Source of the DNA: Fimbriimonas ginsengisoli Gsoil 348
Lineage (GTDB): Bacteria > Armatimonadota > Fimbriimonadia > Fimbriimonadales > Fimbriimonadaceae
NCBI RefSeq assembly: GCF_000724625.1
Contig: NZ_CP007139.1
Location: 3,286,001 to 3,350,000 of the forward strand
Length of the DNA: 64,000 bases
Direction: 5' to 3'
In this document: positions 1-64,000 of the stretch, in pieces
How positions within the stretch are numbered: the first letter of the stretch is position 1
How the letters are laid out: every line of letters starts with the position of its first letter
Translations under genes and position numbers: made by a program
Notes under the pieces: model-generated
Told to the model about the DNA's origin: nothing
Database searches by the model: none
Seen by the model: only the letters and a program-made list of their open reading frames with translations

Positions 1-263
1 CAGCCACGATCGACCCAGATGCCGTTGCGGTCGTAGCCCCACGACCGCCCTTCGATGCAGGCCGCGTCGGAAAGTCGACGGATAAGGCGGACGCGGAAAT
101 TGCCGTTTTCGTATCGCCGGTCGTCGATGCGGCGATAGGCGCGGCGACCGTCGCGGCTCTCCACCGTCATGCGCGCCTGAACGAACGCAAATCCGAACGC
201 CGCGATCGCAGCGCCTAAGACAACCGCCGTTCCTCGAACAGCCACCTTTGTGGTTTGTTTCAT
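1..263 (-). CDS. DUF3011-family exported protein (partial)
   Basis: The gene runs off the left edge of the window, so only the first 87 residues or so are visible. The N-terminus is a short basic stretch followed by an Ala/Val/Gly-rich hydrophobic segment, which looks like a signal peptide. After it comes an ESRDGRR...LIRRLSDAACIEGRSWGYD...GIWVDRG pattern that matches the repeat of DUF3011 proteins (conserved RxLSxxxCxxGxSWGYD and GIWVDxG). The ATG is preceded by an excellent ribosome binding site, AGGAGGAG at 271-278 read on the minus strand. DUF3011 proteins have no established biochemical role. Family recognition is fairly secure; function is unknown. Confidence 0.75.
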   Translation of the reverse strand, partial: MKQTTKVAVRGTAVVLGAAIAAFGFAFVQARMTVESRDGRRAYRRIDDRRYENGNFRVRLIRRLSDAACIEGRSWGYDRNGIWVDRG

Positions 264-270
264 TGTGATT

Positions 271-278
271 CTCCTCCT
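271..278 (-). promoter_or_regulatory. Strong Shine-Dalgarno for the DUF3011 gene
   Basis: Read on the minus strand, AGGAGGAG lies 7 bases before the ATG at 263. It fixes the start of the partial gene and shows that this genome does use canonical ribosome binding sites on some genes. Confidence 0.7.
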
Positions 279-427
279 TTTGGGAAATCGTTATCTAACC
301 GGACGACCAGCGGACCGTCAAGTTTCTTTTCACCGCACCTATGGGCCCATTAACGGGGTTCGTCCGGAACTCTTCCCAATTCGCGGGGGGTCAAAAAAGC
401 ACCGTTCTGGATAAGGGATCAACCGCG

Positions 428-997
428 ATGAGACCGATGGAAAGCCGTGTCGAAACCGATTTTAATCAGGCATTGAGGTGCGTGGCCTACCGGCTGCCGA
501 AGGGAAACCGGCTTAAGGAAACGGGAATCCTTCTCACACTGGGGTTGCGTTACGGACTCGTGGGAGCCGCGTCGGTGCACCACTTGCTCAGGTGTTCGCG
601 CAGAGAGGAAGAGAGGCAGGTGATGGATTCTGCGGCAACCTGGCCCGGTATCGTCGCCGAGCACGTCCGAAGCGAAGCCGCTCCGATCCTCGGGCTTCCC
701 GTCAGCATGGAAGTTGGGGAGCAGGTTGGGAAGTGGGCCCGGTATGTGCTGCGGGTCGCGGTTCCGCTCTACCACCGTTTGTGCCCCCTCGAAATGAGTC
801 TTTCCACGGCCGCCGACGACTTTGTTTTGGACCACTCCAAGGAGATCCGGCAGGGATGGAATCCCTTTCTTGTGCGGCGAGGCGACCGTCTTTTCCGGGC
901 CGAGGCCGACCGATCCATTAATTTCGCGATAAATTTTTTCGAGAGACGTCAACATGACCTCGAAGAGGTGCCCGAAATTGCGCTGTTAGGGGAATAA
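428..997 (+). CDS. Hypothetical protein
   Basis: I do not recognise this 189-residue protein. I chose the ATG at 428 (MRPMESRVETDF) over the in-frame ATG at 341 because an AAGGGA-like ribosome binding site lies about 10 bases upstream and the extra N-terminus looks random. The protein is soluble-looking, with mixed Arg/Glu-rich amphipathic stretches and no signal peptide, transmembrane segment or obvious motif. An antisense frame is also open over 419-955, but its translation looks like a GC-rich shadow. The gene is flanked by unrelated genes, so context gives no clue. Confidence 0.5.
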   Translation: MRPMESRVETDFNQALRCVAYRLPKGNRLKETGILLTLGLRYGLVGAASVHHLLRCSRREEERQVMDSAATWPGIVAEHVRSEAAPILGLPVSMEVGEQVGKWARYVLRVAVPLYHRLCPLEMSLSTAADDFVLDHSKEIRQGWNPFLVRRGDRLFRAEADRSINFAINFFERRQHDLEEVPEIALLGE

Positions 998-1065
998 TAG
1001 TTCGGCCCCGCGACGATCGTCCTGCGTGGCCAGTCAGGATTTATAAGTCGGAGGGCCATCCCACA

Positions 1066-1437
1066 GTGATCCGGATCGTCGGTGTACAACGTCACGAATC
1101 GCCCCAGAAGGAGTTTATTCTCCTCCAGAACCAGGGATCTTTGCGGATCAACTTGAAAGGCCACGTCATCGCCAGCGAAAGCGCGATCGCGAATTCAGAT
1201 CTTTCGTTCGCCGCCCACGCGTTTCCCGACGAAGCCCTGATCCCTCCCGGCATGTACGTCCTTCTTTCCACCGGCTCCGGCGAGTCGCGATGGACCAAGA
1301 CGAAGGAAGGCGCCCTCCTGTATTACGCGTACATGAACCGCGAGACGCCAGTCTGGTTCCACACCAACGGCGCCGTCCACGTGCTAAGCCTGCAGCATAC
1401 GTACGCCGACCGTGGCCCGGCGCTCTTGCTTCGGTAG
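1066..1437 (+). CDS. Small protein resembling a lamin-tail (LTD) domain
   Basis: This 123-residue protein starts at a GTG with GGAGG about 11 bases upstream. The order of features resembles a lone lamin-tail beta-sandwich: a hydrophobic first strand (IRIVGVQ), a KEFILLQNQGS segment like the family's EWIELYNxG, an INLKGHVI segment like VDLSGWxL, and later a PPGMYVLLSTG stretch like LxPGxxxxVxTG. Bacterial LTD domains usually sit in larger secreted proteins; here it stands alone with no signal peptide. The assignment rests on motif order only. A hairpin repeat follows the stop codon directly. Confidence 0.5.
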   Translation: MIRIVGVQRHESPQKEFILLQNQGSLRINLKGHVIASESAIANSDLSFAAHAFPDEALIPPGMYVLLSTGSGESRWTKTKEGALLYYAYMNRETPVWFHTNGAVHVLSLQHTYADRGPALLLR

Positions 1438-1443
1438 CCGTAG

Positions 1444-1462
1444 CATCGCCTCCTAGGCGATG
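1444..1462. repeat. Short hairpin repeat (GTAGC-type family, relaxed copy)
   Basis: A perfect 8-bp stem (CATCGCCT/AGGCGATG) with a 3-base loop lies between the convergent genes ending at 1437 and 1470. It is preceded by GTAG and followed by AAG, the same frame seen around the hairpins near 6882, 6915 and 17590. It may serve as a bidirectional terminator, although no T-run follows it. Confidence 0.6.
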
Positions 1463-1469
1463 AAGGGAG

Positions 1470-2072
1470 TTACCCGGTCTGATTGACCACGTTCATGCCC
1501 GGCTCGAGGCCGTCTTGAACGGCCTTCTCGACGCCGTCGGCGGCTCGGTCGAGGGCGATGGCGATGACGTCGCGCTCGTCCCCCTTGAATGTGCTGAGGA
1601 CATGGTCGATGGTGTGGGATCGGTCGACGGAGCCGATGCCGATCTTCAGCCGGGGGTACTCCTCGGTTCCCAGCGATTGGATCAGGCTCTTGTGCCCGTT
1701 GTGCCCTCCGGCACTCCCTTTCGGCTTGAGACGCACCCGTCCTAGCTGCATATCGAGATCGTCGGCCACCACCAAGATGCGGTCCGGCTTCAGCCCATAC
1801 TCTCGCGCCAGCGGCGCGACGGCCTGACCGCTCAGGTTCATGAAGGTCATCGGCTTCACCAGGATTACCGGGGTGTCGCCGATCGAGCCGATTCCGAATC
1901 GAGCCCGGTGCTTCGCTTTGTCCAGCTTGATCCGATGCCGCTCCGCGAGCTCGTCGACGACGTGAAAGCCGACGTTGTGCCGGGTCCCCCGGTATTCCGG
2001 CCCGGGATTTCCCAGGCCGACCACCATCCACTCCGGCGGCAGAGTCGGCACGGGCGGTTTTTTACGGAACAT
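1470..2072 (-). CDS. pth: Peptidyl-tRNA hydrolase
   Basis: Pth cleaves the ester bond of peptidyl-tRNAs that drop off ribosomes, recycling tRNA in the cytoplasm. The ATG at 2072 gives 200 residues, close to the usual 190-200; an upstream in-frame ATG at 2117 would add 15 residues. The diagnostic motifs are VVGLGNPGPEYRGTRHNVGF (containing the catalytic His), KPMTFMNLSG, VADDLDMQLGRVRLK and GSAGGHNGHKS. The start lies inside the 3' end of uppP (11-bp overlap), so it is the last gene of the envelope operon. The family call is essentially certain. Confidence 0.95.
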   Translation of the reverse strand: MFRKKPPVPTLPPEWMVVGLGNPGPEYRGTRHNVGFHVVDELAERHRIKLDKAKHRARFGIGSIGDTPVILVKPMTFMNLSGQAVAPLAREYGLKPDRILVVADDLDMQLGRVRLKPKGSAGGHNGHKSLIQSLGTEEYPRLKIGIGSVDRSHTIDHVLSTFKGDERDVIAIALDRAADGVEKAVQDGLEPGMNVVNQTG

Positions 2073-2943
2073 TGGTCGAAGCGGCCGGCTCGGTTTTTGA
2101 GGATTCGGCTCCCGCATTCGCCGCTAGCTTGCCGGCGGATACCATGACGAGAAGAAAGACTCCGAGGACGATCCGGTACAACACGAACGGCCCGATGCCG
2201 CGGCGCTGGAGGAATTTCATCAGCCAGGCGATCGACGCGTAGCCGACGATGAAAGCGACCACCGTGCCGACGATCACCGCGGTCAGGATCGGCTTCAGCT
2301 CATGGCGCGCCTCTACCGCCTCGAAAATACCGGCGGCAGTGACGCTAGGTACCGCCATAAGGAACGAGAATCGAGCGGCGGCGGCGTGGTCGAATCCTTG
2401 GAACAGGCCTCCGGAAATCGTGCTTCCACTCCGGCTAACGCCAGGAATCAGCGCTAGAACTTGCCACAATCCGACGACCACGCCATCCTTGAGGTCGACC
2501 GATTCGACATTTCGATTTTTCTTTCCAAACTTTTCGGCGAGGAACATCACGACCGACATCACGATCAGAGCGACGGCGATGATCCGGAGGTCGCGGAAGG
2601 TGTCTTTGATCTGGTGCCGGAACACGAGGGCGAGGACGATGATTGGGAGCGTCCCCACGAACACCGCCCAACCCATTTTCGCTTCGTGCGTGTTCCGTTT
2701 GGCGGGGTCCGACAGGCTGCCCGCCCATCCGCCGATGGCGGCCTTTAGATCTTTCGCAAAGTAGATCAGGACGGCCAGTACGGTGCCTAGCTGGATTACC
2801 GCGGTGAACGCGGTAAGGGTCGACTGGGGGTAATTCCAGCCGAGAAGCGCCGGCACGATTCGCAGGTGGGCGTTCGAGCTAATCGGCAAGAATTCGGTCA
2901 AACCCTGTACGATTCCAAGAATAATGGCGTGAATTAATTCCAC
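2062..2943 (-). CDS. uppP: Undecaprenyl-diphosphate phosphatase
   Basis: UppP (BacA) is an integral membrane enzyme that dephosphorylates undecaprenyl pyrophosphate to regenerate the lipid carrier for peptidoglycan and surface polysaccharides. The 293-residue protein has the N-terminal signature ILGIVQGLTEFLPISSNAHL, with the catalytic Glu and the Ser-rich loop, and a second motif LIPGVSRSGSTISGGL. It has roughly eight hydrophobic segments. It starts at a GTG inside the end of the preceding epimerase gene (10-bp overlap), with GGAG just upstream, so the two are translationally coupled. The neighbours use the same lipid carrier, which fits. Confidence 0.95.
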   Translation of the reverse strand: MELIHAIILGIVQGLTEFLPISSNAHLRIVPALLGWNYPQSTLTAFTAVIQLGTVLAVLIYFAKDLKAAIGGWAGSLSDPAKRNTHEAKMGWAVFVGTLPIIVLALVFRHQIKDTFRDLRIIAVALIVMSVVMFLAEKFGKKNRNVESVDLKDGVVVGLWQVLALIPGVSRSGSTISGGLFQGFDHAAAARFSFLMAVPSVTAAGIFEAVEARHELKPILTAVIVGTVVAFIVGYASIAWLMKFLQRRGIGPFVLYRIVLGVFLLVMVSAGKLAANAGAESSKTEPAASTNVP

Positions 2944-4067
2944 ATAGTCTCCGCGGGAGTGTCGATACCGAGATGCTTCAAAGCGACGTAACGAATGCGG
3001 GCCGAAGCCTTGCCGTCTCCATAAGGACTGACGGCGTTTGCCATCGCTCTGAACGCTTCCGGATCGCCAAGCAGCTTTGTACCTTCATCGATGATCGCTT
3101 CGCGATCCGTTCCGACCAGCTTGGCCGTGCCCGCGGTGACTCCTTCCGGCCTTTCCGTAGTCGTTCTTAGCACCAAAACCGGGATTCCAAAGGCGGGCGC
3201 CTCTTCTTGCACGCCACCCGAGTCGCTCAAAATGATGGTTGCCCGCTGCATAAGCTTAACGAAATCTAAGTACTCCGGCGGCTCGATTAGCCGGATTCGC
3301 TCATGGTTCCCCAGAATGGGAACGAGCACGTCGCGCACGGTGGGGTTGGGATGCATCGCGGCCACGAGAAGCGTATCGGGGAAGCGCTCCACCAACTCGA
3401 GCGCGGCTTCGGCGATGTTCTTCATCGGTTGCCCCCAATTTTCGCGGCGGTGGGTGGTCAGCAAGATCACTCTCCCCGGCCACTCTGGGAACCACATCTG
3501 CTCGCCGCGAGCCGCCGTCGCGAGCACGGCGTCGATGCCGGTATTGCCGGTTACGAAAACAGTGGAGGGATCTTTCCCTTCTTTCAGTAGGTTGTCCCGG
3601 CTCCAATCGGTGGGTGGATAGTGGTGGGTAGCGGTAAGTCCGCACACTCGGCGGTTGTACTCTTCCGGGAAAGGGTTGTTGACCGAATCGGTTCTTAGTC
3701 CCGCTTCGACGTGTCCGTAAGGGATCTGCCGATAGAACGATGCCATCGCCGCGACCATCGTTGTCGTAGTATCGCCCTGTCCAAAGACCATCGCCGGGAA
3801 GTGTTTGGCGATCAGGCCGTCGATGCCTTCGAGGGCCCGGGATGTCACTTGGGAGAGCGTTTGCCCATGTTGCATAATCGCAAGGTCCTCGTCGGCAACG
3901 AGGCCGAAGGTTCCCAGCGATTTGTGCAAGATCTCTCGGTGCTGGCCGGTCGATATCAGTAACGGCGTACACACATCGCTAAACTTCTGAAACTCCAGCA
4001 CCACCGGCGCCATCTTGATGGCTTCTGGGCGCGTTCCTACGACGAAGAAGAGGGTGGGTTTGCTCAT
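2934..4067 (-). CDS. wecB: UDP-N-acetylglucosamine 2-epimerase (non-hydrolysing)
   Basis: WecB interconverts UDP-GlcNAc and UDP-ManNAc in the cytoplasm, a step towards ManNAc-containing surface polysaccharides. The 377-residue length is typical. Visible motifs are VVGTRPEAIKMAPVV at the N-terminus, YGHVEAGLRT (catalytic region), TGNTGIDAV, LLTTHRRENWG and SDSGGVQEEAPAFGIPVLVLRTTTERPE. GGAAGGT lies 6 bases before the ATG. It follows the GlcNAc-1-P transferase gene after 93 bp and overlaps uppP, forming one envelope-polysaccharide transcription unit. Confidence 0.93.
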   Translation of the reverse strand: MSKPTLFFVVGTRPEAIKMAPVVLEFQKFSDVCTPLLISTGQHREILHKSLGTFGLVADEDLAIMQHGQTLSQVTSRALEGIDGLIAKHFPAMVFGQGDTTTTMVAAMASFYRQIPYGHVEAGLRTDSVNNPFPEEYNRRVCGLTATHHYPPTDWSRDNLLKEGKDPSTVFVTGNTGIDAVLATAARGEQMWFPEWPGRVILLTTHRRENWGQPMKNIAEAALELVERFPDTLLVAAMHPNPTVRDVLVPILGNHERIRLIEPPEYLDFVKLMQRATIILSDSGGVQEEAPAFGIPVLVLRTTTERPEGVTAGTAKLVGTDREAIIDEGTKLLGDPEAFRAMANAVSPYGDGKASARIRYVALKHLGIDTPAETMWN

Positions 4068-4160
4068 TCAGACCTTCCGTAGCCCCGGCGTCCAGCCGAT
4101 GCTCCCACCGGGCCGTAGCGCGGAAAGAGTATCCCCTAAGCCCCGCCCTCTTCGCCGTTC

Positions 4161-5192
4161 TTACTTCGAGCGGACCATAAAGAGCGCAACCGCGCACAAC
4201 GTTGCGGCGGCGGCGTAAAGCACCCACACGGTTTGGCGCTGGCTAAGTCCTTTTCCAAGCAGTGTGTGGTGCAGGTGGCGTTTGTCGGCCTGGGTAATCG
4301 GCTCGCCGCTCATCAGCCGCCGGGTGATCACGAAGAAGGCGTCGAAGATCGGAACTCCGAAGACAAGTACGGGCAGAAGCAGCGATACCGCCGCCGCGGT
4401 CTTAAACGCGCCGACGATGCTGATGCACGCCAACATGAACCCAAGGACGTAGGCGCCCCCGGTTCCCATGATGATCTTGGCTGGGTTGTAGTTGTGCTTG
4501 AGGAATCCGATCGCCGAACCGGCGATCGTCGCGGCAACGATGGCGACCCGCGGTTGTCCCGAATAGGCGGCGATCAGCACCAAGGTGCCGGCGGAAATCG
4601 CCGCGATGCCGGCGGCAAGGCCGTCTACCCCGTCGATCGTATCCATCGTCTTCGTCACCACGAAGATGTAGAAAGCCGTGAGGGGAATGGCCAGCGCGCC
4701 GAGAGCGATGTACTGTCCCGGGGTCGAGAGCGGGATACCCAGCGTGTTAATCTGGACCCGCGCCATGCCGATCGGATCGTAGAACAATTGAACGGCGACG
4801 CCGGCGAGGAGAAGCAATAGCGCCTGGATCTTGGCTTTGTACTGATACAGGTCATCCAGCGCGCCGATGCCGACCAGACCTCCGGAAATCACGAGCATCG
4901 CGATTAGGTAAGGGGGGAACGGGATGGAGGGATTGGCAAACGGTAGAACCGCGATCAAGGCGATGAGAATGCCCGCGTAGATGGCGATGCCACCCCAACG
5001 CGGCAGCGGCTCCTTATGGATCCGGCGGTCGTCGCGATTGGGATCGTCGATCGCGCCTTTGTGGATCGCCAGGTTCCGCACGTGTGGAGTTAGAACCCAA
5101 CTTACCGCCAAGGCGATCGCCCCGGCCAGCAACGGATAGCGGAGCCCCTTTGGCAGGGCATCAGAAATCGTGGCCAACGTGAGGAGACTCAT
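4161..5192 (-). CDS. UDP-GlcNAc:undecaprenyl-phosphate GlcNAc-1-P transferase-like (WecA/TagO family)
   Basis: This family 4 glycosyl-phosphotransferase is predicted to load a sugar-1-phosphate onto undecaprenyl phosphate, starting an O-antigen, teichoic-like or other envelope glycan. The 343-residue protein has about ten hydrophobic segments. Family motifs appear in order: DDPNRDDRRIHKEPLPRWGG, GALDDLYQ, TMDTIDGVDGLAAG, and a C-terminal DKRHLHHTLLGKGLS matching the HLHH loop typical of WecA-type enzymes rather than MraY. Its ATG overlaps the stop of the deaminase gene (ATGA). WecA versus MraY is judged from the HLHH loop and the adjacent wecB. Confidence 0.88.
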   Translation of the reverse strand: MSLLTLATISDALPKGLRYPLLAGAIALAVSWVLTPHVRNLAIHKGAIDDPNRDDRRIHKEPLPRWGGIAIYAGILIALIAVLPFANPSIPFPPYLIAMLVISGGLVGIGALDDLYQYKAKIQALLLLLAGVAVQLFYDPIGMARVQINTLGIPLSTPGQYIALGALAIPLTAFYIFVVTKTMDTIDGVDGLAAGIAAISAGTLVLIAAYSGQPRVAIVAATIAGSAIGFLKHNYNPAKIIMGTGGAYVLGFMLACISIVGAFKTAAAVSLLLPVLVFGVPIFDAFFVITRRLMSGEPITQADKRHLHHTLLGKGLSQRQTVWVLYAAAATLCAVALFMVRSK

Positions 5193-5665
5193 GCACCGAG
5201 CTCCACGCGTTCAAGCACTCCCTCGCGGTACCTCATCACTTCCATGTGTGCGTCCCGGAACAGTTCCTTTGAAAACTCGTCGGGGTAGTCACCTTCATAT
5301 ATGACGCGAACAATCCCCGCATTGATAAGCATCTTCGCGCATTTGTTACAGGGTTGGCAAGTAACGTAGATGGTCGATCCCTCGCAAGCCGTGCCGATCT
5401 TCGCCGCCTGTAGCAGCGCGTTTTCTTCGGCATGAAGCGCGCGGATGCAGTGGCCGGCGGCCATACAACCCACTGGCCAGTCCGTCGTTGGGCCTAGTTC
5501 GGGGCAGTGCGGCAGTCCTCGGGGCGCACCGTTGTATCCGGTGCAGAGGATTCGCTTGTCGCGAACGAGCACGGCGCCCACGCTTCGCCGAGGACACGTA
5601 GCCCGGGTCTTCACGAGGTGGGCGATCTGCATGAAATAGACGTCCCAACTCGGGCGATCCTGCAT
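5189..5665 (-). CDS. Deoxycytidylate (dCMP) deaminase family protein
   Basis: A zinc-dependent deaminase (ComEB/dCMP deaminase type) expected to convert dCMP to dUMP for dTMP synthesis. RPSWDVYFMQIAHLVKTRATC is the typical N-terminus. The zinc site is seen as HAEENA (His plus proton-shuttle Glu) and PCNKCAK (two Cys), and there is the expected TGYNGAPRGLPHC loop. I start it at the ATG at 5665; the AGGAGG immediately before it is unusually close (about 1 base), so an upstream TTG at 5725 is possible. It heads the envelope operon, but its role is nucleotide metabolism, so the linkage looks incidental. Confidence 0.9.
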   Translation of the reverse strand: MQDRPSWDVYFMQIAHLVKTRATCPRRSVGAVLVRDKRILCTGYNGAPRGLPHCPELGPTTDWPVGCMAAGHCIRALHAEENALLQAAKIGTACEGSTIYVTCQPCNKCAKMLINAGIVRVIYEGDYPDEFSKELFRDAHMEVMRYREGVLERVELGA

Positions 5666-5775
5666 ACCTCCTAGATTATGACCGGGAGGACGGGCGGTTC
5701 GGATTTCCGGGGCGCACCTCCGCAATTCTCGTGGGTAGGGTTTCCGCTACCATTAGGTGTCTCGGACCACCCAGC

Positions 5776-6879
5776 ATGCGAATTGCGATCGACGCCCGCC
5801 ATTTGAGCGACTTCCATACCAGCAATCGCACCTACTGGCGCGAACTGGTCGTCGCCATGGCCAGTGAGATCAATGGAGACGAACTGCTGTTGGTGACCGA
5901 CCGGCCGATCGCCTCCGGAGTACTCCCGCCGGGCTTACCCGTACGCGAGGTGGTTGTGAAAGCGCCGAGCAGCCGTCTTTGGAGCCTCTTTCACTTTCCC
6001 CGCGCGTGTCGCCGCCTAGGCGCGGATCTCGCCCACATGCAGTACACGGTCTCGCCGTTGTTCCGCATCCCGACGGCGACGACGATTCACGACGTCAGCT
6101 TTTTTATTGATCCGTCGTGGTTCGGGATGAAGGACCGGGTCTTGCTTCAAGCATCGGTTCCGGCTTCGGCACGGCGCGCGGGGGTGGTGATCACGGTGTC
6201 GGAAACCTGCCGTCAGGAATCGATCCGATACTTGCACGTTCCCGCCGAGAAGGTGGTAAGCACACCTCTCGGCATGCCGAGCTACATTGCCCCGGTCGAT
6301 CGTGAGGCGGCCATAGCGCACGTTCGCGGGCGGCTGGGCTTCGATTCGCCCTTCGTTCTCGCGGTCGGGGTGCTGCAACCGCGTAAGAACTGGCGGTTGG
6401 TGATGCGGTCGGTCGCAATGGCGCGACAACTTGGCTCGGACCTTCAGCTCGTCATCGTGGGCCGGACGCGGGACGACGGGGAGGAGATCGACAGGGAGAT
6501 CGAATCGCTGAATGGCCGTGACTGGATCCACCTCGCGGGAGGAGTTCCGGACGAGGAGATCTCTTACTACTATTCCGCCGCCGAGGCGCTCATTCATCCC
6601 AGCTACCACGAGGGATTCGGCCTAACGCCCCTGGAGGCATTCGGATGCGGGTTGCCGGTAATTGCTTCCGACCGTGGGGCGATACCGGAAGTGACCGGAG
6701 ACGCGGCGATTCTGCTGCCCCCGACGGAGCCGGAGCCCTGGGCGCGGGCGATTATCGAAGTTACGACGACGGACCGTGGAACCGAATTGCGTTCTGAAGG
6801 CCGTGTGCGGGCGTCGCGATTCACGTGGGCGTCGACTGCGAGGAAGACCCGAGACGCGTATCGTCTGGCGTTACAGTAG
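5776..6879 (+). CDS. GT4-family glycosyltransferase
   Basis: A GT-B fold, retaining glycosyltransferase (group 1) of 367 residues. The start at the ATG at 5776 yields MRIAIDARHLSDF, a typical beta-strand-1 opening, while the longer in-frame start adds unlikely sequence. Key landmarks are TIHDVSFF, TVSETCRQES, LAVGVLQPRKNW (Rossmann C-domain start), LVIVGRTRDDG and HPSYHEGFGLTPLEAFGCGLPVIAS, the E-x7-E nucleotide-sugar motif. It is divergent from the envelope operon, so it may act on the same glycan. Donor and acceptor cannot be read from sequence. Confidence 0.9.
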   Translation: MRIAIDARHLSDFHTSNRTYWRELVVAMASEINGDELLLVTDRPIASGVLPPGLPVREVVVKAPSSRLWSLFHFPRACRRLGADLAHMQYTVSPLFRIPTATTIHDVSFFIDPSWFGMKDRVLLQASVPASARRAGVVITVSETCRQESIRYLHVPAEKVVSTPLGMPSYIAPVDREAAIAHVRGRLGFDSPFVLAVGVLQPRKNWRLVMRSVAMARQLGSDLQLVIVGRTRDDGEEIDREIESLNGRDWIHLAGGVPDEEISYYYSAAEALIHPSYHEGFGLTPLEAFGCGLPVIASDRGAIPEVTGDAAILLPPTEPEPWARAIIEVTTTDRGTELRSEGRVRASRFTWASTARKTRDAYRLALQ

Positions 6880-6881
6880 CC

Positions 6882-6936
6882 TCGGCGTCCCCGCCGATGA
6901 AGCCGGTCGTAGCGTCGGCGCCCTCGCCGATGATCC
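6882..6936. repeat. Two tandem GTAGC-type hairpin repeats
   Basis: Two adjacent hairpins share a TCGGCG/CGCCGA stem: the first is at 6882-6897 (4-base loop), the second at 6915-6930 (loop CCCT). The 29-bp unit at 6908-6936 is the reverse complement, with one mismatch each, of the units at 49371-49399 and 53294-53322. They lie immediately after the glycosyltransferase stop codon. The arrangement is like REP/BIME elements that decorate 3' ends of genes. Confidence 0.75.
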
Positions 6937-6957
6937 GCCGCACATAACGCGAAGCGT

Positions 6958-7064
6958 TGTAGCCGCAGGTTGGCTCGTACCTGCGCGACAGACCCCCACC
7001 GGTCCACATGTTCGATCAATAGACGAAACATTCTCGCGCAGGTACGAGCCAACCTGCGGCTACA
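6958..7064. repeat. Perfect 31-bp inverted repeat with 45-bp loop
   Basis: The 31 bases at 6958-6988 are the exact reverse complement of 7034-7064, separated by 45 bases. The arms begin TGTAGCCGCAGGTTGG. The element lies between the convergent glycosyltransferase and lemA genes, next to two smaller hairpins. It could be a bidirectional terminator or a small non-autonomous mobile unit. No open reading frame lies inside it. Confidence 0.85.
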
Positions 7065-7090
7065 CGTCCTTCGGATGTAGGGAGGCATCG

Positions 7091-7633
7091 CTATATTGTG
7101 ACTCTCGGCGCCTCGCGGACTGACACGGACTCGACTTCGAAAAACTCGGCTTTGGTGTGGCCGCCGGCAAGCAGCGAGCCGGGGAATTGTTCGATGGCGA
7201 TGTTGTAGTCGCGGACGTTGGCGTTGAAGAAGCGGCGGGAGGCGGCGATGCGGTCTTCCGTGTTGGAGAGCTCGCGCTGAAGCTCCAGGAAATTCGCATT
7301 CGAGCGGAGCTCCGGGTACGCCTCTACGCGCGCCAGCATGCCGTTCACGCTCTGCACGAGCGCATTCTCGTCGCGGGCGTTGCCGCCGGATTGCAGCGCC
7401 TGGTTGCGGGCGTTGACTACTCGCTCGAAAACGTCGCGCTCATGGGCGGCGTAGGCGCGGCAGGTCTCGACCAGGTTCGGGATCAGGTCGTACCGCCGCT
7501 TGAGCTGAACGTCCACCTGCGCCCAAGACTCGCGAACCAGGTTCTTCAGCCGGGTGAGCCGATTGATCGTTCCGACCACCCACATGAGGATGAGGAGGGC
7601 GAAAACGACGATGCCAATGATGATCGCTTCCAT
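7091..7633 (-). CDS. lemA: LemA family protein
   Basis: LemA proteins are anchored by one N-terminal membrane helix with a cytoplasmic coiled-coil helical bundle; their function is not settled. From the ATG at 7633 the product is 180 residues: a hydrophobic segment at about 3-23, then the signature RLKNLVRESWAQVDVQLKRRYDLIPNLVETCRAYAAHE, then FLELQRELSNTEDRIAASRRFFNANVRDYN and an FPGSLLAG end, all classic LemA. It follows the preceding membrane-protein gene by 14 bp, so the two are probably co-transcribed. Confidence 0.93.
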   Translation of the reverse strand: MEAIIIGIVVFALLILMWVVGTINRLTRLKNLVRESWAQVDVQLKRRYDLIPNLVETCRAYAAHERDVFERVVNARNQALQSGGNARDENALVQSVNGMLARVEAYPELRSNANFLELQRELSNTEDRIAASRRFFNANVRDYNIAIEQFPGSLLAGGHTKAEFFEVESVSVREAPRVTI

Positions 7634-7647
7634 CTTTAGGGTGACGT

Positions 7648-8412
7648 TTAGTCTAGCGGACCTCGCCACTGAGGCGTGAATCCGTGGTCCTGGCGGTAGT
7701 AGTCGGGGATCAAGCCGATGAAGCCGCGGATCTCCTGAAACGCGAGCATCGCGTCGCCGGGGGTGAAGGCGCCGGATTGGACGATCATGACGTAGATCCC
7801 ACCCATTTGCCAGTGCCGGACGGGCTTCGACATAAGGAACTCGATGGCGCGCGGGTGGAGCAAATCGTACGCCGCCTTGCTGTCCGCGCTTCGAACAAAG
7901 TAGCGCCTGTTGAACTCCTCGAGCTCGAAGTTCAACTCTTGCATTCCGAGCTTGGCGCCGATTCGATGAAAGACGTTTTCAGGGGTTAGGGAGAGCCCGG
8001 GAAAGGCGATCGGCACCCGGGCCGCCACCACGCCAAAGCTGTGGGTAGTCGTGCTCGTTTTCCCTTCGCTGTCGGTCGTTTCGGTCTTATAGCTGTAATC
8101 GAAGAGATACCAATCTGCACCGTCGCGAGTACCGATGAGGAGGTTGGCCACGTCGGGTGAATGCCCCTCGCCGAAGGGGTGGAAACCGAGGAATCGCTGT
8201 AGGAAGATCGCGTCGGCGCTGGGGCCGAACATTCCGGCCATAGAGTCGAAGAACCCGGATCTCGGGGGTTCCGCCATCCCCTCCGGCATGTACTGGAAAC
8301 CCAGGCTCTGGGCGAGACCGAAGAACGCTTCTCGGCGCTTCTTCGCCGCGATCGAGGCGAACACCGCGATCACGATCACCAGCACGATGACGCCGACGAA
8401 GATCAGTTCCAT
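7648..8412 (-). CDS. Membrane-anchored protein of unknown function, LemA partner
   Basis: This 254-residue protein has one N-terminal transmembrane helix (about residues 2-22) followed by a basic KKRREAF stop-transfer and a soluble domain. The soluble part contains a DWYLFDYSYKTETTDSEGKTSTT strand-turn-strand and Pro/Gly-rich beta stretches. LemA genes are often paired with DUF3137-type proteins of similar design, and this looks distantly like one, but I cannot confirm the family. It lies 14 bp upstream of lemA on the same strand. Its role may be in envelope stress or remodelling together with LemA; that is inference from position. Confidence 0.65.
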   Translation of the reverse strand: MELIFVGVIVLVIVIAVFASIAAKKRREAFFGLAQSLGFQYMPEGMAEPPRSGFFDSMAGMFGPSADAIFLQRFLGFHPFGEGHSPDVANLLIGTRDGADWYLFDYSYKTETTDSEGKTSTTTHSFGVVAARVPIAFPGLSLTPENVFHRIGAKLGMQELNFELEEFNRRYFVRSADSKAAYDLLHPRAIEFLMSKPVRHWQMGGIYVMIVQSGAFTPGDAMLAFQEIRGFIGLIPDYYRQDHGFTPQWRGPLD

Positions 8413-8484
8413 GGTTCCGAAGTGCAGGACGGGCCAGCCGGCTCATTCGTTGCGCCTCCTCCACGTAGCTTCGACACGCGCAGT

Positions 8485-8512
8485 GACGGACAGCGGGGTG
8501 CCGCTGTCCGTC
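8485..8512. terminator. 12-bp perfect hairpin, likely terminator
   Basis: GACGGACAGCGG at 8485-8496 pairs perfectly with 8501-8512 around a GGTG loop. It lies 26 bases downstream of the stop of the Ig-repeat/propeller gene on the minus strand. There is no long T-run, so it could be a terminator of weak type or an mRNA-stabilising hairpin. Confidence 0.5.
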
Positions 8513-8538
8513 GGTGGTGCTGGTCGTAATGGCACTTT

Positions 8539-11127
8539 CTACCGGATGGCGAAGGTTCCGTAGTTCAGGATCCCATCCGATCCGATGACGGGCAAGGTCT
8601 GGGTGTTACCAATGTCGAGGCTCCACTTAACGCTTCCATCGAGCTTGTTCAGAGCATAAATGAGGGTGTCCGCCTTGGCGTAGACCGTCCCTTCGGAAGC
8701 AATACCGAAAGCGGAAGTTTTCGTTCCCAGATGTACGTGCCACCTCTCGGCTCCATTGGTGGGGTTGATGGCGTAAAGGTTAGTGGCCCCGATGTAGACG
8801 GTACCGTCGGGACCGATGAGAGGCCACCGGGAGAGGGCGGTAAACGACTTCTCAAGGTAGCTCCACAGCTTGGCTCCGTCTTGATTGGCGAGCCGGTAGA
8901 GAACGCCAGTGTTCATCTGGATGTAGACACTGCCGTCGAAGCCGATGGAAGGGGCCTGGGTAGGGCCGCCGAGCGGGTTGCTCCACTTGATGGAGCCGTC
9001 CAGCGGGTAGAGAGCGTCTACGGTACCGTCGGCTAGCGCTACGTAAACGGTGCCGTCCCGTCCCACGCTCGGTTGTTTAGGAGCGCCTCCCGGGGTTCCG
9101 AGTAGCTTCTTCCAAAGGAGAGCGCCGGTCTGGCCGTCGAGCGCCACCACCACCGATTCGTCGAAGCCTAGGTCGTTAGGGCCATGCCCGGCGAGGTAGA
9201 CGGTTCCACTTGGGCCTACCACCGGACTGGTGAGAGTGCTGAGCCCGAGACCGGGGAGACCTATTCGCCACCGCTCCGCTCCCGACTGGCAGTTCATCGC
9301 ATAGATGATCTGGTCGCTACAAACGAAGATCGATCCGTCGATTCCCATCACGGGCATAGAGTCGTACTGGGCTGGGAAAGTACGGCCCCATTGGACATTG
9401 CCGTCTTGAGCGGTGGAGCCGATGAGGTCGAAGTTCCAACGCCACTTTCGGATCCCGAACACCCGCCCGTACTTGGATAGCCCGAACACGAATTGCGGCT
9501 GGGTCGGCGACGAACCAGGCGTTCCCCAAGCGATCTGACCGACCGCCGCGGGGCCAGTGGCGAGACCGGTGTGTTGCGGATTGCCGCCGGGGCAAGACCA
9601 GTCGCTCAATCCTTGTGCCAATACGTCGAGCCGATTAACGAACTCTTGGCCCCCTCCCCTAGCAGTGATCGTCGCGGCGTCCGAGGCATCGATTCCGGAT
9701 GTTCGAATGCGGAAGCGCGCTTCGTAGGCTCCCTCCGGCACGGTAACCGTGGGAGGAACCGATGCGAAGATCTTGTCACTGCTCAGGGCAATGGTTACTC
9801 CTCCCACTGGAGCCTGGATATCAAGGCCGATGGTGCCCGTTACGTCGCTGCCGGAGATCGGCTGATTGGTGTCTACGATGAAAAACGCAACCGACTGGGT
9901 CACCACGTTGAGCACGGTTGAGCGGGTAACCGCTCCGAGGGTGGCGGTCAAGGTGGCTTTCACGTCGGCGCCCACGAGGTCGGTATAGATGGCGAAGGTT
10001 ACGGAAGTCTCACCCGTGCGAACCTTGACCGTTGAGGGGGGCTTCGCCGCACTCTGGTCGCTGGCGACCGTCACCGTGAGCCCTCCGATAGGGGCGGGTC
10101 CCGAAAGGGTGACCGTTCCGGTGGAAACCTGAATACCTTTCACTGTCGCCGGCGTAGCCGAAATCGATTGAAGAACAGGAGCGCTCACCGTCAATGGAGC
10201 CGAAGCGACCGAGGTCGGCGTTTTGACCGTAATAGTGGTTAGCCGGTCAGTCGCGACCGCCAACGTCGGAACGGTAAACGTGACCTGGGTCGTTCCGGAC
10301 GGGACAACTACGGTGTAGGGAGGATTGGCGGCGGCGTAGTCGCTGCTTCTCACTTGCACGGTGTATCCCGACGGCCCAGCCGTCCCGGCGAGCGTGATCG
10401 TCCCCTGAACGCTCGTTCCGCCTACTACCGAAGCAGAATCCAAGGTGAGTCCAGAGACGGTTGGCGCCATCACAAGGATGTTTCGCTGGCCGGTGGAACC
10501 GTTGACGCTTGCCGTGATCGTGGCTATCTGGTCAGTTGGAACGGCGCTCGTGTCGATGTTGAAGCTCGAATCCGTGCTTCCCGCCGCGACCGTGACGTTG
10601 GCGGGAACGCTCGCGAACGACTGATTGCTAGCGAGGTTGACGGTAACCCCTCCCGCGGGAGCGGGCCCGTTGAGCGAAACGGCTCCCACCGTGGTGGTCC
10701 CTCCTAAGATCCGAATTTGGGAGGCATAGAGGCCGCGAACCGCTGGGGCCTGGACGGTCAGTGGGGTCGAAACGGACCCACCCGCGGTCGCGGTGATCGT
10801 GGCGACGCTTTGAGCTCCGACTGGCGAGGTGAACAACTGGAACTTTGCCGAGGTTTGTCCTTTCACCACCCGCACCGGAGTAGAGGGTTGGACGAATGAT
10901 TGGTCGCTTGTGACGGCTACGAGCACACCTGTATTTGCGATTGCCGGGGAAGCGAGGGTGACGATTCCGCGCACTTTGGAGCCACCGGTCACAGTTGACG
11001 GTTCTAGCACAATGCTCGACACACTCTGAGCCACGGCGACTGCTGCGAACACGCCCAGCAGAAACAAGCACAAGACAGCGCGTATCGTGAAAAGGGGCGA
11101 TTTAGCGGCAAAGTTAGGGACCAGCAT
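8539..11127 (-). CDS. Secreted protein with five Ig-like repeats and a PQQ-type beta-propeller
   Basis: An 862-residue exported protein. The ATG at 11127 is chosen because AGGAAG lies about 5 bases upstream and the protein then opens with a clean signal peptide (hydrophobic core AVLCLFLLGVFAAVAV, cleavage near AQS). Residues 30-500 contain five tandem beta-sandwich repeats of about 93 residues, each with a ...GGVTVxLxSxxxxAxxPxxVxVxxG...xFxIxT...ATITA pattern. Residues 505-862 form a PQQ/BamB-like propeller with repeated DGTVYxxxxxxxxYALxxxxGxxxW blades. Such proteins are usually cell-surface or extracellular scaffolds. The ligand is unknown. Confidence 0.85.
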   Translation of the reverse strand: MLVPNFAAKSPLFTIRAVLCLFLLGVFAAVAVAQSVSSIVLEPSTVTGGSKVRGIVTLASPAIANTGVLVAVTSDQSFVQPSTPVRVVKGQTSAKFQLFTSPVGAQSVATITATAGGSVSTPLTVQAPAVRGLYASQIRILGGTTTVGAVSLNGPAPAGGVTVNLASNQSFASVPANVTVAAGSTDSSFNIDTSAVPTDQIATITASVNGSTGQRNILVMAPTVSGLTLDSASVVGGTSVQGTITLAGTAGPSGYTVQVRSSDYAAANPPYTVVVPSGTTQVTFTVPTLAVATDRLTTITVKTPTSVASAPLTVSAPVLQSISATPATVKGIQVSTGTVTLSGPAPIGGLTVTVASDQSAAKPPSTVKVRTGETSVTFAIYTDLVGADVKATLTATLGAVTRSTVLNVVTQSVAFFIVDTNQPISGSDVTGTIGLDIQAPVGGVTIALSSDKIFASVPPTVTVPEGAYEARFRIRTSGIDASDAATITARGGGQEFVNRLDVLAQGLSDWSCPGGNPQHTGLATGPAAVGQIAWGTPGSSPTQPQFVFGLSKYGRVFGIRKWRWNFDLIGSTAQDGNVQWGRTFPAQYDSMPVMGIDGSIFVCSDQIIYAMNCQSGAERWRIGLPGLGLSTLTSPVVGPSGTVYLAGHGPNDLGFDESVVVALDGQTGALLWKKLLGTPGGAPKQPSVGRDGTVYVALADGTVDALYPLDGSIKWSNPLGGPTQAPSIGFDGSVYIQMNTGVLYRLANQDGAKLWSYLEKSFTALSRWPLIGPDGTVYIGATNLYAINPTNGAERWHVHLGTKTSAFGIASEGTVYAKADTLIYALNKLDGSVKWSLDIGNTQTLPVIGSDGILNYGTFAIR

Positions 11128-11303
11128 TTCTTCCTCGTCGACCGAGTCACATTGGGACACGTCTCCCAAAGGAAAGCTTAGGTTGGGTAGGCACTTTGAA
11201 CAAGCCAGCCGTTTCTTGTCAGTGAATCCGATGACGGGGATAGGTCATCTTCCCAAGCTTTCCTTAGAAAGGAACACGCGGCTAGGGGGCAAACGGATGG
11301 CGG

Positions 11304-11309
11304 TAACGT
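11304..11309 (+). promoter_or_regulatory. -10 element abutting the M14 peptidase start
   Basis: TAACGT lies exactly 6 bases before the ATG at 11316. A -10 at this distance places the transcription start at or next to the initiation codon. No ribosome binding site precedes the ATG. The identical TAACGT plus 6-base spacing occurs in front of the gene at 33379. Confidence 0.45.
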
Positions 11310-11315
11310 AGTGTT

Positions 11316-13010
11316 ATGTCCCCGATCGCTTTTGATCGTTACTACGGCTACGACGAATTGAGTGCGCTGTTGCACGACATCGCCGGGCAAAACCCGGAAT
11401 TCGTGGAAGTATCGAGTATCGGCAAGAGCCACGAAGGGAGGGAGATTTGGCTTCTTACAATTACCGACGCCCGAAAGGGACCGGCGAGCGAGAAGCCGGC
11501 GTTCTGGTGCGACGGGAACATCCACGCCAGCGAGCTTAGCGCGAGCACGGCGGTCCTGAAGCTCGTTCAGAAACTGTTAGATCCGCCGCACGAGATTCTG
11601 ACGACGCATACCTTCTATCTCGTGCCGCGCCTTAACCCGGATGGGGCGGAGTGGGCGATGGAGACGCCGCCGCGGCTCATCCGCTCGTCGACGAGGCCCT
11701 ACCCGTACGATGAGGAAGACCCGTACGGCTTGGAGCCGAAGGATCTCGATGGCGACGGCCAGATCCTCCAAATGCGCATCAAAGATGCGAACGGCGCTTG
11801 GGCGATTAGCGAGGAAGAGCCGCGGCTCCTGCGCCGACGCGAGCCCACTGAGACAGGTGGGACCTACTACCGCCTTATGCAAGAGGGGATTCTCCACAAC
11901 TTCGACGGTCTAACGATGCGGCCGAGAAACCGGAAGGAAGGACTGGACATGAACCGGAACTTCCCAAGCGCGTGGCGGCTGGAGCATGAGCAAGCTGGCT
12001 CGGGCCCCTTTCCGACCAGTGAACCGGAAATTAGGGCCGCCGTTCAAGCGGTGGTCGACCGCCCCAACATCTGCGGCGCGGTCACGTTCCACACCTACTC
12101 GGGCGTGCACCTGCGTCCGCCGAGCCGCATGCCGGACGACGATATTCCGGCCGAAGACTTGTGGGTGTACAAAACGATCGGCGACAAGGGTTTCGAGATG
12201 ACCGGCTACCCGGCCATCAGCAACTATCACGAATTCCGATACCACCCGAAACAGGTGATTACGGGCGTTTTCGACGACTGGATGTACGAACATCGAGGGG
12301 TTTTCGCGTGGACCACCGAGATTTGGTCGCCGCAGCGGCAGGCGGGGATCACCGACTACAAATACATCGAGTGGTTCCGCACGCACCCGTTCTCGGACGA
12401 CCTGAAGATGCTCAAATGGAGCGATGAGAAGTTGGATGGCAAGGGATACCTTCCTTGGCGAGAGTTCCACCATCCGCAGCTCGGCGCGGTCGAGCTTGGG
12501 GGATGGGATGCTTACTACGCCTTCCGAAATCCTCCACCCCAGTTTCTCGAAGCGGAAGTTTCGCCCCTGGCCGATTGGGTGATCTGGCAAGCCGCCTGCT
12601 CGCCGCGGCTGACGCTGCTCGACGCCCAAACCGAGGTGCTGGGCGAAGGAGCTTGGAAGCTGCGTGTGGCGGTACAAAACGTAGGGTGGTTACCGACGCA
12701 CGTAACGAGCGTTGCCCAGCAGCGAAAGCTGTGCCGCGGCGTGGTTGCGGAGATAACGAAGGAAGGCGAGCCGGTGGATGGAGCCGGCGAGCGGTTGCCG
12801 GCCTGGCTCGCGGCCGGCGAGCTGCGAGAGGAAGGGGGCCAGCTAGCGGGCTGGAGCCATGTCACCGCGGGAGGGCAATTCTTCGGCGGCAGCGATTCCA
12901 CCGACGACATCGCGGTTTTCGAGTGGGTGGTTCGCTTGCCTGGCGTTTATCACATCGCCGTCCGTCATGAGCGGGCGGGAACGGTTCGAGCCGAGTTGGG
13001 CGTGATGTAG
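11316..13010 (+). CDS. M14 family zinc carboxypeptidase
   Basis: A 564-residue metallocarboxypeptidase expected to remove C-terminal residues or hydrolyse cell-wall peptides. The zinc ligands are seen as GNIHASE (His70, Glu73) and VTFHTYSG (His259); DMNRNFP (211-217) is the substrate-binding Arg/Asn motif, and WTTEIW supplies the catalytic Glu near 343. Between the zinc motifs is an EF-hand-like DLDGDGQILQMRI loop (143-155), suggesting bound calcium. About 190 residues follow the catalytic domain and resemble a beta-rich accessory domain. No signal peptide is apparent, so location is uncertain. Confidence 0.9.
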   Translation: MSPIAFDRYYGYDELSALLHDIAGQNPEFVEVSSIGKSHEGREIWLLTITDARKGPASEKPAFWCDGNIHASELSASTAVLKLVQKLLDPPHEILTTHTFYLVPRLNPDGAEWAMETPPRLIRSSTRPYPYDEEDPYGLEPKDLDGDGQILQMRIKDANGAWAISEEEPRLLRRREPTETGGTYYRLMQEGILHNFDGLTMRPRNRKEGLDMNRNFPSAWRLEHEQAGSGPFPTSEPEIRAAVQAVVDRPNICGAVTFHTYSGVHLRPPSRMPDDDIPAEDLWVYKTIGDKGFEMTGYPAISNYHEFRYHPKQVITGVFDDWMYEHRGVFAWTTEIWSPQRQAGITDYKYIEWFRTHPFSDDLKMLKWSDEKLDGKGYLPWREFHHPQLGAVELGGWDAYYAFRNPPPQFLEAEVSPLADWVIWQAACSPRLTLLDAQTEVLGEGAWKLRVAVQNVGWLPTHVTSVAQQRKLCRGVVAEITKEGEPVDGAGERLPAWLAAGELREEGGQLAGWSHVTAGGQFFGGSDSTDDIAVFEWVVRLPGVYHIAVRHERAGTVRAELGVM

Positions 13011-13126
13011 GCCCCGTGAGCCCTCTTGCGAAACCTAAACCGGGTAAGTGGACCGTTTACTAGGCCATATCCGGGACTGTTGGCCGAATTCATGCCTACC
13101 GCCACAACAAAGCAACTCTTGCCCGC

Positions 13127-13135
13127 TGTTATAAT
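13127..13135 (+). promoter_or_regulatory. Extended -10 promoter for the response regulator
   Basis: TGTTATAAT is a near-perfect extended -10 (TGnTATAAT). Its hexamer ends 6 bases before the ATG at 13142, and no -35 or ribosome binding site is visible. The message is therefore predicted to be leaderless or nearly so. Confidence 0.7.
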
Positions 13136-13141
13136 CGCGCC

Positions 13142-13804
13142 ATGGCCGACAAGATCCGCGTGGTGGTTACGGACGATGAAGCTCCTTATCGCAAGGCGCT
13201 CGAGAAGACACTGAACCTGATGCCCGATTGCGAAGTGGTCGCCGTTTGTAAGGATGGGCAAGAGGCGCTGGACGCCTGTCTTTCCGATCCGCCCGACGTT
13301 TTGCTCACCGACATCAACATGCCCCGAATGAGCGGCATCGAATTGACCCGCAAACTCCTCAAAAAGGAGAAGGACGTCAAGGTAGTCATTTTGACGGTGA
13401 AGGAAGACGACGACACCGTCTTCGAAGCATTCCGAGCCGGGGCTCTCGGCTACCTACTGAAGACCTCGACGCCCCAGGACGTGATCGAAGGGATCCGCCT
13501 CGCCGAAAAGGGAGAAGCCAAGATCACCCCTCGCATCGCGAGCAAAGTATTAGAGGACTTCCGCCGCGTCCGGGAGGAGGAAGAGATCGACGATTCGGAA
13601 ATGTTCGTCCTGAGCGACCGGGAGCAGGAGATCTTGGACCTCGTGGCTCAAGGACTTCGAAACAAGGAAATCGCGTCCCGCCTCTGCATCGCGGAAAAGA
13701 CGGTCAAGAACCACGTCAGCAACATCCTCAAGGCGCTCCAAGTCAACAGCCGGACGGAGGCCGCCATGAAGGCGGTCCGCTCGCGAATGGTCGACAAGAC
13801 CTAG
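13142..13804 (+). CDS. NarL/FixJ-type response regulator
   Basis: A 220-residue DNA-binding response regulator. The receiver domain (1-125) has the acidic pair DD at 11-12, the phospho-acceptor Asp57 in [13 protein letters not shown], a conserved switch Thr in VVILTVKED, and Lys in GYLLKTSTP. The C-terminal LuxR-type helix-turn-helix reads [40 protein letters not shown]. No histidine kinase is adjacent, so it is an orphan here. It ends 5 bp before a pseudopilin gene, so the two may be one unit. Confidence 0.92.
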
Positions 13805-13809
13805 GGTCG

Positions 13810-14325
13810 ATGAGCGACCCCCAGCCCGTCGTTTCCAAACCTAAGGGAACGATGGGTTGGCTCTGGCATCTGCTTTTGCTGGGGCTGTGCCTGGGAGTCC
13901 TAGCAAGCATTATCTTTCCCGTTTTCGCCTCGGCTCGCGTTGCTGCTACCAAGACTCGCTGTCTCTCAAATCTGAAGGAGTTGGCGGTCGCACAACTCCT
14001 TTACAGCGAGGACAATCAAGAGCAACGGCTGCCAGACGCAAATCGGTGGATGGACCTGACGAAGAGGTACATCAAGTCAGGACTGTCAACCACCTATCAC
14101 TGCCCATCGGCCCCGGACGGCGAGTTTGGCTATGCCATGTCGAGTTCCTTAAACCGTAAGTCTGTGACCGAGATCGAGTCTCTTGCCAAGGAGATCTTAA
14201 TCTTCGATTCAAAGAGAACGAACTGGAACGCCAGCGGTGATCCCAGGCGGGATTCCACGGAGCGCCATGGTTTCCCGAATGCCGCCTATGCGGATGGACA
14301 CGCCGGGCGTCTGTTCCTGAAGTAA
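13810..14325 (+). CDS. Pseudopilin-like membrane protein
   Basis: A 171-residue protein with a short cytoplasmic head, a hydrophobic helix at about 17-40 (LLLLGLCLGVLASIIFPVFA) and an ASARVAATKTRCLSNLKELAVAQLLY segment. That segment matches the downstream part of the pilin helix in DUF1559-type pseudopilins. The C-terminus has NAAYADGHAGRLFLK, matching the DGH signature of that family. It lacks the canonical GFTLIE processing site, so prepilin peptidase cleavage is doubtful. It starts 5 bp after the response regulator gene. Likely role: a minor pilin-like or secretion-associated envelope protein. Confidence 0.75.
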   Translation: MSDPQPVVSKPKGTMGWLWHLLLLGLCLGVLASIIFPVFASARVAATKTRCLSNLKELAVAQLLYSEDNQEQRLPDANRWMDLTKRYIKSGLSTTYHCPSAPDGEFGYAMSSSLNRKSVTEIESLAKEILIFDSKRTNWNASGDPRRDSTERHGFPNAAYADGHAGRLFLK

Positions 14326-14729
14326 GTGATCTGGAGAGGCTTGTCCAGCCCACCCGGACCGGATTCCGACGACGAAGGGGAAGCCCCGTGGGCTTTAAAG
14401 TAAGCCTAGTTTGGATCCCACAAAGGATCAGTAGGGACCTCGATCGAACCTTCTTTACAGGGGCGGGCTGACCAATGCCAAGCAGTTTTTGCTCAGGCGA
14501 GGCCATACCGAATACAGACACAGAGACACAGAGGCACAGAGGCACAGAGACATGGAGTTCCTGACTTGTGGACTTGCCGGTGGGGCAAAGGTCGACCGCA
14601 TCTATGTGCCTCTGTGTCTTCGTGTCTCTGTGTTAACTCACGACGGTAGGCTCGTTCGAAAAACTGTTTGGCATTAGGCGGACCGCCCCTGCCACGTTCT
14701 AACGACTATGGGGAACCCCTTCTTTGGGC
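14326..14729. other. Intergenic region, mostly the MITE-like repeat
   Basis: There is no convincing gene in these 404 bases between the pseudopilin gene and the convergent Cdd1-family gene. About half is the inverted-repeat element at 14474-14675. The left 148 bases show only a small GGGG-AAG-CCCC hairpin. Confidence 0.6.
14474..14675. repeat. MITE-like element with nested inverted repeats
   Basis: The outer arms 14474-14490 and 14659-14675 are 17-bp inverted repeats with one mismatch (core AATGCCA.CAGTTTTT). Nested inside are purine/pyrimidine-patterned arms at about 14515-14553 (ACACAGAGGCACAGAG repeats) and 14603-14635, which are imperfect reverse complements. No gene lies between them. 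The 202-bp symmetrical structure without coding content looks like a small non-autonomous transposable element or dispersed structural repeat. Confidence 0.65.
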
Positions 14730-15014
14730 TCACGCCTGACGCTTTAGTATTTCTTTTCGCTCGGCGGTGAAACTCCACCAGGGGCGGCGTTCTCCTGTCT
14801 CGGCGTAATGGACGGCGGACATGAAGGTGTCGAGGACGCAGGGGTCTTGGCGGGAGCCGGTGATCTGCTCCAACCGGCGGTAGAGCTCCATCGGTTCTTG
14901 TCCCCGCAGTTCCTCGGGCGTACGGAACCCCATCGAGACTAGGTCGCGGGCCATCGCCGGACCGATGTTGGGCATGGATTGAAGCGCTTTGAGGGCAGCG
15001 CGGTCGTCGGCCAT
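14730..15014 (-). CDS. Helix-hairpin-helix protein of the Cdd1 (pathogenicity locus) family
   Basis: A 94-residue protein with a single HhH motif, LKALQSMPNIGPAMARDLVSMGF, followed by RTPEELRGQEPMELYRRLEQITGSRQDPCVLDTFMSAVHYAETGERRPWWSF. The DPCVLD segment and WW pair are hallmarks of the Cdd1 family, sometimes annotated as mitomycin-resistance or pathogenicity-locus protein. HhH motifs usually bind DNA backbone non-specifically, but the physiological role of Cdd1 proteins is not established. It is a stand-alone gene, starting 47 bp beyond the terminator of the downstream-facing pilin gene. Confidence 0.85.
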   Translation of the reverse strand: MADDRAALKALQSMPNIGPAMARDLVSMGFRTPEELRGQEPMELYRRLEQITGSRQDPCVLDTFMSAVHYAETGERRPWWSFTAERKEILKRQA

Positions 15015-15061
15015 TAACCATAGTGACGGGGTGAGAGCCGGGGCGGATTCAACGTAAGAAA

Positions 15062-15102
15062 ACCCCTGCTTCGGCCTGAGAGATTCAGGCCGAAGCAGGG
15101 GT
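15062..15102 (-). terminator. Rho-independent terminator of the pilin gene
   Basis: A perfect 18-bp stem (15062-15079 with 15085-15102) around a 5-base loop lies 27 bp past the pilin stop codon. Read on the minus strand, the stem is followed by TTTTCTT. This is the clearest intrinsic terminator in the window and fits a highly expressed pilin gene. Confidence 0.9.
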
Positions 15103-15128
15103 CCAAGTTTCGCTTCGTTATCCGAAGC

Positions 15129-16049
15129 TTAGTTGCAGCTCGGGTGAGCGCCGTCGGCGTCGGTCGTCCAGTAGCAGATGTTGCCCAGGACCGCCTTGTA
15201 GTCCAGCGACTTGGCATGGCCGTCGGCCCACTGAACGTTCAGCTTGCCGTTGTGCATCTGCTGGATCTTGGTCATCGCATCGGTGACCGTCATGTCGCCG
15301 CCGCGGGTGGCGTAGCCGGCGCTCCAATCGGAGTTTCCGAGGTTCTTCCAGTAGTTCTTATACTGGGTTCCCTGCGCATCGGCGTAGGCAACTTCCGAAC
15401 CGTTCATCTTGCCCGTGTCGGCGATACCGGACTGGTTGGCCACGTCGGGAGCGGCGCCGTAATAGTTGGCATCCACGATCATGATCGTGCTCGCCACGCG
15501 GGGAATGCTGCCCATGTTCACCGTCTGAGCGGTTCCGCCGCCGAATGGCACGCCCGGGCTGAGGTAGACGTCGTTGTGACCGTAGCTGTTCTGGCCACCG
15601 TAGTTCATACCCTTGGCGCCAGGGGCGTTGAAGTACTGGGTGGTCTTACCGGTCGGATAGAACGGGGTCTTGGCCGGGTTGGCGAAGAGGTTGTAGTTCT
15701 TGGCGTACGGCTGGAGCATGAAGACCCAGTAGTATCGCTTGATCGAGTCGGAGTCGAAGTTAGCTGCTTCGGGGCGAACGTTGCCGCTGCCGTCGAAGTA
15801 GTCGGGGCATGGAATGGTCGCGGCGCCCGTTCCGGTGTTGTCGCAGTTCCATCGGTGGCCATAAAGGACGTCGTCGTAGTCGCCGACATACAGCATGGTC
15901 GAGGTGCCGATCTGCTTGAGATTCGAAAGGTCCTGGGTCTTCTTCGCGGCCGCCTTGGCCTGGGCGAAGACGGGGAACAGGATGGCCGCCAGGATCGCGA
16001 TGATCGCGATAACGACGAGGAGCTCGATGAGGGTGAATGCTCGTTTCAT
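15129..16049 (-). CDS. Prepilin-type protein with N-terminal methylation motif (DUF1559-like)
   Basis: A 306-residue type IV pilin-like protein. The N-terminus is [20 protein letters not shown], with the AFTLIE prepilin peptidase site (cleavage before the Phe, Glu at +5) and a hydrophobic assembly helix, then [36 protein letters not shown] as in DUF1559 pseudopilins of Planctomycetes and Armatimonadota. The C-terminus holds [11 protein letters not shown], the DGH motif, and a Cys pair that could form a disulfide. It is followed by a strong terminator and has a hairpin (16069-16084) in its leader. No pilus assembly gene is adjacent. This protein is the main taxonomic clue. Confidence 0.92.
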
Positions 16050-16416
16050 GATTGCTTTTCCGTTCGCACCCCAAAGCCTTGGGGCAGAGTTCTGGACCCC
16101 ATAAGTGTTTAGCTCGATTGCTAAGGGACGGTTACCGTCTCATTAACAGAGGGTGAAGGTTTGTTTAAGAGACGCGCCAAAGGACCTTTAAAGAAAAAAT
16201 ATTTCTCTTGGCGGTTGTTAAGGACGTCCTATCGCTTTCCAGGCCAATCGAATCGGAAATGAGACGCTCATCGTGGTCCAACTGAAAGTTATCCAGGAAA
16301 TTTTGTTTCTGGGGAGGTTCGCTATCTTCCCGGCCAACGCTTTTCACACTCTTAATCACCCGGGCGCATTTCTGCTCATCGTGATCGCCGCCTGGCCGAT
16401 TGTGAAAAGTTGAGAC

Positions 16417-16422
16417 TATAAT
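16417..16422 (+). promoter_or_regulatory. Perfect -10 (TATAAT) upstream of the NIF3 gene
   Basis: TATAAT lies 9 bases before the ATG of a 32-codon open frame and 167 bases before the NIF3 start. No convincing -35 is seen. It is the best promoter candidate for the NIF3 transcript. Confidence 0.5.
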
Positions 16423-16431
16423 AAAGGCGTC

Positions 16432-16530
16432 ATGAATCCGCGCGCCGACCACCGAGCAGTTGCCTCGATGGCCGTGCCGTGCCCGGCGACCTCCTACGCG
16501 ACCCCGACGACCCCGCCAAGGGCGGGCTAA
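16432..16530 (+). CDS. Possible 32-residue leader peptide upstream of NIF3 gene
   Basis: An ATG-initiated frame of 32 codons ends at a TAA at 16528-16530, directly after a TATAAT element. The product is Pro/Ala/Arg-rich and matches no family I know. It could be an upstream open frame on a leaderless message, or chance in GC-rich DNA. It is kept only because of the promoter position. Confidence 0.25.
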   Translation: MNPRADHRAVASMAVPCPATSYATPTTPPRAG

Positions 16531-16588
16531 CTCTCACTTCCATCGTCTCGTCGCTGCTTCGCTTTCCGTTCCCGGAGGTTTCCGCGCT

Positions 16589-17503
16589 ATGCGCTCTAGA
16601 CAATCTGTCGTCGATGCCCTCGACGCACTTTTCAATATTCGCGGTTCTCACCCAGACCCCGCATTCTCTCGCTTCGTTCCCGTAACCTATGACTCCGTCG
16701 GAACGGACTGGCATCGCCGGTTCGAACCCGAGTTCTGCCGTCTCTTCAACGGACTTATGATCGGCGGCGAGATCGAAGTTCGGCGCGTCTTCCTCGTCGT
16801 TTTTCCTTCCGAGGCCGCGCTGGCCCGCGTCTTGAACGAGGCGAAGCCGGGGGATTTCGTTTTTTCGCATCATCCGCTCGATATGCGTTGCGGCGATCCA
16901 CGGGGCGAGTGGGGAAGTGGGTTCCAGCCGATTTCGGTGGACCATCTCGACGCGCTTCAGCACCGGTGGATCTCGTTCTACTCGGTCCATGCGCCAATGG
17001 ATGTAAACCGCCTGATCGGTACCACGGCCGCTCTTGTGGAGGCGCTTGGCGGGCGCTACGTCGGCGGGTTCTACCCATACGGGGACGGATTCGCGGGCGC
17101 GATCTGCGACATCGACCCGATTTCAACGTGCGAGCTGGCCGAGAAGTATGAGGAGCTGCTTGGCATTCCGTATCTCCACGAGGAAGGGCCCCGCCACGAC
17201 CGGATTGAGCGGGTTGCGATCATTCCCGGTTGCGGAGACCACGTCCCGAGCATGCGCGCGGCTGCCGAGATAGGGGCGCAGGCGTACCTCACGGGTGAGG
17301 TCCATTGCCACATCGACAACGACTACGGCCGGTCGAGGATGGCGGAAATGAAGTCGTACATCGCCGAAACCCCGATGTCGCTCCTAGGCGGCTCCCACGC
17401 CGCAACGGAGTTTCTTGTCATGAGAACGCAAATGGCCCCATGGTTCGAGCAGGTGCTCGGACTGGAAACCGTGCTTGTTCCCGAGCAGAAGTGGTGGAGG
17501 TGA
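16589..17503 (+). CDS. NIF3-like dinuclear metal centre protein
   Basis: NIF3/YbgI proteins form a hexameric toroid with a two-metal site; some are annotated GTP cyclohydrolase I type 2, but the cellular role is unclear. I use the ATG at 16589, with GGAGG 10 bases upstream, giving 304 residues; the longer frame from 16460 adds an Arg/Pro-rich tail that looks non-coding. Metal-site candidates are SHHPLDM, YSVHAPMD and the C-terminal TGEVHCHID, in the family order. GGRYVGGFYPYGDG and VAIIPGCGDHVPSMRAA also match. It is convergent with the Uma2 gene across a hairpin array. Confidence 0.85.
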   Translation: MRSRQSVVDALDALFNIRGSHPDPAFSRFVPVTYDSVGTDWHRRFEPEFCRLFNGLMIGGEIEVRRVFLVVFPSEAALARVLNEAKPGDFVFSHHPLDMRCGDPRGEWGSGFQPISVDHLDALQHRWISFYSVHAPMDVNRLIGTTAALVEALGGRYVGGFYPYGDGFAGAICDIDPISTCELAEKYEELLGIPYLHEEGPRHDRIERVAIIPGCGDHVPSMRAAAEIGAQAYLTGEVHCHIDNDYGRSRMAEMKSYIAETPMSLLGGSHAATEFLVMRTQMAPWFEQVLGLETVLVPEQKWWR

Positions 17504-17513
17504 CACCGTGGCC

Positions 17514-17636
17514 CTGGCATCTTGCCAGTGGGCTCCAAGGGCTTCCAGCCCTTGGTCCATTCTCACACGACCGATACGGTCGTAGGGTTCATCGGCTGGG
17601 AGCCGATGCTACTTTCGCACGACCAGGATGGTCGTG
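17514..17636. repeat. Tandem array of five hairpins
   Basis: Five perfect hairpins follow each other within 123 bp: CTGGCA/TGCCAG (17514-17528), CCAAGGGCT/AGCCCTTGG (17535-17555), ACGACC/GGTCGT (17567-17583), CATCGGCT/AGCCGATG (17590-17608) and CACGACC/GGTCGTG (17618-17636). Loops are 3, 3, 5, 3 and 5 bases. The fourth matches the GTAGC-ATCGGC family seen elsewhere in the window. The array fills the gap between the convergent NIF3 and Uma2 genes and probably stops transcription from both sides. Confidence 0.8.
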
Positions 17637-17666
17637 ATACACACGGGCTGGAAGCGCGGTGCCACG

Positions 17667-18242
17667 CTAGCCGGGCATTTCGATGTGATCGTAGATTTCG
17701 GTGAGAGGTAATTCGAGTCCGAGGGAAGGGATGACGAGCGACTGGGATGGTTGGTCGTACTCAGTCATAAGCCATTCGCCGTTCTCTTGGCGGGCGTGGT
17801 GTTCGACCGCGAGCGAGTCTTGTGCAACGATGATATAGGCTTGCAGCGACTCGATCTTTCGGTAGTGCCGGAACTTGTCAACGCGGTCGTATCGGTCGGT
17901 CGAAGGGGACAAAACCTCCACTACGACAATCGGGTTCTCCAAGGTATCGAATGCTTCGTCTAACCACTGGCCCTCGCCGCAGTAAACGACGACGTCGGGA
18001 TAAAGGTATGCGTCCGTTGCGGGAATCCTGACCCGAAGGTCTGAGGACACGACATTACAGTTCCGTCCCTCGAACCGGTTTCCCAAGCGGCGAACAAAAT
18101 TGGCGACGATAAGAGCGTGCCAGCGGCTGACGCCGGACATGGCGTAGACCTCGCCGTTGATCAACTCGTGTTTCTGATCGGCCAACCGCTCGGCCGCCAA
18201 ATAGTCGGCGGGAGAGGTCCAGGTTCGCGACGGCATCGCCAT
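17667..18242 (-). CDS. Uma2 family putative restriction endonuclease (DUF820)
   Basis: Uma2/DUF820 proteins have a PD-(D/E)XK nuclease fold and are abundant in Armatimonadota, cyanobacteria and Chloroflexi, with no established role. From the ATG at 18242 the product is 191 residues; the longer frame adds an unlikely leader. Visible core: DYLAAERLADQKHELINGEVYAMSG, YLYPDVVVYCGEG (catalytic Asp), PIVVVEVLSPSTDRYDRVDKFRHYRKI (catalytic Glu, then Lys), and LQAYIIVAQD. CATAAT 10 bases before the ATG suggests a very short leader. It is divergent from gltB. No methyltransferase accompanies it. Confidence 0.88.
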   Translation of the reverse strand: MAMPSRTWTSPADYLAAERLADQKHELINGEVYAMSGVSRWHALIVANFVRRLGNRFEGRNCNVVSSDLRVRIPATDAYLYPDVVVYCGEGQWLDEAFDTLENPIVVVEVLSPSTDRYDRVDKFRHYRKIESLQAYIIVAQDSLAVEHHARQENGEWLMTEYDQPSQSLVIPSLGLELPLTEIYDHIEMPG

Positions 18243-18287
18243 GACTATCTCTATTATGCGCCCGCGGCTAGGCGGGGAATTAATTAG

Positions 18288-18316
18288 TTGGCGTTTGGCC
18301 AGAAGGTCAGTACAAT
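18288..18316 (+). promoter_or_regulatory. Sigma70-type promoter of glutamate synthase
   Basis: TTGGCG (18288-18293) and TACAAT (18311-18316) are separated by 17 bases, a good vegetative-type promoter. It predicts transcription from about 18323, leaving a leader of about 60 bases before the ATG at 18384. It is the only clear two-element promoter I find here. Confidence 0.65.
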
Positions 18317-18383
18317 AAGGGTTCTCCCTGGGTAAAGGCGCCCCGGCAAATGACCGCAATGAAGCTGGTCGCGAGGCGCTCCT

Positions 18384-21300
18384 ATGTACCCAGTTAACCG
18401 AAACGGTCGAACCGTGCTCGAAGCCGATGCTTGTGGCATCGGACTGCTCGCCACCCGAAAGGGCGTCGCTGAGCGACGCCTCGTTGAAACCGCGCTAGAG
18501 CTAACCACCCGTTTCGACCACCGTGGCGCTCCCGGTCACGGCGCCGGCCTACAGCTCGATATCCCTTGGCCGATGCTGCTGGACCGCTTTGGCCTGCATG
18601 CGAAAGCGATCGCGCAGCGCGACGTCGCCCTCGGGATGTTCTTCCTCCCATTCGAAGCGCCGCTTCGCCGAAGGTGCGTCGAGACCGTCGAGCGCTTGGC
18701 CGCGGTGGCGGGCGCCGACGTGCTTCAGTGGGCTGATGTGCCGGTGAACTCCGCCGCTCTCGACCCGACCAGCTCCGCCCTGCGAACCCTACCGATCGTC
18801 CGGCAAGCGCTTTTCCGTCGTCCCGAGGGGATGAGCGAGGACGGGTGGTTTGCATGTCGATACCTGCTTCGCCTGGCGCTCGACCGAGTGCTCGGCCAGA
18901 TCGCGGGAGACGAGTTTTCCGTCGTTTCGCTCTCCAACCGCACCGTCGTTTATAAAGGCTTGGCGGAGCTTTCGCGAATCGCGGAGCTGTATCCGGACCT
19001 CCGCGACCCGCACTTCGCATCCCGCTACGTCGTCTTCCACAGCCGCTACTGCACCAACACCACGACGGCTTGGCGGCGGGCGCAGCCGTTCTGGGCGGTC
19101 GCTCACAATGGCGAGATCGCAACGATCCAGGGGAACGTCGCTTGGATGAACGCGATCGGCCGAGATCTGATCCGCAACTTGGTCGACCGGAACCCGAGCC
19201 TGTCGCGAATCGCGGCCGAGGTGAGCTCGATCGTCTGTTCCGGCGGGTCCGACACCGCGAACCTTGACGACATGATGATTGCCCTCATGGCGGGTGGAAT
19301 GTCGTTCCCGCAGGCGGTGCTCGCCCTCTTGCCTCCGGCGACTTCGACGCTGGCCGAGGACGATCCTCTCCATCCGTTCGCCCGCGCCGCTTCGGTTTAC
19401 CTTGGAGCTTGCGACGGCCCGGCGGCGCTCGTAGGGTGTGACGGGGACCACGCCGTTGCCCATCTGGATCGAAACGGCCTTCGCCCGCTGTGGGTGCAGA
19501 CATCGCGCGATTACGTAATGGCGGTGAGCGAGCTCACCGGCACGCTCGATCTTGGCGACGTAGAGACGCAGCGGGTGATGGGGCCGGGAGACACCGTGGT
19601 CGTGGAATTGACCTCGGGTCGGGTTCTCTTCGATGAGGCGGTTCGAGCCGAGGTGGCTCGCCATCCCTTTCCGTCCCCGCAAACCCGGATCGTAGAGGGG
19701 GCGAGCGCTCCGGCTACATCGGAGGTCGGTGGCCTCACGCAATTGCAGCGCGCCTTCGGTATGACTCGAGAGGACGTCGACGTTCTCGTGAAGCCGCTCG
19801 CCGAAACCGGTAAGCCGGCGATCGGCTCGATGGGGGACGACACTTCACCCGCGGCAATGCTCGATGCCTTGCCGCGCCGGATGGAAGACCACTTCGCGCT
19901 CCGCTTCGCACAGGAGACCAGCCCACCGATCGATCCGATCCGAGATGCGTGGGTGTTCGATTCGACGGTGGCGCTCGGTGACCGTAGCGGTCTTTGGTCG
20001 GTTGCGACCGGTCCCGTCTACGCATTCCCTCACCGCGTTCTCTCCAACGGCGAGCTTGGATGGTTGAAATCCCAGAAGGCGGTTCGCGAAGTTTCGCTGC
20101 TTTTCCCGATCGTGAGCGGCGACGAAACCGCCAACGCCGCCGCGCTCGAAGAGGCGATCGAGATGGTTGTCGAACAGGCGCTCGCGATGGCGGACGAGCC
20201 GGGTGTTCTCGTGCTCACGGACCGCTATCCGACCGCCGAGCAAGCGGCGATACCGCCGATCCGGGTCGTCAGCCTTCTGCACCGGCGGTTGGTGGAACTG
20301 GGGATGCGCAATCGCGTCGGCCTCATTGCGGACGTCGGTGTGTGGGATATCCATCATTGCGCGCTCCTTATCACCCTTGGCGCAGACGCCGTCACGCCCT
20401 GGCTGGGTTTGGCGACCGCGGGCGAGGGAACCGACAAATATTTGAAAGGGGTTCGCTCCGGCCTCGTCGAGGCGATGTCCATGATGGGCGTTACTCCCGC
20501 TTCGGCCTATTGCGGCGCCGGTTTGGTTGAGGCGGTCGGCTTGAGCGAGGGGCTCATGCGCGCCGAGTTTCCGGGTGTTCCGGTTCACTTGGGCGGCATC
20601 GGCCGCGACGTTTTGGATCGCGAGTGGCTGGCATTCCACTCGGCGGCATTCTTTGGCGACTCCGAGTTGCCGGATGCCGGTGAGTTCCGCCATTCAAAGG
20701 AAGGACGTCGGCACGCGAACAACGCCGAAGTGGTTCGATCCCTGCAGCTATCGAGCGGTTACGCCAAGAAGATCCACGGCAGCGCACCGGGTTCGCGAGA
20801 GGCGTTCGACGATTATAAGGATTTGGTCAATGGGCGCGAGCCGGTCACCGTGCTCGATCTGCTCCAGGTGCGAAAGGGGGAGGCGATTCCGATCGACGAA
20901 GTCGAATCGGAAGCCGAAATCCTGTGGCGCTTTATGGCGCCGGGCATGAGCGAAGGGGCTCTCTCCGAGCCGGCGCACCGTACGGTGGCAAAGGCGTTCA
21001 ACGTTCTCCATCGCTATTGCCGCATCAAGCTCGGCGGCCCCCGGCCGGGGATCGGCCCCGTGGCGAACAGTGGCGAGGGCGGATTCGACAAGGCGCGCAT
21101 CGGAAGGCGGGACGGGAACCGTTCGGTGCAGTATGCCGGTGGCCGCTTTACGATCACCCCGATGACCGCGGCTCGGGCGGCGGAGGCGGAGGTCAAATTC
21201 GCTCAAGGCGCCAAGCCCGGTAAGGGTGGCCAGCTTCCGGGCAAGAAGGTCTCGGTTAAGGTGGCCCACCAAAGAGGCTGTGAGCCCGGGTACGAGCTCG

Positions 21301-22847
21301 TTTCGCCGCCGATCAACCACAACCTCTATTCCATCGAGGACGTGAAGCTGATGATCGAAAGCTGGCGGCACCTCAATCCCTCCGTCAACTGCGCTTTGAA
21401 ATACGTTGCGACCCATGGCGTGGAGATGGTAGCGGCGGGCGGCGTAAATGCGGGCGCGAACCGGCTCCACCTGAGCGACGGCTGCGGCGGAACCGGCGCC
21501 GCCAAGCGGGTCGATCAGAAGCATGCAGGCGTGCCGCTGGCCGCCGTGCTGCCCACGGTTCACGACCTTCTGGTAGAAGAAGACGTCCGCCACCTGGTCG
21601 AGCTCTCCGTCGACGGCGGAGTGCAGACGGGTACTCAGGCGCTGAAGCTTTTCCTTCTTGGCGCGGACCGGGTCGGTTTTGGAACCTCCCTGCTGATCTC
21701 GATCGGTTGCTCGATGCTCCGAAAGTGCCACTTAAGCGGTCCGGACCCGGCCGACCCGACCGGGAAGCGGCGTCTTGGCTGCACTCCCGGAATCGCCACT
21801 CAGGACCCTCAGTGGATTGCCCGCTTTGCGGGGGACTGGCGGCACATCGTCCGGATGCTCCGATTTGTGGCGCAAGAGATCCGCGAGTCGCTTGCCGCGA
21901 TGGGCGTTCGATCCGTGGCCGAGGTGATTGGCCGGCGGGATCTGCTGGAGCGCAAGCCGGGGCTCACCGGCAAAGCCGCCATGCTCGACCTAACGTCGAT
22001 CCTCTCCGCGCCGCATGGCTTCAGTCAAGCACGCGATCTCGCCGCACAGAGCAAGGCGCATATGCCGGCGCTCCGTGGGGAAGAGCTCGAGGCCGCCGAC
22101 CGGGCGATGTCGGGCGAGACGGTAACCATTATCGAGCGGCTTACGAACGAGAGCCGCTGCGTAGGCGTCGGGGCGGCGGGCAAGGTCGCTCGTCGCTTCG
22201 GCGATTTGGGGCTGCCAGAAGGCGGGCTCCATTTCGTACACACCGGGGCCGCCGGCCACTTCTATGCGGCCTATTCGGTGGAGGGTTTGGAGTTCCGCCT
22301 GCAGGGCGTGGTCGCCGACTCGTGCTTCACCGCCGCCTATGGCGGTCTGCTTGCCGTGACTCCGGCGGACGGGCAGTCGGGCAGGTCGCTGGTCGGCAAT
22401 GCATTCGGCTACGGAGCCCGTGGCGGACGAGCCTATATCGCCGGCCGCGGCGGCAACCGGTTTGGAATCTGCCTCCGCAAGAGCCACGAGGGAACCGGCC
22501 CGCGCGTGGTCGTGGAAGGGGTCGAAGCGAACGCGTTCCAGTACATGACCGGCGGGGTGGCGCTGGTCCTCGGACCCACCGGTCCCAACCTTGGCTCGGG
22601 CATGACCGGCGGCCGCGTTTTCTTGCTCGACGCCGACATGGCCTCGCTGAACTCGGACTACGTGGGCGCGGTTTCTCTCGACGAGGGAGAGTCGCGGCTG
22701 GTCCGCGAAATGCTCCGCGAGCATGTGGAACACACCGAAAGCCAGATCGGCCGCCAACTTCTAGAGTCGTTCGACGCCTCTCGTTTCGTCCGAGTGTCGA
22801 CGGTAGTCAAACCGGAACTGGTGCCGGAGTTGGTCAGCGTCGTCTAG
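18384..22847 (+). CDS. gltB: Glutamate synthase large subunit (ferredoxin- or NAD(P)H-dependent)
   Basis: A 1487-residue enzyme expected to make two glutamates from glutamine and 2-oxoglutarate. The N-terminal Ntn amidotransferase domain should be exposed by cleavage before Cys17 (EADACGIGLLA); FDHRGAPGHGAGLQLDIPW and AHNGEIATIQGN follow as expected. The FMN synthase domain includes KVSVKVAHQRGCEPGYELVSPP, LHLSDGCGGTGAAKR and DGGVQTG, and the C-terminal GXGXG helix domain includes NAFGYGARGGRAYIAGRGGNRFGICLR. The 3Fe-4S loop has Cys1109, Cys1115 and Cys1133: the last spacing is 17 residues instead of the canonical 4, a 13-residue insertion. No gltD is adjacent, so the electron donor may be ferredoxin or a distant small subunit. 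Confidence 0.93.
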   Translation: MYPVNRNGRTVLEADACGIGLLATRKGVAERRLVETALELTTRFDHRGAPGHGAGLQLDIPWPMLLDRFGLHAKAIAQRDVALGMFFLPFEAPLRRRCVETVERLAAVAGADVLQWADVPVNSAALDPTSSALRTLPIVRQALFRRPEGMSEDGWFACRYLLRLALDRVLGQIAGDEFSVVSLSNRTVVYKGLAELSRIAELYPDLRDPHFASRYVVFHSRYCTNTTTAWRRAQPFWAVAHNGEIATIQGNVAWMNAIGRDLIRNLVDRNPSLSRIAAEVSSIVCSGGSDTANLDDMMIALMAGGMSFPQAVLALLPPATSTLAEDDPLHPFARAASVYLGACDGPAALVGCDGDHAVAHLDRNGLRPLWVQTSRDYVMAVSELTGTLDLGDVETQRVMGPGDTVVVELTSGRVLFDEAVRAEVARHPFPSPQTRIVEGASAPATSEVGGLTQLQRAFGMTREDVDVLVKPLAETGKPAIGSMGDDTSPAAMLDALPRRMEDHFALRFAQETSPPIDPIRDAWVFDSTVALGDRSGLWSVATGPVYAFPHRVLSNGELGWLKSQKAVREVSLLFPIVSGDETANAAALEEAIEMVVEQALAMADEPGVLVLTDRYPTAEQAAIPPIRVVSLLHRRLVELGMRNRVGLIADVGVWDIHHCALLITLGADAVTPWLGLATAGEGTDKYLKGVRSGLVEAMSMMGVTPASAYCGAGLVEAVGLSEGLMRAEFPGVPVHLGGIGRDVLDREWLAFHSAAFFGDSELPDAGEFRHSKEGRRHANNAEVVRSLQLSSGYAKKIHGSAPGSREAFDDYKDLVNGREPVTVLDLLQVRKGEAIPIDEVESEAEILWRFMAPGMSEGALSEPAHRTVAKAFNVLHRYCRIKLGGPRPGIGPVANSGEGGFDKARIGRRDGNRSVQYAGGRFTITPMTAARAAEAEVKFAQGAKPGKGGQLPGKKVSVKVAHQRGCEPGYELVSPPINHNLYSIEDVKLMIESWRHLNPSVNCALKYVATHGVEMVAAGGVNAGANRLHLSDGCGGTGAAKRVDQKHAGVPLAAVLPTVHDLLVEEDVRHLVELSVDGGVQTGTQALKLFLLGADRVGFGTSLLISIGCSMLRKCHLSGPDPADPTGKRRLGCTPGIATQDPQWIARFAGDWRHIVRMLRFVAQEIRESLAAMGVRSVAEVIGRRDLLERKPGLTGKAAMLDLTSILSAPHGFSQARDLAAQSKAHMPALRGEELEAADRAMSGETVTIIERLTNESRCVGVGAAGKVARRFGDLGLPEGGLHFVHTGAAGHFYAAYSVEGLEFRLQGVVADSCFTAAYGGLLAVTPADGQSGRSLVGNAFGYGARGGRAYIAGRGGNRFGICLRKSHEGTGPRVVVEGVEANAFQYMTGGVALVLGPTGPNLGSGMTGGRVFLLDADMASLNSDYVGAVSLDEGESRLVREMLREHVEHTESQIGRQLLESFDASRFVRVSTVVKPELVPELVSVV

Positions 22848-22853
22848 CTTCCG

Positions 22854-22909
22854 GATTTCTCCACCCCCATCCCCCTCCTCATCGCACGGACTTCGACGAG
22901 GAGGGGGCT
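22854..22909. repeat. 56-bp terminator-like repeat, copy 1
   Basis: This unit contains CCCCCTCCTC (22871-22880) and its reverse complement at 22898-22907, separated by a 17-base loop. It lies between the convergent gltB and GGDEF genes. A near-identical unit, differing at a handful of positions mostly in the loop, occurs at 43480-43535, also between convergent genes. It is probably a dispersed bidirectional terminator. Confidence 0.8.
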
Positions 22910-23814
22910 TATGGAATGGTCGCGGCTTCGAAGATTCGGATCTGGTTCTTACCCGCTCGCTTCGCCGCGTAAAGCGCTACGTCGGCGGCGTCTAGCGCCT
23001 CCGAGGCCGAATGCCGCCCGCTGGCTAACATTAGGCCGGCGCTGAAGCGAATCTCCCTGGCCTGCAGGCTCGACATCGCGCCCTGTAGGCGCGTGGCCAC
23101 CTCGGTGGGCGTCGCCTTCCAAAACAGGGCGAGAAACTCGTCGCCGCCCCACCGCGCCACCCAATCGTTCGGCCCCATCTCGGCCCTTAACGTGCGGGCG
23201 AGACCTATCAGGCTCTCGTCCCCTCCCGCGTGTCCAAAGGCCGTATTGGTTTCCTTCAAATCGTCGAGGTCGATGACGGCGAGGGTGAATTCCGCGCCCG
23301 CGCCCCTAGCTGCGAGGAGATCGCTCTCGAGGCGGTCGGTTGCGAAACGGCGGTTGTGGACCCCGGTAAGGGCATCGGTGGTGGACACTTTCGCCAGCTC
23401 CGCCACCGATTCATCCAGGTGGGTGACTACCTTGTGGGTGAGAGCCATCAGCCGCCCCATCTCGTCCGGAAACTCGGTCGGGAGCTCCGTGATCCGGCCG
23501 TGCCGGTCGTACTCCTGGAGGAAGCGCAGCATTTGCCGCATCGGCGCCAGAAGCGCCCAGATCATCCAGACGGTGAGCACGATGGAAGCGACCCGCTCGC
23601 CTAAGATCAGTCCGCGGACTACGCGCACGTCGAGGTCGGGGTCCCAAACTTTGAAGAAGGCAGAGCTCAATAGAGCATGGGTTCCCACGATGGCCACCAA
23701 GAGGAGCTTGGTGGTAAAGCTGCTCTTTCGCCAGACTTTGGATAGAAACCGGTAAAGGCCCAATTCTGTAGATGTTGGCGCAGGAATGGAGGCGATAGTA
23801 TTTGGATCGGTCAT
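22909..23814 (-). CDS. Membrane-bound GGDEF diguanylate cyclase
   Basis: A 301-residue protein predicted to make cyclic di-GMP. Two hydrophobic helices (about 36-56 and 72-92) form a short membrane sensor with almost no loop between them. A HAMP-like linker (MRQMLRFLQEYDRHGRITELPTEFPDEMGRL) follows, and then the GGDEF domain with DALTGVHNRRF, VIDLDDLKETN (metal Asp) and an intact RWGGDEFLALF active site. The position five residues before GGDEF lacks the RxxD inhibitory site, so product inhibition is not expected. Its start is divergent from tRNA-Tyr. Confidence 0.92.
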   Translation of the reverse strand: MTDPNTIASIPAPTSTELGLYRFLSKVWRKSSFTTKLLLVAIVGTHALLSSAFFKVWDPDLDVRVVRGLILGERVASIVLTVWMIWALLAPMRQMLRFLQEYDRHGRITELPTEFPDEMGRLMALTHKVVTHLDESVAELAKVSTTDALTGVHNRRFATDRLESDLLAARGAGAEFTLAVIDLDDLKETNTAFGHAGGDESLIGLARTLRAEMGPNDWVARWGGDEFLALFWKATPTEVATRLQGAMSSLQAREIRFSAGLMLASGRHSASEALDAADVALYAAKRAGKNQIRIFEAATIP

Positions 23815-23841
23815 CGGGCAGCAATCCAGAGACCCAGTGGG

Positions 23842-23847
23842 TATAAT
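23842..23847 (+). promoter_or_regulatory. -10 element for the tRNA-Tyr/tRNA-Thr unit
   Basis: A perfect TATAAT lies 18 bases before the 5' end of tRNA-Tyr. No matching -35 is obvious. Its position suits a promoter for the two-tRNA transcript. Confidence 0.6.
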
Positions 23848-23865
23848 TCTGGACTGTTCGCATAT

Positions 23866-23951
23866 GGGTGGATGCCCGAGTGGCCAATGGGAACAGACTG
23901 TAAATCTGTCGGCGAGAGCCTACGTAGGTTCGAATCCTACTCCACCCACCA
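23866..23951 (+). tRNA. tRNA-Tyr (GTA anticodon)
   Basis: The 7-bp acceptor stem GGGTGGA pairs with TCCACCC. The anticodon arm is CAGACTGTAAATCTG with anticodon GTA, there is a long class II variable arm typical of bacterial tRNA-Tyr, and the T arm is GTAGGTTCGAATCCTAC. Discriminator A and an encoded CCA end follow. It is transcribed with the tRNA-Thr 3 bp downstream. Confidence 0.96.
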
Positions 23952-23954
23952 TAA

Positions 23955-24029
23955 GCCTTCGTAGCTCAGCGGCAGAGCACTTCTTTGGTAAAGAAGAGGT
24001 CACGGGTTCGATTCTCGTCGAAGGCTCCA
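23955..24029 (+). tRNA. tRNA-Thr (GGT anticodon)
   Basis: The acceptor stem GCCTTCG pairs with CGAAGGC. The D arm contains GCTCAGCGGCAGAGC, the anticodon arm is CTTCTTTGGTAAAGAAG with loop TTGGTAA and anticodon GGT, and the T arm holds GGTTCGATTC. Discriminator T and an encoded CCA follow. It lies directly after tRNA-Tyr. Confidence 0.95.
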
Positions 24030-24042
24030 CTTTTGAATCTAA

Positions 24043-24076
24043 AACGCAGCCGCCGGCAAGAGCCGGCGGCTGCGTT
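24043..24076. terminator. Bidirectional intrinsic terminator after the tRNAs
   Basis: A perfect 15-bp stem (24043-24057 with 24062-24076) with loop AAGA lies between the tRNA unit and the convergent GH5 gene. T-rich tracts on both sides (TTAATTTAC on the plus strand, TTAGATTCAAAA on the minus strand) suit termination in either direction. Confidence 0.9.
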
Positions 24077-24107
24077 AATTTACTTAGGTTGCGTAGGGGG
24101 CGTTAAG

Positions 24108-25682
24108 CTACTGGAACCTCCATTGCTGGTTGGTTTTGCCGTTGGACTGATACTGATCGACGAGGGTGCCGTTGTTCCTCTTGGCGCCAACGACGTCTAG
24201 CAATAGTCCGCTATTGACGTTCTTCAGGTTGTAAACGCCGGCGCTGACCTGAACGATCTGCCATTGCTGGTTGGTGCCACCGCCGTACGGCCACTGATCG
24301 ACTTTCGCTCCATTCGTGGTCGAGGCTCCGTAGACTTCGAGGGCAAGGCCGCTGGCGACGTTGATGAGCTTAACGACGTTATTCCCGAGATTCGTCAGGA
24401 CCCATTTCTGGTTGTTCCCGCCGTTTACGGACCAGATGTCCATCTGGGTGCCGTTCGCCGTCGAGGAGCCCGGATCGTCCAGCGCAGAGCCGCTTTGGAC
24501 TCCGACGATCGTATAGGTTCCGTTGTTGATCAGGTTCCCCTGTGCCGGCGGGGGCACGGCAGACGTTCCCAGGAACGAATTGAGCATCGTTTGGTCCGTG
24601 ACCGCACCCGTGGTCCAGTTGAATACCTGGCCCGCGATATTCCAAACCGTACAGTAGAGGCCATGGCTGTTCGCCGAATCGTGGACGTACTTGTTCCAAT
24701 ACGTGCACGAGTCGTAGTTCAGCGTAATGTTGGCCCCGGTCAGGTCAGGCTCGGACGGCTTCGGGGAAGCCTCGTATTCTCCAATAAGAACAGGAACGCC
24801 CGCGTTCTTGAATTGGGTCTGCATCTTGGTGAACTCAGACTCCACGTAGGCTTCCTCTCCCCAGGTGGCGTTCCGGGAAGGCAACGTGGTGGAATGGTAG
24901 CCGTTCCCCCAGAAGTAGAACATGTTGCCCCAGGACGCATCCGACGTGAGCTGAGTGAACTGGAACGGGTCGTAGAGATGCACCTCGAGCATGATGCGAT
25001 GGGCAGAATCTGTGGGCATCGAAGCGGGAGTCAGCCAACTGCACGTGTTGTCGATGTTGGTCGTCGGCCCCTGCACGATCAGCCAGCGCGTCGCGTTGTT
25101 GCCGCCGGTGCCGCGCACCGCGTTTACGAACGTCTGGTAATACTGGAACAGAACGCTTGTCTGGGCCGCGCTGGTGGCATTCGGTTCGTTGGCGGCGGCG
25201 AAGAGCACGTGGGAGTCGTATCCGTTGAAGGCGGTCGCGACCTGCTGCCACATACGCTGCATCTTGGTGTTGAGCGTCGAGTTGAAGCTCGCGTAGCCTC
25301 CGCTGTCGAGCCATCCATTGTCCCAGTGATCGTTGATGATCACATAGAGGCCCCGGGCAGTGCACCAGTTGACGGTCTGTTGCACCTGGGACATAAAACT
25401 GGAGCTAATATTTCCGTTGGCGTCCGAAGCGTTTATCCAAGCGCATGGGATCCGAATCGTATTGAATCCGGCGTTCGCCACTGAGTTGATGAGCGCCTGG
25501 CTAGGTAGCGGACCCCAGGAACCGGGGCTGGGAATCGCTTCGAAAGTGTTGCCGAGGTTCCACCCGGTGCTTGGCGTCGGGAGCTGTCCGAACGCCCCCA
25601 TCGGCAGGGCAAGCGAGCAAGCGATAGCAAGAATAGTCTTTAGCCGGGCGTTCTTTAGGCCCTTCGCTGATCTAATCGACAT
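24108..25682 (-). CDS. Secreted GH5 family glycoside hydrolase with ricin-type lectin domain
   Basis: A 524-residue extracellular glycanase, probably an endo-beta-1,4-glucanase or mannanase. GAGGAG 9 bases upstream fixes the ATG at 25682, and the protein opens with a signal peptide (about 1-32). The GH5 domain begins TGWNLGNTFEA, has IIINDHW-like strand 4, the acid/base Glu166 in FAAANEPN and the nucleophile Glu302 in VPVLIGEYEAS. After a PPPAQGN linker, residues 387-524 form a ricin B/CBM13-like trefoil with three NQ.W-type repeats. It is divergent from an AraC regulator, with only 56 bp between the two starts, which suggests carbohydrate-responsive control. Confidence 0.9.
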   Translation of the reverse strand: MSIRSAKGLKNARLKTILAIACSLALPMGAFGQLPTPSTGWNLGNTFEAIPSPGSWGPLPSQALINSVANAGFNTIRIPCAWINASDANGNISSSFMSQVQQTVNWCTARGLYVIINDHWDNGWLDSGGYASFNSTLNTKMQRMWQQVATAFNGYDSHVLFAAANEPNATSAAQTSVLFQYYQTFVNAVRGTGGNNATRWLIVQGPTTNIDNTCSWLTPASMPTDSAHRIMLEVHLYDPFQFTQLTSDASWGNMFYFWGNGYHSTTLPSRNATWGEEAYVESEFTKMQTQFKNAGVPVLIGEYEASPKPSEPDLTGANITLNYDSCTYWNKYVHDSANSHGLYCTVWNIAGQVFNWTTGAVTDQTMLNSFLGTSAVPPPAQGNLINNGTYTIVGVQSGSALDDPGSSTANGTQMDIWSVNGGNNQKWVLTNLGNNVVKLINVASGLALEVYGASTTNGAKVDQWPYGGGTNQQWQIVQVSAGVYNLKNVNSGLLLDVVGAKRNNGTLVDQYQSNGKTNQQWRFQ

Positions 25683-25738
25683 TGATTGTTCTCCTCTTTC
25701 CGAGAACTTCAGTGTTCGGTAACTTTGAGGTCCGCGCA
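25683..25738. promoter_or_regulatory. Shared divergent regulatory region of GH5 and AraC genes
   Basis: Only 56 bases separate the GH5 start at 25682 from the AraC start at 25739, and both ribosome binding sites lie in this stretch. Any AraC binding site must lie here or inside the genes. I see no clear direct repeat pair. Confidence 0.4.
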
Positions 25739-26530
25739 ATGCAAAATATCGATGGGATAATGCACAGTCTTCCAATGCGTGGGGTATTTGCCGATACATT
25801 CGTCGGCGGCGGGAACTACAGATCTCATCATCACGCGTTCTGGGAGATCATCTATGTGCGGACCGGATCGGTGAAGATTTGCCAGGGATCGGCGGTTTTC
25901 GACATGGGACCGGGCATGATTCTGCTTCACCCGCCTTTCGTGGAGCATGCGGACAGCTCAACCTCCGAGTACTCCATTTTTTATGTGCAGATCGACGCTC
26001 CTGCCGACGCGCCCTGGCCGGGAATAGCGAATGACGACTCTTTTCAGTCGATGGGGCGGATCTGTGAGGCGACCTGCCGCGAGTGGAAGGGCAGTCACCC
26101 CCTAAGAGAAGAGATGATCGCGAACTTGACCCAGCAAACGGATCTCTTGCTGAGGCGCTTTAAGACGGCGGAGCATCGTTCCAAGGGAGAGATTTTGGTC
26201 GCCGCGGCGGAAAGGATCTTGGAGGAGCGGTACAACCTGCCGATCACCGCCGCAGAACTCGCGTCGGAACTTGGAGTTTCGAGGTCGCTGTTGTACGCGG
26301 AATTCACCGCGGTGACGGGGCAAACCCCCAAGGCGTACGTGCTTCGCCGGCGGTTGGAACATGCCACGGCGATGTTGCAACACACGAACTTCACGCTGGA
26401 AAGAATCGCGGCGGCGACAGGGTTCTATTCTTCGAGCCACCTGGCGAGGCACGTAAAGGCGTCGACGCACCAAAGCCCCGGCACCATCCGCAAACTCGCC
26501 TTAGCTCGGAATTCCCGGCCAACCGAATAG
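25739..26530 (+). CDS. AraC-family transcriptional regulator
   Basis: A 263-residue regulator. The ATG at 25739 is preceded by TGAGG; the earlier in-frame start at 25682 overlaps the divergent GH5 start and adds no conserved sequence. The N-terminal cupin sugar-sensing domain has the HHHAFWEIIYVRTGSVKI strand and GMILLHPPFVEHA. The C-terminal pair of helix-turn-helices begins ITAAELASELGVSRSLLYAEFTAVTGQTPKAYVLRRRLEHA and ends with FTLERIAAATGFYSSSHLARHVKASTHQSP. Its position divergent from the GH5 gene makes it the likely local activator; the effector is unknown. Confidence 0.9.
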   Translation: MQNIDGIMHSLPMRGVFADTFVGGGNYRSHHHAFWEIIYVRTGSVKICQGSAVFDMGPGMILLHPPFVEHADSSTSEYSIFYVQIDAPADAPWPGIANDDSFQSMGRICEATCREWKGSHPLREEMIANLTQQTDLLLRRFKTAEHRSKGEILVAAAERILEERYNLPITAAELASELGVSRSLLYAEFTAVTGQTPKAYVLRRRLEHATAMLQHTNFTLERIAAATGFYSSSHLARHVKASTHQSPGTIRKLALARNSRPTE

Positions 26531-26821
26531 GAATTGGTCCATCCTCCCGACCTCCGCGATGCCGGGAATCGCCGTTATAAGCGAGACGGTAACCAGCCGA
26601 GTGGACCTTAGCGCGGTTCCTTTCGATGCCGCCATTGGCTGAGCATGGTCATCTTACGGTGATCTGGTCCAGGTGGATCAAGCTGCCCTAAGCCTCGCGG
26701 CAGGGTCAGCACACACTCAAGCCAAAAGATATCGGATTAAGTTTGCTTATTCGATAATAGCAAACAAATCGTGATAGCATGTTGATCGTCTCTCACCCAT
26801 GAGACTGTCAAGAGGCGTTCC
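26531..26821. other. Upstream region of the ATPase cassette with a 25-bp dyad
   Basis: No gene is seen in these 291 bases. The right half turns AT-rich. GTTTGCT at 26741-26747 and AGCAAAC at 26759-26765 form a perfect 7-bp dyad with an 11-base centre, positioned 57 bases before the cassette's first start codon: a possible operator. A related GATAGCAAA motif occurs on the far side of the cassette near 33167. Confidence 0.5.
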
Positions 26822-28231
26822 TTGGACCTATTTGCCACGATTACCGTCCGTCAGTTCTCTGACTTACTACGACAAACGCCGATCGGTACGTTGCTTCGTA
26901 GGGACCAATGCCCGTTGCTCGTAAAGTTTCGCGAGAATAATTCGGTCGACTTCACCACCAGACTGACCAAAGACGGTAACTCCAAGTGCTTTCGGATCTC
27001 AGCGGCGAGACAGAGCAACGGCAACCAGGTTAAGTTGGTGGCGCGTGATATCCCCGAAATTCAGTTTCCCACCGTCGCAAGCTTCAATTGTATGGGCTTG
27101 TTGGCGGCCTGGAAGAATGACTTGGAACTTCCAACGATCTGGATTTCTCCCTCGGCAGAGGATTTATTGGGTGCTGGCAAGTTGGATTCCGGTCTGGTCG
27201 TCATTTTCGGCGAAACCGGGTCGGGAAAATCGGTCTTGGCAGATCGCATCTGCCAGCACGTCTTTGATAACCTTCGAGGCGGAAAGGGACACGTGCTGCG
27301 TTTCGGCGATCCGGTGGAAGGGGCGTTTAACTTCCACACTCGTTACGGAGTGCAGTTGGGACAGTTCTCCGACGTAGCGGTCGAGACGCAACGGAACCTC
27401 GGATCAGACACTCCTTCACTCGACCAATTCGGAATGGACGCGCTACGGCAGAAACCAGCGCTTGTCAGTGTCTCGGAATTGCGTAGTTCGGCGGATATGC
27501 TCGCAGCGCTAGAGTTAGCTTCCACCGGACACCTCGTAGTTGCAACGGCACACTCGGGTTCGCTCAAGGAGGGGTTCGCCAGGCTGATGAACGCCTACGG
27601 CTGTTTCGCGAACCCCGATCTCAAGGCGCCGCTTATTTCCTCGGTGCGGTGCCTGATCCATGTGGAGAGTAAGAAGGTTAACCTTCGTGAACTCGAAGGG
27701 CCCTCGCGGAAGTATAAGATCGTGCTGCCCACTGTCTGGTCAAAGACTCCAAGCGCTTTGGTGCACTTCATTGCCGACGGACCGCAGATGATCACACCAT
27801 CTAGCGGTGCGAGCTCGGATGCGGCCGACCCGCTCTACTACTACTCGGAGCCAAAGACCGTATTCAATCTGATTGCGCGAGCAGTCATCGATCTCCACAC
27901 GGATCCGTCCAAGTTGTCCGCGACGGCCACTTGCAAGTCGGACTGGCAAGGAGTCAACGCCCAGAAAGCCTCGGTTTCAGGGGAATGGGAATCGTACGTA
28001 AGACTACTCCTCGATCACATCACTGGGAAAAAAGCACCCGCTCACACCGACGACGAAATCGAGCGTCAAACGAGCCGGTTGCTCGACCACGTTTGGTCGA
28101 CCGTGATGTGTCAGGAGAGGGAGGGCCATCTGAATTGGAAAAAGGCCATGCCGCCCGACTTTGAAACGATCGAGGAGGATGTGAACACGATAGTTGAGGT
28201 GCTGAAGATCGCGATTAGGGAGATTTACTGA
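26822..28231 (+). CDS. PilT/GspE-like secretion-type ATPase of an unrecognised system
   Basis: A 469-residue P-loop ATPase with the four motifs of type II/IV secretion ATPases in correct order and spacing: Walker A GETGSGKS (130-137), an Asp-box-like LRFGDPVEG (159-167), a degenerate Walker B ALRQKPALVSVSELR (207-221, Glu219), and a His box LASTGHLVVATAHSGS (232-247). PilT itself is about 345 residues; here residues 1-100 could be a divergent N-domain, and the last 180 residues match nothing I know. It starts at a TTG preceded by AGAGG and is coupled (1-bp gap) to the KaiC-like gene. No pilus or secretion gene is nearby, so the motor has probably been recruited to another job. Confidence 0.7.
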   Translation: MDLFATITVRQFSDLLRQTPIGTLLRRDQCPLLVKFRENNSVDFTTRLTKDGNSKCFRISAARQSNGNQVKLVARDIPEIQFPTVASFNCMGLLAAWKNDLELPTIWISPSAEDLLGAGKLDSGLVVIFGETGSGKSVLADRICQHVFDNLRGGKGHVLRFGDPVEGAFNFHTRYGVQLGQFSDVAVETQRNLGSDTPSLDQFGMDALRQKPALVSVSELRSSADMLAALELASTGHLVVATAHSGSLKEGFARLMNAYGCFANPDLKAPLISSVRCLIHVESKKVNLRELEGPSRKYKIVLPTVWSKTPSALVHFIADGPQMITPSSGASSDAADPLYYYSEPKTVFNLIARAVIDLHTDPSKLSATATCKSDWQGVNAQKASVSGEWESYVRLLLDHITGKKAPAHTDDEIERQTSRLLDHVWSTVMCQEREGHLNWKKAMPPDFETIEEDVNTIVEVLKIAIREIY

Positions 28232-28232
28232 A

Positions 28233-31200
28233 ATGGGCGTCCTCAAAACTTACATTTACGAGCTTGATCGTCTCTTTCACCCGGTAGACGAATATGGAAA
28301 AGTTTGTTATGAAAAGCATGGCATTCAGTCGCCAATCGTGCTCACAGCGGATCTAGAGCTAAAGCCCAAAGAGTCAGTCCCCGAAAGAACCCTTACGATT
28401 TCCCTCGCCGGGGCGGCGGGTACTGGCAAGTCGATTTTGGCTTTGCACTTCGCTGCTGCTTTTCTCGTCGAGAACCCTGGCGCATTTGTCATGTACATCT
28501 CAACTGACTTGAGCCATGGCGTCGCAAAACGACAAATGGAGTCGTTCGGACTTGGCAAGCCCGGGGAACTTTGGGAATTCTTTGAGAGACCCAAAAACAG
28601 TATCAATCTGCGAACGGTGGTTGACCTACCTAAGGTCGAATGGGGCGCCCTCGGGGACGGAACCTTTCTTCGTAGCGTGATTAGCCCGGAGTCGATCATA
28701 CAATCCAGTTTATCAACGACAACGGTAAACAAGACTGCAGAGCCCGATATAAGTAGCGTCCACTTTGTGGACTTTCAGGAAGGAGCGAGTGGTGACGATT
28801 GGCTGTACCTTGAGGAGTTCCTATCCAAGCTCCTGCCATTAATGGAAAAGATCTTCCCACAGCGCAAGGTGCTCCTCGTGATCGATGCCATCGAAGGTTT
28901 AGATACACCCGGTTCAGGAGAGTTGCCGATTTCGAGGCACGGGCGGCGCCAGCGGCTCGCAAGGCTCATGGAAACCACCACCCGCAACGCCAACATTGTA
29001 TTCACCTTGGAGGCTACGGAACCGAACTTAGATGTCGACGAGGAATTTGTCTCGGACGTTGCGATCCATCTTAACCGAGACCAAACTGAGCACGGCTCGC
29101 GAACCACTTTAGAAGTCAAGAAGGCGCGGGGCATGTATGTCTACTCGGGAGTACATGAGTTAGTTATTAGAGGAAACCGAGGGACGACAACCGACGAGCA
29201 GGTCAACGAAGATGATCCCGACCTTCCTTGCAATAAGGTTCTCCTCCTGCCATCTCTATCGGTTTTTGAACAACGATTAGAGCTGAAATCAGCCAAGGAC
29301 TCTATCGCTTGGCCCGACAATAGCGTCGTTCTGGAACCGTGCAATCTAAAATTTGGAATTCCCGCTCTTGACGAAATGCTTAGCGAGGAAGGCGGCTTGG
29401 GTGCTGGAGGTATACACCTAATTCTTGGAGAAGAGTACACACACACGTCAAAATTGATAACTGCGTTCTTATCGCAAGGTTGTTATCGAGTTTATGAACT
29501 ATTAATGGTGGGGGCAAAGGCAAAATTACGCCCAGATATTGACCTGCTAGGTCGCGAATTCCGTAAAGCGGTGATAGCGTATCTCCCAGATGTCCGTCGC
29601 CAACTACTTTCACAGTTAATTCCAAATTCAGCATTGCCTCAGGACCTATTTGGAACAGGATTACTCTTTAGCTCTGGGAGGTCTGTTACGGCGCGGAGCT
29701 ATTTGAATGGTCTTATTGAAAATTGGAATGCAATCTTTCAGGTTCAAGAAGGAGATCGCCTTGATGTAATTAATGCAAAAGTAGATGAGTCGGGAGTAAA
29801 GGAAGTCGCAGAGGTATCTGCCATGTTTTGTACGCAATTTCTTGCCCATAAAGGAGTACGTAGCTCGTTAAAGGCACCGCGTCCTTTCATTTACCGAAGA
29901 ATGCCGTCGAGACCTCTGTCTAAGGAGATGGTGTACTTTATCATCTTAGAGAATATGAAGGCCGCAATTGTTCAGCAGATTATCGGCGATTACCAGATCG
30001 GAATGGAAAGAACGTCAGGCCCGAGCGAGCGACCAATGAACCCGAGCTCCTTTAAAAAGTTGAACGCCGATATCGCAAGGTTCTGTCAAGAGTTTCCCAG
30101 GCTTCGCTATCCCCATGCGTGGCGGGTGCGGGTGGCCTTCGAGGAAATCTCAACGCTTTTGTCGTCCATTCCTCAAGAAGATCGTGAAACGCTTACGGCG
30201 GCTATCGTCGATTTGTGTCGAGTCACTGGCGTCACCGCCTTGTTTACCGATAAGCAACAAGGCGGGCCGCTGGGCGATTCCGCTCAATCGTCAACTGGCG
30301 TTGTTCACGCTCGAACAGAAAGCGCGATCTATACTTGGCACGTTCCATATGGGAGCGGCTCAAAGGTAGCAATTGCGAAAGTTCCGCCTGTTAGCCGCGA
30401 GAAGCAGGTGGTGGTCAGGGAGCTGCGGGGCTTCAGTGAATCTCAGCGTTTAGAAATCGACCGCTGCCTAGAGTTGTATTTGGATGTCATCCCGAGTCAC
30501 GGAGCCGAACTGGAGGATCTTCGGCGAGTACCGTTAACCGTGCTGCTCGGGACGGAAGGTGAGCTCTGGGGTGATCGCTCCTTCGAAACGCAGTGCGCAG
30601 ACCTTCTTCGGTCAAGCCTCGGTGATAGCTTTCATCTTCACCGACCAGATAGCTCAGATGTCCTTCATGTTGAGTCTATGCCCGGCCAAGTGCTTGAGAG
30701 TTTCGTAAATTACAGTCTTCATGCCGCCGAACCAAGAACGGTAGTGGCGATGATCGACGAATACTGGTCCAGGAACACAAGAGAGTGGTTCCGAAAGGGA
30801 CAATCGCGGGCAAAGGATCGATTCCTAGAGTTGGACGCCGCTATGGTCGGTCGCCTACGTCACCAAGAATTCGACAACGACGTCCAACCGATCCCGGATG
30901 AAAAGGATGAGCGACATCGGCGTCTCATTCCCTTCACATGGAATTTTGGATTATCTCTTTTGCGAATGCGCCCTTGGGAATTTGCTGCCGCCAAGGTCGA
31001 GGAGGGATTGGCAAATAGTAAAGCTCCGAAGGACGTCAAAGTAAAGGAAGTTCTTGAATTAGCTCGCGGGAAGTTTGACGTACTACCAAAAGTGTGCTCT
31101 CTCAGAGGAACTGGGGAGTCGCTCGCAGAAGTTCAAGCCAATAGTGAAGTCGCTTGGCATGAATTCTTTGCGGCATGCCAGTATGTTAAGCGATTCTATT

Positions 31201-32480
31201 CCGCTCACGATGATTTACAAGTCTTCGAAATCGACGCGCCTGACTCCCAATCTCTGGTTAGTTTTGTGCTTGAAGTTTGGATGTCCACCGTGGTGTGGTT
31301 TTATACGAAAATAGAGCACCTGCCCAGTCAGAAGCGAAAATTTGGCCCGAACGACACTCTGCAACTTCCGAACGCGTTTACTAAGTGCCTTGCGTGTCTT
31401 TCGAAATGGGATGTCACGGGCGCACACCGGAAGCTCTTGGCTTCAATCACAAACCTTGAAAAAGATGATTTTGCGGAGTCTAAGTCGCTCTTTGAAGTGA
31501 TCGATGAAGGTATTCGGTACTTGAACGTTCCACCTCCGAATTCAATGCAAGACGCAGGTAACGTTATTGCCGACTCGGAAGAGGCGGATAGCGCCGTCTA
31601 CATTTTTTGCTTGTATCTTACGCTATTGACGTTAAGCCAGGTGGTCGACTTTCATCAGTGGGTGCTTGATCCCAATACGTTCATCTTTAAGCCGCGAACG
31701 TCCACTGGGAAAGCGGTGGCTGGGCGTTATTGGTATGCAACCGCTTCGTTTATGCTTCGCCGGGAGAGCAGCCCCGGTGTACCGAATTTCGACCCTAATG
31801 ACCCAATGGTGCCGATGGCGCTCCCAGGTTATTTCTCGGCGAGGGGTGATTGGCACCTGGCGGTGCTCGCAAGCAGCCGTAGCATTTACTTGGGCGAGTT
31901 GGCAATCCATGAGCTTTCTCGGTCAAAGGCGGCCACGATTCGGCTTCAAACGGGGGTGGGGTTGCCGATGTACAATTTGGTCCGTTCAGCCGACCGGAGC
32001 CCAGAGCGCCAGGTTCGCACAGCCTTGCCTTCTCCATTTGGAGGGAAGATGGCGTCGTTCGATTACGGATATGTTAAAGCCATCGCTCCGTTGCGGTATA
32101 GGGCCGACCGAGTGTCCCGTAAAATTGTTTTTCCAGGACACGAAGGTTACTTTCCCATTTACCGAAGTGAGATTAAAGGCTATATTCAAGAGACAAGTCT
32201 CTTTTCGAAGGGACTCACTCGGATACTGGTGTCATTATCTGAAGCCCACCGGGAAGGGAAGTCGGTCGACTTTTATGACGTCTTCGAAGAACTGGCAGAT
32301 CGGCTGAAGGGGAGAGAAGATCTTCGCTCAATTGTCTATGGTGTGGAAGCAACAGAGGAGGAGACTAATGGGGAATCTGTCCGGGAAGGGCTCGGGAGAT
32401 CCGATACTTGGACAATCTTCAACGATTATTTCTCACACTTCCGAGCTTTTCTGGAACCTCATAAGTCACGTGAGTCGTGA
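28233..32480 (+). CDS. Very large KaiC/RadA-like double P-loop protein of unknown function
   Basis: A 1415-residue protein I cannot assign to a named family. Domain 1 (about 35-315) has a RecA/KaiC-type Walker A GAAGTGKS (60-67), a VMYISTDLS strand like KaiC's SxE strand, Walker B VLLVIDAI (212-219, Asp218) and a terminal KKARGMYVYSGVHELVI resembling KaiC's RGxxHxxGxHxxxI. Domain 2 starts with FGIPALDEML (374-383), as KaiC repeats do, but its P-loop is LGEEYTHTSK, without the GxGKT core, so it is probably non-catalytic. The remaining 900 or so residues show no motif I recognise. Base composition is clearly AT-richer than neighbours (for example 29430-29860), suggesting transfer. Confidence 0.65.
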   Translation: MGVLKTYIYELDRLFHPVDEYGKVCYEKHGIQSPIVLTADLELKPKESVPERTLTISLAGAAGTGKSILALHFAAAFLVENPGAFVMYISTDLSHGVAKRQMESFGLGKPGELWEFFERPKNSINLRTVVDLPKVEWGALGDGTFLRSVISPESIIQSSLSTTTVNKTAEPDISSVHFVDFQEGASGDDWLYLEEFLSKLLPLMEKIFPQRKVLLVIDAIEGLDTPGSGELPISRHGRRQRLARLMETTTRNANIVFTLEATEPNLDVDEEFVSDVAIHLNRDQTEHGSRTTLEVKKARGMYVYSGVHELVIRGNRGTTTDEQVNEDDPDLPCNKVLLLPSLSVFEQRLELKSAKDSIAWPDNSVVLEPCNLKFGIPALDEMLSEEGGLGAGGIHLILGEEYTHTSKLITAFLSQGCYRVYELLMVGAKAKLRPDIDLLGREFRKAVIAYLPDVRRQLLSQLIPNSALPQDLFGTGLLFSSGRSVTARSYLNGLIENWNAIFQVQEGDRLDVINAKVDESGVKEVAEVSAMFCTQFLAHKGVRSSLKAPRPFIYRRMPSRPLSKEMVYFIILENMKAAIVQQIIGDYQIGMERTSGPSERPMNPSSFKKLNADIARFCQEFPRLRYPHAWRVRVAFEEISTLLSSIPQEDRETLTAAIVDLCRVTGVTALFTDKQQGGPLGDSAQSSTGVVHARTESAIYTWHVPYGSGSKVAIAKVPPVSREKQVVVRELRGFSESQRLEIDRCLELYLDVIPSHGAELEDLRRVPLTVLLGTEGELWGDRSFETQCADLLRSSLGDSFHLHRPDSSDVLHVESMPGQVLESFVNYSLHAAEPRTVVAMIDEYWSRNTREWFRKGQSRAKDRFLELDAAMVGRLRHQEFDNDVQPIPDEKDERHRRLIPFTWNFGLSLLRMRPWEFAAAKVEEGLANSKAPKDVKVKEVLELARGKFDVLPKVCSLRGTGESLAEVQANSEVAWHEFFAACQYVKRFYSAHDDLQVFEIDAPDSQSLVSFVLEVWMSTVVWFYTKIEHLPSQKRKFGPNDTLQLPNAFTKCLACLSKWDVTGAHRKLLASITNLEKDDFAESKSLFEVIDEGIRYLNVPPPNSMQDAGNVIADSEEADSAVYIFCLYLTLLTLSQVVDFHQWVLDPNTFIFKPRTSTGKAVAGRYWYATASFMLRRESSPGVPNFDPNDPMVPMALPGYFSARGDWHLAVLASSRSIYLGELAIHELSRSKAATIRLQTGVGLPMYNLVRSADRSPERQVRTALPSPFGGKMASFDYGYVKAIAPLRYRADRVSRKIVFPGHEGYFPIYRSEIKGYIQETSLFSKGLTRILVSLSEAHREGKSVDFYDVFEELADRLKGREDLRSIVYGVEATEEETNGESVREGLGRSDTWTIFNDYFSHFRAFLEPHKSRES

Positions 32481-32732
32481 AGCAGCCGACGACGGTGTGG
32501 TTACTTGAGGTCGATCGGATGCTGAAGACGATTTAGAGGTGAGGAGCACGACAAAGAGATGTGATTCCCCTAGACCGGCAAGGTCCTTAATAGTTATTGC
32601 GAGGAGTTTGAGTTTCATCGCTGGTTTAGTTCTTGATTTCACCCGCCCGATCTCGATATGAAGATGGCTCCGCATTCGCTACATCGACAGACCTTGGCCG
32701 ACTGTGACCACCGACTAATATCGCGGGACCGT
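32481..32732. other. Non-coding stretch after the ATPase cassette
   Basis: I find no supported gene here. One minus-strand frame ends with CRCSECGAIF, reminiscent of half a zinc ribbon, but it lacks a second Cys pair and a good start, so it is not called. Confidence 0.4.
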
Positions 32733-33062
32733 TTACGAAGCGGCATCCAGCTCGTAGGGGCCGAAATGCACCTTTGAGATGAGGACTGCCAGGCCGTAGG
32801 AGCGGAGGGCGCCGCCGGTCCAGGTTCGTTGAAGGGCTTTTTCTGGAATTGGGATCGCGCGGATGCGGTCCGCGCCATTAATGCCGGAAGACAAGATCAG
32901 CCGATTACCGTCAAAAGATACGAACAGCCAGCCTTCGCGAGAAAGGTCGACGCGAGTTAGGGGCACGGCTAAGACTTTTAGCCACGCGTTCCTCCGAAGC
33001 GTGTGTAGATCGGTTTTGCGCCAGGAGTTGCGGTTGTGACCGTTGGTGAAAAGGAGAGCCAT
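32733..33062 (-). CDS. Hypothetical protein
   Basis: A 109-residue protein that I do not recognise. The start is supported by AAGGAGG just before the ATG, although only about 2 bases lie between them. The middle is beta-rich (LKVLAVPLTRVDLSREGWLFVSFDGNRLILSSGING), with no transmembrane segment or signal peptide. It is convergent with the ATPase cassette and may belong to the same accessory block, but its GC content looks closer to that of the chromosome. Confidence 0.5.
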   Translation of the reverse strand: MALLFTNGHNRNSWRKTDLHTLRRNAWLKVLAVPLTRVDLSREGWLFVSFDGNRLILSSGINGADRIRAIPIPEKALQRTWTGGALRSYGLAVLISKVHFGPYELDAAS

Positions 33063-33378
33063 CCCCTCCTTGCCGAACCGCTCCTGCGATGGCGCGTAAA
33101 CCTTCCTAGTTACGCCTCTTACCGAGGATATCGGGAATGGTCAACCAACGCTATGGTAATGATAGCAAAAGGTAAGCAATCGTACGGAAACCTAGCAAGG
33201 ATGCCTATATAGAAATCAGTAGGGCCTATCAAATAGGCTCCCGCCGGGATGGAAACAAGGGATAGGGTTACTTTCCGCGGGGTCCTAGGTGGTCATGGCA
33301 GTTTTTGGATAGCGGAGACGTGGCCCTTTGCGAGCGGATAAGGGAAGAATGTTCGCGAGGGCGTGTTAACGTAAGGGT
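33063..33378. other. Intergenic region right of the accessory block
   Basis: No gene is seen. The region is AT-richer from about 33150 to 33265 and contains a small hairpin GCCTAT-CAA-ATAGGC around 33224-33238, a GGGATGGAAAC stretch, and the promoter of the next gene at its right end. Confidence 0.45.
33364..33372 (+). promoter_or_regulatory. Extended -10 abutting the start of the repeat lipoprotein gene
   Basis: TGTTAACGT fits an extended -10 (TGn plus TAACGT). The hexamer ends exactly 6 bases before the ATG at 33379, the same hexamer and spacing as at 11304. The AGGG between hexamer and ATG is too close to act as a normal ribosome binding site. Confidence 0.5.
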
Positions 33379-34455
33379 ATGGAACGCCGCCAAGCAAAGG
33401 TCTTCGCCGCTTTTCTCGGATTGATTATCGGTTGGGGATGTGGCGGTGGGAGCTCGGCTTCGGGTTCGGCTGGAGGCACCGGTACTGGTGGACCTTCCGG
33501 AACGCCCTCGCATTGGTCGGTTACCGTCCTTGCTCCGTCCGGCGTCAACAACTCAGCCACGTACGCAGTAGCCCCGGGCTATCAGGCCGGTAGCGCGCGT
33601 TTGGCCGGTTCCAATCAGAGTGCGGTCATCTGGCACGGCTCGGCAGCATCGGTCGAAAACTTTAATCCAGCCGGCTCTGACAACTCGATTATCGTGGCGG
33701 CGAGCTCCACGGACCAAGGGGGAACGGCGGTGTTGGGAGGAATCGCCCACGCGGCGCTCTGGCACGGGACGGCCGCCAGCTTTGTCGACCTTCATCCGAC
33801 GGGGGCCACCTACTCCACGGTCAAAGCGCTCTATGGAAATGAGCAGGGAGGCAACATCGGACCGGGCGAGCAAGCCGCGATGTGGTCCGGATCGGCGGCA
33901 ACCTTCCGCAGGCTCCAACCTTCTGGCAGCACATCCTCAGCCGTGAATGGAATGGGACCGGGACAGCAAGTCGGGTTCTTCACCGCTCCGTCCAACGCCC
34001 ACGGATACGCTCATGCATGCCTATGGAGCGGCTCCGCTGCGTCGGTTTCCGATCTCAATGGCGTCCTCGATTCTTCGCAGGCGTTCGCTACCGACGGAGT
34101 TCACCAGGTCGGCTTGGCCGACGTGCCTGGTATTACTGGCTCGCATGCGGCGATGTGGAGCGGGACGGCCTCGAGCTTCGTCGATCTAAATCCCGCCGGC
34201 GCCGGGTCATCCGAAGCCCATGCCGTCTCGGGCCGCTTCCAAGCTGGCTTCGCCTACTCCGGCGCGTTAGCGGCGGCCGCCTTGTGGCAGGGCTCCGCCA
34301 GAAGTTGGGTGAACCTCCACCAGTTTCTTCCTGCCGGTTACAAGAGCTCCTACGCCTACTCGATCGTTCAAACCGCCGGCAAGGTCATCGTTGGCGGCTA
34401 TGCGGTCGACGATGCCGGCACCAACGCGGTTGCCGTTATATGGGTCGGGAGGTAA
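33379..34455 (+). CDS. Exported repeat protein (HAF-like WSG repeats), possible lipoprotein
   Basis: A 358-residue exported protein. The N-terminus is a signal peptide followed by Cys21 in IGWGCGGG, a poor lipobox (Trp at -2), so lipidation is uncertain. A Gly/Ser/Thr-rich linker precedes about seven imperfect repeats of 37-45 residues with the core AAMWSGTASSFVDLNPAG and xAxxxSxxxQxGF, similar to HAF-type extracellular repeats that fold as beta-propeller blades. The function is unknown; a surface or biofilm protein is plausible. It has an apparently leaderless start and is convergent with a small membrane-protein gene. Confidence 0.75.
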   Translation: MERRQAKVFAAFLGLIIGWGCGGGSSASGSAGGTGTGGPSGTPSHWSVTVLAPSGVNNSATYAVAPGYQAGSARLAGSNQSAVIWHGSAASVENFNPAGSDNSIIVAASSTDQGGTAVLGGIAHAALWHGTAASFVDLHPTGATYSTVKALYGNEQGGNIGPGEQAAMWSGSAATFRRLQPSGSTSSAVNGMGPGQQVGFFTAPSNAHGYAHACLWSGSAASVSDLNGVLDSSQAFATDGVHQVGLADVPGITGSHAAMWSGTASSFVDLNPAGAGSSEAHAVSGRFQAGFAYSGALAAAALWQGSARSWVNLHQFLPAGYKSSYAYSIVQTAGKVIVGGYAVDDAGTNAVAVIWVGR

Positions 34456-34491
34456 CACATTGCCGGATAGCTTAGGGGCACGCCGGTTGGG

Positions 34492-34902
34492 TTAGAAATA
34501 CCTCGGCATATTGGCTTCGCCACAAGCCTTGCCGATGGCTTGACGCAACAGTTCCATTTCCTTCAGTAGCTCGTTCATTAAGCTGCGGTTGGCGTCCCGA
34601 TCGCCTTCGTCGGAACTCTCCCAGTGAGCCTGTGCTCCGTAGAAACAGTCCCTCATTTCGTCGCAAGTGCCGGGCTTCGAGCGCAATTCTTTCGACCGGG
34701 AAATCGCGTCGGGAACCCAGCGAAAGACCGGAGGAGGCGGTACATGGGGCGGCTCCGGGACGGGGGGATCCACGGGCGGATCGACCGGGGCGGGAGGAGC
34801 GGGCGCCGGCTTAGCGAAAATCTGATTGAGTCCTGGAATGATAATCTTCCAGCACAGGACGACCACGACGCCGGCAAGGACGACAACAACGAAGATCTCC
34901 AT
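34492..34902 (-). CDS. Single-pass membrane protein with proline-rich linker
   Basis: A 136-residue protein: one N-terminal membrane helix (about 2-22, VVVVLAGVVVVLCWKIIIPG), then a Pro-rich stretch of about 35 residues (PAPAPPAPVDPPVDPP...), then a soluble domain with four Cys or so and helical Glu/Leu segments. I do not recognise the domain. AGGATAGGG precedes the start. Such architecture places the C-terminal domain away from the membrane, probably outside it. It may follow the transglutaminase gene upstream on the same strand, but the 94-bp gap argues for separate expression. Confidence 0.65.
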   Translation of the reverse strand: MEIFVVVVLAGVVVVLCWKIIIPGLNQIFAKPAPAPPAPVDPPVDPPVPEPPHVPPPPVFRWVPDAISRSKELRSKPGTCDEMRDCFYGAQAHWESSDEGDRDANRSLMNELLKEMELLRQAIGKACGEANMPRYF

Positions 34903-34996
34903 TGCCCTATCCTACCGTTGCAGGGAATGTCTATTTACATGTTTTGAGCAAATGGAGGGGCAAAGATCGCGTATACAAGACTGAATCTCGGGCCTA

Positions 34997-36646
34997 TCAC
35001 CTTAGAGCATTCAAAACCTTTCGGCTTTGCTTCTCTTTTGCGGCCGACTCGATAGCGGTGAACCGGGGCGGATTCTGTTTACCGGCCGAAAGCCGGCGGA
35101 ACATGGCTGGAAACGCCTTGATTGCGGTCTGGAATAGTTGCGCCTCTTCCTTACTTGGTAGCGAAGCGAGCTGCTCGGCTACGTTGATGGCGTCGTCCTG
35201 GGTAAGGTCGGCGGGATAGAGGGTGGGCGACAACTCGATGACCGATAGATAGGGAGCCCCCGGCATTACAAAGCGGGTGTGGAGCGGATCGAACGCCCGA
35301 TCTTCGTCCGCTTCGGACGAGACGCCGATGACCACTCGAGTTCGACGGTCGGGGGTGGTGCGGCCGAGCGAGGGATCCATGGCGATCCATCCCTGGCCAG
35401 GCTGCCAGTATTCCGTGAGCCAATGCTCGTACAGGGGCCCGCACCAAGTCGGCATGTGGGCAACAGTTCGAGCTGGAATTCCATGGGCTCGCAAAAGCGC
35501 CGCCGATAGATTGGCGCGGTTTGTGCAAGATCCCTCGCAGGCCAAGGCCGCGAGGGCGTCCAGAGTCTTAAAGGGGGCTCCCTTGCCTCGGTTGTCTCGC
35601 ACGAACTCGAAAACTCGACCTACATACTCCTGAGGACTCTTTGTTTCGCCGGCCAGCCGCTGGGCGATCTCCAAGATTTCGCGATGGCTACACTGCACGC
35701 AAGCCGTGCTCTTAACCAGGGTCCCGTCTGCTGGAGCCGTATCGTCGGCGGGTCCCTGACGGACCAGAACCAAGGCTTCGTAGTGAACCCACGCGCCCTT
35801 TGTCCCGGGTTGAATTCGTGCTTCGCAAAGCAGATTGTGCCCATCGGCACGCCTTCGCCATTTAAAGCCGAGCAACTTGCCAGGCTTGTCGACTTCGATC
35901 TTGAAATCTAGCGGAACTTGGCTGGCATCCAGGGCCGGAATCGGAAACGAAGCCGTTCCGACTTCGGATGGGCTCTTGGTTCGTAGAGGAGCACGCATTT
36001 TTAGGCGGACGATCGCGGGACCGGCCTGCGCGGCGAGAGCATCGTGGTTCTTCTGGACGATGGTCGGCTTAGGGTGCGCGGCTTCCTCCGCCATCTCCCG
36101 CTTCACCTGTTCCACGGCGGCGATGGCGTTCTGGTCGGGTGGCGCATCTTCTCCGACGGTAAGGTGGGGATCGGAAAAGTAGATCGACTGCTTATCTACG
36201 TTGTGGATCACAATGCTGAGTCCGGTGGACTCCGGGGGAAGCACGTATTCGCGGCTGAATTCGACCCACCGGCCCACCTCGGCCTTTCCGTCGTCGGTCC
36301 AAGTCGCGGCCCACGGGAGTTCCTTGCCGTTGCGTGGTTTCACCGCCACGGCGACGACGGAGAAACCCTGTAATTTCTGCGTTCCGCGAAAGGCGACTCG
36401 AAACAGAAGGCGGCGCCCGGTTGGAGGTTTGGCGATTCGCACGGTTTGAAAGGTGCCGTTCATCCCGTACGGGCTCCCCTGCATTTCATAAGCCGGCGCC
36501 GCGGAATGGGACAGGGCAGGCGCGGCCTTCACGTCGAATCCCGGCCACTGGCATCGTTCGGTCTTCGTTCCAGGGGGAGCCATCAAGTCTTCGGCTGGGC
36601 TCTGTCGGGAAAGAAGCAGGGAGGCGGCAACGGCGGTGACGAACAC
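34997..36646 (-). CDS. Exported transglutaminase-like protein
   Basis: A 549-residue protein with a short hydrophobic signal-like N-terminus (FVTAVAASLLLSRQSPA), starting at a GTG. Residues 20-300 are beta-rich and unassigned. The C-terminal part is a transglutaminase-like (papain-fold) domain with the catalytic Cys in ALACEGSCTNRANLSAALLRAHGIPARTVAH, His in YEHWLTEYWQPGQGW and Asp in IAMDPSLG. Bacterial members act as peptidases or cross-linking enzymes in the envelope. A CxxC pair (STACVQCSH) sits just before the catalytic domain. The substrate is unknown. Confidence 0.85.
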   Translation of the reverse strand: MFVTAVAASLLLSRQSPAEDLMAPPGTKTERCQWPGFDVKAAPALSHSAAPAYEMQGSPYGMNGTFQTVRIAKPPTGRRLLFRVAFRGTQKLQGFSVVAVAVKPRNGKELPWAATWTDDGKAEVGRWVEFSREYVLPPESTGLSIVIHNVDKQSIYFSDPHLTVGEDAPPDQNAIAAVEQVKREMAEEAAHPKPTIVQKNHDALAAQAGPAIVRLKMRAPLRTKSPSEVGTASFPIPALDASQVPLDFKIEVDKPGKLLGFKWRRRADGHNLLCEARIQPGTKGAWVHYEALVLVRQGPADDTAPADGTLVKSTACVQCSHREILEIAQRLAGETKSPQEYVGRVFEFVRDNRGKGAPFKTLDALAALACEGSCTNRANLSAALLRAHGIPARTVAHMPTWCGPLYEHWLTEYWQPGQGWIAMDPSLGRTTPDRRTRVVIGVSSEADEDRAFDPLHTRFVMPGAPYLSVIELSPTLYPADLTQDDAINVAEQLASLPSKEEAQLFQTAIKAFPAMFRRLSAGKQNPPRFTAIESAAKEKQSRKVLNALR

Positions 36647-36690
36647 GCTTCAAATGACGAGGCGTTGATGCGGGAACGTTCTGACTGGGC

Positions 36691-36696
36691 AATAAT
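36691..36696 (+). promoter_or_regulatory. -10-like element abutting the four-helix membrane protein
   Basis: AATAAT ends 5 bases before the ATG at 36702, again with no ribosome binding site between them. This is consistent with a leaderless transcript. Confidence 0.4.
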
Positions 36697-36701
36697 GCGG
36701 C

Positions 36702-37076
36702 ATGGCCGCGAATTCGGCGAAGCAAACCACATTCATGATCTTTGGCGCTTTCGCCACTTTGATTGGGTTGCTCCTCGTCTTCATTCCGCCGATGCCGCAG
36801 CCGCTTTCGCCCGTCTCGGTTGGAATTGCTTCGCTAGGGGCGATCCTATGCGTGTACTGGTCTCTCTATCGCATTCTTCCGGCCGATAGAACCCCGACCG
36901 TGGGAGAGTTTCAGACCAACTTCTTGGTAGCCCTGGCGGGAGCCGAGTTGGTAACGCTGTCCGGCGTCTTCATCGGTTCGGCGCCAAGGGGCCCGTTACC
37001 GTTTGCCCTGGTAACGTGGGCCCTCATGTTCGGGCTCGTGCTGCCCAAGATGATCGCCTTTTGGCGCCGACGCTAG
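36702..37076 (+). CDS. Small integral membrane protein, four predicted helices
   Basis: A 124-residue hydrophobic protein with four likely transmembrane helices (about 10-28, 38-55, 74-92 and 98-117) and a basic C-terminal end FWRRR. No catalytic motif or family is recognised. It is divergent from the transglutaminase gene and convergent with an Ig-domain lipoprotein gene, with a 3-bp gap between the stops. It could be an accessory membrane protein; nothing further can be said. Confidence 0.7.
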   Translation: MAANSAKQTTFMIFGAFATLIGLLLVFIPPMPQPLSPVSVGIASLGAILCVYWSLYRILPADRTPTVGEFQTNFLVALAGAELVTLSGVFIGSAPRGPLPFALVTWALMFGLVLPKMIAFWRRR

Positions 37077-37079
37077 TGT

Positions 37080-38387
37080 CTAGCCTCCGCCGGAACTCGC
37101 ATGGACGTCGAACTGAACGGTCATTTGCTGAGGTCCGGTGGCGGTCTGGATAGTGGCTTTCAGAGTGATCGTGGCCGTCCCGAAGAGGATCCCGGGCTTT
37201 ACGGTTAACTTGCCCGTGTTGTCGATCACAAAGTCCGGATCGTCGGAGGTCCAGACCTGCCCGGTCGGCACTTCGGCTTTGTTGTTGAACCTGTCGAAGC
37301 TGGCGGCAGAAAGCTGGGTCGTGCTAGGCGATTGAACGTCGAGCCCGCCGGCGCCGATTTCGGCCCCAGAAGAGTCCAAAGCGGCAAGGCGTTCGGCAAA
37401 GCCGTGGGGAAGGATAGTGACCGTCGCCGAATCGGAGAAGCCGTTCTGGGTTTCGGTAGCGACCACGGTTCCGCCGCCGGCGCCCGGAGCGGTCAATGTC
37501 GTCCCCGCGAGTGCGAGGCCGGTCGCGTTCTGAAGGGCAAAGGTGAAACTGGCGCCGGATACCAGCACGTTATCCTCGTCGAACCCTTTCGCTCCAACGG
37601 TCATCGAGTCGCCGTGGATGATGTTGAATGCCTTCGAGGGAAGGATCTCGACTCGCTGAACCCCCGGGCGTTTGTCGACGAAAACGTGCACCTGGAGTTG
37701 CTTACCGCTCTCGGCTTCTTTGAAGGTCAGGACGCCATCTCCGAGCAAGGTTTGGCTGGCCGTTAGCGTATAGCCCCCTCCGTCTTTCGGCGTCAGGTTG
37801 AACGCCGTCGAACCGCCTGTCACCGTCAGGTTGTTTGGACCGATCGGGATGAGGCTGCCGCTGGAGTCAAGCGCCGTCACGCCGACCGCAAAAATGTCTT
37901 TCCGATGAATGTGGACGTCTCCGCTTGGGAACGTTCCGACGCGAACGTCGAGGTGGTCGATCGTGCTAACGAGGTCCAATACCGCGACATTCACCGCGCC
38001 AGGGGCGACGGTGACGGCGGTTGAAGCTTCACCCAAGATAACGTCGGATCCGCTCACGGTCCCAAACGCCTTGCATTGGAGGAAGAGCGGCTTACTCAAC
38101 GGCAGACCGTCAAAGACGACGATCGACTGGTCGTTGGTCCCGCTGGGGCGTGTGACGTCGACTTCCTTGAGTGGGGTATCGGAACCGTCTTCCTTCACGA
38201 GGAGATGGAGGCGGGTCGCCAACTTTGGGACGACGCGGCCAAGGCTTGGCCACTTGATCGTAAGCCGAAAAGCGCCCGATTTGGCTCCCGACGCGCTCGC
38301 GCCTCCCCCTCCGCCGCATCCTGAAAGAGCAAGGACTGAGATCAAAAGGACCAAGACGGTCAAAACGGAAGCGAGACGGGCACGCAT
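37080..38387 (-). CDS. Lipoprotein with bacterial Ig-like (BIG2-type) domains
   Basis: A 435-residue lipoprotein: signal peptide with a good lipobox LALSGC (Cys24), then a Gly-rich linker. Residues 38-130 are a beta domain, about 150-235 and 240-325 resemble invasin/BIG-type sandwiches (ILPSKAFNIIHGDSMTVGAKGFDEDN and GGTVVATETQNGFSDSATVTI), and the C-terminal domain has VWTSDDPDFVIDNTGKLTVKPGILFGTATITLKA, a BIG2 signature. Such proteins are surface-exposed scaffolds or adhesins. TACAGT lies 8 bases before the ATG, with a perfect 13-bp palindrome in the -35 region. Confidence 0.85.
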   Translation of the reverse strand: MRARLASVLTVLVLLISVLALSGCGGGGGASASGAKSGAFRLTIKWPSLGRVVPKLATRLHLLVKEDGSDTPLKEVDVTRPSGTNDQSIVVFDGLPLSKPLFLQCKAFGTVSGSDVILGEASTAVTVAPGAVNVAVLDLVSTIDHLDVRVGTFPSGDVHIHRKDIFAVGVTALDSSGSLIPIGPNNLTVTGGSTAFNLTPKDGGGYTLTASQTLLGDGVLTFKEAESGKQLQVHVFVDKRPGVQRVEILPSKAFNIIHGDSMTVGAKGFDEDNVLVSGASFTFALQNATGLALAGTTLTAPGAGGGTVVATETQNGFSDSATVTILPHGFAERLAALDSSGAEIGAGGLDVQSPSTTQLSAASFDRFNNKAEVPTGQVWTSDDPDFVIDNTGKLTVKPGILFGTATITLKATIQTATGPQQMTVQFDVHASSGGG

Positions 38388-38410
38388 GTACGGCTACTGT
38401 AATCCGAATC

Positions 38411-38423
38411 GCTCACTGTGAGC
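38411..38423. promoter_or_regulatory. 13-bp palindrome near the -35 region of the Ig lipoprotein gene
   Basis: GCTCACTGTGAGC is a perfect palindrome about one helical turn upstream of the presumed -10 (TACAGT, minus strand, 38396-38401). Its position suits an operator. The regulator is unknown. Confidence 0.4.
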
Positions 38424-38453
38424 AATCGCTAAGGCGAAAGGTCGCATGAATGT

Positions 38454-39296
38454 CTAACTTCCGAACCTTCTGCCTTGCATCGAAAGATGGAAGACGTTGT
38501 AAGCCGTACGATGGGCGCCGAGGAAGTCCGGCCGAGTCCATTCGACGGAGTAGGCATCCACGCGTTGCGTACCCTCTAAAGTGGAAGCGGTATCGGCTTC
38601 CTCAACGGTTCGGAAAGCGACGCGCATCGTAGTCGGCTCCGCCGTTCCATGAGTGGGGACGACCCTAGCGGAAGAGATCGCCTTCGCCGCCGCGTCTTCG
38701 ATTCCCGGTCCCGTAACGCTTGGATGCTTAAGTCGGCCCATATAGCGTCCAAAGCCGGTTTTCGTGGAGTAGGTGGTGACGCCGGGAAGCGCCCCTTTTG
38801 CCTCATCGCACCCCGCGTCGTCGCTGGTGACGAGGAGCGTCGGTACCCCGAACGTGCCGGCGACCGCCGCGCTGATCTCGATTTCGCCGGCTTCGAAGCC
38901 GTTCAGCCAAAATCGATGGACGCCGCCCGCTAACGCGTGCTCCATCAAACCAGATTGCGCTCCCGCCATTCCGTGGTAGCCGACCAGGAATGCGCCGTCG
39001 AACGAAGCATCGATCCCTTCCATCATTCCCATCGTTCCGCTGCCGATTCCCGAGATCAGCTCGACGTCCGACTCGAGCTCGTCGATCAGTAAGTTCTTGC
39101 AACCGGCATGAGAATCCTTGACGACCACTTGGGTGGCGCCCCCTTTTCGCGCGCCGCGAATCGCCGCGTTCACATCGTGCGTCAGCATGCGGCGGGCAAA
39201 AGCGAAGTCGTAGTGCTCGCCGTCCGGACGTCCGCACTGGGAAAATGAAACGATGCCGGTGGCGCCTTCGATATCGACGGAAATGTAGATGCGCAT
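38454..39296 (-). CDS. M55 family D-aminopeptidase (DppA-like)
   Basis: A 280-residue zinc-dependent peptidase of the DppA type, which cleaves D-amino acid dipeptides, probably from peptidoglycan turnover. The ATG at 39296 gives the canonical start MRIYISVDIEGATGI (metal-binding Asp/Glu pair). Further landmarks are VVVKDSHAGCKNL (metal His), GYHGMAGAQSGLMEHAL, LNGFEAGEIEISAAVAGTFGVPTLLVTSDD and the C-terminal RTAYNVFHLSMQ. TAGAAT lies 7 bases before the ATG, suggesting a leaderless message. It is divergent from the metallopeptidase gene at 39341. Confidence 0.92.
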   Translation of the reverse strand: MRIYISVDIEGATGIVSFSQCGRPDGEHYDFAFARRMLTHDVNAAIRGARKGGATQVVVKDSHAGCKNLLIDELESDVELISGIGSGTMGMMEGIDASFDGAFLVGYHGMAGAQSGLMEHALAGGVHRFWLNGFEAGEIEISAAVAGTFGVPTLLVTSDDAGCDEAKGALPGVTTYSTKTGFGRYMGRLKHPSVTGPGIEDAAAKAISSARVVPTHGTAEPTTMRVAFRTVEEADTASTLEGTQRVDAYSVEWTRPDFLGAHRTAYNVFHLSMQGRRFGS

Positions 39297-39303
39297 GGGG
39301 GCG

Positions 39304-39309
39304 ATTCTA
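39304..39309 (-). promoter_or_regulatory. -10 element abutting the DppA-like start
   Basis: Read on the minus strand, TAGAAT ends 7 bases before the ATG at 39296, and the intervening CGCCCCC cannot act as a ribosome binding site. This is one of several such arrangements in the window. Confidence 0.55.
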
Positions 39310-39340
39310 GCGCCGCATTCCGAAAGAGGGGACACGCTCC

Positions 39341-40198
39341 GTGCCCGAAAGCCACGCAATAATAGTAGTGAGGCACGAATTGGCTCGCATTTCCAACCGA
39401 AACCTACGAGAAGCGGCGATTGCGGCTTTGTTTGTGGGAGTGATCGCCCTATCGCTGAGCGCCCGCCCCCGCTTCGCGGTTTCGGTCCAGCCACGGCCGT
39501 CGCCGCGTGCTCCCGCGTTTGAAACCTCACTTGTTCCCAGCCCGGTCCCGATCGGCGTGGCGACGGAAGACGTCGACGAAAGTTCGGCGGGCATGCGGAT
39601 CACCGCGAAGGTACCCAGGACAGAGGATGCGCGCGCGATCGAGGCCAAACTGCTGCGTGAGCTGAATCGCTATCCTCAGAGTCTTCTGGCCCGGTTGAAC
39701 GTCGATCGCTTTCTGCTCGTCTCGGACTTACGTTGCGATGCTTTGGAGTGCGGGGGGCTGACCGTCTTGGAGCACCGGCACATTTTTCTGGAAGCGGATT
39801 CTTCGGATTGGATCACTTCCACCTTCCCGGGAATCCTCCACCACGAAATCATGCATGCGATCGATGGAACGGCCGGTTGCGACCGCTCGGATGCCGCCTG
39901 GGAGGCTTTGAATCCGAAATCGTTCCGCTACGAAGGAAACGAATTCGTTCCCCTTCCGGTGGGTAAACCCAAGCCGGGTTTTGCGACCGCTTACGCCACC
40001 TCCACCGTGAGCGAAGACCGTTGCGAACTTTTTAAGATGGCGATGATCGAGCCAAACGAGCTATTGTCCAGAATCCACACCGACCGTGTTCTCGCGGCGA
40101 AGCTGAGCCTATTAGAAAGCCGCCTGCGGCAGATCGGGCCGCTTCCCAAGGGATGGCCGAACCGTAGGAAACGGCTATTCTCGACCTATGATCTCTGA
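39341..40198 (+). CDS. Putative membrane-anchored zinc metallopeptidase (HExxH)
   Basis: A 285-residue protein with one N-terminal membrane helix (about 24-42). It carries the gluzincin-like motif ILHHEIMHAID (HExxH) and, about 60 residues later, GFATAYATSTVSEDRCELF, whose Glu/Asp could be the third zinc ligand, as in other putative zinc-binding metallopeptidases with an SxxEDxAE motif. A GTG at 39341 or an in-frame GTG at 39368 could start it; AATAAT just before the second favours the shorter form. It is divergent from the DppA-like peptidase and followed closely by the DUF3445 gene. The substrate is unknown. Confidence 0.75.
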   Translation: MPESHAIIVVRHELARISNRNLREAAIAALFVGVIALSLSARPRFAVSVQPRPSPRAPAFETSLVPSPVPIGVATEDVDESSAGMRITAKVPRTEDARAIEAKLLRELNRYPQSLLARLNVDRFLLVSDLRCDALECGGLTVLEHRHIFLEADSSDWITSTFPGILHHEIMHAIDGTAGCDRSDAAWEALNPKSFRYEGNEFVPLPVGKPKPGFATAYATSTVSEDRCELFKMAMIEPNELLSRIHTDRVLAAKLSLLESRLRQIGPLPKGWPNRRKRLFSTYDL

Positions 40199-40202
40199 CG
40201 CC

Positions 40203-40208
40203 GACAAT
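40203..40208 (+). promoter_or_regulatory. -10-like element abutting the DUF3445 gene
   Basis: GACAAT ends 5 bases before the ATG at 40214, immediately after the stop codon of the preceding gene. It follows the same leaderless pattern. Confidence 0.35.
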
Positions 40209-40213
40209 TAGCG

Positions 40214-41146
40214 ATGGACCCGCCGGCGCCCGCTATCTACACGCCCTGGACGAAAGGGATCTACGAAGTCGCCCCCGCTTTGCGTCCTTTCGGCGTCGAT
40301 TTTGGAAACGGCGCCGCCGACCAGCGTCTTTTCCAGATCGACTCCGAATTCGAGCGATATGCCGAGAACAAGCGGACAGCGCTCCGTGAGCGGCGTGGAA
40401 AGTACGCCCGAGCCTTTCGTCTCTCCCGGGAAGTTGAACGGGCCACGATCGAGCTCATCGTAACCCGCCTCGCCACCGATTATCCCGAGCGTTTTTCGGC
40501 GGCTTGGGAGGGGGACCATCGAGCCTTGCTGGAGGGGGATAAGCAGTGGGTGTTGCCGGCAAACGGCCGTGGAAACGAGAGCGCCGCATTGGATCTGCTG
40601 GCACGGCTGGTGCCTGAGGATTTGGCGATCGTTAGCGTGGAAGACTCTGTCGATTGGGTCTCCTATTTGCATCTATGCAGTCCCAGCCATTGGGCAGCGG
40701 AGGAGAAGATCGGGCGCTCATTCTTCGATGTCCACGAGCCAATTCCCGGCTTTGAGAAGATCAACCGAGTTTCCAGCGGCTTGGTCGACGCGATGGTGAA
40801 CAAGGGGCCCTGGGTCCGCTTCGTGTGGGGCGTTGAATCCGACGATCGGCTGAACCACCATCCCGAGCCGCCCCCCGGTTTTGACCAGGAAGAGTGGGAT
40901 GGCCGCCGATTTGAGGGTGGCCGGTTCTGGGTCCGGACCGAGCGCCAAATCGTCACCGGCATGCCTGAGGTGGGCGCCGCTCTGTTTACGATCCGCGTTG
41001 GATTTGTGCCGGACACCGTCGTGTTGGCCGACGAAATGCTTCAAACCTCGCTCCTACGTGCCCTCGACTCGATGTCGCCGGAGGCGAGGCGCTACAAGGG
41101 GTTGGCGAAGGACTGGGATAGGTTGAGGGCGGCGTTAGACGGTTAG
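40214..41146 (+). CDS. DUF3445 / heme-dependent oxidative N-demethylase-like protein
   Basis: A 310-residue protein. The pattern fits DUF3445: an early RxxxLxxxxxRY-like region, VLLPANG-type stretch (QWVLPANGRGNESAALDLLARLVPEDLAIV), KIGRSFFDVHEPIPGFEKIN resembling the KLGKxxxxIHxPVPG segment, and RTERQIVTGMPEVGAALFTIRVGF resembling LRxERQxLxRLPxSGAxxFTIRxY. Members studied elsewhere are heme proteins that demethylate secondary amines such as dimethylamine. The other subunits known from some systems are not adjacent here. It follows the metallopeptidase gene by 15 bp. Confidence 0.75.
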   Translation: MDPPAPAIYTPWTKGIYEVAPALRPFGVDFGNGAADQRLFQIDSEFERYAENKRTALRERRGKYARAFRLSREVERATIELIVTRLATDYPERFSAAWEGDHRALLEGDKQWVLPANGRGNESAALDLLARLVPEDLAIVSVEDSVDWVSYLHLCSPSHWAAEEKIGRSFFDVHEPIPGFEKINRVSSGLVDAMVNKGPWVRFVWGVESDDRLNHHPEPPPGFDQEEWDGRRFEGGRFWVRTERQIVTGMPEVGAALFTIRVGFVPDTVVLADEMLQTSLLRALDSMSPEARRYKGLAKDWDRLRAALDG

Positions 41147-41157
41147 GGAAACTCGAC

Positions 41158-42378
41158 TCACGCTGCCAATTCCGCAACCAGCGCCGTCAGGAAGAACTCG
41201 CAGTCCGTAACCAAACCGATCGCTTGGTGGGTGCCGCGGTCGGTTAACTTAATCACGGAGTCGGCATCGCTGTCGACACAGTAGGTTTTTACGCTGGCGG
41301 GGAGAATATTTCCGGTCGCTACCGAGTGCAAGGTGGTGGCGACCATGAGGCACACGCCCACTCCGCTAATGTGGGCTCGCATTGCGTCCTGGGCGCGAAT
41401 GCCGTCCGTGATCACATCGGGCAGAGGTCCGTCATCCCGGATCGACCCGGCAAGAACGAAGGGGATCCCATGCTTTACGCAGGCATGCATCACGCCCCCC
41501 GATATGAGTCCCTGCTCGATCGCGTTGGCAATGCTGCCCGCTCGGCGCACTCGGTTGATGGCGCGAAGATGGTGGGTGTGGCCGTGGGCGCTGCTGCCGC
41601 CGGTCCTCAGGTCGACCCCCAAAGAGGTTCCCAGCATGTTCGCTTCGATGTCGTGAGCGGCGAGGGCGTTACCCGCAAAAAGGATATCGATCCACCCCTT
41701 CTCGATAAGCCGCGCTAAAAACGGCGCGCTTCCGCTATGGACGATGGCCGGTCCGCCGACGAAAAGAACCCGTTTGCCTTCCTCCTTAGCCTTTTGAATC
41801 GCGCGCGCCGCGTGCTCGATCATCCGGCGCTTCGGCCGCTCGGAGGAGACTTCATTCGACATGAAGCGAAACTCCGCGTCGTCCCGCTGCTCCTCTTCGG
41901 CCGGAGAGATTCGCACACCGTCAAAGCCAACGACCAGTCGATCGCCCGCGCGCACTCTGTGCATGGGACATGTAGTGGCGCGATACCGGCCGTTCTCGTC
42001 CCACACCCGAATGCCGCAGTCCATCTCCAGGTTTTCGACCTCGACGAATTGCCCTTTGATGTGAATGTGGGTGGTGAAATTGGAGGTGGAATGAAATCCT
42101 TCCGGAAGGACCCCATCCATGTCCGCCTCGACTAGCGTGACTTCTTCCAGCGAGTAAAGGGCGCCGAATACCGCGCTCGCCTCGAGCGCTCTCCGCATCG
42201 TTTCGACATCGGGAGCGGTTAGGTGAAGGTCGACGATCGTCGGCTTGTCCGAAAACTCGCCGACCTTGAATCGCCGGGTCTGGAACTTGACGCCATGCGC
42301 GTTCAGTACGTCCAGGACCTTACCGAGCGTGTTCTTGTCCAGCAGATCGCCAGCCAGGCTAAGCCTCTCGGTTACCAT
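41158..42378 (-). CDS. TIGR00300 / LOR-SDH-like protein, archaeal-type ornithine cyclodeaminase candidate
   Basis: A 406-residue protein of the TIGR00300 family. The N-terminal half (about 1-110) has the LOR/SDH beta-alpha fold (DLLDKNTLGKVLDVLNAHGVKF, TIVDLHLTAPD), and the C-terminal half is a Rossmann-like NAD-binding region with VLFVGGPAIVHSGSAPFLARLIEKGWIDILFAGNALAAHDIEANMLGTSLG, GHTHHLRAINRVRRAGS and TYCVDSDADSVIKLTDRGTHQAIGLVTD. Related proteins convert ornithine to proline plus ammonia, or form the C-terminal module of ArgZ/AgrE-type arginine dihydrolases. The exact activity here is inference. It is convergent with the DUF3445 gene. Confidence 0.82.
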   Translation of the reverse strand: MVTERLSLAGDLLDKNTLGKVLDVLNAHGVKFQTRRFKVGEFSDKPTIVDLHLTAPDVETMRRALEASAVFGALYSLEEVTLVEADMDGVLPEGFHSTSNFTTHIHIKGQFVEVENLEMDCGIRVWDENGRYRATTCPMHRVRAGDRLVVGFDGVRISPAEEEQRDDAEFRFMSNEVSSERPKRRMIEHAARAIQKAKEEGKRVLFVGGPAIVHSGSAPFLARLIEKGWIDILFAGNALAAHDIEANMLGTSLGVDLRTGGSSAHGHTHHLRAINRVRRAGSIANAIEQGLISGGVMHACVKHGIPFVLAGSIRDDGPLPDVITDGIRAQDAMRAHISGVGVCLMVATTLHSVATGNILPASVKTYCVDSDADSVIKLTDRGTHQAIGLVTDCEFFLTALVAELAA

Positions 42379-42440
42379 CGCCCGATGTTACCGTCCCGGC
42401 AACCGCGCTCGACCGATTGATCGCCTGCCACAATGGGGAA

Positions 42441-43481
42441 GTGGACACTCCCGAAGAGCTTCAGCGCTCTGCCGCCGCCGAAATCGCCGTCGCCGAAAGC
42501 ACGGCGGCTCTCCGCGAGATCGAATCGCGTTTTCTTGGCAAGAGCGGCTCGATTCCGGCGCTCATGAAGCTGCTCGGGGGGCTCGATAAGGACGAGCGCC
42601 CGGCGTTCGGACAGCGAGTCAACGGGGCCAAGAACCACGTCCAGGCGCTGATCGACGAGCGTGCAGCCGGGTTGCGATCTCGCGAGCGGTTGGCTCAGTT
42701 TGAGGCCGAACGCATCGACGTGACAATGCCCGGCGACCGGCCGCGCATGGGGTACGAGCATATCCTTCAGCTCACCACCAACAAGATCAAACGCGTGCTC
42801 GGCGGGCTCGGCTTTCAGTATCTGGAGTCGCCTGAGCTAGAGGAGTTCCGCTACAACTTCGACGCCCTCAACTACCCGCCCGATCATCCGGCAATGGATG
42901 ACCAGGACACGTTCTACGTCGATGACGATCACGTTCTCCGAACGCAGTGCACGGCCTTGCAAGGCCGGGTTTTCGAGAGCACGCCGCCGCCGCTACGCTG
43001 CTTCACCGTCGGGCGCACTTACCGAAACGAAGCCGTCGACCGAACGCATAACCACACCTTCCACCAAGTCGACTGCTTTATGATCGACGAAGGGGTAAGC
43101 ATGGCCCATCTAAAAGGGACGCTCGGCGTCTTCGCCCGGGCGATGTTCGGTGAGGAGGTGCAGATTCGATTCCGCCCTGACTTCTTCCCGTTCGTTGAGC
43201 CGGGAGTCGACTACGCCATCTCGACGCCGAAGCTTTTCGACGGCCGTTGGGTCGAGCTCGGTGGCGCCGGCCTCATCCATCCGAATATCTTGGAACGCTA
43301 CGGAATCGACACGGAACGCTACTCCGGCTTCGCCTTTGGCCTCGGCGTCGAGCGCATCCCGATGATGGCCTATGGCATCGACGACCTACGCCTCTTCCTA
43401 GAAAACGACCTCCGCTTCCTCGAGCAGTTCCGCGGAGAAAGCCAGGATCCGGAGCCGCTTCCTCGTCAAAGCATCGCCTGA
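42441..43481 (+). CDS. pheS: Phenylalanine-tRNA ligase alpha subunit
   Basis: A 346-residue class II aminoacyl-tRNA synthetase subunit. The N-terminal coiled-coil (about 1-85) contains IESRFLGKSGSIPALMKLL. The catalytic core has motif 1 near LQLTTNKIKRVLGGLGFQYLESPELE, motif 2 FTVGRTYRNEAVDRTHNHTFHQVDCF and motif 3 GFAFGLGVERIPMMAYGIDDLRLF. I favour the GTG at 42441 because CACAAT lies exactly 6 bases before it; a TTG at 42417 is the alternative. The partner gene pheT, usually directly downstream, is absent: a terminator-like repeat and an opposing gene follow. Confidence 0.95.
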   Translation: MDTPEELQRSAAAEIAVAESTAALREIESRFLGKSGSIPALMKLLGGLDKDERPAFGQRVNGAKNHVQALIDERAAGLRSRERLAQFEAERIDVTMPGDRPRMGYEHILQLTTNKIKRVLGGLGFQYLESPELEEFRYNFDALNYPPDHPAMDDQDTFYVDDDHVLRTQCTALQGRVFESTPPPLRCFTVGRTYRNEAVDRTHNHTFHQVDCFMIDEGVSMAHLKGTLGVFARAMFGEEVQIRFRPDFFPFVEPGVDYAISTPKLFDGRWVELGGAGLIHPNILERYGIDTERYSGFAFGLGVERIPMMAYGIDDLRLFLENDLRFLEQFRGESQDPEPLPRQSIA

Positions 43482-43535
43482 TTTCTCCACCCCCAACCCC
43501 CTCCTCATCGCACATGCATCGACGAGGAGGGGGCT
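43480..43535. repeat. 56-bp terminator-like repeat, copy 2
   Basis: The second copy of the unit at 22854-22909, with the same CCCCCTCCTC arm (43497-43506) and its complement (43524-43533); differences are few and mostly in the loop. It sits between the convergent pheS and FAH-family genes and overlaps the pheS stop codon. Confidence 0.8.
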
Positions 43536-43540
43536 CCGGA

Positions 43541-44140
43541 CTACTTTACGCTGCAGGTCAAACGGAGTTGACCATTCAAATAGCCCTCCAAAAGGTCTCC
43601 ACTTGCGACAGGTCCGACGCCGGCTGGAGTGCCGGTGAAGACGAGATCACCCGGTAATAAGGTGAAGTAGCGGGAGGCGAAGCTGATGAGAGCGTCGAAT
43701 CTGTGGAGCATTTGGCGGCTGCTGCCGGCCTGGACGACCTGACCGCCTCGTCGAAGATCGAATTCGATATCTCCAGAAGGTACCGGTCCGAACTCTCCAA
43801 CCGCCGCGGACCCGTCGAACGCTTTGGCGATCTCCCATGGCAGTCCTTTCGCCTTACATTTGCTTTGCAGGTCGCGAGCGGTGAAATCGAGTCCGAGCCC
43901 GATTTGATCGTAACAGTACGCAGAGTCCTCGACAGAAACTTGCGTTGCCTTCTTTGAAATGCGAAGGACGAGCTCGATTTCGTGGTGAATTTCTTTCGAG
44001 AAAGGAGGGAGGCGAAACGGCTCGCCCGGAGGCAGCATCGCCGTATCTGGCTTCAAAAAGAGCACCGGCTCCTCCGGTATTTCGCTCCCGAGCTCGCGAG
44101 CATGTTCAATATAATTGCGCCCTACACAGATCATCTTCAT
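43541..44140 (-). CDS. Fumarylacetoacetate hydrolase (FAH) family protein
   Basis: A 199-residue single-domain FAH protein, the size of FAHD1-type acylpyruvate hydrolases or oxaloacetate decarboxylases. The ATG at 44140 gives MKMICVGRNYIEHARELG, the typical start. Metal-binding acidic residues appear in EIHHEIELVLRI and the LGLDFTARDLQSKCKAKGLPWEIAKAFDGSAAVG segment carries the conserved Asp and Lys; the end holds LLPGDLVFTGTPAGVGPV. The exact substrate cannot be told from sequence. It is divergent from the hybrid kinase gene, with the starts 100 bp apart. Confidence 0.9.
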   Translation of the reverse strand: MKMICVGRNYIEHARELGSEIPEEPVLFLKPDTAMLPPGEPFRLPPFSKEIHHEIELVLRISKKATQVSVEDSAYCYDQIGLGLDFTARDLQSKCKAKGLPWEIAKAFDGSAAVGEFGPVPSGDIEFDLRRGGQVVQAGSSRQMLHRFDALISFASRYFTLLPGDLVFTGTPAGVGPVASGDLLEGYLNGQLRLTCSVK

Positions 44141-44240
44141 GGTGAAAGTCTGACCGCCTTGGTCACTGAAAAGCGCGACAAGGAAAAGGACGACGGTCTT
44201 CCCATAATTCGAGTATGGGGTTACAACGGGGAAAGTGCGC

Positions 44241-45878
44241 ATGAGCGCGCGTCTCCCCGACAACGAACGCGAGCGGCTTGCCGCGTTGCGAGAGTACGGC
44301 GTTCTCGATACGCCACGCGAACTTGCCTACGACGACCTCGTAAAGCTTGCCGCTTCGATCTGCCGCGTCCCCATCGCGGCGATGACTTTCGTCGATGAAG
44401 ACCGCCAGTGGTTCAAAGCTCGAATCGGCCTCGATGCGGAGCAAACTTCCCGGAGCCAATCGTTTTGTGCTCACGCGATCCTCGACCCCGCTTCCGTGAT
44501 GGAGGTAGAGGACGCTGCGGTGGACGACCGGTTCCGTACGAACGAGTTGGTCGTCGGCAGTCCGGGAATTCGGTTCTACGCAGGAGCGCCGCTTCTTACG
44601 GATGACGGCTTGGCCTTGGGGGCGCTTTGCGTCATCGACGTAAAGCCACGGCACTTATCGGAAGAGCAAATCGAGGCGCTCAAAGCGCTCGGCCGGCAAG
44701 TGATGGCGCTGCTCGATCTTCGCAAATCGATGAGCCACCTGCAAATCGGGGCCGTGGAGCTTCGGGAGGCGTTGCTGGCGGCAGAAAGCTCGCATCGGGC
44801 TAAAGAAGTCTTTCTTTCGAACATGAGCCACGAGCTGCGGACGCCCCTGAATGGTCTGATCGGAATGGCCGACCTTCTCTCCGCGACTCCGTTAAACGCG
44901 CGGCAGACCCGCTACGTCGAGACGATGCGAGCGAGCGGAGCCCAACTATTAGAGGTCTTAACCGGCGTACTGCAGATTTCGGAGAGCGGAGCCATCGAAG
45001 CCGACCTCGTGGAGATCCCAACCGAGCTTCCTCTCCTGGCCCGAGACGTGGTGGAGTTGATGCGGCCGGCTGCCGTTGCCAAAGGGCTGGCGCTCTCGAT
45101 GACGGTGGACGCCCCTCTTCACGCACCGGTGCTTGCCGACCAAAACTGCCTGCGCCAGGTGCTGACCAATCTCTTGGGCAACGCCCTGAAGTTCACGGAG
45201 CACGGAAGCGTCGAACTCCGGATGCGGCATTTGAAGACCGCCGACTCGACGATCCGAGTGCGGTTAGAGATCGAAGACACCGGAATCGGGATTCCTACCG
45301 ATCGACTCGACGCTATCTTCGATCACTTCGTGCAAGCCGACGATCGATTGTCGCGAGCGTACGGCGGGAGCGGGCTTGGACTCAGCATCAGTCGGGGTAT
45401 CGTCATGCGGATGGGCGGCAACCTTAGCGTGTCGAGCGCGGTAGGTAAGGGCAGCGTCTTTTCCTTCGAACTCGATATGAATCTGGTCCCGCAAGCCACC
45501 AATCTCCGACCTTGCCGTGTGCTGGTCGTGGAAGATAACGAGGTGAACACCATCGTAATCACCGCGATGCTCGAGCATAAGGGATGCGTGGTCAGCCACG
45601 TGGCAAATGGACTCGAAGCTGTTCAGATCCTGAAGCGGGAACGGTTCGACATGGTCTTCATGGACCTGCAGATGCCGGTCATGGACGGCGTCACCGCGAC
45701 TCGCGAGGTGCGCGCCACCGAGCCAGGCACCGAGCACGTGCCGATTGTGGCGGTGACCGCCAGCGCAATGGAAGAGGATGAACAGATCTGCCGGCAAGCG
45801 GGGATGGACGGACTCATCCGGAAACCGATCAGCGAGCGATTGATTGCCGAGGCTCTTGAGCGGTTTGTGCTGCGTTAA
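44241..45878 (+). CDS. Hybrid sensor kinase: GAF, histidine kinase and receiver domains
   Basis: A 545-residue soluble hybrid kinase. The N-terminal GAF domain (about 8-165) begins ERERLAALREYGVLDTPRELAYDDL, typical of GAF modules sensing small molecules or redox, and includes FCAHAILDP and FYAGAPLLTDDGLALGALCVID. The HisKA motif FLSNMSHELRTPLNGLIGM supplies the phospho-His, HATPase boxes follow (LTNLLGNALKFTEHG, DTGIGIP, GGSGLGLSIS), and a C-terminal receiver has the acceptor Asp in FDMVFMDLQMPVMDG and a C-terminal Lys in GLIRKPI. GGGGAA 7 bases upstream supports the ATG at 44241. There is no adjacent DNA-binding partner. Confidence 0.93.
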   Translation: MSARLPDNERERLAALREYGVLDTPRELAYDDLVKLAASICRVPIAAMTFVDEDRQWFKARIGLDAEQTSRSQSFCAHAILDPASVMEVEDAAVDDRFRTNELVVGSPGIRFYAGAPLLTDDGLALGALCVIDVKPRHLSEEQIEALKALGRQVMALLDLRKSMSHLQIGAVELREALLAAESSHRAKEVFLSNMSHELRTPLNGLIGMADLLSATPLNARQTRYVETMRASGAQLLEVLTGVLQISESGAIEADLVEIPTELPLLARDVVELMRPAAVAKGLALSMTVDAPLHAPVLADQNCLRQVLTNLLGNALKFTEHGSVELRMRHLKTADSTIRVRLEIEDTGIGIPTDRLDAIFDHFVQADDRLSRAYGGSGLGLSISRGIVMRMGGNLSVSSAVGKGSVFSFELDMNLVPQATNLRPCRVLVVEDNEVNTIVITAMLEHKGCVVSHVANGLEAVQILKRERFDMVFMDLQMPVMDGVTATREVRATEPGTEHVPIVAVTASAMEEDEQICRQAGMDGLIRKPISERLIAEALERFVLR

Positions 45879-45898
45879 CGGGATAATCAACCCCGTCC

Positions 45899-46534
45899 AT
45901 GGACGATCTTCGACTTAGGGCCGAAATGTGCGACATCGGCCGGCGCCTCTGGCAACGCGACCTCGTCGGCGCAACGGAGGGGAATCTTTCGGTACGTCTC
46001 TCCCCCCAACGGATCCTCTGTACCCCCTCCGGACTCAGCAAAGGGCACATGCGTCCGGGCGATCTGGTCGTGATCGACACCAAGGGAAACCCGATCGGGG
46101 CCGGAGAACCGAGCACCGAGATCCGCCTCCACCTGAGGATGTACGCGAAACGCCCGGACTGCGTGGCCGTGATCCATGCCCACCCTCCCACGGCGACCGC
46201 CTTTGCCGTCGCGGGCGAGGAGATCCCGGACGATCTTTTGCCGGAAGCGGCCTATGTTCTGGGATCGGTGGCGACCGCGCCGTTCGGCGTGCCGGGGACC
46301 GACGAGGTTCCAGACCGCATGGAAGCGTTGATGGACGATCACAAAACGTTTTTAATGGCCCACCACGGGGCGGTGGTGATGGGGAAGGGGTTAGAAGACG
46401 CCTATAACCGGATGGAGGTCTTGGAACGTGTCGCACGAATTCTGCTCATGGCCCGCCTCCTTGGCGGCGCTAAGCCGATGCCGGACCGGATGTTCAAGCA
46501 CGTAATGGCCGTCGCCCTTAATGGAAAGCTATGA
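45899..46534 (+). CDS. Class II aldolase/adducin family sugar-phosphate aldolase
   Basis: A 211-residue zinc aldolase of the L-fuculose-1-phosphate/L-ribulose-5-phosphate 4-epimerase family, expected to split a ketose phosphate into dihydroxyacetone phosphate and an aldehyde or to epimerise it. Hallmarks are LVGATEGNLSVRLSPQRILCTPSGLSKGHM (phosphate and substrate loop), GEPSTEIRLHL (catalytic Glu), AVIHAHPPTATAFA (two zinc His) and FLMAHHGAVVMGKGLEDAY (third His). It heads a four-gene operon; the next gene overlaps its stop by 4 bp. GATAAT lies 11 bases before the ATG. Confidence 0.92.
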   Translation: MDDLRLRAEMCDIGRRLWQRDLVGATEGNLSVRLSPQRILCTPSGLSKGHMRPGDLVVIDTKGNPIGAGEPSTEIRLHLRMYAKRPDCVAVIHAHPPTATAFAVAGEEIPDDLLPEAAYVLGSVATAPFGVPGTDEVPDRMEALMDDHKTFLMAHHGAVVMGKGLEDAYNRMEVLERVARILLMARLLGGAKPMPDRMFKHVMAVALNGKL

Positions 46535-47661
46535 CTCAACGCACGTTCCGCTTCGGGATCATCGGTTGCGGCCTTATGGGCCGGGAGTTCGCCAGCGCCG
46601 CCGCTCGTTGGTGCCATCTGCTCGACCTCGACGTTCGACCGGAAATCGTCGCCGTTTGCGACGCCAATCCAGACGCGATGGGATGGTTCACAGCAAATGT
46701 CCCCTCCGTAAGAATGGCTACGACGAGCTATGCGGAGCTATTGGCCGATCCGGAAGTGGAAGCGGTCTACTGTGCGGTTCCCCACAACCTCCACGAGCGC
46801 CTCTACGTCGACATTGTTCGCGCCGGAAAGCATCTATTCGCGGAGAAGCCGTTCGGAATCGACTTGCGCGCCTGCCAATCGATCCTCGCCGCGATGCGTG
46901 AGAATCCAGAGGTCTTCGTACGTTGTTCTTCGGAGTTCCCCTATTACCCAGGCGCCCAGCGGATCGCCCGGATGATCGAGCAGGAGGCTTTCGGACAGAT
47001 CATCGAAGTGCGCGCCGGATTCCTGCATAGCTCCGACCTCGACCCCAACAAGCCGATCAACTGGAAACGTCGCATCGCCACCTGCGGCGAGTACGGCTGC
47101 ATGGGCGACCTCGGAATGCACGTGCTCCACATGCCGCTTCGAGCCGGCTGGCGTCCGAAGAACGTACGCGCGCTGTTGAGCAAGGTCGTTGAGCGGCGCC
47201 CCGACGGCCACGGAGGCATGGCCCCCTGCGAAACCTGGGACAACGCGATTCTTGCCTGCGAGTCGGTCCAAGGATTCCCGCTCGTCCTGGAAACCAAGCG
47301 CATTTCCCCGGGCGACACCAATACCTGGTACCTGCGCGTAGTCGGCACGGAAAACTCCGCGGAGTTCACGACGCATCGCCCCAAGACGATCCGTACGCTG
47401 CCTTACAAGAGCGGCGGGCATCAAGCCTGGCAGGAGGAAGACCTCGGATACGAAGGGGTCTTCAAGGGGATCACCGGCCACATCTTCGAGTTCGGCTTTG
47501 CCGACGCGATCCAACATATGTGGGCTTCATTCCTGCAAGAACTTAGTGGCGGCGTTCCCCGATACGGCTGCGCCACGCCGGAGGAGGCGCTTGGCTCGCA
47601 TCGGCTCTTCACCGCCGCGCTCGAATCGCAGCGTACCGACGCTACGGTTGCGCTAGAGTAG
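46531..47661 (+). CDS. Gfo/Idh/MocA family oxidoreductase
   Basis: A 376-residue NAD(P)-dependent sugar or polyol dehydrogenase. The Rossmann start is FRFGIIGCGLMGREFASAAAR (GxGxxG), followed by VEAVYCAVPHNLHERLYVDIVRAGKHLFAEKPFGID, where EKP holds the catalytic Lys, and a C-terminal substrate domain with GCMGDLGMHVLHMPLRAGW carrying a candidate active-site Asp/His pair. The start overlaps the aldolase stop (ATGA). In this operon it probably oxidises or epimerises the incoming sugar; the substrate is unknown. Confidence 0.92.
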   Translation: MTQRTFRFGIIGCGLMGREFASAAARWCHLLDLDVRPEIVAVCDANPDAMGWFTANVPSVRMATTSYAELLADPEVEAVYCAVPHNLHERLYVDIVRAGKHLFAEKPFGIDLRACQSILAAMRENPEVFVRCSSEFPYYPGAQRIARMIEQEAFGQIIEVRAGFLHSSDLDPNKPINWKRRIATCGEYGCMGDLGMHVLHMPLRAGWRPKNVRALLSKVVERRPDGHGGMAPCETWDNAILACESVQGFPLVLETKRISPGDTNTWYLRVVGTENSAEFTTHRPKTIRTLPYKSGGHQAWQEEDLGYEGVFKGITGHIFEFGFADAIQHMWASFLQELSGGVPRYGCATPEEALGSHRLFTAALESQRTDATVALE

Positions 47662-47668
47662 AAATCGT

Positions 47669-48796
47669 ATGTTCGACGCCGTCGTCGCCGGGCACATCTG
47701 CCTCGATATCATTCCAGAACTAAGCGGCCACGTCGCGTTTGAACCGGGCCGGCTTGTCGAAGCCGGGCCTGCCACGTTGAGCACCGGCGGCGCCGTTTCG
47801 AATACCGGGCTCGCCTTAACCAAGCTCGGTCTCAAGACGCGTCTGATCGGTAAAGTCGGCCGAGGACCGTTTGGCCGCACTATCTGCGAGATCCTCGACA
47901 GCCACCAACCTGGCCTCGGCGCCTCGATGTCGGTGGTTGAAGGCGAGGGGACATCGTACACGATCGTCGTAAGCCTCTCCGGACATGACCGCATGTTCCT
48001 GCACTCCCCCGGCTGCAATAGCACCTTTACCTCCGACGACGTGCCGGATGAAGCGCTGGCGAACACCCGGCATTTCCACTTCGGCTATCCGCCATTGATG
48101 GCTGGAATGTTTGCCAATGACGGCGAGGAGCTGGTGCGCTTATTCCGCCGAGCCAAAGAACACGGGGCGAGCACCTCGCTGGACATGAGCCTCCCGGATG
48201 CCGACGCACCGTCGGGACGAGCGGATTGGGAAACCATACTGAAACGGGTCCTCCCTTACGTCGACGTATTCGTTCCCAGCATCGAGGAGCTCCTCTTTAT
48301 GCTGGAGCGGCAAACGTTCGAGCAGCTTCGCGGCGTGGTCTGGTCGGGCTTGCCTTCGGGGGCGTTCGAGCGGCTGGCGACTCGCGCGCTTCAGATGGGA
48401 GCGAAGGTAGTTGGCATTAAGGCCGGCTCACGCGGGCTTTTCTTGCGAACCTCCAAGAATGTGGAAGGGTTGGACCTCGGCCCGGAATGGCGCGACCGCT
48501 CGGTCTGGGCGCCGTGCTACTGCGTGGAGGTCGTGGGCACGACCGGGGCGGGCGACGCGACGATCGGCGGCTTTTTGAAGGGTCTGCTTAGCGGGATGTC
48601 GCCGGAAGATTCCTTGAACGCCGGTGTTGCCAGCGGAGCATGTTGCTGCGAACAGCCGGACGCGGTGAGCGGCATCCGGTCTTGGGAAGAGACCGAGACC
48701 CGCATTGAGTCCGGCTGGCCAAGAATCCCGCTCGTTTTGGGCCGGGAATGGCGTCTCACACCTAAAGGGGTTTATGAACGCGATGAAGCGAAGTGA
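47669..48796 (+). CDS. PfkB family carbohydrate kinase
   Basis: A 375-residue ribokinase-fold sugar kinase. The N-terminus (FDAVVAGHICLDIIPEL) and GGAVSNTGLALTKLGLKTRLIGKVG match the first PfkB signature with the substrate-binding Gly-Gly and Asn. VTTGAGDATIGGFLKGLLSGM carries the second signature, the anion hole and the catalytic Asp (here VGTTGAGDA). VPSIEELLFMLE fits the family's PNxxE motif. It begins 7 bp after the oxidoreductase and overlaps the isomerase gene, so it should phosphorylate the sugar that the aldolase later cleaves. Confidence 0.92.
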   Translation: MFDAVVAGHICLDIIPELSGHVAFEPGRLVEAGPATLSTGGAVSNTGLALTKLGLKTRLIGKVGRGPFGRTICEILDSHQPGLGASMSVVEGEGTSYTIVVSLSGHDRMFLHSPGCNSTFTSDDVPDEALANTRHFHFGYPPLMAGMFANDGEELVRLFRRAKEHGASTSLDMSLPDADAPSGRADWETILKRVLPYVDVFVPSIEELLFMLERQTFEQLRGVVWSGLPSGAFERLATRALQMGAKVVGIKAGSRGLFLRTSKNVEGLDLGPEWRDRSVWAPCYCVEVVGTTGAGDATIGGFLKGLLSGMSPEDSLNAGVASGACCCEQPDAVSGIRSWEETETRIESGWPRIPLVLGREWRLTPKGVYERDEAK

Positions 48797-49349
48797 AATC
48801 AACGATCTGATCCAAGACGCGATCGCGTGCTTCCAAAGCAACGGCTGGGCGCTTCCCCCTGACCCTCGCTGGGACGTCACCGATTTTGGCTTGGGCGATT
48901 GGCGACGCTTCGGCCTAGTATTGGTGAACTTGGCCGACGAGCCGGAATACTGCGAAAAGCTGATGTACGCCCAACGAGGGATGGCGACCCCCGCCCACTG
49001 CCACCGGCGTAAGAAGGAGGACATCGTCAGCCGCTGGGGAACTCTCCGCGTCACTCTTTGGCCTTGCGAGCCGGGCACTTGCGGCGATCAGTCCATGTGG
49101 GTCCAAGTGAACGGGAAGCTTCTCTCCGTCGAATCCGGCGGCGCCGTGGAACTCTCCGCCGGCGAGAGAATCACCCTCGTCCCCGGGATGTATCACGAGT
49201 TCGTCCCCGTCACCGACGAGTGCGTGATCGGCGAGGTCTCGACCGCCAACGACGACCTGAACGACAACTTCTTCGCCAACAAAGAAGTGGGCCGCTACGC
49301 CACTATCGAAGAAGACGAGCCAGCCGTGGTGAGGCTAAGCAGCGACTAA
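48774..49349 (+). CDS. D-lyxose/D-mannose family sugar isomerase (cupin)
   Basis: A 191-residue cupin isomerase similar to D-lyxose ketol-isomerase, which converts D-lyxose to D-xylulose and D-mannose to D-fructose. The ATG at 48774 lies inside the kinase gene (23-bp overlap) with AAAGGGG just upstream; an ATG at 48783 is also possible. Metal ligands are visible as TPAHCHRRKKEDI (two His and Glu) and GMYHEFVPV (third His), with YCEKLMYAQRGM and RWGTLRVTLW between family landmarks. It completes an isomerase-kinase-aldolase pathway with the preceding three genes. Confidence 0.88.
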   Translation: MNAMKRSEINDLIQDAIACFQSNGWALPPDPRWDVTDFGLGDWRRFGLVLVNLADEPEYCEKLMYAQRGMATPAHCHRRKKEDIVSRWGTLRVTLWPCEPGTCGDQSMWVQVNGKLLSVESGGAVELSAGERITLVPGMYHEFVPVTDECVIGEVSTANDDLNDNFFANKEVGRYATIEEDEPAVVRLSSD

Positions 49350-49370
49350 TCTCCGAAGTCCGGTCCGGAA

Positions 49371-49399
49371 GGATCATCGGCGAGGGCGCCGACCCTACG
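49371..49399. repeat. 29-bp GTAGC-type hairpin repeat, copy 2
   Basis: The 29-bp unit with core TCGGCGAGGGCGCCGA differs by one base from the reverse complement of 6908-6936. It overlaps the end of the helicase gene and follows the isomerase stop, in a convergent junction. Confidence 0.8.
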
Positions 49400-51245
49400 C
49401 GGGCTTTTCGGCGCGTCGGCGTTTGCGGCCGTTGCCGAGCTTGTGCTGTTCGATCAGCGATCGCGCTTGCCCGGCGGTGGCGCAGAGGGCGATGACGTCC
49501 TCGGGTACCGACATCCGTCGTAAGGTGTCGACCTGACGGTCGGTGGGTGGCTGCTCACGCCATCGGGCATCGGCGCGGACGATCTGGACGCAGTCGGACC
49601 AGGTCATTCTGATAAACCGATCCGCCTCGTCGAATACCTTAGCGAGATCTTCGCCGAGCGGTAGCGGCGGGTACTCCATCATCGTCGAAGAGAGCGTGAG
49701 CGAGTACCGGCCCAAAACGTCTACCGATATCCGCGCGAGGCGATCGCGCTCGAACCCGCTCGATCCGCAAGGCAGCGCGTACTCGCCTTCGCCGGTCTTG
49801 AGCCACGCCAGGGCGGTATGCCCCACGATCTCCTCAGGGATAGACAATTCCCGGAGCAGGTCGACTTCCGTGAGCACGGTGTCGATATCGTCGAACGACA
49901 TCGGACGGCGGAAAAGCTGAGCCCGCTTAAGCGGTCCCACATCGTCCACCATCGTCGCCGCCTCAAAGATCGAGTGGCCTTGAAGATCGAAGTCCGCCGG
50001 CAACCCTACGAGGCCGGCGACGGTTGCAGGAATGGGCTTCTTGTCCTCCTTATCGTCCGGACCCACGAGGGAGAACTTGCCGGCAAGGTCCACGACGTCG
50101 ATGACGATGCAGTCCGGCTTGTCGCTCTCGTCGATCGCCCGTCGCCGCGAAATCGGGTTCGGGGAGCCCTCGACGATGCCGGGCAACGTCCGGACCCCAC
50201 GCCCGGCCATTTGGGCGTAAAGCCCCCAGCTCTGGGTGGGACGCAGCATGAGCACGCAGCTCACGTGGGGTACGTCAAACCCTTCGGTCGCGACGTCCAC
50301 GTTCACCAGCACCTGCGTGTCGCCTCGGCCGAACCGGCGCATGATCCCGGCTCGGACGTCGGCCTTCATCGTGCCGTCCACATGCTCGGCGGCGATGTGG
50401 TGGGAGCGGTAAAGCTCGGCAACATCCTTTGCGTGCTGTACGTCGACGCAGAAGACGATGGTTCGCCGGTCTTTGGCGATGTCGGACCAGTGCATGAAGG
50501 CGGTGAAGTTCCGCTCCTCGGTATTGACGGCGCGGGCAAGCTCAGCCTGGTGGAAGTCGCCTCGAACCTTCTTGACCTTCGACAGATCGGTGCCGGTGGC
50601 GACGCGGTATCCGCGAAGATCGACGAGCCAACCATCGGCGACGGCTTGCCGAAGCTGATACCGAAAGACTACGTCCTCGAAGATCGCTTCTTCGGAGCCG
50701 TGGAGCGGACGATTGTCCATCCGGTGGTCGGTCGCGGTGACGGCCAGGGTAAAGCAGGTCCCCTCGTAGCTGCCGAACCGCCGCAGAACGTTTTGCCAAG
50801 TGTCGGCGGGGGCATGGTGCCCCTCGTCCATGATCAGCAGTCCGGGGTGGAACCACGGAAGCCGCTTACTGTCCGGCCGGCCCACCGATTGAACGCCCGC
50901 GACGACGACGCGAGACTCCTCGTCCGCGCGTAGCGGGCCGCCTTCGATACCGACGCTCAGACGGGGCGCCATGAGGCGGATGCGGTTCGCGGCCTGGTGA
51001 AGCAACTCCGAGCGGTGGGCGACGACGAGCGACGATTCGTTATAGATTCGGTCGAATTCATCAACCAAAGAGGCGAACAGCGTCGTCTTGCCGGTGCCGG
51101 TCGGCATCACCACCATGACCCGATGAAGACCTCGGTCGCGGGCGGCGAGGACTGCCGATTTCGCCTTCTCCTGGTAGTCCCGCAAAACGATGCTGGGCAC
51201 CTCGCCAGGCACGACGAGGTCGGAAGGCGGGTCGGCAAAGCTCAT
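49395..51245 (-). CDS. DEAD/DEAH-type superfamily 2 helicase
   Basis: A 616-residue SF2 helicase of the type I restriction/RAD25-like group. Motifs in order: Q-like IVLRDYQEKAKSAVL, motif I VMPTGTGKTTLF, Ia LVVAHRSEL, motif II LLIMDEGHHA, motif III LAVTATDHR, motif IV IVFCVDVQHAKDVAELY, motif V VNVDVATEGFDVPHV, motif VI QMAGRGVRTLPG. The C-terminal 200 residues are not a known nuclease or methylase domain. It stands alone, with no restriction or defence partner adjacent, so a DNA repair role is as likely as a defence role. No clear ribosome binding site is seen. Confidence 0.9.
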   Translation of the reverse strand: MSFADPPSDLVVPGEVPSIVLRDYQEKAKSAVLAARDRGLHRVMVVMPTGTGKTTLFASLVDEFDRIYNESSLVVAHRSELLHQAANRIRLMAPRLSVGIEGGPLRADEESRVVVAGVQSVGRPDSKRLPWFHPGLLIMDEGHHAPADTWQNVLRRFGSYEGTCFTLAVTATDHRMDNRPLHGSEEAIFEDVVFRYQLRQAVADGWLVDLRGYRVATGTDLSKVKKVRGDFHQAELARAVNTEERNFTAFMHWSDIAKDRRTIVFCVDVQHAKDVAELYRSHHIAAEHVDGTMKADVRAGIMRRFGRGDTQVLVNVDVATEGFDVPHVSCVLMLRPTQSWGLYAQMAGRGVRTLPGIVEGSPNPISRRRAIDESDKPDCIVIDVVDLAGKFSLVGPDDKEDKKPIPATVAGLVGLPADFDLQGHSIFEAATMVDDVGPLKRAQLFRRPMSFDDIDTVLTEVDLLRELSIPEEIVGHTALAWLKTGEGEYALPCGSSGFERDRLARISVDVLGRYSLTLSSTMMEYPPLPLGEDLAKVFDEADRFIRMTWSDCVQIVRADARWREQPPTDRQVDTLRRMSVPEDVIALCATAGQARSLIEQHKLGNGRKRRRAEKPA

Positions 51246-51331
51246 AGGAAACCGGTCTCACAGAGGCGAGAGGGGAGCCATCAGTGTTCCACAAGCTAGC
51301 CCTTCCGCGCCGCCGAAATGTAGCGGAAAGC

Positions 51332-51337
51332 TACACT
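51332..51337 (+). promoter_or_regulatory. -10 element abutting the coiled-coil protein gene
   Basis: TACACT ends 5 bases before the ATG at 51343. A small TGTAGC/GCTACA dyad sits directly upstream and overlaps it, a possible operator. No ribosome binding site is present. Confidence 0.5.
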
Positions 51338-51342
51338 GTTTT

Positions 51343-52194
51343 ATGGGCCTGTGGCGGGCACTTCTTCGCTGGTTCTACTCCGACTTCGGCTCACGGGAAG
51401 CGGACCAGCTTGCTTCGCTTCCTTTCAACGAGCGGAGCGATAGAATCACGGAGCTCATCCGCGGGTCGGTCCCGGATCCGCGTCAATTAGCCCTTCAACG
51501 GTGGAGGGAGGTTAGTGCGGCTTGCGAGAAGCTCGCTTCCATTCCGGAGACGTTCGAGATTCAGCGAACCGAAGCACTCGCCGATCAGATTCGACTGACG
51601 AAGGAGGTCCTCATAGAGTTATCTGCCCGGCTCGAACAGGAGCCCTTTGAGGCGGAATGCCTCGCCGAAGTCCATCGCGAACTGGACCTCTTAGAACTTG
51701 AGATTGGCATCGGTCAGCCAGTGGAGTGGTTGCGGCCCAAGGCGCCGAGCTCCTTCGTTCGCCGGATCAGCACCTCGGCAATCGAGTCGGACCTTAAGAA
51801 TCTGGAGTCGCTGAATAACCGAGCCCGAGAGGCCTTTGTAGACCTTACCGACTGCCGTAGCACGCTCGACTCGGCCATGGAAAACGGCGCTTCCGACACC
51901 GAACTTGCAAAACTGAAGGCAAAAGCGGAAGTCGCGGTGCGACTCTTTCTGGAATTGGCGGAAGAGGCGTATCTCCTAGACAGAGAGTTGGACCTTAAAG
52001 CATTTGTTAACTCCGCACAGACCTCTGCGAGCGATTACTTGCGGTACCTCGAAGCAGTGACTGCCGAGGCGAGGCAGCTTGTAGCGGTAGTTCGGAAGAC
52101 GCAGAAGGAATTGAGGACGAGTTCTCAAGGGGTTGACCCTCAACGGGAAACCGGGTCAGCATCATCGCATGAGCCTCCGAACTCCGCTGTGTGA
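51343..52194 (+). CDS. Hypothetical coiled-coil protein
   Basis: A 283-residue protein, mostly long amphipathic helices with heptad-like Leu/Glu spacing (about 60-125 and 140-270), suggesting an extended coiled coil. The N-terminus MGLWRALLRWFYSDFG could be a membrane-associating amphipathic helix. I do not recognise the family. The start at 51343 is favoured by the -10 at 5 bases and by the poor quality of the longer frame from 51190, which would overlap the divergent helicase start. It overlaps the following flavoprotein gene by 26 bp, so the two are co-transcribed. Confidence 0.65.
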   Translation: MGLWRALLRWFYSDFGSREADQLASLPFNERSDRITELIRGSVPDPRQLALQRWREVSAACEKLASIPETFEIQRTEALADQIRLTKEVLIELSARLEQEPFEAECLAEVHRELDLLELEIGIGQPVEWLRPKAPSSFVRRISTSAIESDLKNLESLNNRAREAFVDLTDCRSTLDSAMENGASDTELAKLKAKAEVAVRLFLELAEEAYLLDRELDLKAFVNSAQTSASDYLRYLEAVTAEARQLVAVVRKTQKELRTSSQGVDPQRETGSASSHEPPNSAV

Positions 52195-53281
52195 TCTGTT
52201 CGGGATTGAGTTTCCGCTCCTTCAGTCCGGGATGGGTGGAATTGCGGGCTCCGCGCTTGCGGCGGCGGTGTCCAACGCGGGAGCCCTTGGAATCTTCGCC
52301 GCTCACGGAACCAATCCGGATGGCGTCCGGGAACTGCTTGCTCAGATGCGGGTGGCGACCGACCGCCCCTTCGGCGCCAACCTCCTTCTCGCGCACGATC
52401 TTGTGCGACCGGCAGATTCGGTGCTCGACCAGACTTCGGATCTGGTGAACGAAGCTCTGAACCCTCTCCGCCGAGAAGTCGGCCTGGAACCGGCGCATGG
52501 AGCGCCCGCGTCTCCCGCCCGCGACGTGGAGGAGAAGTTGGAGCTTTTGCTCGAGGCCCGGATTCCCATCCTTAGCATCGGTCTCGGCAATCCTGGCCAC
52601 GAATTGGTGGAGCGATGCCGCCGGCAAGGCACCAGGGTGATCGCCATGGTGACCACCGTGGAGGACGCGAAGGCGGTCGAGAGTGCGGGAGTCGACGCCA
52701 TCGTAGCGCAGGGAGCGGAAGCGGGTGGCCATCGGTCGCACTTCGCCAAGCCGGCACAAAGCGGGGCCGGGCTGGTGGGAACCATTGCGCTGGTTCCGGA
52801 GATCGTTGACTCGGTCCGGGTTCCGGTGATCGCGGCCGGGGGAATCGTCGATGGTCGAGGCCTCGTTGCCGCGCTCGCCCTTGGCGCACAGGCCGTGATG
52901 CTTGGAACCAGATTTGTGGCGACCACGGAGTCGCTCGGCGTCCAAGCGTATAAACAAGCGCTTGTCGAAGGAGCGAGCCACGAAACCGTGGTGACCGATG
53001 CCGCCAGCGGACGATACGCGAGAGTTCTCCGGAACCGCTTCACCGATCACTACGCCGCCACCGGCGCTCCTACGTTGCCATTTGGCTGGCAGGGAAGCGC
53101 AGTAGCCCCGCTCTTCGACCAAGCTCGCGCTCTAGAAGACCCGGACCATATGGCCCTCTGGGCGGGCCAATCTACCGGCGCCATTCACGACATCCCCTCC
53201 GTCGCGGAAGTCGTCCGGCGGATAATGGAGGAAGCCGAAAGAGTCGTAGGATCGCTGGTCTCCAGACCGGCCTCCGGCTAA
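52169..53281 (+). CDS. Nitronate monooxygenase (2-nitropropane dioxygenase) family protein
   Basis: A 370-residue FMN-binding TIM-barrel protein. It starts MSLRTPLCDLFGIEFPLLQSGMGGIAG, the typical opening, with PFGANLLLA, IVAQGAEAGGHRSHF (catalytic His region), VPVIAAGGIVDGRGLVAALALGAQAVMLGTRFVAT (phosphate-binding Gly motif) and a C-terminal GQSTGAIHDIPSVAEVV. Related enzymes oxidise alkyl nitronates; some homologues are enoyl reductases (FabK type). The start overlaps the coiled-coil gene. The exact substrate is not determinable. Confidence 0.9.
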   Translation: MSLRTPLCDLFGIEFPLLQSGMGGIAGSALAAAVSNAGALGIFAAHGTNPDGVRELLAQMRVATDRPFGANLLLAHDLVRPADSVLDQTSDLVNEALNPLRREVGLEPAHGAPASPARDVEEKLELLLEARIPILSIGLGNPGHELVERCRRQGTRVIAMVTTVEDAKAVESAGVDAIVAQGAEAGGHRSHFAKPAQSGAGLVGTIALVPEIVDSVRVPVIAAGGIVDGRGLVAALALGAQAVMLGTRFVATTESLGVQAYKQALVEGASHETVVTDAASGRYARVLRNRFTDHYAATGAPTLPFGWQGSAVAPLFDQARALEDPDHMALWAGQSTGAIHDIPSVAEVVRRIMEEAERVVGSLVSRPASG

Positions 53282-53293
53282 CGAACGTGCACC

Positions 53294-53322
53294 GGATCAT
53301 CGGCGAGGGCGCCGACGCTACA
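53294..53322. repeat. 29-bp GTAGC-type hairpin repeat, copy 3
   Basis: This unit is identical to the reverse complement of 6908-6936 except for the last base. It lies between the convergent flavoprotein gene (stop at 53281) and the foldase gene (stop at 53330), in the same setting as the other copies. Confidence 0.8.
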
Positions 53323-53329
53323 TGCTGGG

Positions 53330-54184
53330 TTAGGTCTTCGGCAGGTAAACGCGGTCGATTTTTGCTTGCGAGCGCAGGCGCTGGACCAGATCTTGCCGAC
53401 CGGAGACGAGGAATGCCTTGCGGAGCTCCTCGAGGTCGGCGCCCGAGGCGGAGGTGCCCAAGGCTTCCACGCGGAAGACCTGAATCGCTCCCGCGGCTTG
53501 AGCCGGCTTCGTTATGAAGCCCGGCTTCGCCACCCGAAGCTCCTGCTGGGTCGAAGCGGGGAAGGCGTTTACCATGCGCCATCCAAGTAGTCCGCCGGTC
53601 GTCTTAAGGGTCCCTTCGTCGTCGGATTTGTCTAACTCCGCTTCCCACGCGCCTCCCTTTGACACTCGGTCGTAGGCGGCTTGCGCTCGGAGGATCGCCG
53701 CCGAAACCTCCGTGGCGGCATCGCTCACCGGTTTATAGGCGAGCGTCGATACCCGCACATATCCCGCGGGCGAAAAGTTCTTTAGCACCAACGCATCGAG
53801 GAGTAAATCGGTGTGTACTCGGAGATAGAGGCGCGACTTTGGAAATCCCTGAGCTCGCATTGCCTGGTCGAAATCGGTTCCGGGAGGCATGCCGGCCCGA
53901 AGGGTTTTCAGCCGCTCGTCGTACGCCTTCTGGATCTCCGGCACCGTCGTCTTGACGCCTGCCTTCTTCGCTTCCGCTTGAATAAGCCGGTAGGTGATCA
54001 CGTCTTGGGTGACGTCGGCTCCCCGCCAATCCCAAAGGTAGGCTTCGATCTCACTCGCTTTGATCGGCTCTCCATTCACCCGAACGACCACTTGGTCTGG
54101 TTTGGGAGGTGTCGGAAGGAGCGAAGAGAGCAGCGGATTCCCCTGCCGAAATGCGAGGGCGAACAAGAGGCTGGGCAGGACCAT
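53330..54184 (-). CDS. SurA/PrsA-like parvulin peptidyl-prolyl isomerase
   Basis: A 284-residue exported foldase candidate. The N-terminus has a signal-like hydrophobic segment (VLPSLLFALAF), then a SurA-type helical chaperone region (VVVRVNGEPIKASEIEAYLWDWRGADVTQDVITYRLIQAEAKKAG). The second half resembles a PpiC parvulin domain: RVSTLAYKP..., GGAWEAELDKSDDEGTLKTTGGLLGWRMVNAFP and ELRVAKPGFITKPAQAAGAIQVFRVEALG, although it is weak at the catalytic His positions, so isomerase activity is uncertain. It closes a six-gene operon with RodA and MoxR. Confidence 0.78.
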   Translation of the reverse strand: MVLPSLLFALAFRQGNPLLSSLLPTPPKPDQVVVRVNGEPIKASEIEAYLWDWRGADVTQDVITYRLIQAEAKKAGVKTTVPEIQKAYDERLKTLRAGMPPGTDFDQAMRAQGFPKSRLYLRVHTDLLLDALVLKNFSPAGYVRVSTLAYKPVSDAATEVSAAILRAQAAYDRVSKGGAWEAELDKSDDEGTLKTTGGLLGWRMVNAFPASTQQELRVAKPGFITKPAQAAGAIQVFRVEALGTSASGADLEELRKAFLVSGRQDLVQRLRSQAKIDRVYLPKT

Positions 54185-54214
54185 GAGGTTAAAGACGTCC
54201 GAAAACCGAGTTCG

Positions 54215-55162
54215 TCATCGCGGTACGATTTGAGCGTCGATCACGCTCGTTAAGACACGGTCGACGGTGAGTCCCTCGACCTCGGCCTCCGGCCGTAGAA
54301 GCACCCGGTGGCGCAATACCGGAAGCGAGAGCTCTTTCACGTCATCGGGAATCACGAAGTCCCGTCCACGAAGCGCGGCGATCGCCTTGCTGCAGTTGAG
54401 AAGCGCGATCCCGGCGCGAGGGGAGGCGCCGACGGAGATATCGTTTGAGTGCCGCGTCGCCTGTACGATCGCGTAGATGTATTCGAACACCCGCTCCTCT
54501 ACGGTCGAGCGGCGCACCGTGTCCTGCATCTCCTGCAGTTGTTCCAGCGAGACCACCGGGTTAATTCCTGCTTCCTCCAGGCTCTGGGGGCGGAATCCTC
54601 GGTGGTGCATTTGGAGCACGCCGAGCTCCGCCTCTTTCGACGGATAGTCGACGATCACTTTTAGCAGGAACCGGTCTTGCTGCGCCTCCGGGAGAGGGTA
54701 CGTCCCTTCGAAATCGATCGGGTTCTGGGTCGCAAAAACGAGAAATGGGGGCGGCAGGGGATGCGGCTCGCCGTCGATGGTGACGGTCCGCTCTTCCATC
54801 GCTTCGAGCAGGGCAGCTTGGGTTTTCGGAGGCGTCCGGTTGATTTCGTCGGCCAAGAGCACGTTTACGAAAACCGGTCCCTTTCGCAACTTGAATTCAC
54901 TGTTACGCGGGTCGAAAACGGAGGTGCCGATGACGTCGCTCGGCATGAGGTCAGGGGTGAACTGGATCCGGCCGTAGTCGAGCGAGAGGGTTCTCGCCAG
55001 CGAGCGCACGAGCAGCGTTTTCGCGACTCCCGGTACGCCTTCCAGCAAAACATGGCCGTTCGCGAGAATAGCGACGAGCGCTTGCTCGATCGTCCGTTCC
55101 TGGCCGGCGATCGCCTTTCCGACTTCCGCCTTGATTAATTCCGCGAGGTTCTCGACGCTCAT
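54215..55162 (-). CDS. MoxR family AAA+ ATPase
   Basis: A 315-residue MoxR-type ATPase, a chaperone-like AAA+ that assists maturation of partner complexes, often with VWA proteins. I use the ATG at 55162 (MSVENLAELIKAEVGKAIAGQE); the longer frame has an Arg-rich shadow-like leader. Motifs: Walker A LLEGVPGVAKTLLVRSLA, Walker B LLADEINRTPPKTQAALLEAMEE, sensor 1 FLVFATQNPIDFEGTYPLPEAQQDRF, sensor 2 GASPRAGIAL. The usual DUF58/VWA partners are not adjacent; instead it sits 41 bp after rodA, in an envelope-gene operon. Confidence 0.93.
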   Translation of the reverse strand: MSVENLAELIKAEVGKAIAGQERTIEQALVAILANGHVLLEGVPGVAKTLLVRSLARTLSLDYGRIQFTPDLMPSDVIGTSVFDPRNSEFKLRKGPVFVNVLLADEINRTPPKTQAALLEAMEERTVTIDGEPHPLPPPFLVFATQNPIDFEGTYPLPEAQQDRFLLKVIVDYPSKEAELGVLQMHHRGFRPQSLEEAGINPVVSLEQLQEMQDTVRRSTVEERVFEYIYAIVQATRHSNDISVGASPRAGIALLNCSKAIAALRGRDFVIPDDVKELSLPVLRHRVLLRPEAEVEGLTVDRVLTSVIDAQIVPR

Positions 55163-55203
55163 TGGTTGGGCCGGAGAATACCCACTTGGGCGTTGGTAGG
55201 CTA

Positions 55204-56346
55204 CTAGAATAGCAATGGCTTTTCGCGACGGCGGACGTTCAGCATTAAGCCGACGCACGCCATGCACAACCATAGCGCGGTTCCGCCGTAGCTCAGGAAT
55301 GGAAGCCACAATCCGACCACGGGAACGATGTGCAGGACCATGGCGATGTTGACGAATGTGTGAAAAAAGAGCGCGGCAAATATCCCCGCCGCGATCATCT
55401 TGTAAAACGGCTCGACCGCATTAAACATGACGACCCAGATTCGGTAGAAAAAGAATCCGAAGGCGGCGAGGACCATCGTGCACCCGACCAATCCTCCCTC
55501 CTCGCCGACGATCGTAAACACGAAGTCGTTATGCTGCTCCGGGATGAAATGCCCGGCCTTCTGCTCGCCTTTGAGATACCCGGTGCCGACCACGCCTCCA
55601 ACGCCAAAGGCGATCTCCGCCCGCGCGGTCTGCCAGTTCTTGCCGGTGGAGTCCTTCGTACCAAGCCCCGGTAACCGGTCTTGCTGATACCCATGGAGAA
55701 CCCGGCTCGATACCGCCGGTACGGTCAACACCAAGGTCGCCATCGTGACGAAAATGGCCAGAGCGACCCCAAGGTGCTTGATCTGCGCCCCTCCCACAAG
55801 GGAGATCGCAAACCACAAAACCACGATCACCATCGCCGCTCCAAGATGGGGCTGGAGGAGAATTAAGGCGAGAATCGGCAGGATGTGCAGGAACGAAAGT
55901 AGAAAGGTGGAGAGGCTCCGCACCGACTCTTGCCGGTTCGCATAGAACGCAGCCAGCGTTAACACGGTCAGCAGCTTCGCCAGTTCGCTCGGCTGAAACT
56001 GGATTGGTCCGAGGTCGATCCACCGCTCCGCCCCTTTCTTGGTGGAGCCCAAGACGAGCACCGCCGAAAGCGACAAGACGTTAATTCCGTAGAGCAACGT
56101 GCTGGCTCGAAGCCAAAATTTGGGATGAATAACCGCGAAAACGGTGAACGGCACGATGCCGATCAGGGCGAAGGCGACCTGCTTGCGAAAGTCCGCCCCA
56201 CCGTCGCGATTGGCCCCTTCGCTGTAGAGCGACATCAACCCGACCACCACGAGAACGATCGCCGAGAGGATCAGCCACGGATCGATGCGTGGTCCCCTTC
56301 GCTGCTCGCCGATGCGGCTACCAGGGCTCGTGCTGATCGTCGCCAT
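55204..56346 (-). CDS. rodA: Rod shape-determining SEDS glycosyltransferase RodA
   Basis: A 380-residue SEDS family protein, the peptidoglycan polymerase of the elongation complex. The ATG at 56346 gives a short cytoplasmic tail before ten or so transmembrane helices. Signatures include GAERWIDLGPIQFQPSELAKL (conserved Trp and SE motif), LLQPHLGAAMV (QPDLG-like), GYLKGEQKAGHFIPEQHNDFVFTIVGEEGGLVG (typical RodA/FtsW loop) and LPFLSYGGTALW. RodA is favoured over FtsW by the QQHNDFIF-type loop and the absence of a division gene cluster. The start is 2 bp after the preceding lipoprotein gene. Confidence 0.92.
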   Translation of the reverse strand: MATISTSPGSRIGEQRRGPRIDPWLILSAIVLVVVGLMSLYSEGANRDGGADFRKQVAFALIGIVPFTVFAVIHPKFWLRASTLLYGINVLSLSAVLVLGSTKKGAERWIDLGPIQFQPSELAKLLTVLTLAAFYANRQESVRSLSTFLLSFLHILPILALILLQPHLGAAMVIVVLWFAISLVGGAQIKHLGVALAIFVTMATLVLTVPAVSSRVLHGYQQDRLPGLGTKDSTGKNWQTARAEIAFGVGGVVGTGYLKGEQKAGHFIPEQHNDFVFTIVGEEGGLVGCTMVLAAFGFFFYRIWVVMFNAVEPFYKMIAAGIFAALFFHTFVNIAMVLHIVPVVGLWLPFLSYGGTALWLCMACVGLMLNVRRREKPLLF

Positions 56347-56348
56347 CG

Positions 56349-56987
56349 TTAACTCGCCGGCTCCCGAGTCGACAGCGTCCCAAACTGGCTCTTGACGACC
56401 CCTTTCTTTGGCACGAACCAAAACAGCAACTGACGCTCCGCCGGAGCCTCTCCCGGGCTTGGTGTGATCACGATGTCGACATTCACTCGAATCGCCTCAT
56501 CGGGAGATAGCCCCATCGTCACGCTGTCTTGCGAGGAAGTGATCGTGGCCCTTGCGGGATGCGGGTCGAGCTCGCCCGACAGCTTTCCGGACCAGGTATA
56601 GGTGTCGCTCCCTACTGCGAGCGGAAATCGAAGGAGCGGAATCGGCGGATCGTAAGTCTCACCAGCGGCGGTGGCCAGGAAAAAGCCGTCCGACGTGGAT
56701 ACGTACTCCTCTTGGTCGAAGAGATCCGTACCTACAAGCAAGTCCAACACGAATCGGTCCCCTTTCTTGGTCGCCTTGACCGATACCGGGACCGTGGTTC
56801 CGCTATACACTTCCTTTGCTTTGGGGGGCGGGGTCGCGTCGGGTTCGAGCTGTTTCCGGTCCACCATCCGGCCACCGAAGGAGTGGGGGGGTGCGGACGA
56901 GGCGCCTGTCTTATCCCGGCACGCCACCACTATCACGGCGACCAACGCGGACGCCGCGAACCCTACCCAACGAGCATGCGGCTTCAA
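56349..56987 (-). CDS. Exported lipoprotein-like protein of the RodA operon (third)
   Basis: A 212-residue protein with a signal peptide ending in VIVVACRD, a possible lipobox with Cys23. The soluble part is beta-rich, with FVLDLLVGTDLFDQEEYVSTSDGFFLATAAGETYDPPIPLLRFPLAVGSDTYTWSGKL and later QLLFWFVPKKGVVKSQFG. The PIPLLRFPL...W segment parallels PIPMLMFDV...W in the preceding gene's product, which suggests distant paralogy. The function is unknown. It overlaps the upstream gene (ATGA) and sits 2 bp before rodA. Confidence 0.75.
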   Translation of the reverse strand: MKPHARWVGFAASALVAVIVVACRDKTGASSAPPHSFGGRMVDRKQLEPDATPPPKAKEVYSGTTVPVSVKATKKGDRFVLDLLVGTDLFDQEEYVSTSDGFFLATAAGETYDPPIPLLRFPLAVGSDTYTWSGKLSGELDPHPARATITSSQDSVTMGLSPDEAIRVNVDIVITPSPGEAPAERQLLFWFVPKKGVVKSQFGTLSTREPAS

Positions 56988-57592
56988 TCGCGGGGCTTCG
57001 CCTCCTCAAATTTGATAAGACGCAGCTCGTCCTTGACCTCCTTGTTCCGCTCCTTGTGCTTCGAGACGCTCTCGACAAGCCCGATCCCCTTGGCATAGAT
57101 CGCCGTCGTATCTTCCCGTCCGCGCGCCAGGCCTCGGTCGATGATGGACACCATCTTGAGCTCGATCACCGGCACCTTCCTTCCCAAAATCGTGCGCTCC
57201 CCCTTCGACACCGCCTCGCACGTTAGGGTGAGATAGTCCGCCAGCTTGGCGTCGCTGGTGGATCCGTTAAAGGTCCAGCGGGATCCCGCAACGTCGAACA
57301 TCAGCATCGGGATCGGCTTCGGAAGCGGGTGATCGGTGCTCGTGCCGACCATGTAGATCCCCGTGGGCTCGGACCGATAGTAAGTCGTCGAAATCACCTG
57401 GTCGCCGCTCTTGGTGATCACCGGAGTCGCCGGTTTCCCCGCGACGTTGACCGGCTCGCCGACCTCGTCCACGGATGTCGCCTTGCCGGAGGCCCCCCGC
57501 TCCTCGTAGGTGCGGCGCGTACCCGGCACGAGCACGAAGTAGTCGTCCGCGGGCGAAGCAAAGAACGTGAGCGCGAGGAGCGTAGTGAGCAT
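56984..57592 (-). CDS. Exported protein of the RodA operon (second)
   Basis: A 202-residue protein with a short signal-like N-terminus (MLTTLLALTFFASPADDYF), starting at the ATG at 57592, which is 2 bp after the preceding gene. The mature part begins with LVPGTRRTYEERG and contains PIPMLMFDVAGSRWTFNGS and a C-terminal ITRGLARGREDTTAIYAKGIGLVESVSKHKERNKEVKDELRLIKFEEA-like tail reminiscent of periplasmic proteins with a YAxGVGLV(E) strand. I do not know the family name. Its position suggests an envelope role tied to RodA and MoxR. Confidence 0.7.
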   Translation of the reverse strand: MLTTLLALTFFASPADDYFVLVPGTRRTYEERGASGKATSVDEVGEPVNVAGKPATPVITKSGDQVISTTYYRSEPTGIYMVGTSTDHPLPKPIPMLMFDVAGSRWTFNGSTSDAKLADYLTLTCEAVSKGERTILGRKVPVIELKMVSIIDRGLARGREDTTAIYAKGIGLVESVSKHKERNKEVKDELRLIKFEEAKPRD

Positions 57593-57594
57593 GG

Positions 57595-58338
57595 TTACTT
57601 GACTTCCTGAATCGTGATCGTTTGCACTTTCCCGTCGGGGAAGGTGGTGGAGAGCACGGTCTTGACGCTTCCGCGGTCCTTGACATACCAACTCTTGGAT
57701 GTCGTGACGACTTTCTTCCCAGCGATCGTGCCCTTGCCCGAGGACGTGATGAGCAGGGCGTCATGTTCGCCAACCTTTGTGGTCACCTTTTGCGGACCCA
57801 CGACGGTACAGGTGCTGTTATCTTCAAGCTGCTGTTCCGGCTTGTCGGGCCGGTCCACCTCGGTATGGCTGGTCCACTTGACGCCAGGAGCCAGCTTGGC
57901 GGGCAATTCCAGATCGTGCGCCCCTACTTTCGCCACCGTTGAGGCGGTGTTGTAGATCCCGTCCTTTTCCAGCACTACTTCCTGCTGGCCGACGAGGTCC
58001 CCCAGCTGGCCGTCGCGAGAAATGGTGAAGACCGGTTTGCCGTCTTTGATCTCTTTGAGGGCGATCGTCTGGGTTCCGGTCAGCACTTGGTTCGGTTGGC
58101 TGCTGGAGCGGATCTCCATTTTCATGGGCGCGGCGCTGCCCAAACCGTAGTAGGCGTAGCCGTCGTGTTTCAGGTCAGCCGGAATCTGGCTTACATCCAG
58201 CTTTGGCGGTGTCGTTGTCGTCGAGGCCGTTCCGCTCGAAGTGGCGGAGCCGCCGGAGGTGGGGTTAGCCGCGTCTTTCGCCTGGCATCCGCCGAGGATC
58301 GCGAGGGCCAGAATTGGAGTCCATCGTAGAGTTCTCAT
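57595..58338 (-). CDS. Lipoprotein heading the RodA operon (first)
   Basis: A 247-residue lipoprotein with a clear lipobox (ILGGC, Cys18), a Ser/Thr/Gly-rich linker, then a beta-rich domain. The middle (LKHDGYAYYGLGSAAPMKMEIRSS) and later TSHTEVDRPDKPEQQLEDNSTCTVVGPQKVTTKVGEHDALLITSSGKGTIAGKK, ending SWYVKDRGSVKTVLSTTFPDGKVQTITIQEV, resemble the second gene product's pattern of a buried-strand modifier ending in a WYxxxxGxV strand. No enzyme motif is seen. It is the first of six genes leading to RodA, MoxR and the foldase. Confidence 0.75.
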   Translation of the reverse strand: MRTLRWTPILALAILGGCQAKDAANPTSGGSATSSGTASTTTTPPKLDVSQIPADLKHDGYAYYGLGSAAPMKMEIRSSSQPNQVLTGTQTIALKEIKDGKPVFTISRDGQLGDLVGQQEVVLEKDGIYNTASTVAKVGAHDLELPAKLAPGVKWTSHTEVDRPDKPEQQLEDNSTCTVVGPQKVTTKVGEHDALLITSSGKGTIAGKKVVTTSKSWYVKDRGSVKTVLSTTFPDGKVQTITIQEVK

Positions 58339-58463
58339 GATTGGTCGATATCAGTTGAAGAGCCGCCGTGGATCTTTCCACGACTCGCCGTACCTAGCGT
58401 ACGACTCCGACGCCTACTTTAATCAAAATTACGTTGTTCGCTTCCGCGAGAGTGCCCCGCAGC

Positions 58464-58546
58464 AATTGACGATTTACGATTGACGATTTTGAAATCCGGC
58501 CCAATCCCGACCAGCGGAAGCAATTGTCAATCGTAAATCGTCAATT
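58464..58546. repeat. Perfect 21-bp inverted repeat
   Basis: AATTGACGATTTACGATTGAC at 58464-58484 is matched exactly by its reverse complement at 58526-58546, with a 41-base spacer. The right arm overlaps the stop codon of the SecD-head-like gene. It is AT-rich against a GC-rich background and may act as a terminator or be a small dispersed element. Confidence 0.8.
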
Positions 58547-59662
58547 TGACTGCACCTTCGTGTGCTTATTGATCTTGTCGACAGCGTCTTTAACTAAGAC
58601 TTTATCGCGCATCTGGGTGATCGTGAGCTCTCCTTCGGCAAGGACGTGTTGGATACGGGGGGCTTCGATCGCGACGCCATCGGCGACGAGCAGGATCTGA
58701 GTCCCGACTTTATCGTGCGAATACTTCCAGAGTCGTTGCCGGCCCTCGTCGGTCATCTCTACCGTGAGGTCGTTGCGGAGTCCGTCGGAGGTGTCGTAGG
58801 TTCGGTAGGACGCGCTCTTGATGTGCGATTCGTTGACGATCACCGTGGCGCTGCGGAGGACCCGCTCCACCGGCTCGGCCAGTCGCCGCCCGGTCTCGTC
58901 CGAGATCATCGAGAGGAGGGACTTCTGAATGTTCTCGGCCCTGTCCGGATGTTGTTGGATCGTCTCTGCTTCCGTCTTGTAGTAGCCGGCCTGCATTTCA
59001 CGGTTGTAATTCTTGTCCGCGTACTGACTTTCCACGGTTTGAATGAGGCGCGGCTTGTACGGCATCAGAACGTGCCCTACGACCTCCTTAGTCGTTCCGG
59101 CTAAGTTCACCTTGACCTTCACCGGTACGTCGACCACGATGCCGTTTTCGATCGAAGCGGGGCGGACCTTATCCAACGGCATACCGTTGATATGTACGTT
59201 TAGGTCTTGCTCAAGCTGGTTGCGCTTTGCGGCATCCCCGGAGAAAGCTTTATGGAGATCCTCGGCCGACCAAACGATCCGAATCGGAGGAAGGAGGTCC
59301 TCCTTCATTTCGTTCATCGTCATCGTGAGCGGCCCGAGCGCTTTTTCGTCGCCACGAAGGACGGCGAGCATCTCCTTGATCGGAATGCGCTTCTTGATGG
59401 ACCCCTCGGTTGCGCCCCCCTGGTCGTTTCCGTTCCCCTGGAATTTATCCGAGGCTTCGACCAGTTGGGCGACATAGTTGGCGACGATGATCTTGTAACC
59501 CGCTCCCGGATCGATCCCGAGAAGGTTCACTTCGCCAGGGACAACCGGAGAAAAATGGGCCCCCTCGATCGCCTTCTCGAGCCAGAGGCGATAGCCGCCG
59601 TAGACCACACCGAGGAGGACTACGAAGCCAATAGCAATTTTGGTCGAGGACCGGAATTTCAT
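58541..59662 (-). CDS. Membrane-anchored protein with a SecD P1-head-like domain
   Basis: A 373-residue protein with one N-terminal transmembrane helix (about 8-26) and a large extracytoplasmic region. The last 70 residues, VEMTDEGRQRLWKYSHDKVGTQILLVADGVAIEAPRIQHVLAEGELTITQ, resemble the SecD P1-head pattern FtxxGxxxFxxxTxxxxGxxLAIVLDGxxxSAPxIxxxIxxGxxxITG. The RND-type membrane domain of SecD is absent. It may be a periplasmic export helper or a protein that merely shares the fold. It is downstream of the ABC exporter genes by 85 bp on the same strand. Confidence 0.7.
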   Translation of the reverse strand: MKFRSSTKIAIGFVVLLGVVYGGYRLWLEKAIEGAHFSPVVPGEVNLLGIDPGAGYKIIVANYVAQLVEASDKFQGNGNDQGGATEGSIKKRIPIKEMLAVLRGDEKALGPLTMTMNEMKEDLLPPIRIVWSAEDLHKAFSGDAAKRNQLEQDLNVHINGMPLDKVRPASIENGIVVDVPVKVKVNLAGTTKEVVGHVLMPYKPRLIQTVESQYADKNYNREMQAGYYKTEAETIQQHPDRAENIQKSLLSMISDETGRRLAEPVERVLRSATVIVNESHIKSASYRTYDTSDGLRNDLTVEMTDEGRQRLWKYSHDKVGTQILLVADGVAIEAPRIQHVLAEGELTITQMRDKVLVKDAVDKINKHTKVQSN

Positions 59663-59747
59663 ATCGATGCCAACAAAGCAGAGTGCCGGCTAGTTCGCGC
59701 ACCTGGCGCGAACCTTCACCAAAGGCGCAACAAGTGTACCGCTGACG

Positions 59748-61433
59748 CTATTCGCTTGGATTGAACGACCCGTACAGGCCGCCGGCGATCGCCGAGATGC
59801 CGAATGAGATAGCCAGACACACCGCCACGAATGGGATCGCCGTAACGAGCGGAAATAGCTTCAACACGAAGAGGCCGATTGCCATTCCGACCGGAACCAG
59901 AGCGGTGAGCACGCACCCAATGAGCAGCAACATCCCTCGGAAGCCGCGTTGCGCCGCATCGTCCACGTCGGGAAAGAGAAGGATGACGAGCAGTGAAACC
60001 GCCGCCCACGTAAGCGCCAACGTCGTCGCCATGAGGATCGCCGCCAACGAATAGGCCCAGATCCGATAATCGATGATGGTCGCGCCCACGCCGGTAATCG
60101 TCGAGATCACGAAGGTCGGTACCGTCTTGCCGACCACTTCGGCAAACACGGTCGCCGCCGGACTGAACGGCAACGGCTTCTGAAAATCGACCCGGCGAAG
60201 CAGCTCCATGAATCCGCTTGTCGAATTGCTGATGGTGAGCGAAAGAACTCCGATCGCGAGGAACGCCATTAACATCCCTCCTTCGTTGTGCACGTTCCCC
60301 CGCTTCGACATTGCCCACAACGGCATCAGCGAAATTGAGAGGACCATCGGGGTGAAGATGACGTACTGCCACATCGCTCCCCGCGCCTGAAGCAGAAGCT
60401 CTTTCCATAGGAGAGCCGCGCTCCCGCGGAAACGCCAGCGGCCGATCACCCGCGCGATGCGTCCCCCCTTAACTTTGCCCTGCCGTGCTTGTTCGGCCAC
60501 GATCGCGTAGGTATCCCCGCTCCGCTGCATCCGCCGCATGTCGGTGCTCGCAAATCCCTTGGCCGCGGCCTGATCGTAAAGGTAGTCGACCTGTGTCATC
60601 GCGGTGCGAAGGCTGAACAAGATGATCGCGAGCATCGCCGCCGTTCCGGCCAGTCCTTCCCAAACGCTGTTGTGAAATGGGGCCATCACCACTGCGGTCG
60701 CCGCCGTGGCGGTGAAGAATACGGCGCGAAGGAACGGGCTGCGGCTGAGCTCCAAGGCGGTATCCCAGCTCGGATCGAGGCGAACGTACCACGCAATATA
60801 GCCAAGCACCGCCACCACGACGACGGTCAGCGTCACATTGATGATCTTCTTGTTTCGGTCGCTCGCCTCGTCGCTTCGGTTGATGAAAAGGCTGAGGGCG
60901 TAGCCGATGCAGACCCAGCAGAGCGCCATCAAGAGATACGAGATGGAGAAAAGTCTTCCGGCGAGCGCCCCCTCCTGGGGGAAGTGCCGGAAGATCCGGT
61001 CATAACCGGCCAGCGCCCGGCGGCTGGCGAGGATCGCCAGGAAGAGCGGGATGAGCAAGGTGATCAGGTAATCGCGGACGATCCGGAAAACCAAAACCGT
61101 CCGCGGGTTGACCGGCGTGGCGAACAGAACATCCACATCCGAGGCCCGGAATCCGCCACGCGGATTGAACGAGCTGCTTAGCAGCAGGAGGGACAGGAAC
61201 GCCAAGATCCCAAAGACGACCCCTTGAACCACATCGGGACGGAACTCCAGCATTGCCTGCGGCTGGGCGAAGCCACCCGGTATTCGCCGGGAGTCCGGCG
61301 AAAGGGTCTGGAAAAACGTCATAAAGTAGTAGCCGAAGAACACCAACAGTCCGATCAGCCGCTGTGGCGAGCTGACGGCTCGGCGGATGCCGTTCACGAA
61401 CGACCGCACGGTTAAAAAGAGAAGCGGCTTCAC
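59748..61433 (-). CDS. ABC transporter permease (ABC-2 exporter type)
   Basis: A 561-residue integral membrane protein with at least twelve hydrophobic segments. I start it at the GTG at 61433, which overlaps the ATPase stop codon (GTGA) and has GAGGAG just upstream; the longer frame to 61562 is a shadow. Landmarks such as FNPRGGFRASDVDVLFATPVNPRTVLVFRIVRDY and ALLWKELLLQARG are typical of the putative ABC exporter family, with large fused permeases. The substrate is unknown. Confidence 0.85.
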   Translation of the reverse strand: MKPLLFLTVRSFVNGIRRAVSSPQRLIGLLVFFGYYFMTFFQTLSPDSRRIPGGFAQPQAMLEFRPDVVQGVVFGILAFLSLLLLSSSFNPRGGFRASDVDVLFATPVNPRTVLVFRIVRDYLITLLIPLFLAILASRRALAGYDRIFRHFPQEGALAGRLFSISYLLMALCWVCIGYALSLFINRSDEASDRNKKIINVTLTVVVVAVLGYIAWYVRLDPSWDTALELSRSPFLRAVFFTATAATAVVMAPFHNSVWEGLAGTAAMLAIILFSLRTAMTQVDYLYDQAAAKGFASTDMRRMQRSGDTYAIVAEQARQGKVKGGRIARVIGRWRFRGSAALLWKELLLQARGAMWQYVIFTPMVLSISLMPLWAMSKRGNVHNEGGMLMAFLAIGVLSLTISNSTSGFMELLRRVDFQKPLPFSPAATVFAEVVGKTVPTFVISTITGVGATIIDYRIWAYSLAAILMATTLALTWAAVSLLVILLFPDVDDAAQRGFRGMLLLIGCVLTALVPVGMAIGLFVLKLFPLVTAIPFVAVCLAISFGISAIAGGLYGSFNPSE

Positions 61434-62152
61434 TTCTCCTCGGTGAGCGTCAGGAAGATGTCTTCCAGACTCTGCCCCTCGCCATGAGTTAGCGTTCGGA
61501 TCTCGTCCACCGTTCCTTCGACCAGCTTCTTGCCTCGGGCGACGATGATGACCCGGTCGCACAGTTTCTCGGCGGTGTCGAGGAGATGAGTGGAGATGAG
61601 GATGGCGGCGCCGGCGTTTCTCGCGCGCACGATCTCATCTTTCAGCTCCTTGGCGCCGGCCGGGTCGATTCCTATCAGCGGTTCGTCGAACAGCATGACG
61701 TTGGCGTCGTGGATCAGCGCGCACGCCACGGAGAGCTTCTGCCGCATCCCTTTGCTGAGGGTCGCCACGAGCTGGTCTTTCTTCTCGATCAGGTCGTACC
61801 GGTCGAGCAGCTCATTGCCGTTGCGTTCGTAGACGTCGAGCGTGTTGAAGCACATGGCCACGAACTTTAGATGCTCGTCGACGGTGAGCAGCTCATACAG
61901 GCTTGGAACCTCGGGCACGAAGGCGAGGGCGGCTTTGGCCCTTGCTTGATCGGTCACCACGTCGTGGCCGTTTATCAAAATTCGCCCGTCGGTTGGCCGA
62001 AGAATCCCGGCGACGCAACGGAGAGCGGTCGTCTTGCCGGCCCCGTTCGGGCCGAGTAGCCCAACGATTTCCCCGGGGCTGATGGTGAACGACAGCTCGT
62101 CTACCGCACGGAATTTTTTGTACTGCTTCACCAGCCGGTCGACTTGGAGCAT
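61430..62152 (-). CDS. ABC transporter ATP-binding protein
   Basis: A 240-residue ABC ATPase: Walker A LLGPNGAGKTTALRCVAG, Q-loop region FVPEVPSLYELLTVDEHL, signature ATLSKGMRQKLSVACAL (LSKGM in place of LSGGQ), Walker B VMLFDEPLIGIDP, H-loop ILISTHLLDTAEKLCDR. This variant is typical of exporters with ABC-2 permeases. It is translationally coupled to the permease. TIDPAGAKELKDEI-type D-loop residues are intact, so it should be active. Confidence 0.92.
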   Translation of the reverse strand: MLQVDRLVKQYKKFRAVDELSFTISPGEIVGLLGPNGAGKTTALRCVAGILRPTDGRILINGHDVVTDQARAKAALAFVPEVPSLYELLTVDEHLKFVAMCFNTLDVYERNGNELLDRYDLIEKKDQLVATLSKGMRQKLSVACALIHDANVMLFDEPLIGIDPAGAKELKDEIVRARNAGAAILISTHLLDTAEKLCDRVIIVARGKKLVEGTVDEIRTLTHGEGQSLEDIFLTLTEEK

Positions 62153-62193
62153 TCGAGCCAGGATACCGGATGGGTTAACGGTTAACGTCCTGC

Positions 62194-63834
62194 CTAGCGC
62201 AACACGTTAAAGAGCACCTGCGCGACAAGGATCTTGAAGATCGTTGCGAGGGGGAAGATCGTTGCGTACCGGGCGTTCGGCAGGTCGTTGCCGGTGCGGT
62301 CGACGGCGAACGCCAGATTCACCGGCTGGGTTTGGGCGCCAGCGTAGATACCGTAGAGGAGGTTCAGGGGGATCTTTAGCAGCTTGTATCCCACTACCAT
62401 CATTACCAGGCCGGAGCCCAACGTCATCGCGGCGCCGCTGGTGAAAACATTCAAGCCGTGGCCACCGGCCAGTGTGCTGTAAAAGTCGTACCCGGCTCTC
62501 GTACCGATTCCGGCGGCGAACAGAAGCAAGCCGAGTTGGCGCAGCGTGAGGTTGGCGGTGTAGGGAAGGTTCCACACCAGAGGTCCCGTCCTCTCGAGGC
62601 GGCCGAGCAGAAGCGCAACCACCAGCGGTCCTCCTGCGAAGCCGAGCCGGAAGGTAATCCCGCCAGGCAGCGGAATCGGAAGCAGCCCCAACATCAGGCC
62701 GAGCGCGATGCCGATGCAAAGGGTTCGGAAATCGACGTCGGCAAGCGCTCGATACGAATCGCCAAAGATCCGCTCGACCGCCCCCATCTCGTCCCGCCTC
62801 GCCAACACGCGCACTCGGTCTCCCAATTCCAAAATTGTGTCGCCCGATGGGATCAGATCGATATCTCCTCGGCCCACCCGCGTGATCACCGCCTGATGGA
62901 GCTGAGGCAGAGCAAGTTGACTAAGGGGCCGCCCGGCAACCGATGGGTTGGAGACGAACATCCGCCGCACATCGAATTCAGTTCGGTCGAGGTGCACCTC
63001 CTCGTCGCTAATTTGGCCCAAGAATTCGGTAAGGGTATCGAGCTCCGCTTCCGGCCCGGTGGTTGCAATCCGGTCGCCGAGCTGAATCTTCAGATCGCCG
63101 CTCGCAAGCAGAACCTCGCTTGACCGAAGAACCCGTCCGAACACCACATCGCGAGCCTGTTTGGCGGTGAGCTCCACGACCGACATTCCCGCCGCCGCCG
63201 GGTTTGTCACCTCGATCGTTCGGACCTCGATCTTTTGAATCGACCGTCGGTAGCTGGAGACGGTCAACGCCTCCTTTTGGAGGTCGACTCCGAAGAGGCG
63301 TTGCGCGAGCAGCATGACCATTATCGGACCAAAGATCCCGATCGGATAAGCAAGGGAGTAGCCTACGACCGGTTCGGCAAGCGCCTTGCCCGTGCCCCCT
63401 GCGGCTTTCACCGACTCGACGACGCCGGCCAAGCCCGAGGCGTTGGTAAACGCCCCGGAATACATCGCCGATCCGGTTGCGCCGGCCATGTTGGCCGCTC
63501 GGGCCAGTAGGTAGTCCGCAACCCCGGCCAAGGCGAGGACCCCGAGCGCCAGCGCGGTATCCCGAATCCCTCGCCGGTCGAACCCCTTGAAGAACCCGGC
63601 CGCGCTATTGAGGCCGATGGTGTAGATAAAGAGGGTGAGGCCAAAAAGATAGACGACATCCGGAAGCTTGAGTCTCGGGTCGACCGCTCCGATGGCGATG
63701 CCAACGAAAAGAACCGACGCCGTCCCGAGACTTACGCCGCGGATTCTCATCCGTCCGAGCGGATAGCCGATCGCGCACACCGCGAATAGCAGGAGAAGCG
63801 GATTCTCGCCGAGCAATCGGACCACAAATTCCAT
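62194..63834 (-). CDS. AspT/YidE/YbjL-family transporter with RCK_C domains
   Basis: A 546-residue transporter of the aspartate:alanine exchanger (AAE) family. Two membrane repeats (about 5-165 and 375-545) each contain the family pattern: the first has LFGLTLFIYTIGLNSAAGFF and AMYSGAFTNASGLAGV, the second NLTLRQLGLLLFAAGIGTRAGYDFY and QTQPVNLAFA. Between them lie two TrkA-C/RCK_C-like domains (about 200-285 and 290-370, each with VRxxRxxExxLxxGDRIxxxG-type strands), which bind small ligands and regulate. The transported acid is unknown. It is 41 bp upstream of the ABC ATPase gene. Confidence 0.9.
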   Translation of the reverse strand: MEFVVRLLGENPLLLLFAVCAIGYPLGRMRIRGVSLGTASVLFVGIAIGAVDPRLKLPDVVYLFGLTLFIYTIGLNSAAGFFKGFDRRGIRDTALALGVLALAGVADYLLARAANMAGATGSAMYSGAFTNASGLAGVVESVKAAGGTGKALAEPVVGYSLAYPIGIFGPIMVMLLAQRLFGVDLQKEALTVSSYRRSIQKIEVRTIEVTNPAAAGMSVVELTAKQARDVVFGRVLRSSEVLLASGDLKIQLGDRIATTGPEAELDTLTEFLGQISDEEVHLDRTEFDVRRMFVSNPSVAGRPLSQLALPQLHQAVITRVGRGDIDLIPSGDTILELGDRVRVLARRDEMGAVERIFGDSYRALADVDFRTLCIGIALGLMLGLLPIPLPGGITFRLGFAGGPLVVALLLGRLERTGPLVWNLPYTANLTLRQLGLLLFAAGIGTRAGYDFYSTLAGGHGLNVFTSGAAMTLGSGLVMMVVGYKLLKIPLNLLYGIYAGAQTQPVNLAFAVDRTGNDLPNARYATIFPLATIFKILVAQVLFNVLR

Positions 63835-63974
63835 CCGTCCTCACTGTAGACGGCGAGTTCGTCACCCGGCTAGGCCTTCCGGAAAAGTTCAAGGAACCAA
63901 GGGTTCAGTTGAACGTTCTTGATACATGCGGGGCGCCGGGAGCGTCGGCCTCTCCGCGGACAACGGAAAAAGAC

Positions 63975-64000
63975 ATGAGCATATCAAGAGCCCAAGCCGG
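63975..64000 (+). CDS. Possible start of a gene leaving the window
   Basis: An ATG at 63975 opens a frame that continues off the right edge, with a purine-rich GGAAAAAGAC just upstream. Only eight codons are visible, so no family can be suggested. Confidence 0.25.

Follow-up and report, generated by a model that had tools for sequence, protein, structure and literature searches.

A rare, conserved gene pair encoding a divergent PilT-type ATPase and a tandem KaiC protein with a predicted sugar-binding-protein fold in Fimbriimonas ginsengisoli

Two adjacent genes, designated P1 and P2, were analysed in a 64,000-nucleotide stretch of the Fimbriimonas ginsengisoli Gsoil 348 genome (hereafter the window; coordinates without a locus name refer to it).

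26822..28231, + strand: P1, a divergent PilT/VirB11-superfamily ATPase of 469 amino acids, with a TTG start
28233..32480, + strand: P2, a KaiC-KaiC-SBP-like protein of 1415 amino acids, without a clear transmembrane (TM) segment

The two open reading frames are one base apart, and their lengths and spacing were confirmed as given in the first-pass annotation. The GC content of the pair was 51.7%, against at least 58.5% in every non-overlapping stretch of the same size in the window. No match to P2 was found in the 60 relatives searched, including 19 other genomes of the genus. Due to the atypical GC content and the absence of P2 from the relatives, horizontal acquisition of the pair was considered, with which both observations are consistent. 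The earlier description of the two genes as a self-contained ATPase module was supported, as was the atypical composition of the DNA. When an empty site was sought in the relatives, the two flanks of the pair matched different contigs or were not conserved, and therefore no clean insertion junction was obtained. Direct repeats flanking the pair were not detected at the settings used, and the promoter and terminator scans of the locus stayed at chance level.

In the window, the pair is flanked by genes for an AraC regulator, a GH5 cellulase and a transglutaminase-like protein. The GH5 cellulase (24108-25799) carries a ricin-type lectin domain, and the divergent AraC regulator (25682-26530) overlaps it at the 5' ends of the genes as called; both adjoin tRNA-Tyr and tRNA-Thr. 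A repeat of ~62 bases was located at ~22847-22911, in the interval that separates the glutamate synthase gene from the GGDEF gene, with at least 14 further copies dispersed across the same genome at 91-95% identity. A prophage was rejected as a candidate, as the 20-base core given in PMC4072686 was absent from the window.

The following motifs were located in P1.

27209..27232, + strand: Walker A, GETGSGKS, residues 130-137
27440..27484, + strand: Walker B block, ALRQKPALVSVSELR, residues 207-221, with E219 invariant in the family
27527..27553, + strand: His box, GHLVVATAH, residues 236-244

Together with an Asp-box-like motif (HVLRFGDPVE, residues 157-166), all four PilT/GspE-type motifs are present in order, in agreement with the initial reading. 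The Walker B had been called degenerate; the block was indeed present around E219, but its form, LRQ.P..V.VGE.R, is conserved in the family. P1 matched the pilT_fam model at 7e-20, TraJ at 9e-18 and PF00437 at 1.5e-10, scores that place the family assignment far beyond chance; the DotB and GspE models matched as well. A profile of 13 P1 homologues matched PilT structures at 1.6e-29.

Further, P1 was compared with the pilus retraction ATPases. Against the PilT/PilU model TIGR01420 it scored 69.9 bits (71.5 bits in another search), below the curated cut-off of 319.1 bits, whereas four genes of the host scored above 415 bits. The P1 proteins were split from the PilT, PilB and GspE proteins of the host with a support of 0.998 (among the host references in this tree, loci L087 and L088 are the same open reading frame). 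AIRNLIRE has been described as a signature motif of PilT (PMC6153414, PMC6762196). The 13 P1 proteins have no counterpart beyond two AIR strings that look like chance matches at the very C-terminal end, while two PilTs of the host carry the motif in recognisable form (AIRNLIR and AIRTLIR in L086 and L089). Because of the low score against the cut-off and the separate clade, it was concluded that P1 is, judged by its sequence, a divergent PilT-type ATPase distinct from the housekeeping PilT. In 5 of the 13 P1 proteins the P-loop glycine was replaced by A or S (GxxxxAKS or GxxxxSKS); some P1 ATPases are therefore perhaps weak, and some of these proteins might act as a nucleotide-bound scaffold rather than a strong motor.

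Three domains were delimited in P2.

28233..29267, + strand: KaiC-I, residues 1-345; profile against solved KaiC 7e-13
29286..30437, + strand: KaiC-II, residues ~352-735; profile against solved KaiC 5e-12
30531..32258, + strand: SBP-like domain, residues ~767-1342, approximate edges; predicted models of the window sequence and of the homologue L021

P2 matched the Pfam KaiC model at 5.5e-15, and the two KaiC domains were related to each other (hhalign E 1.9e-6). KaiC-I is intact, with a Walker A (GAAGTGKS, residues 60-67) and a Walker B (LLVIDAIEG, residues 214-222), and the P-loop of KaiC-II is degenerate in all 11 members aligned. RadA was rejected as the nearest relative: the KaiC-I profile matched RadA at 4e-3 only, and the label 'RadA-like' was dropped since KaiC scored far better. 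Hence, of the KaiC/RadA-like description given to P2 at first, the KaiC tandem stood, but it covers only the first half of the protein, and the sugar-binding-protein (SBP) fold behind it had been missed.

The C-terminal part of P2 carries the conserved motifs VDEFW, IPYTWDFGFL, LPGxFSVRGDWFL and GLPxR, which before the structural comparison we took to be reminiscent of family-1 solute-binding proteins. Pfam showed no SBP family for P2 or for single C-termini even with E allowed up to 5-10, and a sequence search of the PDB with a C-terminal profile found nothing. The SBP assignment therefore rests on structure together with weak sequence signals. The model predicted from the window sequence (pLDDT 51, pTM 0.58) had two sugar-binding proteins as its best Foldseek matches, with E of only 0.3-0.5, and in VIA its top 50 matches were all SBPs (Z 8.8-11.1). 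The model of the homologue L021 reached the best mean pLDDT obtained, 66, with a pTM of 0.72; here 34 PDB matches were recorded by Foldseek at E<=1e-3, all 34 being SBPs (best 6e-5, probability 1.00), and VIA gave Z up to 13.8 for alignments of 280-304 residues, with deviations of 3.7-4.2 A. TM-scores in these comparisons were modest (about 0.3-0.45) and the Foldseek rmsd was high, which was read as probably reflecting differing lobe angles and inserts. By sequence, a phmmer search of the PDB with the distant homologue L064 returned a single match, SmoF, at E 0.31. In hhalign the family alone reached E 0.3, and 0.013 after distant members had been added, the latter against the SBPs of the host itself with 51 columns in register. 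It is well supported by the models that the C-terminus of P2 has the predicted two-lobed fold of ABC-transporter SBPs. The hydrophobicity peak of P2 (KD19 <=1.79) showed no clear TM-like segment; as the domain also lies behind two KaiC domains, it has no export signal, and we infer that it sits in the cytoplasm.

The homologues of P2 were collected by a phylum search followed by a scan of genome contigs with an alignment of homologues; such an alignment was needed, as the same scan with the single P2 sequence found nothing. A P1 homologue was situated directly upstream of P2 on the same strand in 13 of 13 loci; the distance between the two genes, measured in 12 of these, ranged from -11 to +20 bases. 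Going by their record titles, six of these loci belong to Armatimonadota (the window and L016-L020), three to Acidobacteriota (L023, L025, L029), three to Planctomycetota (L024, L026, L032) and one to Burkholderiales (Rhizobacter sp. OV335, L031). In L016, L026 and L029 the P2 homologue runs off the end of the contig or locus. It lies in two frames in L032 (9965-13801, a Singulisphaera MAG), either by an assembly error or by a real break.

The distances of P1 and P2 were correlated in a mirror-tree comparison (r = 0.887), a value reached by none of 10,000 permutations, and the two proteins appear to be co-inherited. The pair is rare. In ~400 Acidobacteriota genomes one chance-like match was found besides the seed genome, ~400 Planctomycetota genomes gave one distant relative (G806), and 300 genomes of the Rhizobacter family gave no match. 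No relative of P2 was found among viral contigs, phages and plasmids, and a viral structure library gave nothing. The pair is present sporadically in at least four phyla.

A sister lineage, which the first-pass annotation had also missed, was found in two genomes (G193 and G194) that encode shorter KaiC-KaiC-SBP-like proteins without P1.

L064:602-3406, - strand: sister KaiC-KaiC-SBP-like protein, preceded by a gene for a one-TM protein
L084:6822-9944, + strand: sister KaiC-KaiC-SBP-like protein, preceded by a gene for a one-TM protein

The sister proteins are 935 and 1041 amino acids long and share 33% identity. In each locus a one-TM gene lies just upstream, overlapping by ~10 bases in L064 and separated by 3 bases in L084. 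The two one-TM proteins have hydrophobicity peaks of 2.47 and 3.06. A third relative, G806 (L062), is truncated. Hence, the adjacency of the PilT-like gene and the large protein was complete in the close family, but the distant sister lineage occurs without P1. P2-like proteins therefore need no PilT partner in general, and having such a partner distinguishes one branch within a wider KaiC-SBP grouping.

Known systems were considered for each part of the pair. P1 shares the four ordered motifs and the profile match with PilT/PilU, but falls below the model cut-off, lacks AIRNLIRE, forms a separate clade and lies outside a pilus operon. P2 has the CI-CII tandem of KaiC, each half with a profile match to solved KaiC; it differs from KaiC in the lost second P-loop, the large C-terminal SBP-like domain and the PilT-like partner. 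The predicted fold of the P2 C-terminus is that of CbpB, SmoF, a beta-glycoside-binding protein and MalE. However, compared with these ABC SBPs the domain shows an identity of about 10%, is placed behind KaiC and presumably in the cytoplasm, and is not accompanied by a permease gene close to the pair in the window.

The closest precedent for the pairing itself is archaeal. In the archaellum, ArlH and ArlI (FlaH and FlaI) are, like P2 and P1, a KaiC-like ATPase and a motor ATPase of the secretion superfamily encoded in one operon (PMC8978795, PMC4858521). ArlH requires bound ATP for stimulating ArlI, and its phosphorylation state governs the contact between the two (PMC8978795); KaiC-family ATPases are also often encoded with archaeal type IV pilus (T4P) or VirB11/TadC operons (PMC4858521). 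ArlH, however, is one small KaiC domain against the two KaiC domains and SBP domain of P2, and the hosts here are bacteria. No archaellin, ArlJ platform, ArlCDE or pilin gene was recognised beside the pair among the window neighbours or among the families listed for the other loci, of which one listing covers the first 25 of 124. The first-pass annotation had held that neither a pilus or secretion context nor a KaiC-type one exists; this holds for the neighbourhood of the pair, but elsewhere in its genome the host has bona fide PilT and PilB genes, as well as GspE genes of its own. Its statement that no named system has this pair also held in that no described system fits, although ArlH/ArlI is a precedent for joining a KaiC-like protein to a secretion ATPase. 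No paper naming the P1-P2 pair was found among open-access papers, and the eLife 2020 survey of conflict systems mentions neither KaiC nor PilT. As far as the open-access literature shows, a Venus-flytrap sugar-binding fold joined to a cytoplasmic KaiC is undescribed. In our judgement the novelty lies in the system as a whole; its components are known ones, and for their pairing archaea offer a precedent.

The architecture suggests a molecular motor under the on-off control of an intracellular sensor. We tentatively proposed, by analogy and as the best of the explanations considered, that the two proteins make up a conserved ATPase module, in which the SBP domain would sense a cytosolic ligand and gate a KaiC ring controlling the P1 motor. 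The architecture of P2, a KaiC tandem with an SBP-like fold, is well supported, and the mechanism that we infer would proceed as follows. The SBP domain would close around a small molecule of the cytosol, which may be a sugar, a nucleotide-sugar or a glycerophosphodiester. The closure would be relayed by the degenerate KaiC-II to a ring of ATP-binding KaiC-I domains, and this ring would dock on the P1 hexamer and alter its ATPase cycle, as ArlH does with ArlI. A candidate substrate of the motor would be a machine of the host itself, either its type IV pilus or its type II secretion platform.

As a special case of this explanation, P1 might serve as an alternative motor of either of these two host machines, with P2 tuning it to a metabolite. 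PilT is the closest relative of P1, the host has its bona fide PilT and PilB genes and, according to PMC4072686, fimbriae, and KaiC-family regulators adjoin archaeal T4P (PMC4858521). Such a role is nevertheless unlikely, as P1 is without the retraction motif that is recognisable in two host PilTs, and no pilin or platform gene was recognised beside the pair in the loci scanned.

The possible defence function suggested at first, in which the SBP domain would sense an infection-related molecule and the ATPases would execute an anti-phage or conflict response, was found slightly more doubtful still. It would suit the sporadic occurrence in four phyla, the lack of a match in the 19 congeneric genomes searched, the deviating GC content and the solitary cassette. 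Defence-like neighbours were observed in two loci, namely a TIR gene (L030) and an AAA/ABC fragment (L022). The pair was considered a solitary cassette because its neighbours are mostly unrelated housekeeping genes, those at the other loci encoding PNPase, TsaD, NadA, GHMP kinase, molybdopterin-related proteins and NADH/formate dehydrogenase subunits, and such neighbours speak against defence. A location in defence islands was not borne out: PADLOC run over the neighbours gave no such pattern (among 25 of the 51 families listed, with many generic kinase or ATPase models). P1 and P2 themselves had no full-length PADLOC match, only short ones confined to the P-loop at E 4.9e-4 or worse. Moreover, no effector domain was recognised, and phages, plasmids and viral contigs were without a match. 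Control of a motor was preferred over defence because of the ArlH/ArlI and T4P/VirB11/TadC precedents. The TIR-domain protein (L030:136-549, ThsB-like, 1.3e-7) is encoded upstream of the pair in a Chthonomonas-like MAG.

It is very improbable that P2 acts as a timer or kinase hub of the KaiC type and that P1 serves only for its assembly: the tandem KaiC layout would fit, but KaiC autophosphorylates in its second half (CII), and it is this half that has lost a usable P-loop in 11 of 11 aligned members.

Taken with the sister lineage, the proposed sensor-gated motor may, as a somewhat bolder and less probable reading, represent a new class of intracellular signalling machine, in which a cytoplasmic solute-binding fold is the sensor of a KaiC ring gating a PilT-type motor, and in which a membrane-anchored protein takes the place of the motor in the sister lineage. 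If this is true, KaiC-SBP would be a general sensor-switch with interchangeable outputs, possibly immune ones. The pair is available in a cultured and named host, F. ginsengisoli Gsoil 348, and also in Rhizobacter sp. OV335. If the SBP domain still binds a ligand, small-molecule sensing would be linked to ring ATPases of two families, and the ArlH/ArlI switch would have in this pair a counterpart from bacteria that is open to experiment.

Follow-up and report, generated by a model that had tools for sequence, protein, structure and literature searches.

Two adjacent genes on the forward strand of the window (the whole 64,000-nt stretch of the Fimbriimonas ginsengisoli Gsoil 348 genome analysed here) encode a PilT-like ATPase and, 1 nt downstream, a long KaiC-like protein. 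Their features are as follows:

26822..28231, + strand: PilT-like motor ATPase gene, 469 aa, TTG start (Pfam T2SSE, 1.5e-10)
28217..28222, + strand: AGGGAG, candidate ribosome-binding site of the KaiC-like gene, read by eye
28233..32480, + strand: gene for a KaiC - degenerate KaiC - solute-binding-like protein, 1415 aa, single open frame
28233..29237, + strand: domain 1, KaiC with intact catalytic loop, residues 1-335 (best Pfam stretch 5-107; alignment)
28410..28433, + strand: domain 1 Walker A, GAAGTGKS, residues 60-67
28872..28901, + strand: domain 1 Walker B, LLVIDAIEGL, with aspartate 218 invariant in the family alignment
29238..30437, + strand: domain 2, degenerate KaiC, about residues 336-735, whose model matches KaiC
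29352-29381, + strand: domain 2 opening, FGIPALDEML
29427..29453, + strand: degenerate domain 2 loop, GEEYTHTSK
30126..30152, + strand: domain 2 Walker-B remnant, VRVAFEEIS, with Glu for Asp
30522..32430, + strand: solute-binding-protein-like region by homology to relatives' tails, about residues 764-1400, ends approximate
30927..30950, + strand: IPFTWNFG, which we take to be the counterpart of the "iPy" motif of solute-binding proteins (SBPs)
31821..31853, + strand: LPGYFSARGDW, putative counterpart of the glycine-rich C-lobe motif of SBPs, matching a stretch of SmoF

The PilT-like gene lies directly upstream of the KaiC-like gene in all 10 full cassettes found, separated from it by -4 to 20 nt; the pair stays together while the flanking genes differ. 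In two further genomes (G193 and G194) the KaiC-like gene has no adjoining PilT-like gene; two small, apparently membrane-anchored proteins are encoded where the motor would be. A promoter and terminator scan gave no more sites than shuffled sequences did.

The upstream protein scores 71.5 bits against the NCBIfam PilT model (TIGR01420), below its cut-off of 319.1, and its best PDB matches are PilU and PilT; the PilT-like proteins are 17-24% identical to host-type PilT. It has a Walker A (GETGSGKS), a Walker-B glutamate and a His box. The Walker A lysine, the glutamate and the His-box histidine are kept in 10 of 10 partners, with the Walker-A glycine changed to Ala or Ser in three. AIRNLIRE, a motif of PilT retraction ATPases, is missing from all 10 and found in the four PilTs aligned with them (4/4). 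Sequence comparison strongly supports the assignment of this gene to a divergent PilT-family ATPase in which the catalytic residues are kept.

The KaiC-like protein (P0001) matches Pfam KaiC (PF06745) at 5.5e-15, its 55.8 bits exceeding the curated cut-off of 26.6. The family read here has 13 members, the window protein and 12 relatives, from three bacterial phyla. The domain 1 loop is canonical in all 12 that include this domain (12 rather than 13, because the frame of G408 begins within domain 2), and the original prediction had correctly described both the GAAGTGKS loop and the Walker B of the window copy.

It had also placed FGIPALDEML at the opening of domain 2, where it is indeed found, just ahead of the start then given (29400), and had recognized GEEYTHTSK in place of the P-loop. 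This loss is conserved: an intact second P-loop is present in none of the 12 relatives read. The glycine before the Walker-A lysine (position 6) is absent in 13 of 13 members, none of which has a canonical loop, and is replaced in each by a bulky residue (Tyr, Phe, His, Arg or Gln). The lysine itself is kept in 12 of 13, the exception being the window protein, which has also lost the Walker-B aspartate and is the most degraded member of the family. Both sites were read in 11 relatives; eight of these have lysine and aspartate at the aligned positions, and their domain 2, to judge from these residues, might still bind nucleotide. The predicted model of the window domain 2 matches KaiC (VIA: Z 19.8, 2.7 Å, 199 residues), aligning best with its second half; as modelled, the domain still retains the KaiC fold, in line with the RecA-like nature first suggested for it. 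The pairing of one active with one dead copy thus stands in part: the intact/degenerate pair is conserved in homologues, but "dead" best describes the window protein.

In a tree of KaiC-like proteins, the family falls together with 11 short KaiCs from Planctomycetota, canonical in their domain 1 loop only. The tree contains 52 other two-domain KaiC-like frames: both loops are canonical in 37, the first alone in 11 and the second alone in 4. It was built without L037, L038, L052, L065, L094 and any frame shorter than 450 aa, and does not include L034 or L131.

Following domain 2, 900 uncharacterised residues had been proposed, possibly holding an effector. There is a long tail, but domain 2 ends at about residue 725-735, leaving about 690 residues, and these are not wholly unlike known folds. 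Searched against the PDB with an E limit of 10, the family tail profile matches one entry alone, an SBP (E 0.0015). An hhalign comparison of 13 tails with seven SBPs (those single-domain frames of 437-490 aa among 16 fetched, the longer ones, one short and one of doubtful strand being excluded) gives E 3.2e-5 and a score of 49.2, where 60 shuffles reach at most 16.3. A model of one relative's tail, predicted from an alignment (A7) of nine of the 12 tails in A6, has SBPs in all 50 of the VIA matches listed (best Z 13.8, 248 residues, 4.8 Å); its mean pLDDT is 58.5, with a poor N-terminal part, and its best Foldseek match has E 2.6e-3, none reaching 0.001 or below. Profiles and model point to a sugar-type SBP fold for the family tail, a sensor-type fold rather than an effector, and motor-like output is more likely to come from the upstream PilT-like ATPase, to which the original prediction drew no link, than from the tail.

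The profile signal falls to E 0.061 once two divergent tails are removed, and neither the domain 2-plus-tail region of nine members nor four tails matched the Pfam SBP families. The window tail by itself gives no signal against SBPs (E 0.57), its own predicted model is poor, and VIA on the whole window model lists only KaiC-like rows; it can be called SBP-like through homology to its relatives' tails. Pfam, PHROGs and single-sequence PDB searches with it returned nothing convincing; the best of the last, retinol dehydratase, has an E of 0.099. The SBP-like domain follows the two KaiC domains, starting near residue 764, rather than lying at the N-terminus with a signal or lipoprotein peptide, and by-eye reading of the window found no ABC transporter partner gene beside the KaiC-like gene. 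One hydrophobic stretch (residues 1120-1138, mean hydropathy 1.79) is a possible membrane segment.

The architecture of the gene pair and its domains is well supported, and that of the KaiC-like protein (one KaiC domain intact, the next lacking a functional Walker A, and then a tail of a kind that is SBP-like in the family) strongly so where it is not directly evident. From it we infer, tentatively and with slightly less than even confidence, a pair in which a KaiC-type regulator senses a ligand and controls its PilT-type motor, functioning like archaeal ArlH-ArlI. In archaea, the T4P-superfamily ATPase ArlI is stimulated by ATP-bound ArlH (PMC12024892 and PMC8978795, in the excerpts available), and KaiC-family genes accompany T4P loci (PMC4858521, likewise in excerpt). 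In the bacterial pair, the intracellular tail would bind a small ligand and close around it as SBPs do; the inert domain 2, acting as a scaffold tier, would relay this closure to the active domain 1; and domain 1, through its ATP state or its assembly into a ring, might then toggle the PilT-like motor, by analogy with the control of ArlI by ArlH. Such a motor could move a type IV pilus or the platform of a type II secretion system, or have another target. It is conceivable, if on balance doubtful, that the cassette represents a bacterial sensory machine driven by ATP and of a class not yet described, in which an intracellular SBP domain derived from nutrient uptake, behind a ring of active and inert KaiC domains, gates a dedicated PilT-type motor, with the two-gene cassette moving between phyla and the motorless G193/G194 arrangement as its second form.

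Domain 2 might instead not be inert: in most relatives its nucleotide site could function with an atypical loop, further decay being confined to the window copy. The lysine and aspartate counts above are in keeping with this, as are a Ser or Thr after the lysine in five of 13 loops (G027, G291, G294, G293, G193) plus G408, the Ala or Cys found at the same position in domain 1 of some ordinary KaiCs (GTAGSAKT, GSAGSCKS), and the similar changes in three PilT-like partners. The bulky replacement of glycine throughout the family argues against it, however, as does the lack of any GK in those short sister KaiCs whose sequences were read, and we think it somewhat unlikely. Simple decay of a single strain's gene would account for the lost lysine and aspartate of the window copy, but the homologues contradict it: the glycine loss is common to all members and to the 11 short relatives, the long frame is intact and the tail is conserved. 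This explanation was rejected as very improbable; on the aligned sequences, the loop loss is genuine.

Other roles can be considered for the cassette as a whole. In an anti-phage or conflict system, a molecule derived from the invader would be sensed by the tail, with the two ATPases, KaiC-type and PilT-like, executing or relaying the response. A patchy spread might be expected of such a system: relatives are scattered over three bacterial phyla, and within the host phylum they occur in at least 7 of 291 genomes (two candidates scored per genome), or at least 9 of 291 by the tail profile (up to four per genome), with none in the 19 other genomes of the genus (few candidates scored per genome). 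The KaiC-like gene also has a low third-position GC (0.53, vs. 0.68-0.80 in 12 other window genes), and a TIR gene lies near one cassette (G044; ThsB-like model, 1.3e-7). Yet the cassette proteins tested against PADLOC (2023 library) gave only weak P-loop matches (best mad8, 4.9e-4), neither a nuclease nor any other killing domain was recognized in the cassette, and its neighbours, read by eye, are for the most part housekeeping genes. No relative was found in the viral contigs searched or, with relative L022 as query, in plasmid and phage records. The available portion of one paper on conflict systems (PMC7159879) names no KaiC, PilT or RecA, and mentions an extracellular periplasmic-binding domain once. 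A conflict role seems unlikely. Also improbable is an accessory to the host's type IV pili or type II secretion, with the PilT-like protein joining the PilC/GspF platform, the KaiC-like protein timing it, and the tail serving only as a docking surface. T2SSF platform proteins are encoded in 10 of 10 host genomes and a PilT over cut-off in nine, and fimbriae and many pilus genes are reported for F. ginsengisoli (PMC4072686, in excerpt); but this co-occurrence is uninformative and was dropped, because 289 of the 291 genomes of the phylum have a PilT over cut-off. The partners' missing AIRNLIRE and the absence, in the window, of any pilus or secretion gene adjoining the cassette also argue against it.

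The cassette may be an unrecognized ligand-controlled molecular machine; a full-text literature search, which took in a minority of subscription papers, found no matching architecture. How the KaiC-like ArlH switches the archaeal T4P-family motor is still debated (PMC12024892, in excerpt). If the ligand-gated reading is true, a bacterial pair whose KaiC partner bears its own domain resembling a ligand sensor would allow the input to be tested in vitro using the two proteins and a panel of ligands; it would also provide a conserved tier of pseudo-ATPase and a case of an SBP fold employed intracellularly.

Among known systems, ArlH-ArlI (FlaH-FlaI) of the archaellum likewise has the gene of an ATP-binding, KaiC-like protein alongside that of a T4P-superfamily motor ATPase, and P0001 and P0002 both match the ArlH model weakly (NF052589, 19.2 bits, below its cut-off of 215). 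The window pair differs in having two KaiC domains, one degenerate, and an SBP-like tail, in a motor nearer to PilT/TraJ/DotB than to FlaI, and in being bacterial, with no archaellum genes seen alongside. PilT/PilU retraction ATPases have the Walker A, Walker-B glutamate and His box in common with the PilT-like partner, which lacks AIRNLIRE and falls under the NCBIfam cut-off. Tandem KaiC domains are shared with the circadian double KaiC, whose loops are canonical in both; the window protein is canonical in domain 1 only, and has a long tail added. The short Planctomycetota KaiCs (L039-L051, L054) have the same domain 1-only loop and fall in the same tree group, but are frames of 526-595 aa without the tail; around four of the 11, no PilT-like or tail gene was found by a frame picking that missed one KaiC gene itself. 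Sugar-type ABC-transporter SBPs (SmoF, CbpB and others) share collinear sequence motifs and a predicted fold with the family tail; where they are secreted proteins, the tail forms the C-terminal domain of an ATPase, with family-specific inserts and a similarity below Pfam detection.

The KaiC-like protein of the window, a member of the KaiC family by Pfam, is encoded directly downstream of a PilT-like ATPase gene:

26822-28231, PilT-like ATPase gene
28233-32480, forward strand, KaiC-like ORF (1415 residues); domain 1 motifs GAAGTGKS (Walker A) and LLVIDAIEGL (Walker B)
29352-29381, FGIPALDEML, opening of domain 2
29427-29453, GEEYTHTSK, domain 2 loop

As the original prediction had it, both domain 1 motifs are present and that domain is intact, and the opening of domain 2 is followed by a loop that has lost the P-loop. 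The region had been started slightly late, at 29400, with FGIPALDEML already upstream of this, but the domain 2 observation itself stands; the tail, put at 900 residues, is in fact about 690. In structure prediction, domain 2 is still modelled with a RecA/KaiC-like fold. AlphaFold2 modelled residues 336-1415 with low overall quality (mean pLDDT 47.8, pTM 0.42); for the first 400 residues of the model, all 50 Foldseek matches listed are KaiC, and all 50 VIA matches listed are KaiC or KaiC-like (best Z 19.8, 2.7 Å, 199 residues). Among nine family members scanned with Pfam, KaiC was detected in the domain 2-plus-tail region of five, with no match in that of the window.

The domain 2 loop, placed by alignment and by eye, is readable in 13 family members: GEEYTHTS (window), GEDGTYKA, GDDGTRKA, GEEGTHKL, GPRHSYKR, GSPKSYKS, GEQGTFKS, GDSLTQKR, GDSETQKT, GEDGTYKS, GTRACRKT, GPPGSRKG, and GQYNTFKS. 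The loss is common to them all, in that none (0/13) has the glycine at position 6; the lysine is kept in 12 of the 13, and the domain 1 loop is canonical in all 12 that include domain 1. When 10 family members were placed in a tree alongside 52 further frames with two KaiC-like domains, the family and 11 short Planctomycetota proteins formed one group (SH-aLRT 100), and in each of the 11 the sole canonical loop is that of domain 1; of the remaining 41 frames, 37 have two canonical loops and four only the second. Support for the branch that joins the 10 is low (53), and with several long rows among them the order of branching inside the family is unsure. The simplest reading of these sequences is an early loss common to the family and the short Planctomycetota KaiCs, with the window protein then losing more of domain 2 (threonine now stands for the lysine, and glutamate for the Walker-B aspartate). 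The short proteins come from 11 loci (L039-L051 and L054; frames of 526-595 aa), with EPGTRATF as the domain 2 loop in L040. Two ordinary double KaiCs, L053 and L075, are a mirror image of the family, with the first-loop glycine changed (GTAGSAKT, GSAGSCKS) and the second loop canonical. A further KaiC-like frame of Planctomycetota (L052, genome G473; 852 aa) carries a long extension at its N-terminus and reads GPVGAGKW in the second loop.

In all 10 full cassettes the KaiC-like gene follows the PilT-like gene at a gap of -4 to 20 nt (starts chosen mechanically), and the cassette neighbours vary from genome to genome. All 10 partners have the Walker-A lysine, Walker-B glutamate and His-box histidine; none (0/10) has AIRNLIRE. 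In three (genomes G291, G292, and G293) a Walker-A glycine is replaced by Ala or Ser, at the loop position that is altered in domain 2:

L023:6496-7989, GSTKSAKS
L024:6540-7997, GATDSSKS
L034:1632-3128, GPTNSAKS

In genomes G193 and G194 the KaiC-like gene is preceded instead by genes for two small proteins, membrane-anchored by eye. This second cassette form, without a PilT-like gene, encodes a more compact KaiC-KaiC-SBP-like protein (SBP, solute-binding protein):

L131:6948-11447, second cassette form
L021:599-4807, second cassette form

In the family, the tail very probably resembles SBPs, a likeness noted before it was tested. Against all PDB chains, a profile of 12 tails had a single match at E up to 10, the sugar-type SBP SmoF (E 0.0015). 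This match consists of two collinear stretches, each weak alone; the compact G193 tail alone again gave SmoF as its single match (E 0.35). With hhalign, the 12 tails scored 35.8 against seven real SBPs (E 0.0017, probability 15%), where 40 shuffles of the columns reached at most 18.75, the reversed control 15.75, and a comparison with the PilT-like profile 14.9; 13 tails scored 49.2 (E 3.2e-5, probability 73%; maximum 16.3 in 60 shuffles). The G193 tail alone reached E 6.1e-5 over 278 columns, and those of G193 and G194 together E 0.0049; without the G193 and G408 tails the match weakens to E 0.061. For the tail of one relative, L022, AlphaFold2 gave a model (mean pLDDT 58.5, pTM 0.61) whose 19 best Foldseek matches are SBPs (lowest E 2.6e-3, not reaching 0.001), as are all 50 VIA matches listed (best Z 13.8, 4.8 Å, 248 residues); the latter span model residues 175-604, barely covering the first 174. 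The window tail alone gave E 0.57 against SBPs; it is taken as SBP-like because it is homologous to the family tails (E 2.5e-147, with a profile that itself included it).

Among 291 Armatimonadota genomes, a protein search found relatives in seven, counting that of the window, and in none of the 19 others of its genus; the tail profile matched nine of the 291. A genome-contig scan gave eight loci, four on contigs already found and four new, in Planctomycetota and Acidobacteriota. Sampled profile searches of these phyla had matches in 27/392 and 35/396 genomes respectively, nearly all ordinary short KaiCs, with one full-length and one partial (G408) family member in the first sample and one full-length in the second. 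Few candidates were scored per genome, so these counts are lower bounds. Third-position GC is 0.53 in the KaiC gene and 0.66 in the PilT-like gene, against 0.68-0.80 in 12 other window genes, and cassette GC is below that of the rest of its stretch in seven of eight relatives, often slightly. This composition and the patchy spread suggest acquisition by transfer; a search with L022 found no carrier among plasmid or phage records.

A tRNA-Tyr and tRNA-Thr pair (23866-24029) lies ~2.8 kb upstream of the window cassette. Just upstream of the cassette are divergent genes for a putative cellulase and an AraC-type regulator (24108-25799 and 25682-26530), the former read by eye as secreted, with a ricin-like repeat domain, and the latter matching Pfam HTH_18 (2.9e-19). 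Near the cassette of genome G044 is a TIR gene (L019:6486-6902; Pfam TIR_2 2.9e-12, ThsB-like PADLOC model 1.3e-7).

As to mechanism, the most likely chain would begin with ligand binding, which would close the tail; closure would be relayed through the inert tier (domain 2) to the active ring (domain 1), and from there to the motor, the PilT-like ATPase. Though of the KaiC family, the window protein is not a clock-type double KaiC. The partner motor belongs to the PilT superfamily yet falls short of PilT itself by both motif and cut-off, and by the ArlH cut-off the window cassette is not an archaellum system. In the archaellum, according to two papers (PMC12024892, PMC8978795), ATP-bound ArlH, which is KaiC-like, stimulates the T4P-superfamily ATPase ArlI, and ArlH forms hexamers, autophosphorylates and then detaches; another (PMC4858521) describes KaiC-family genes accompanying other archaeal T4P loci as well. 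For the bacterial pair, the component parts, the order in which they come and their coupling at the gene level are established; what we infer concerns binding, interaction, the direction of control and cargo, and only if it holds would the pair work like ArlH-ArlI. The two systems have the same two kinds of part, with the SBP-like domain as an extra in the bacterial pair.
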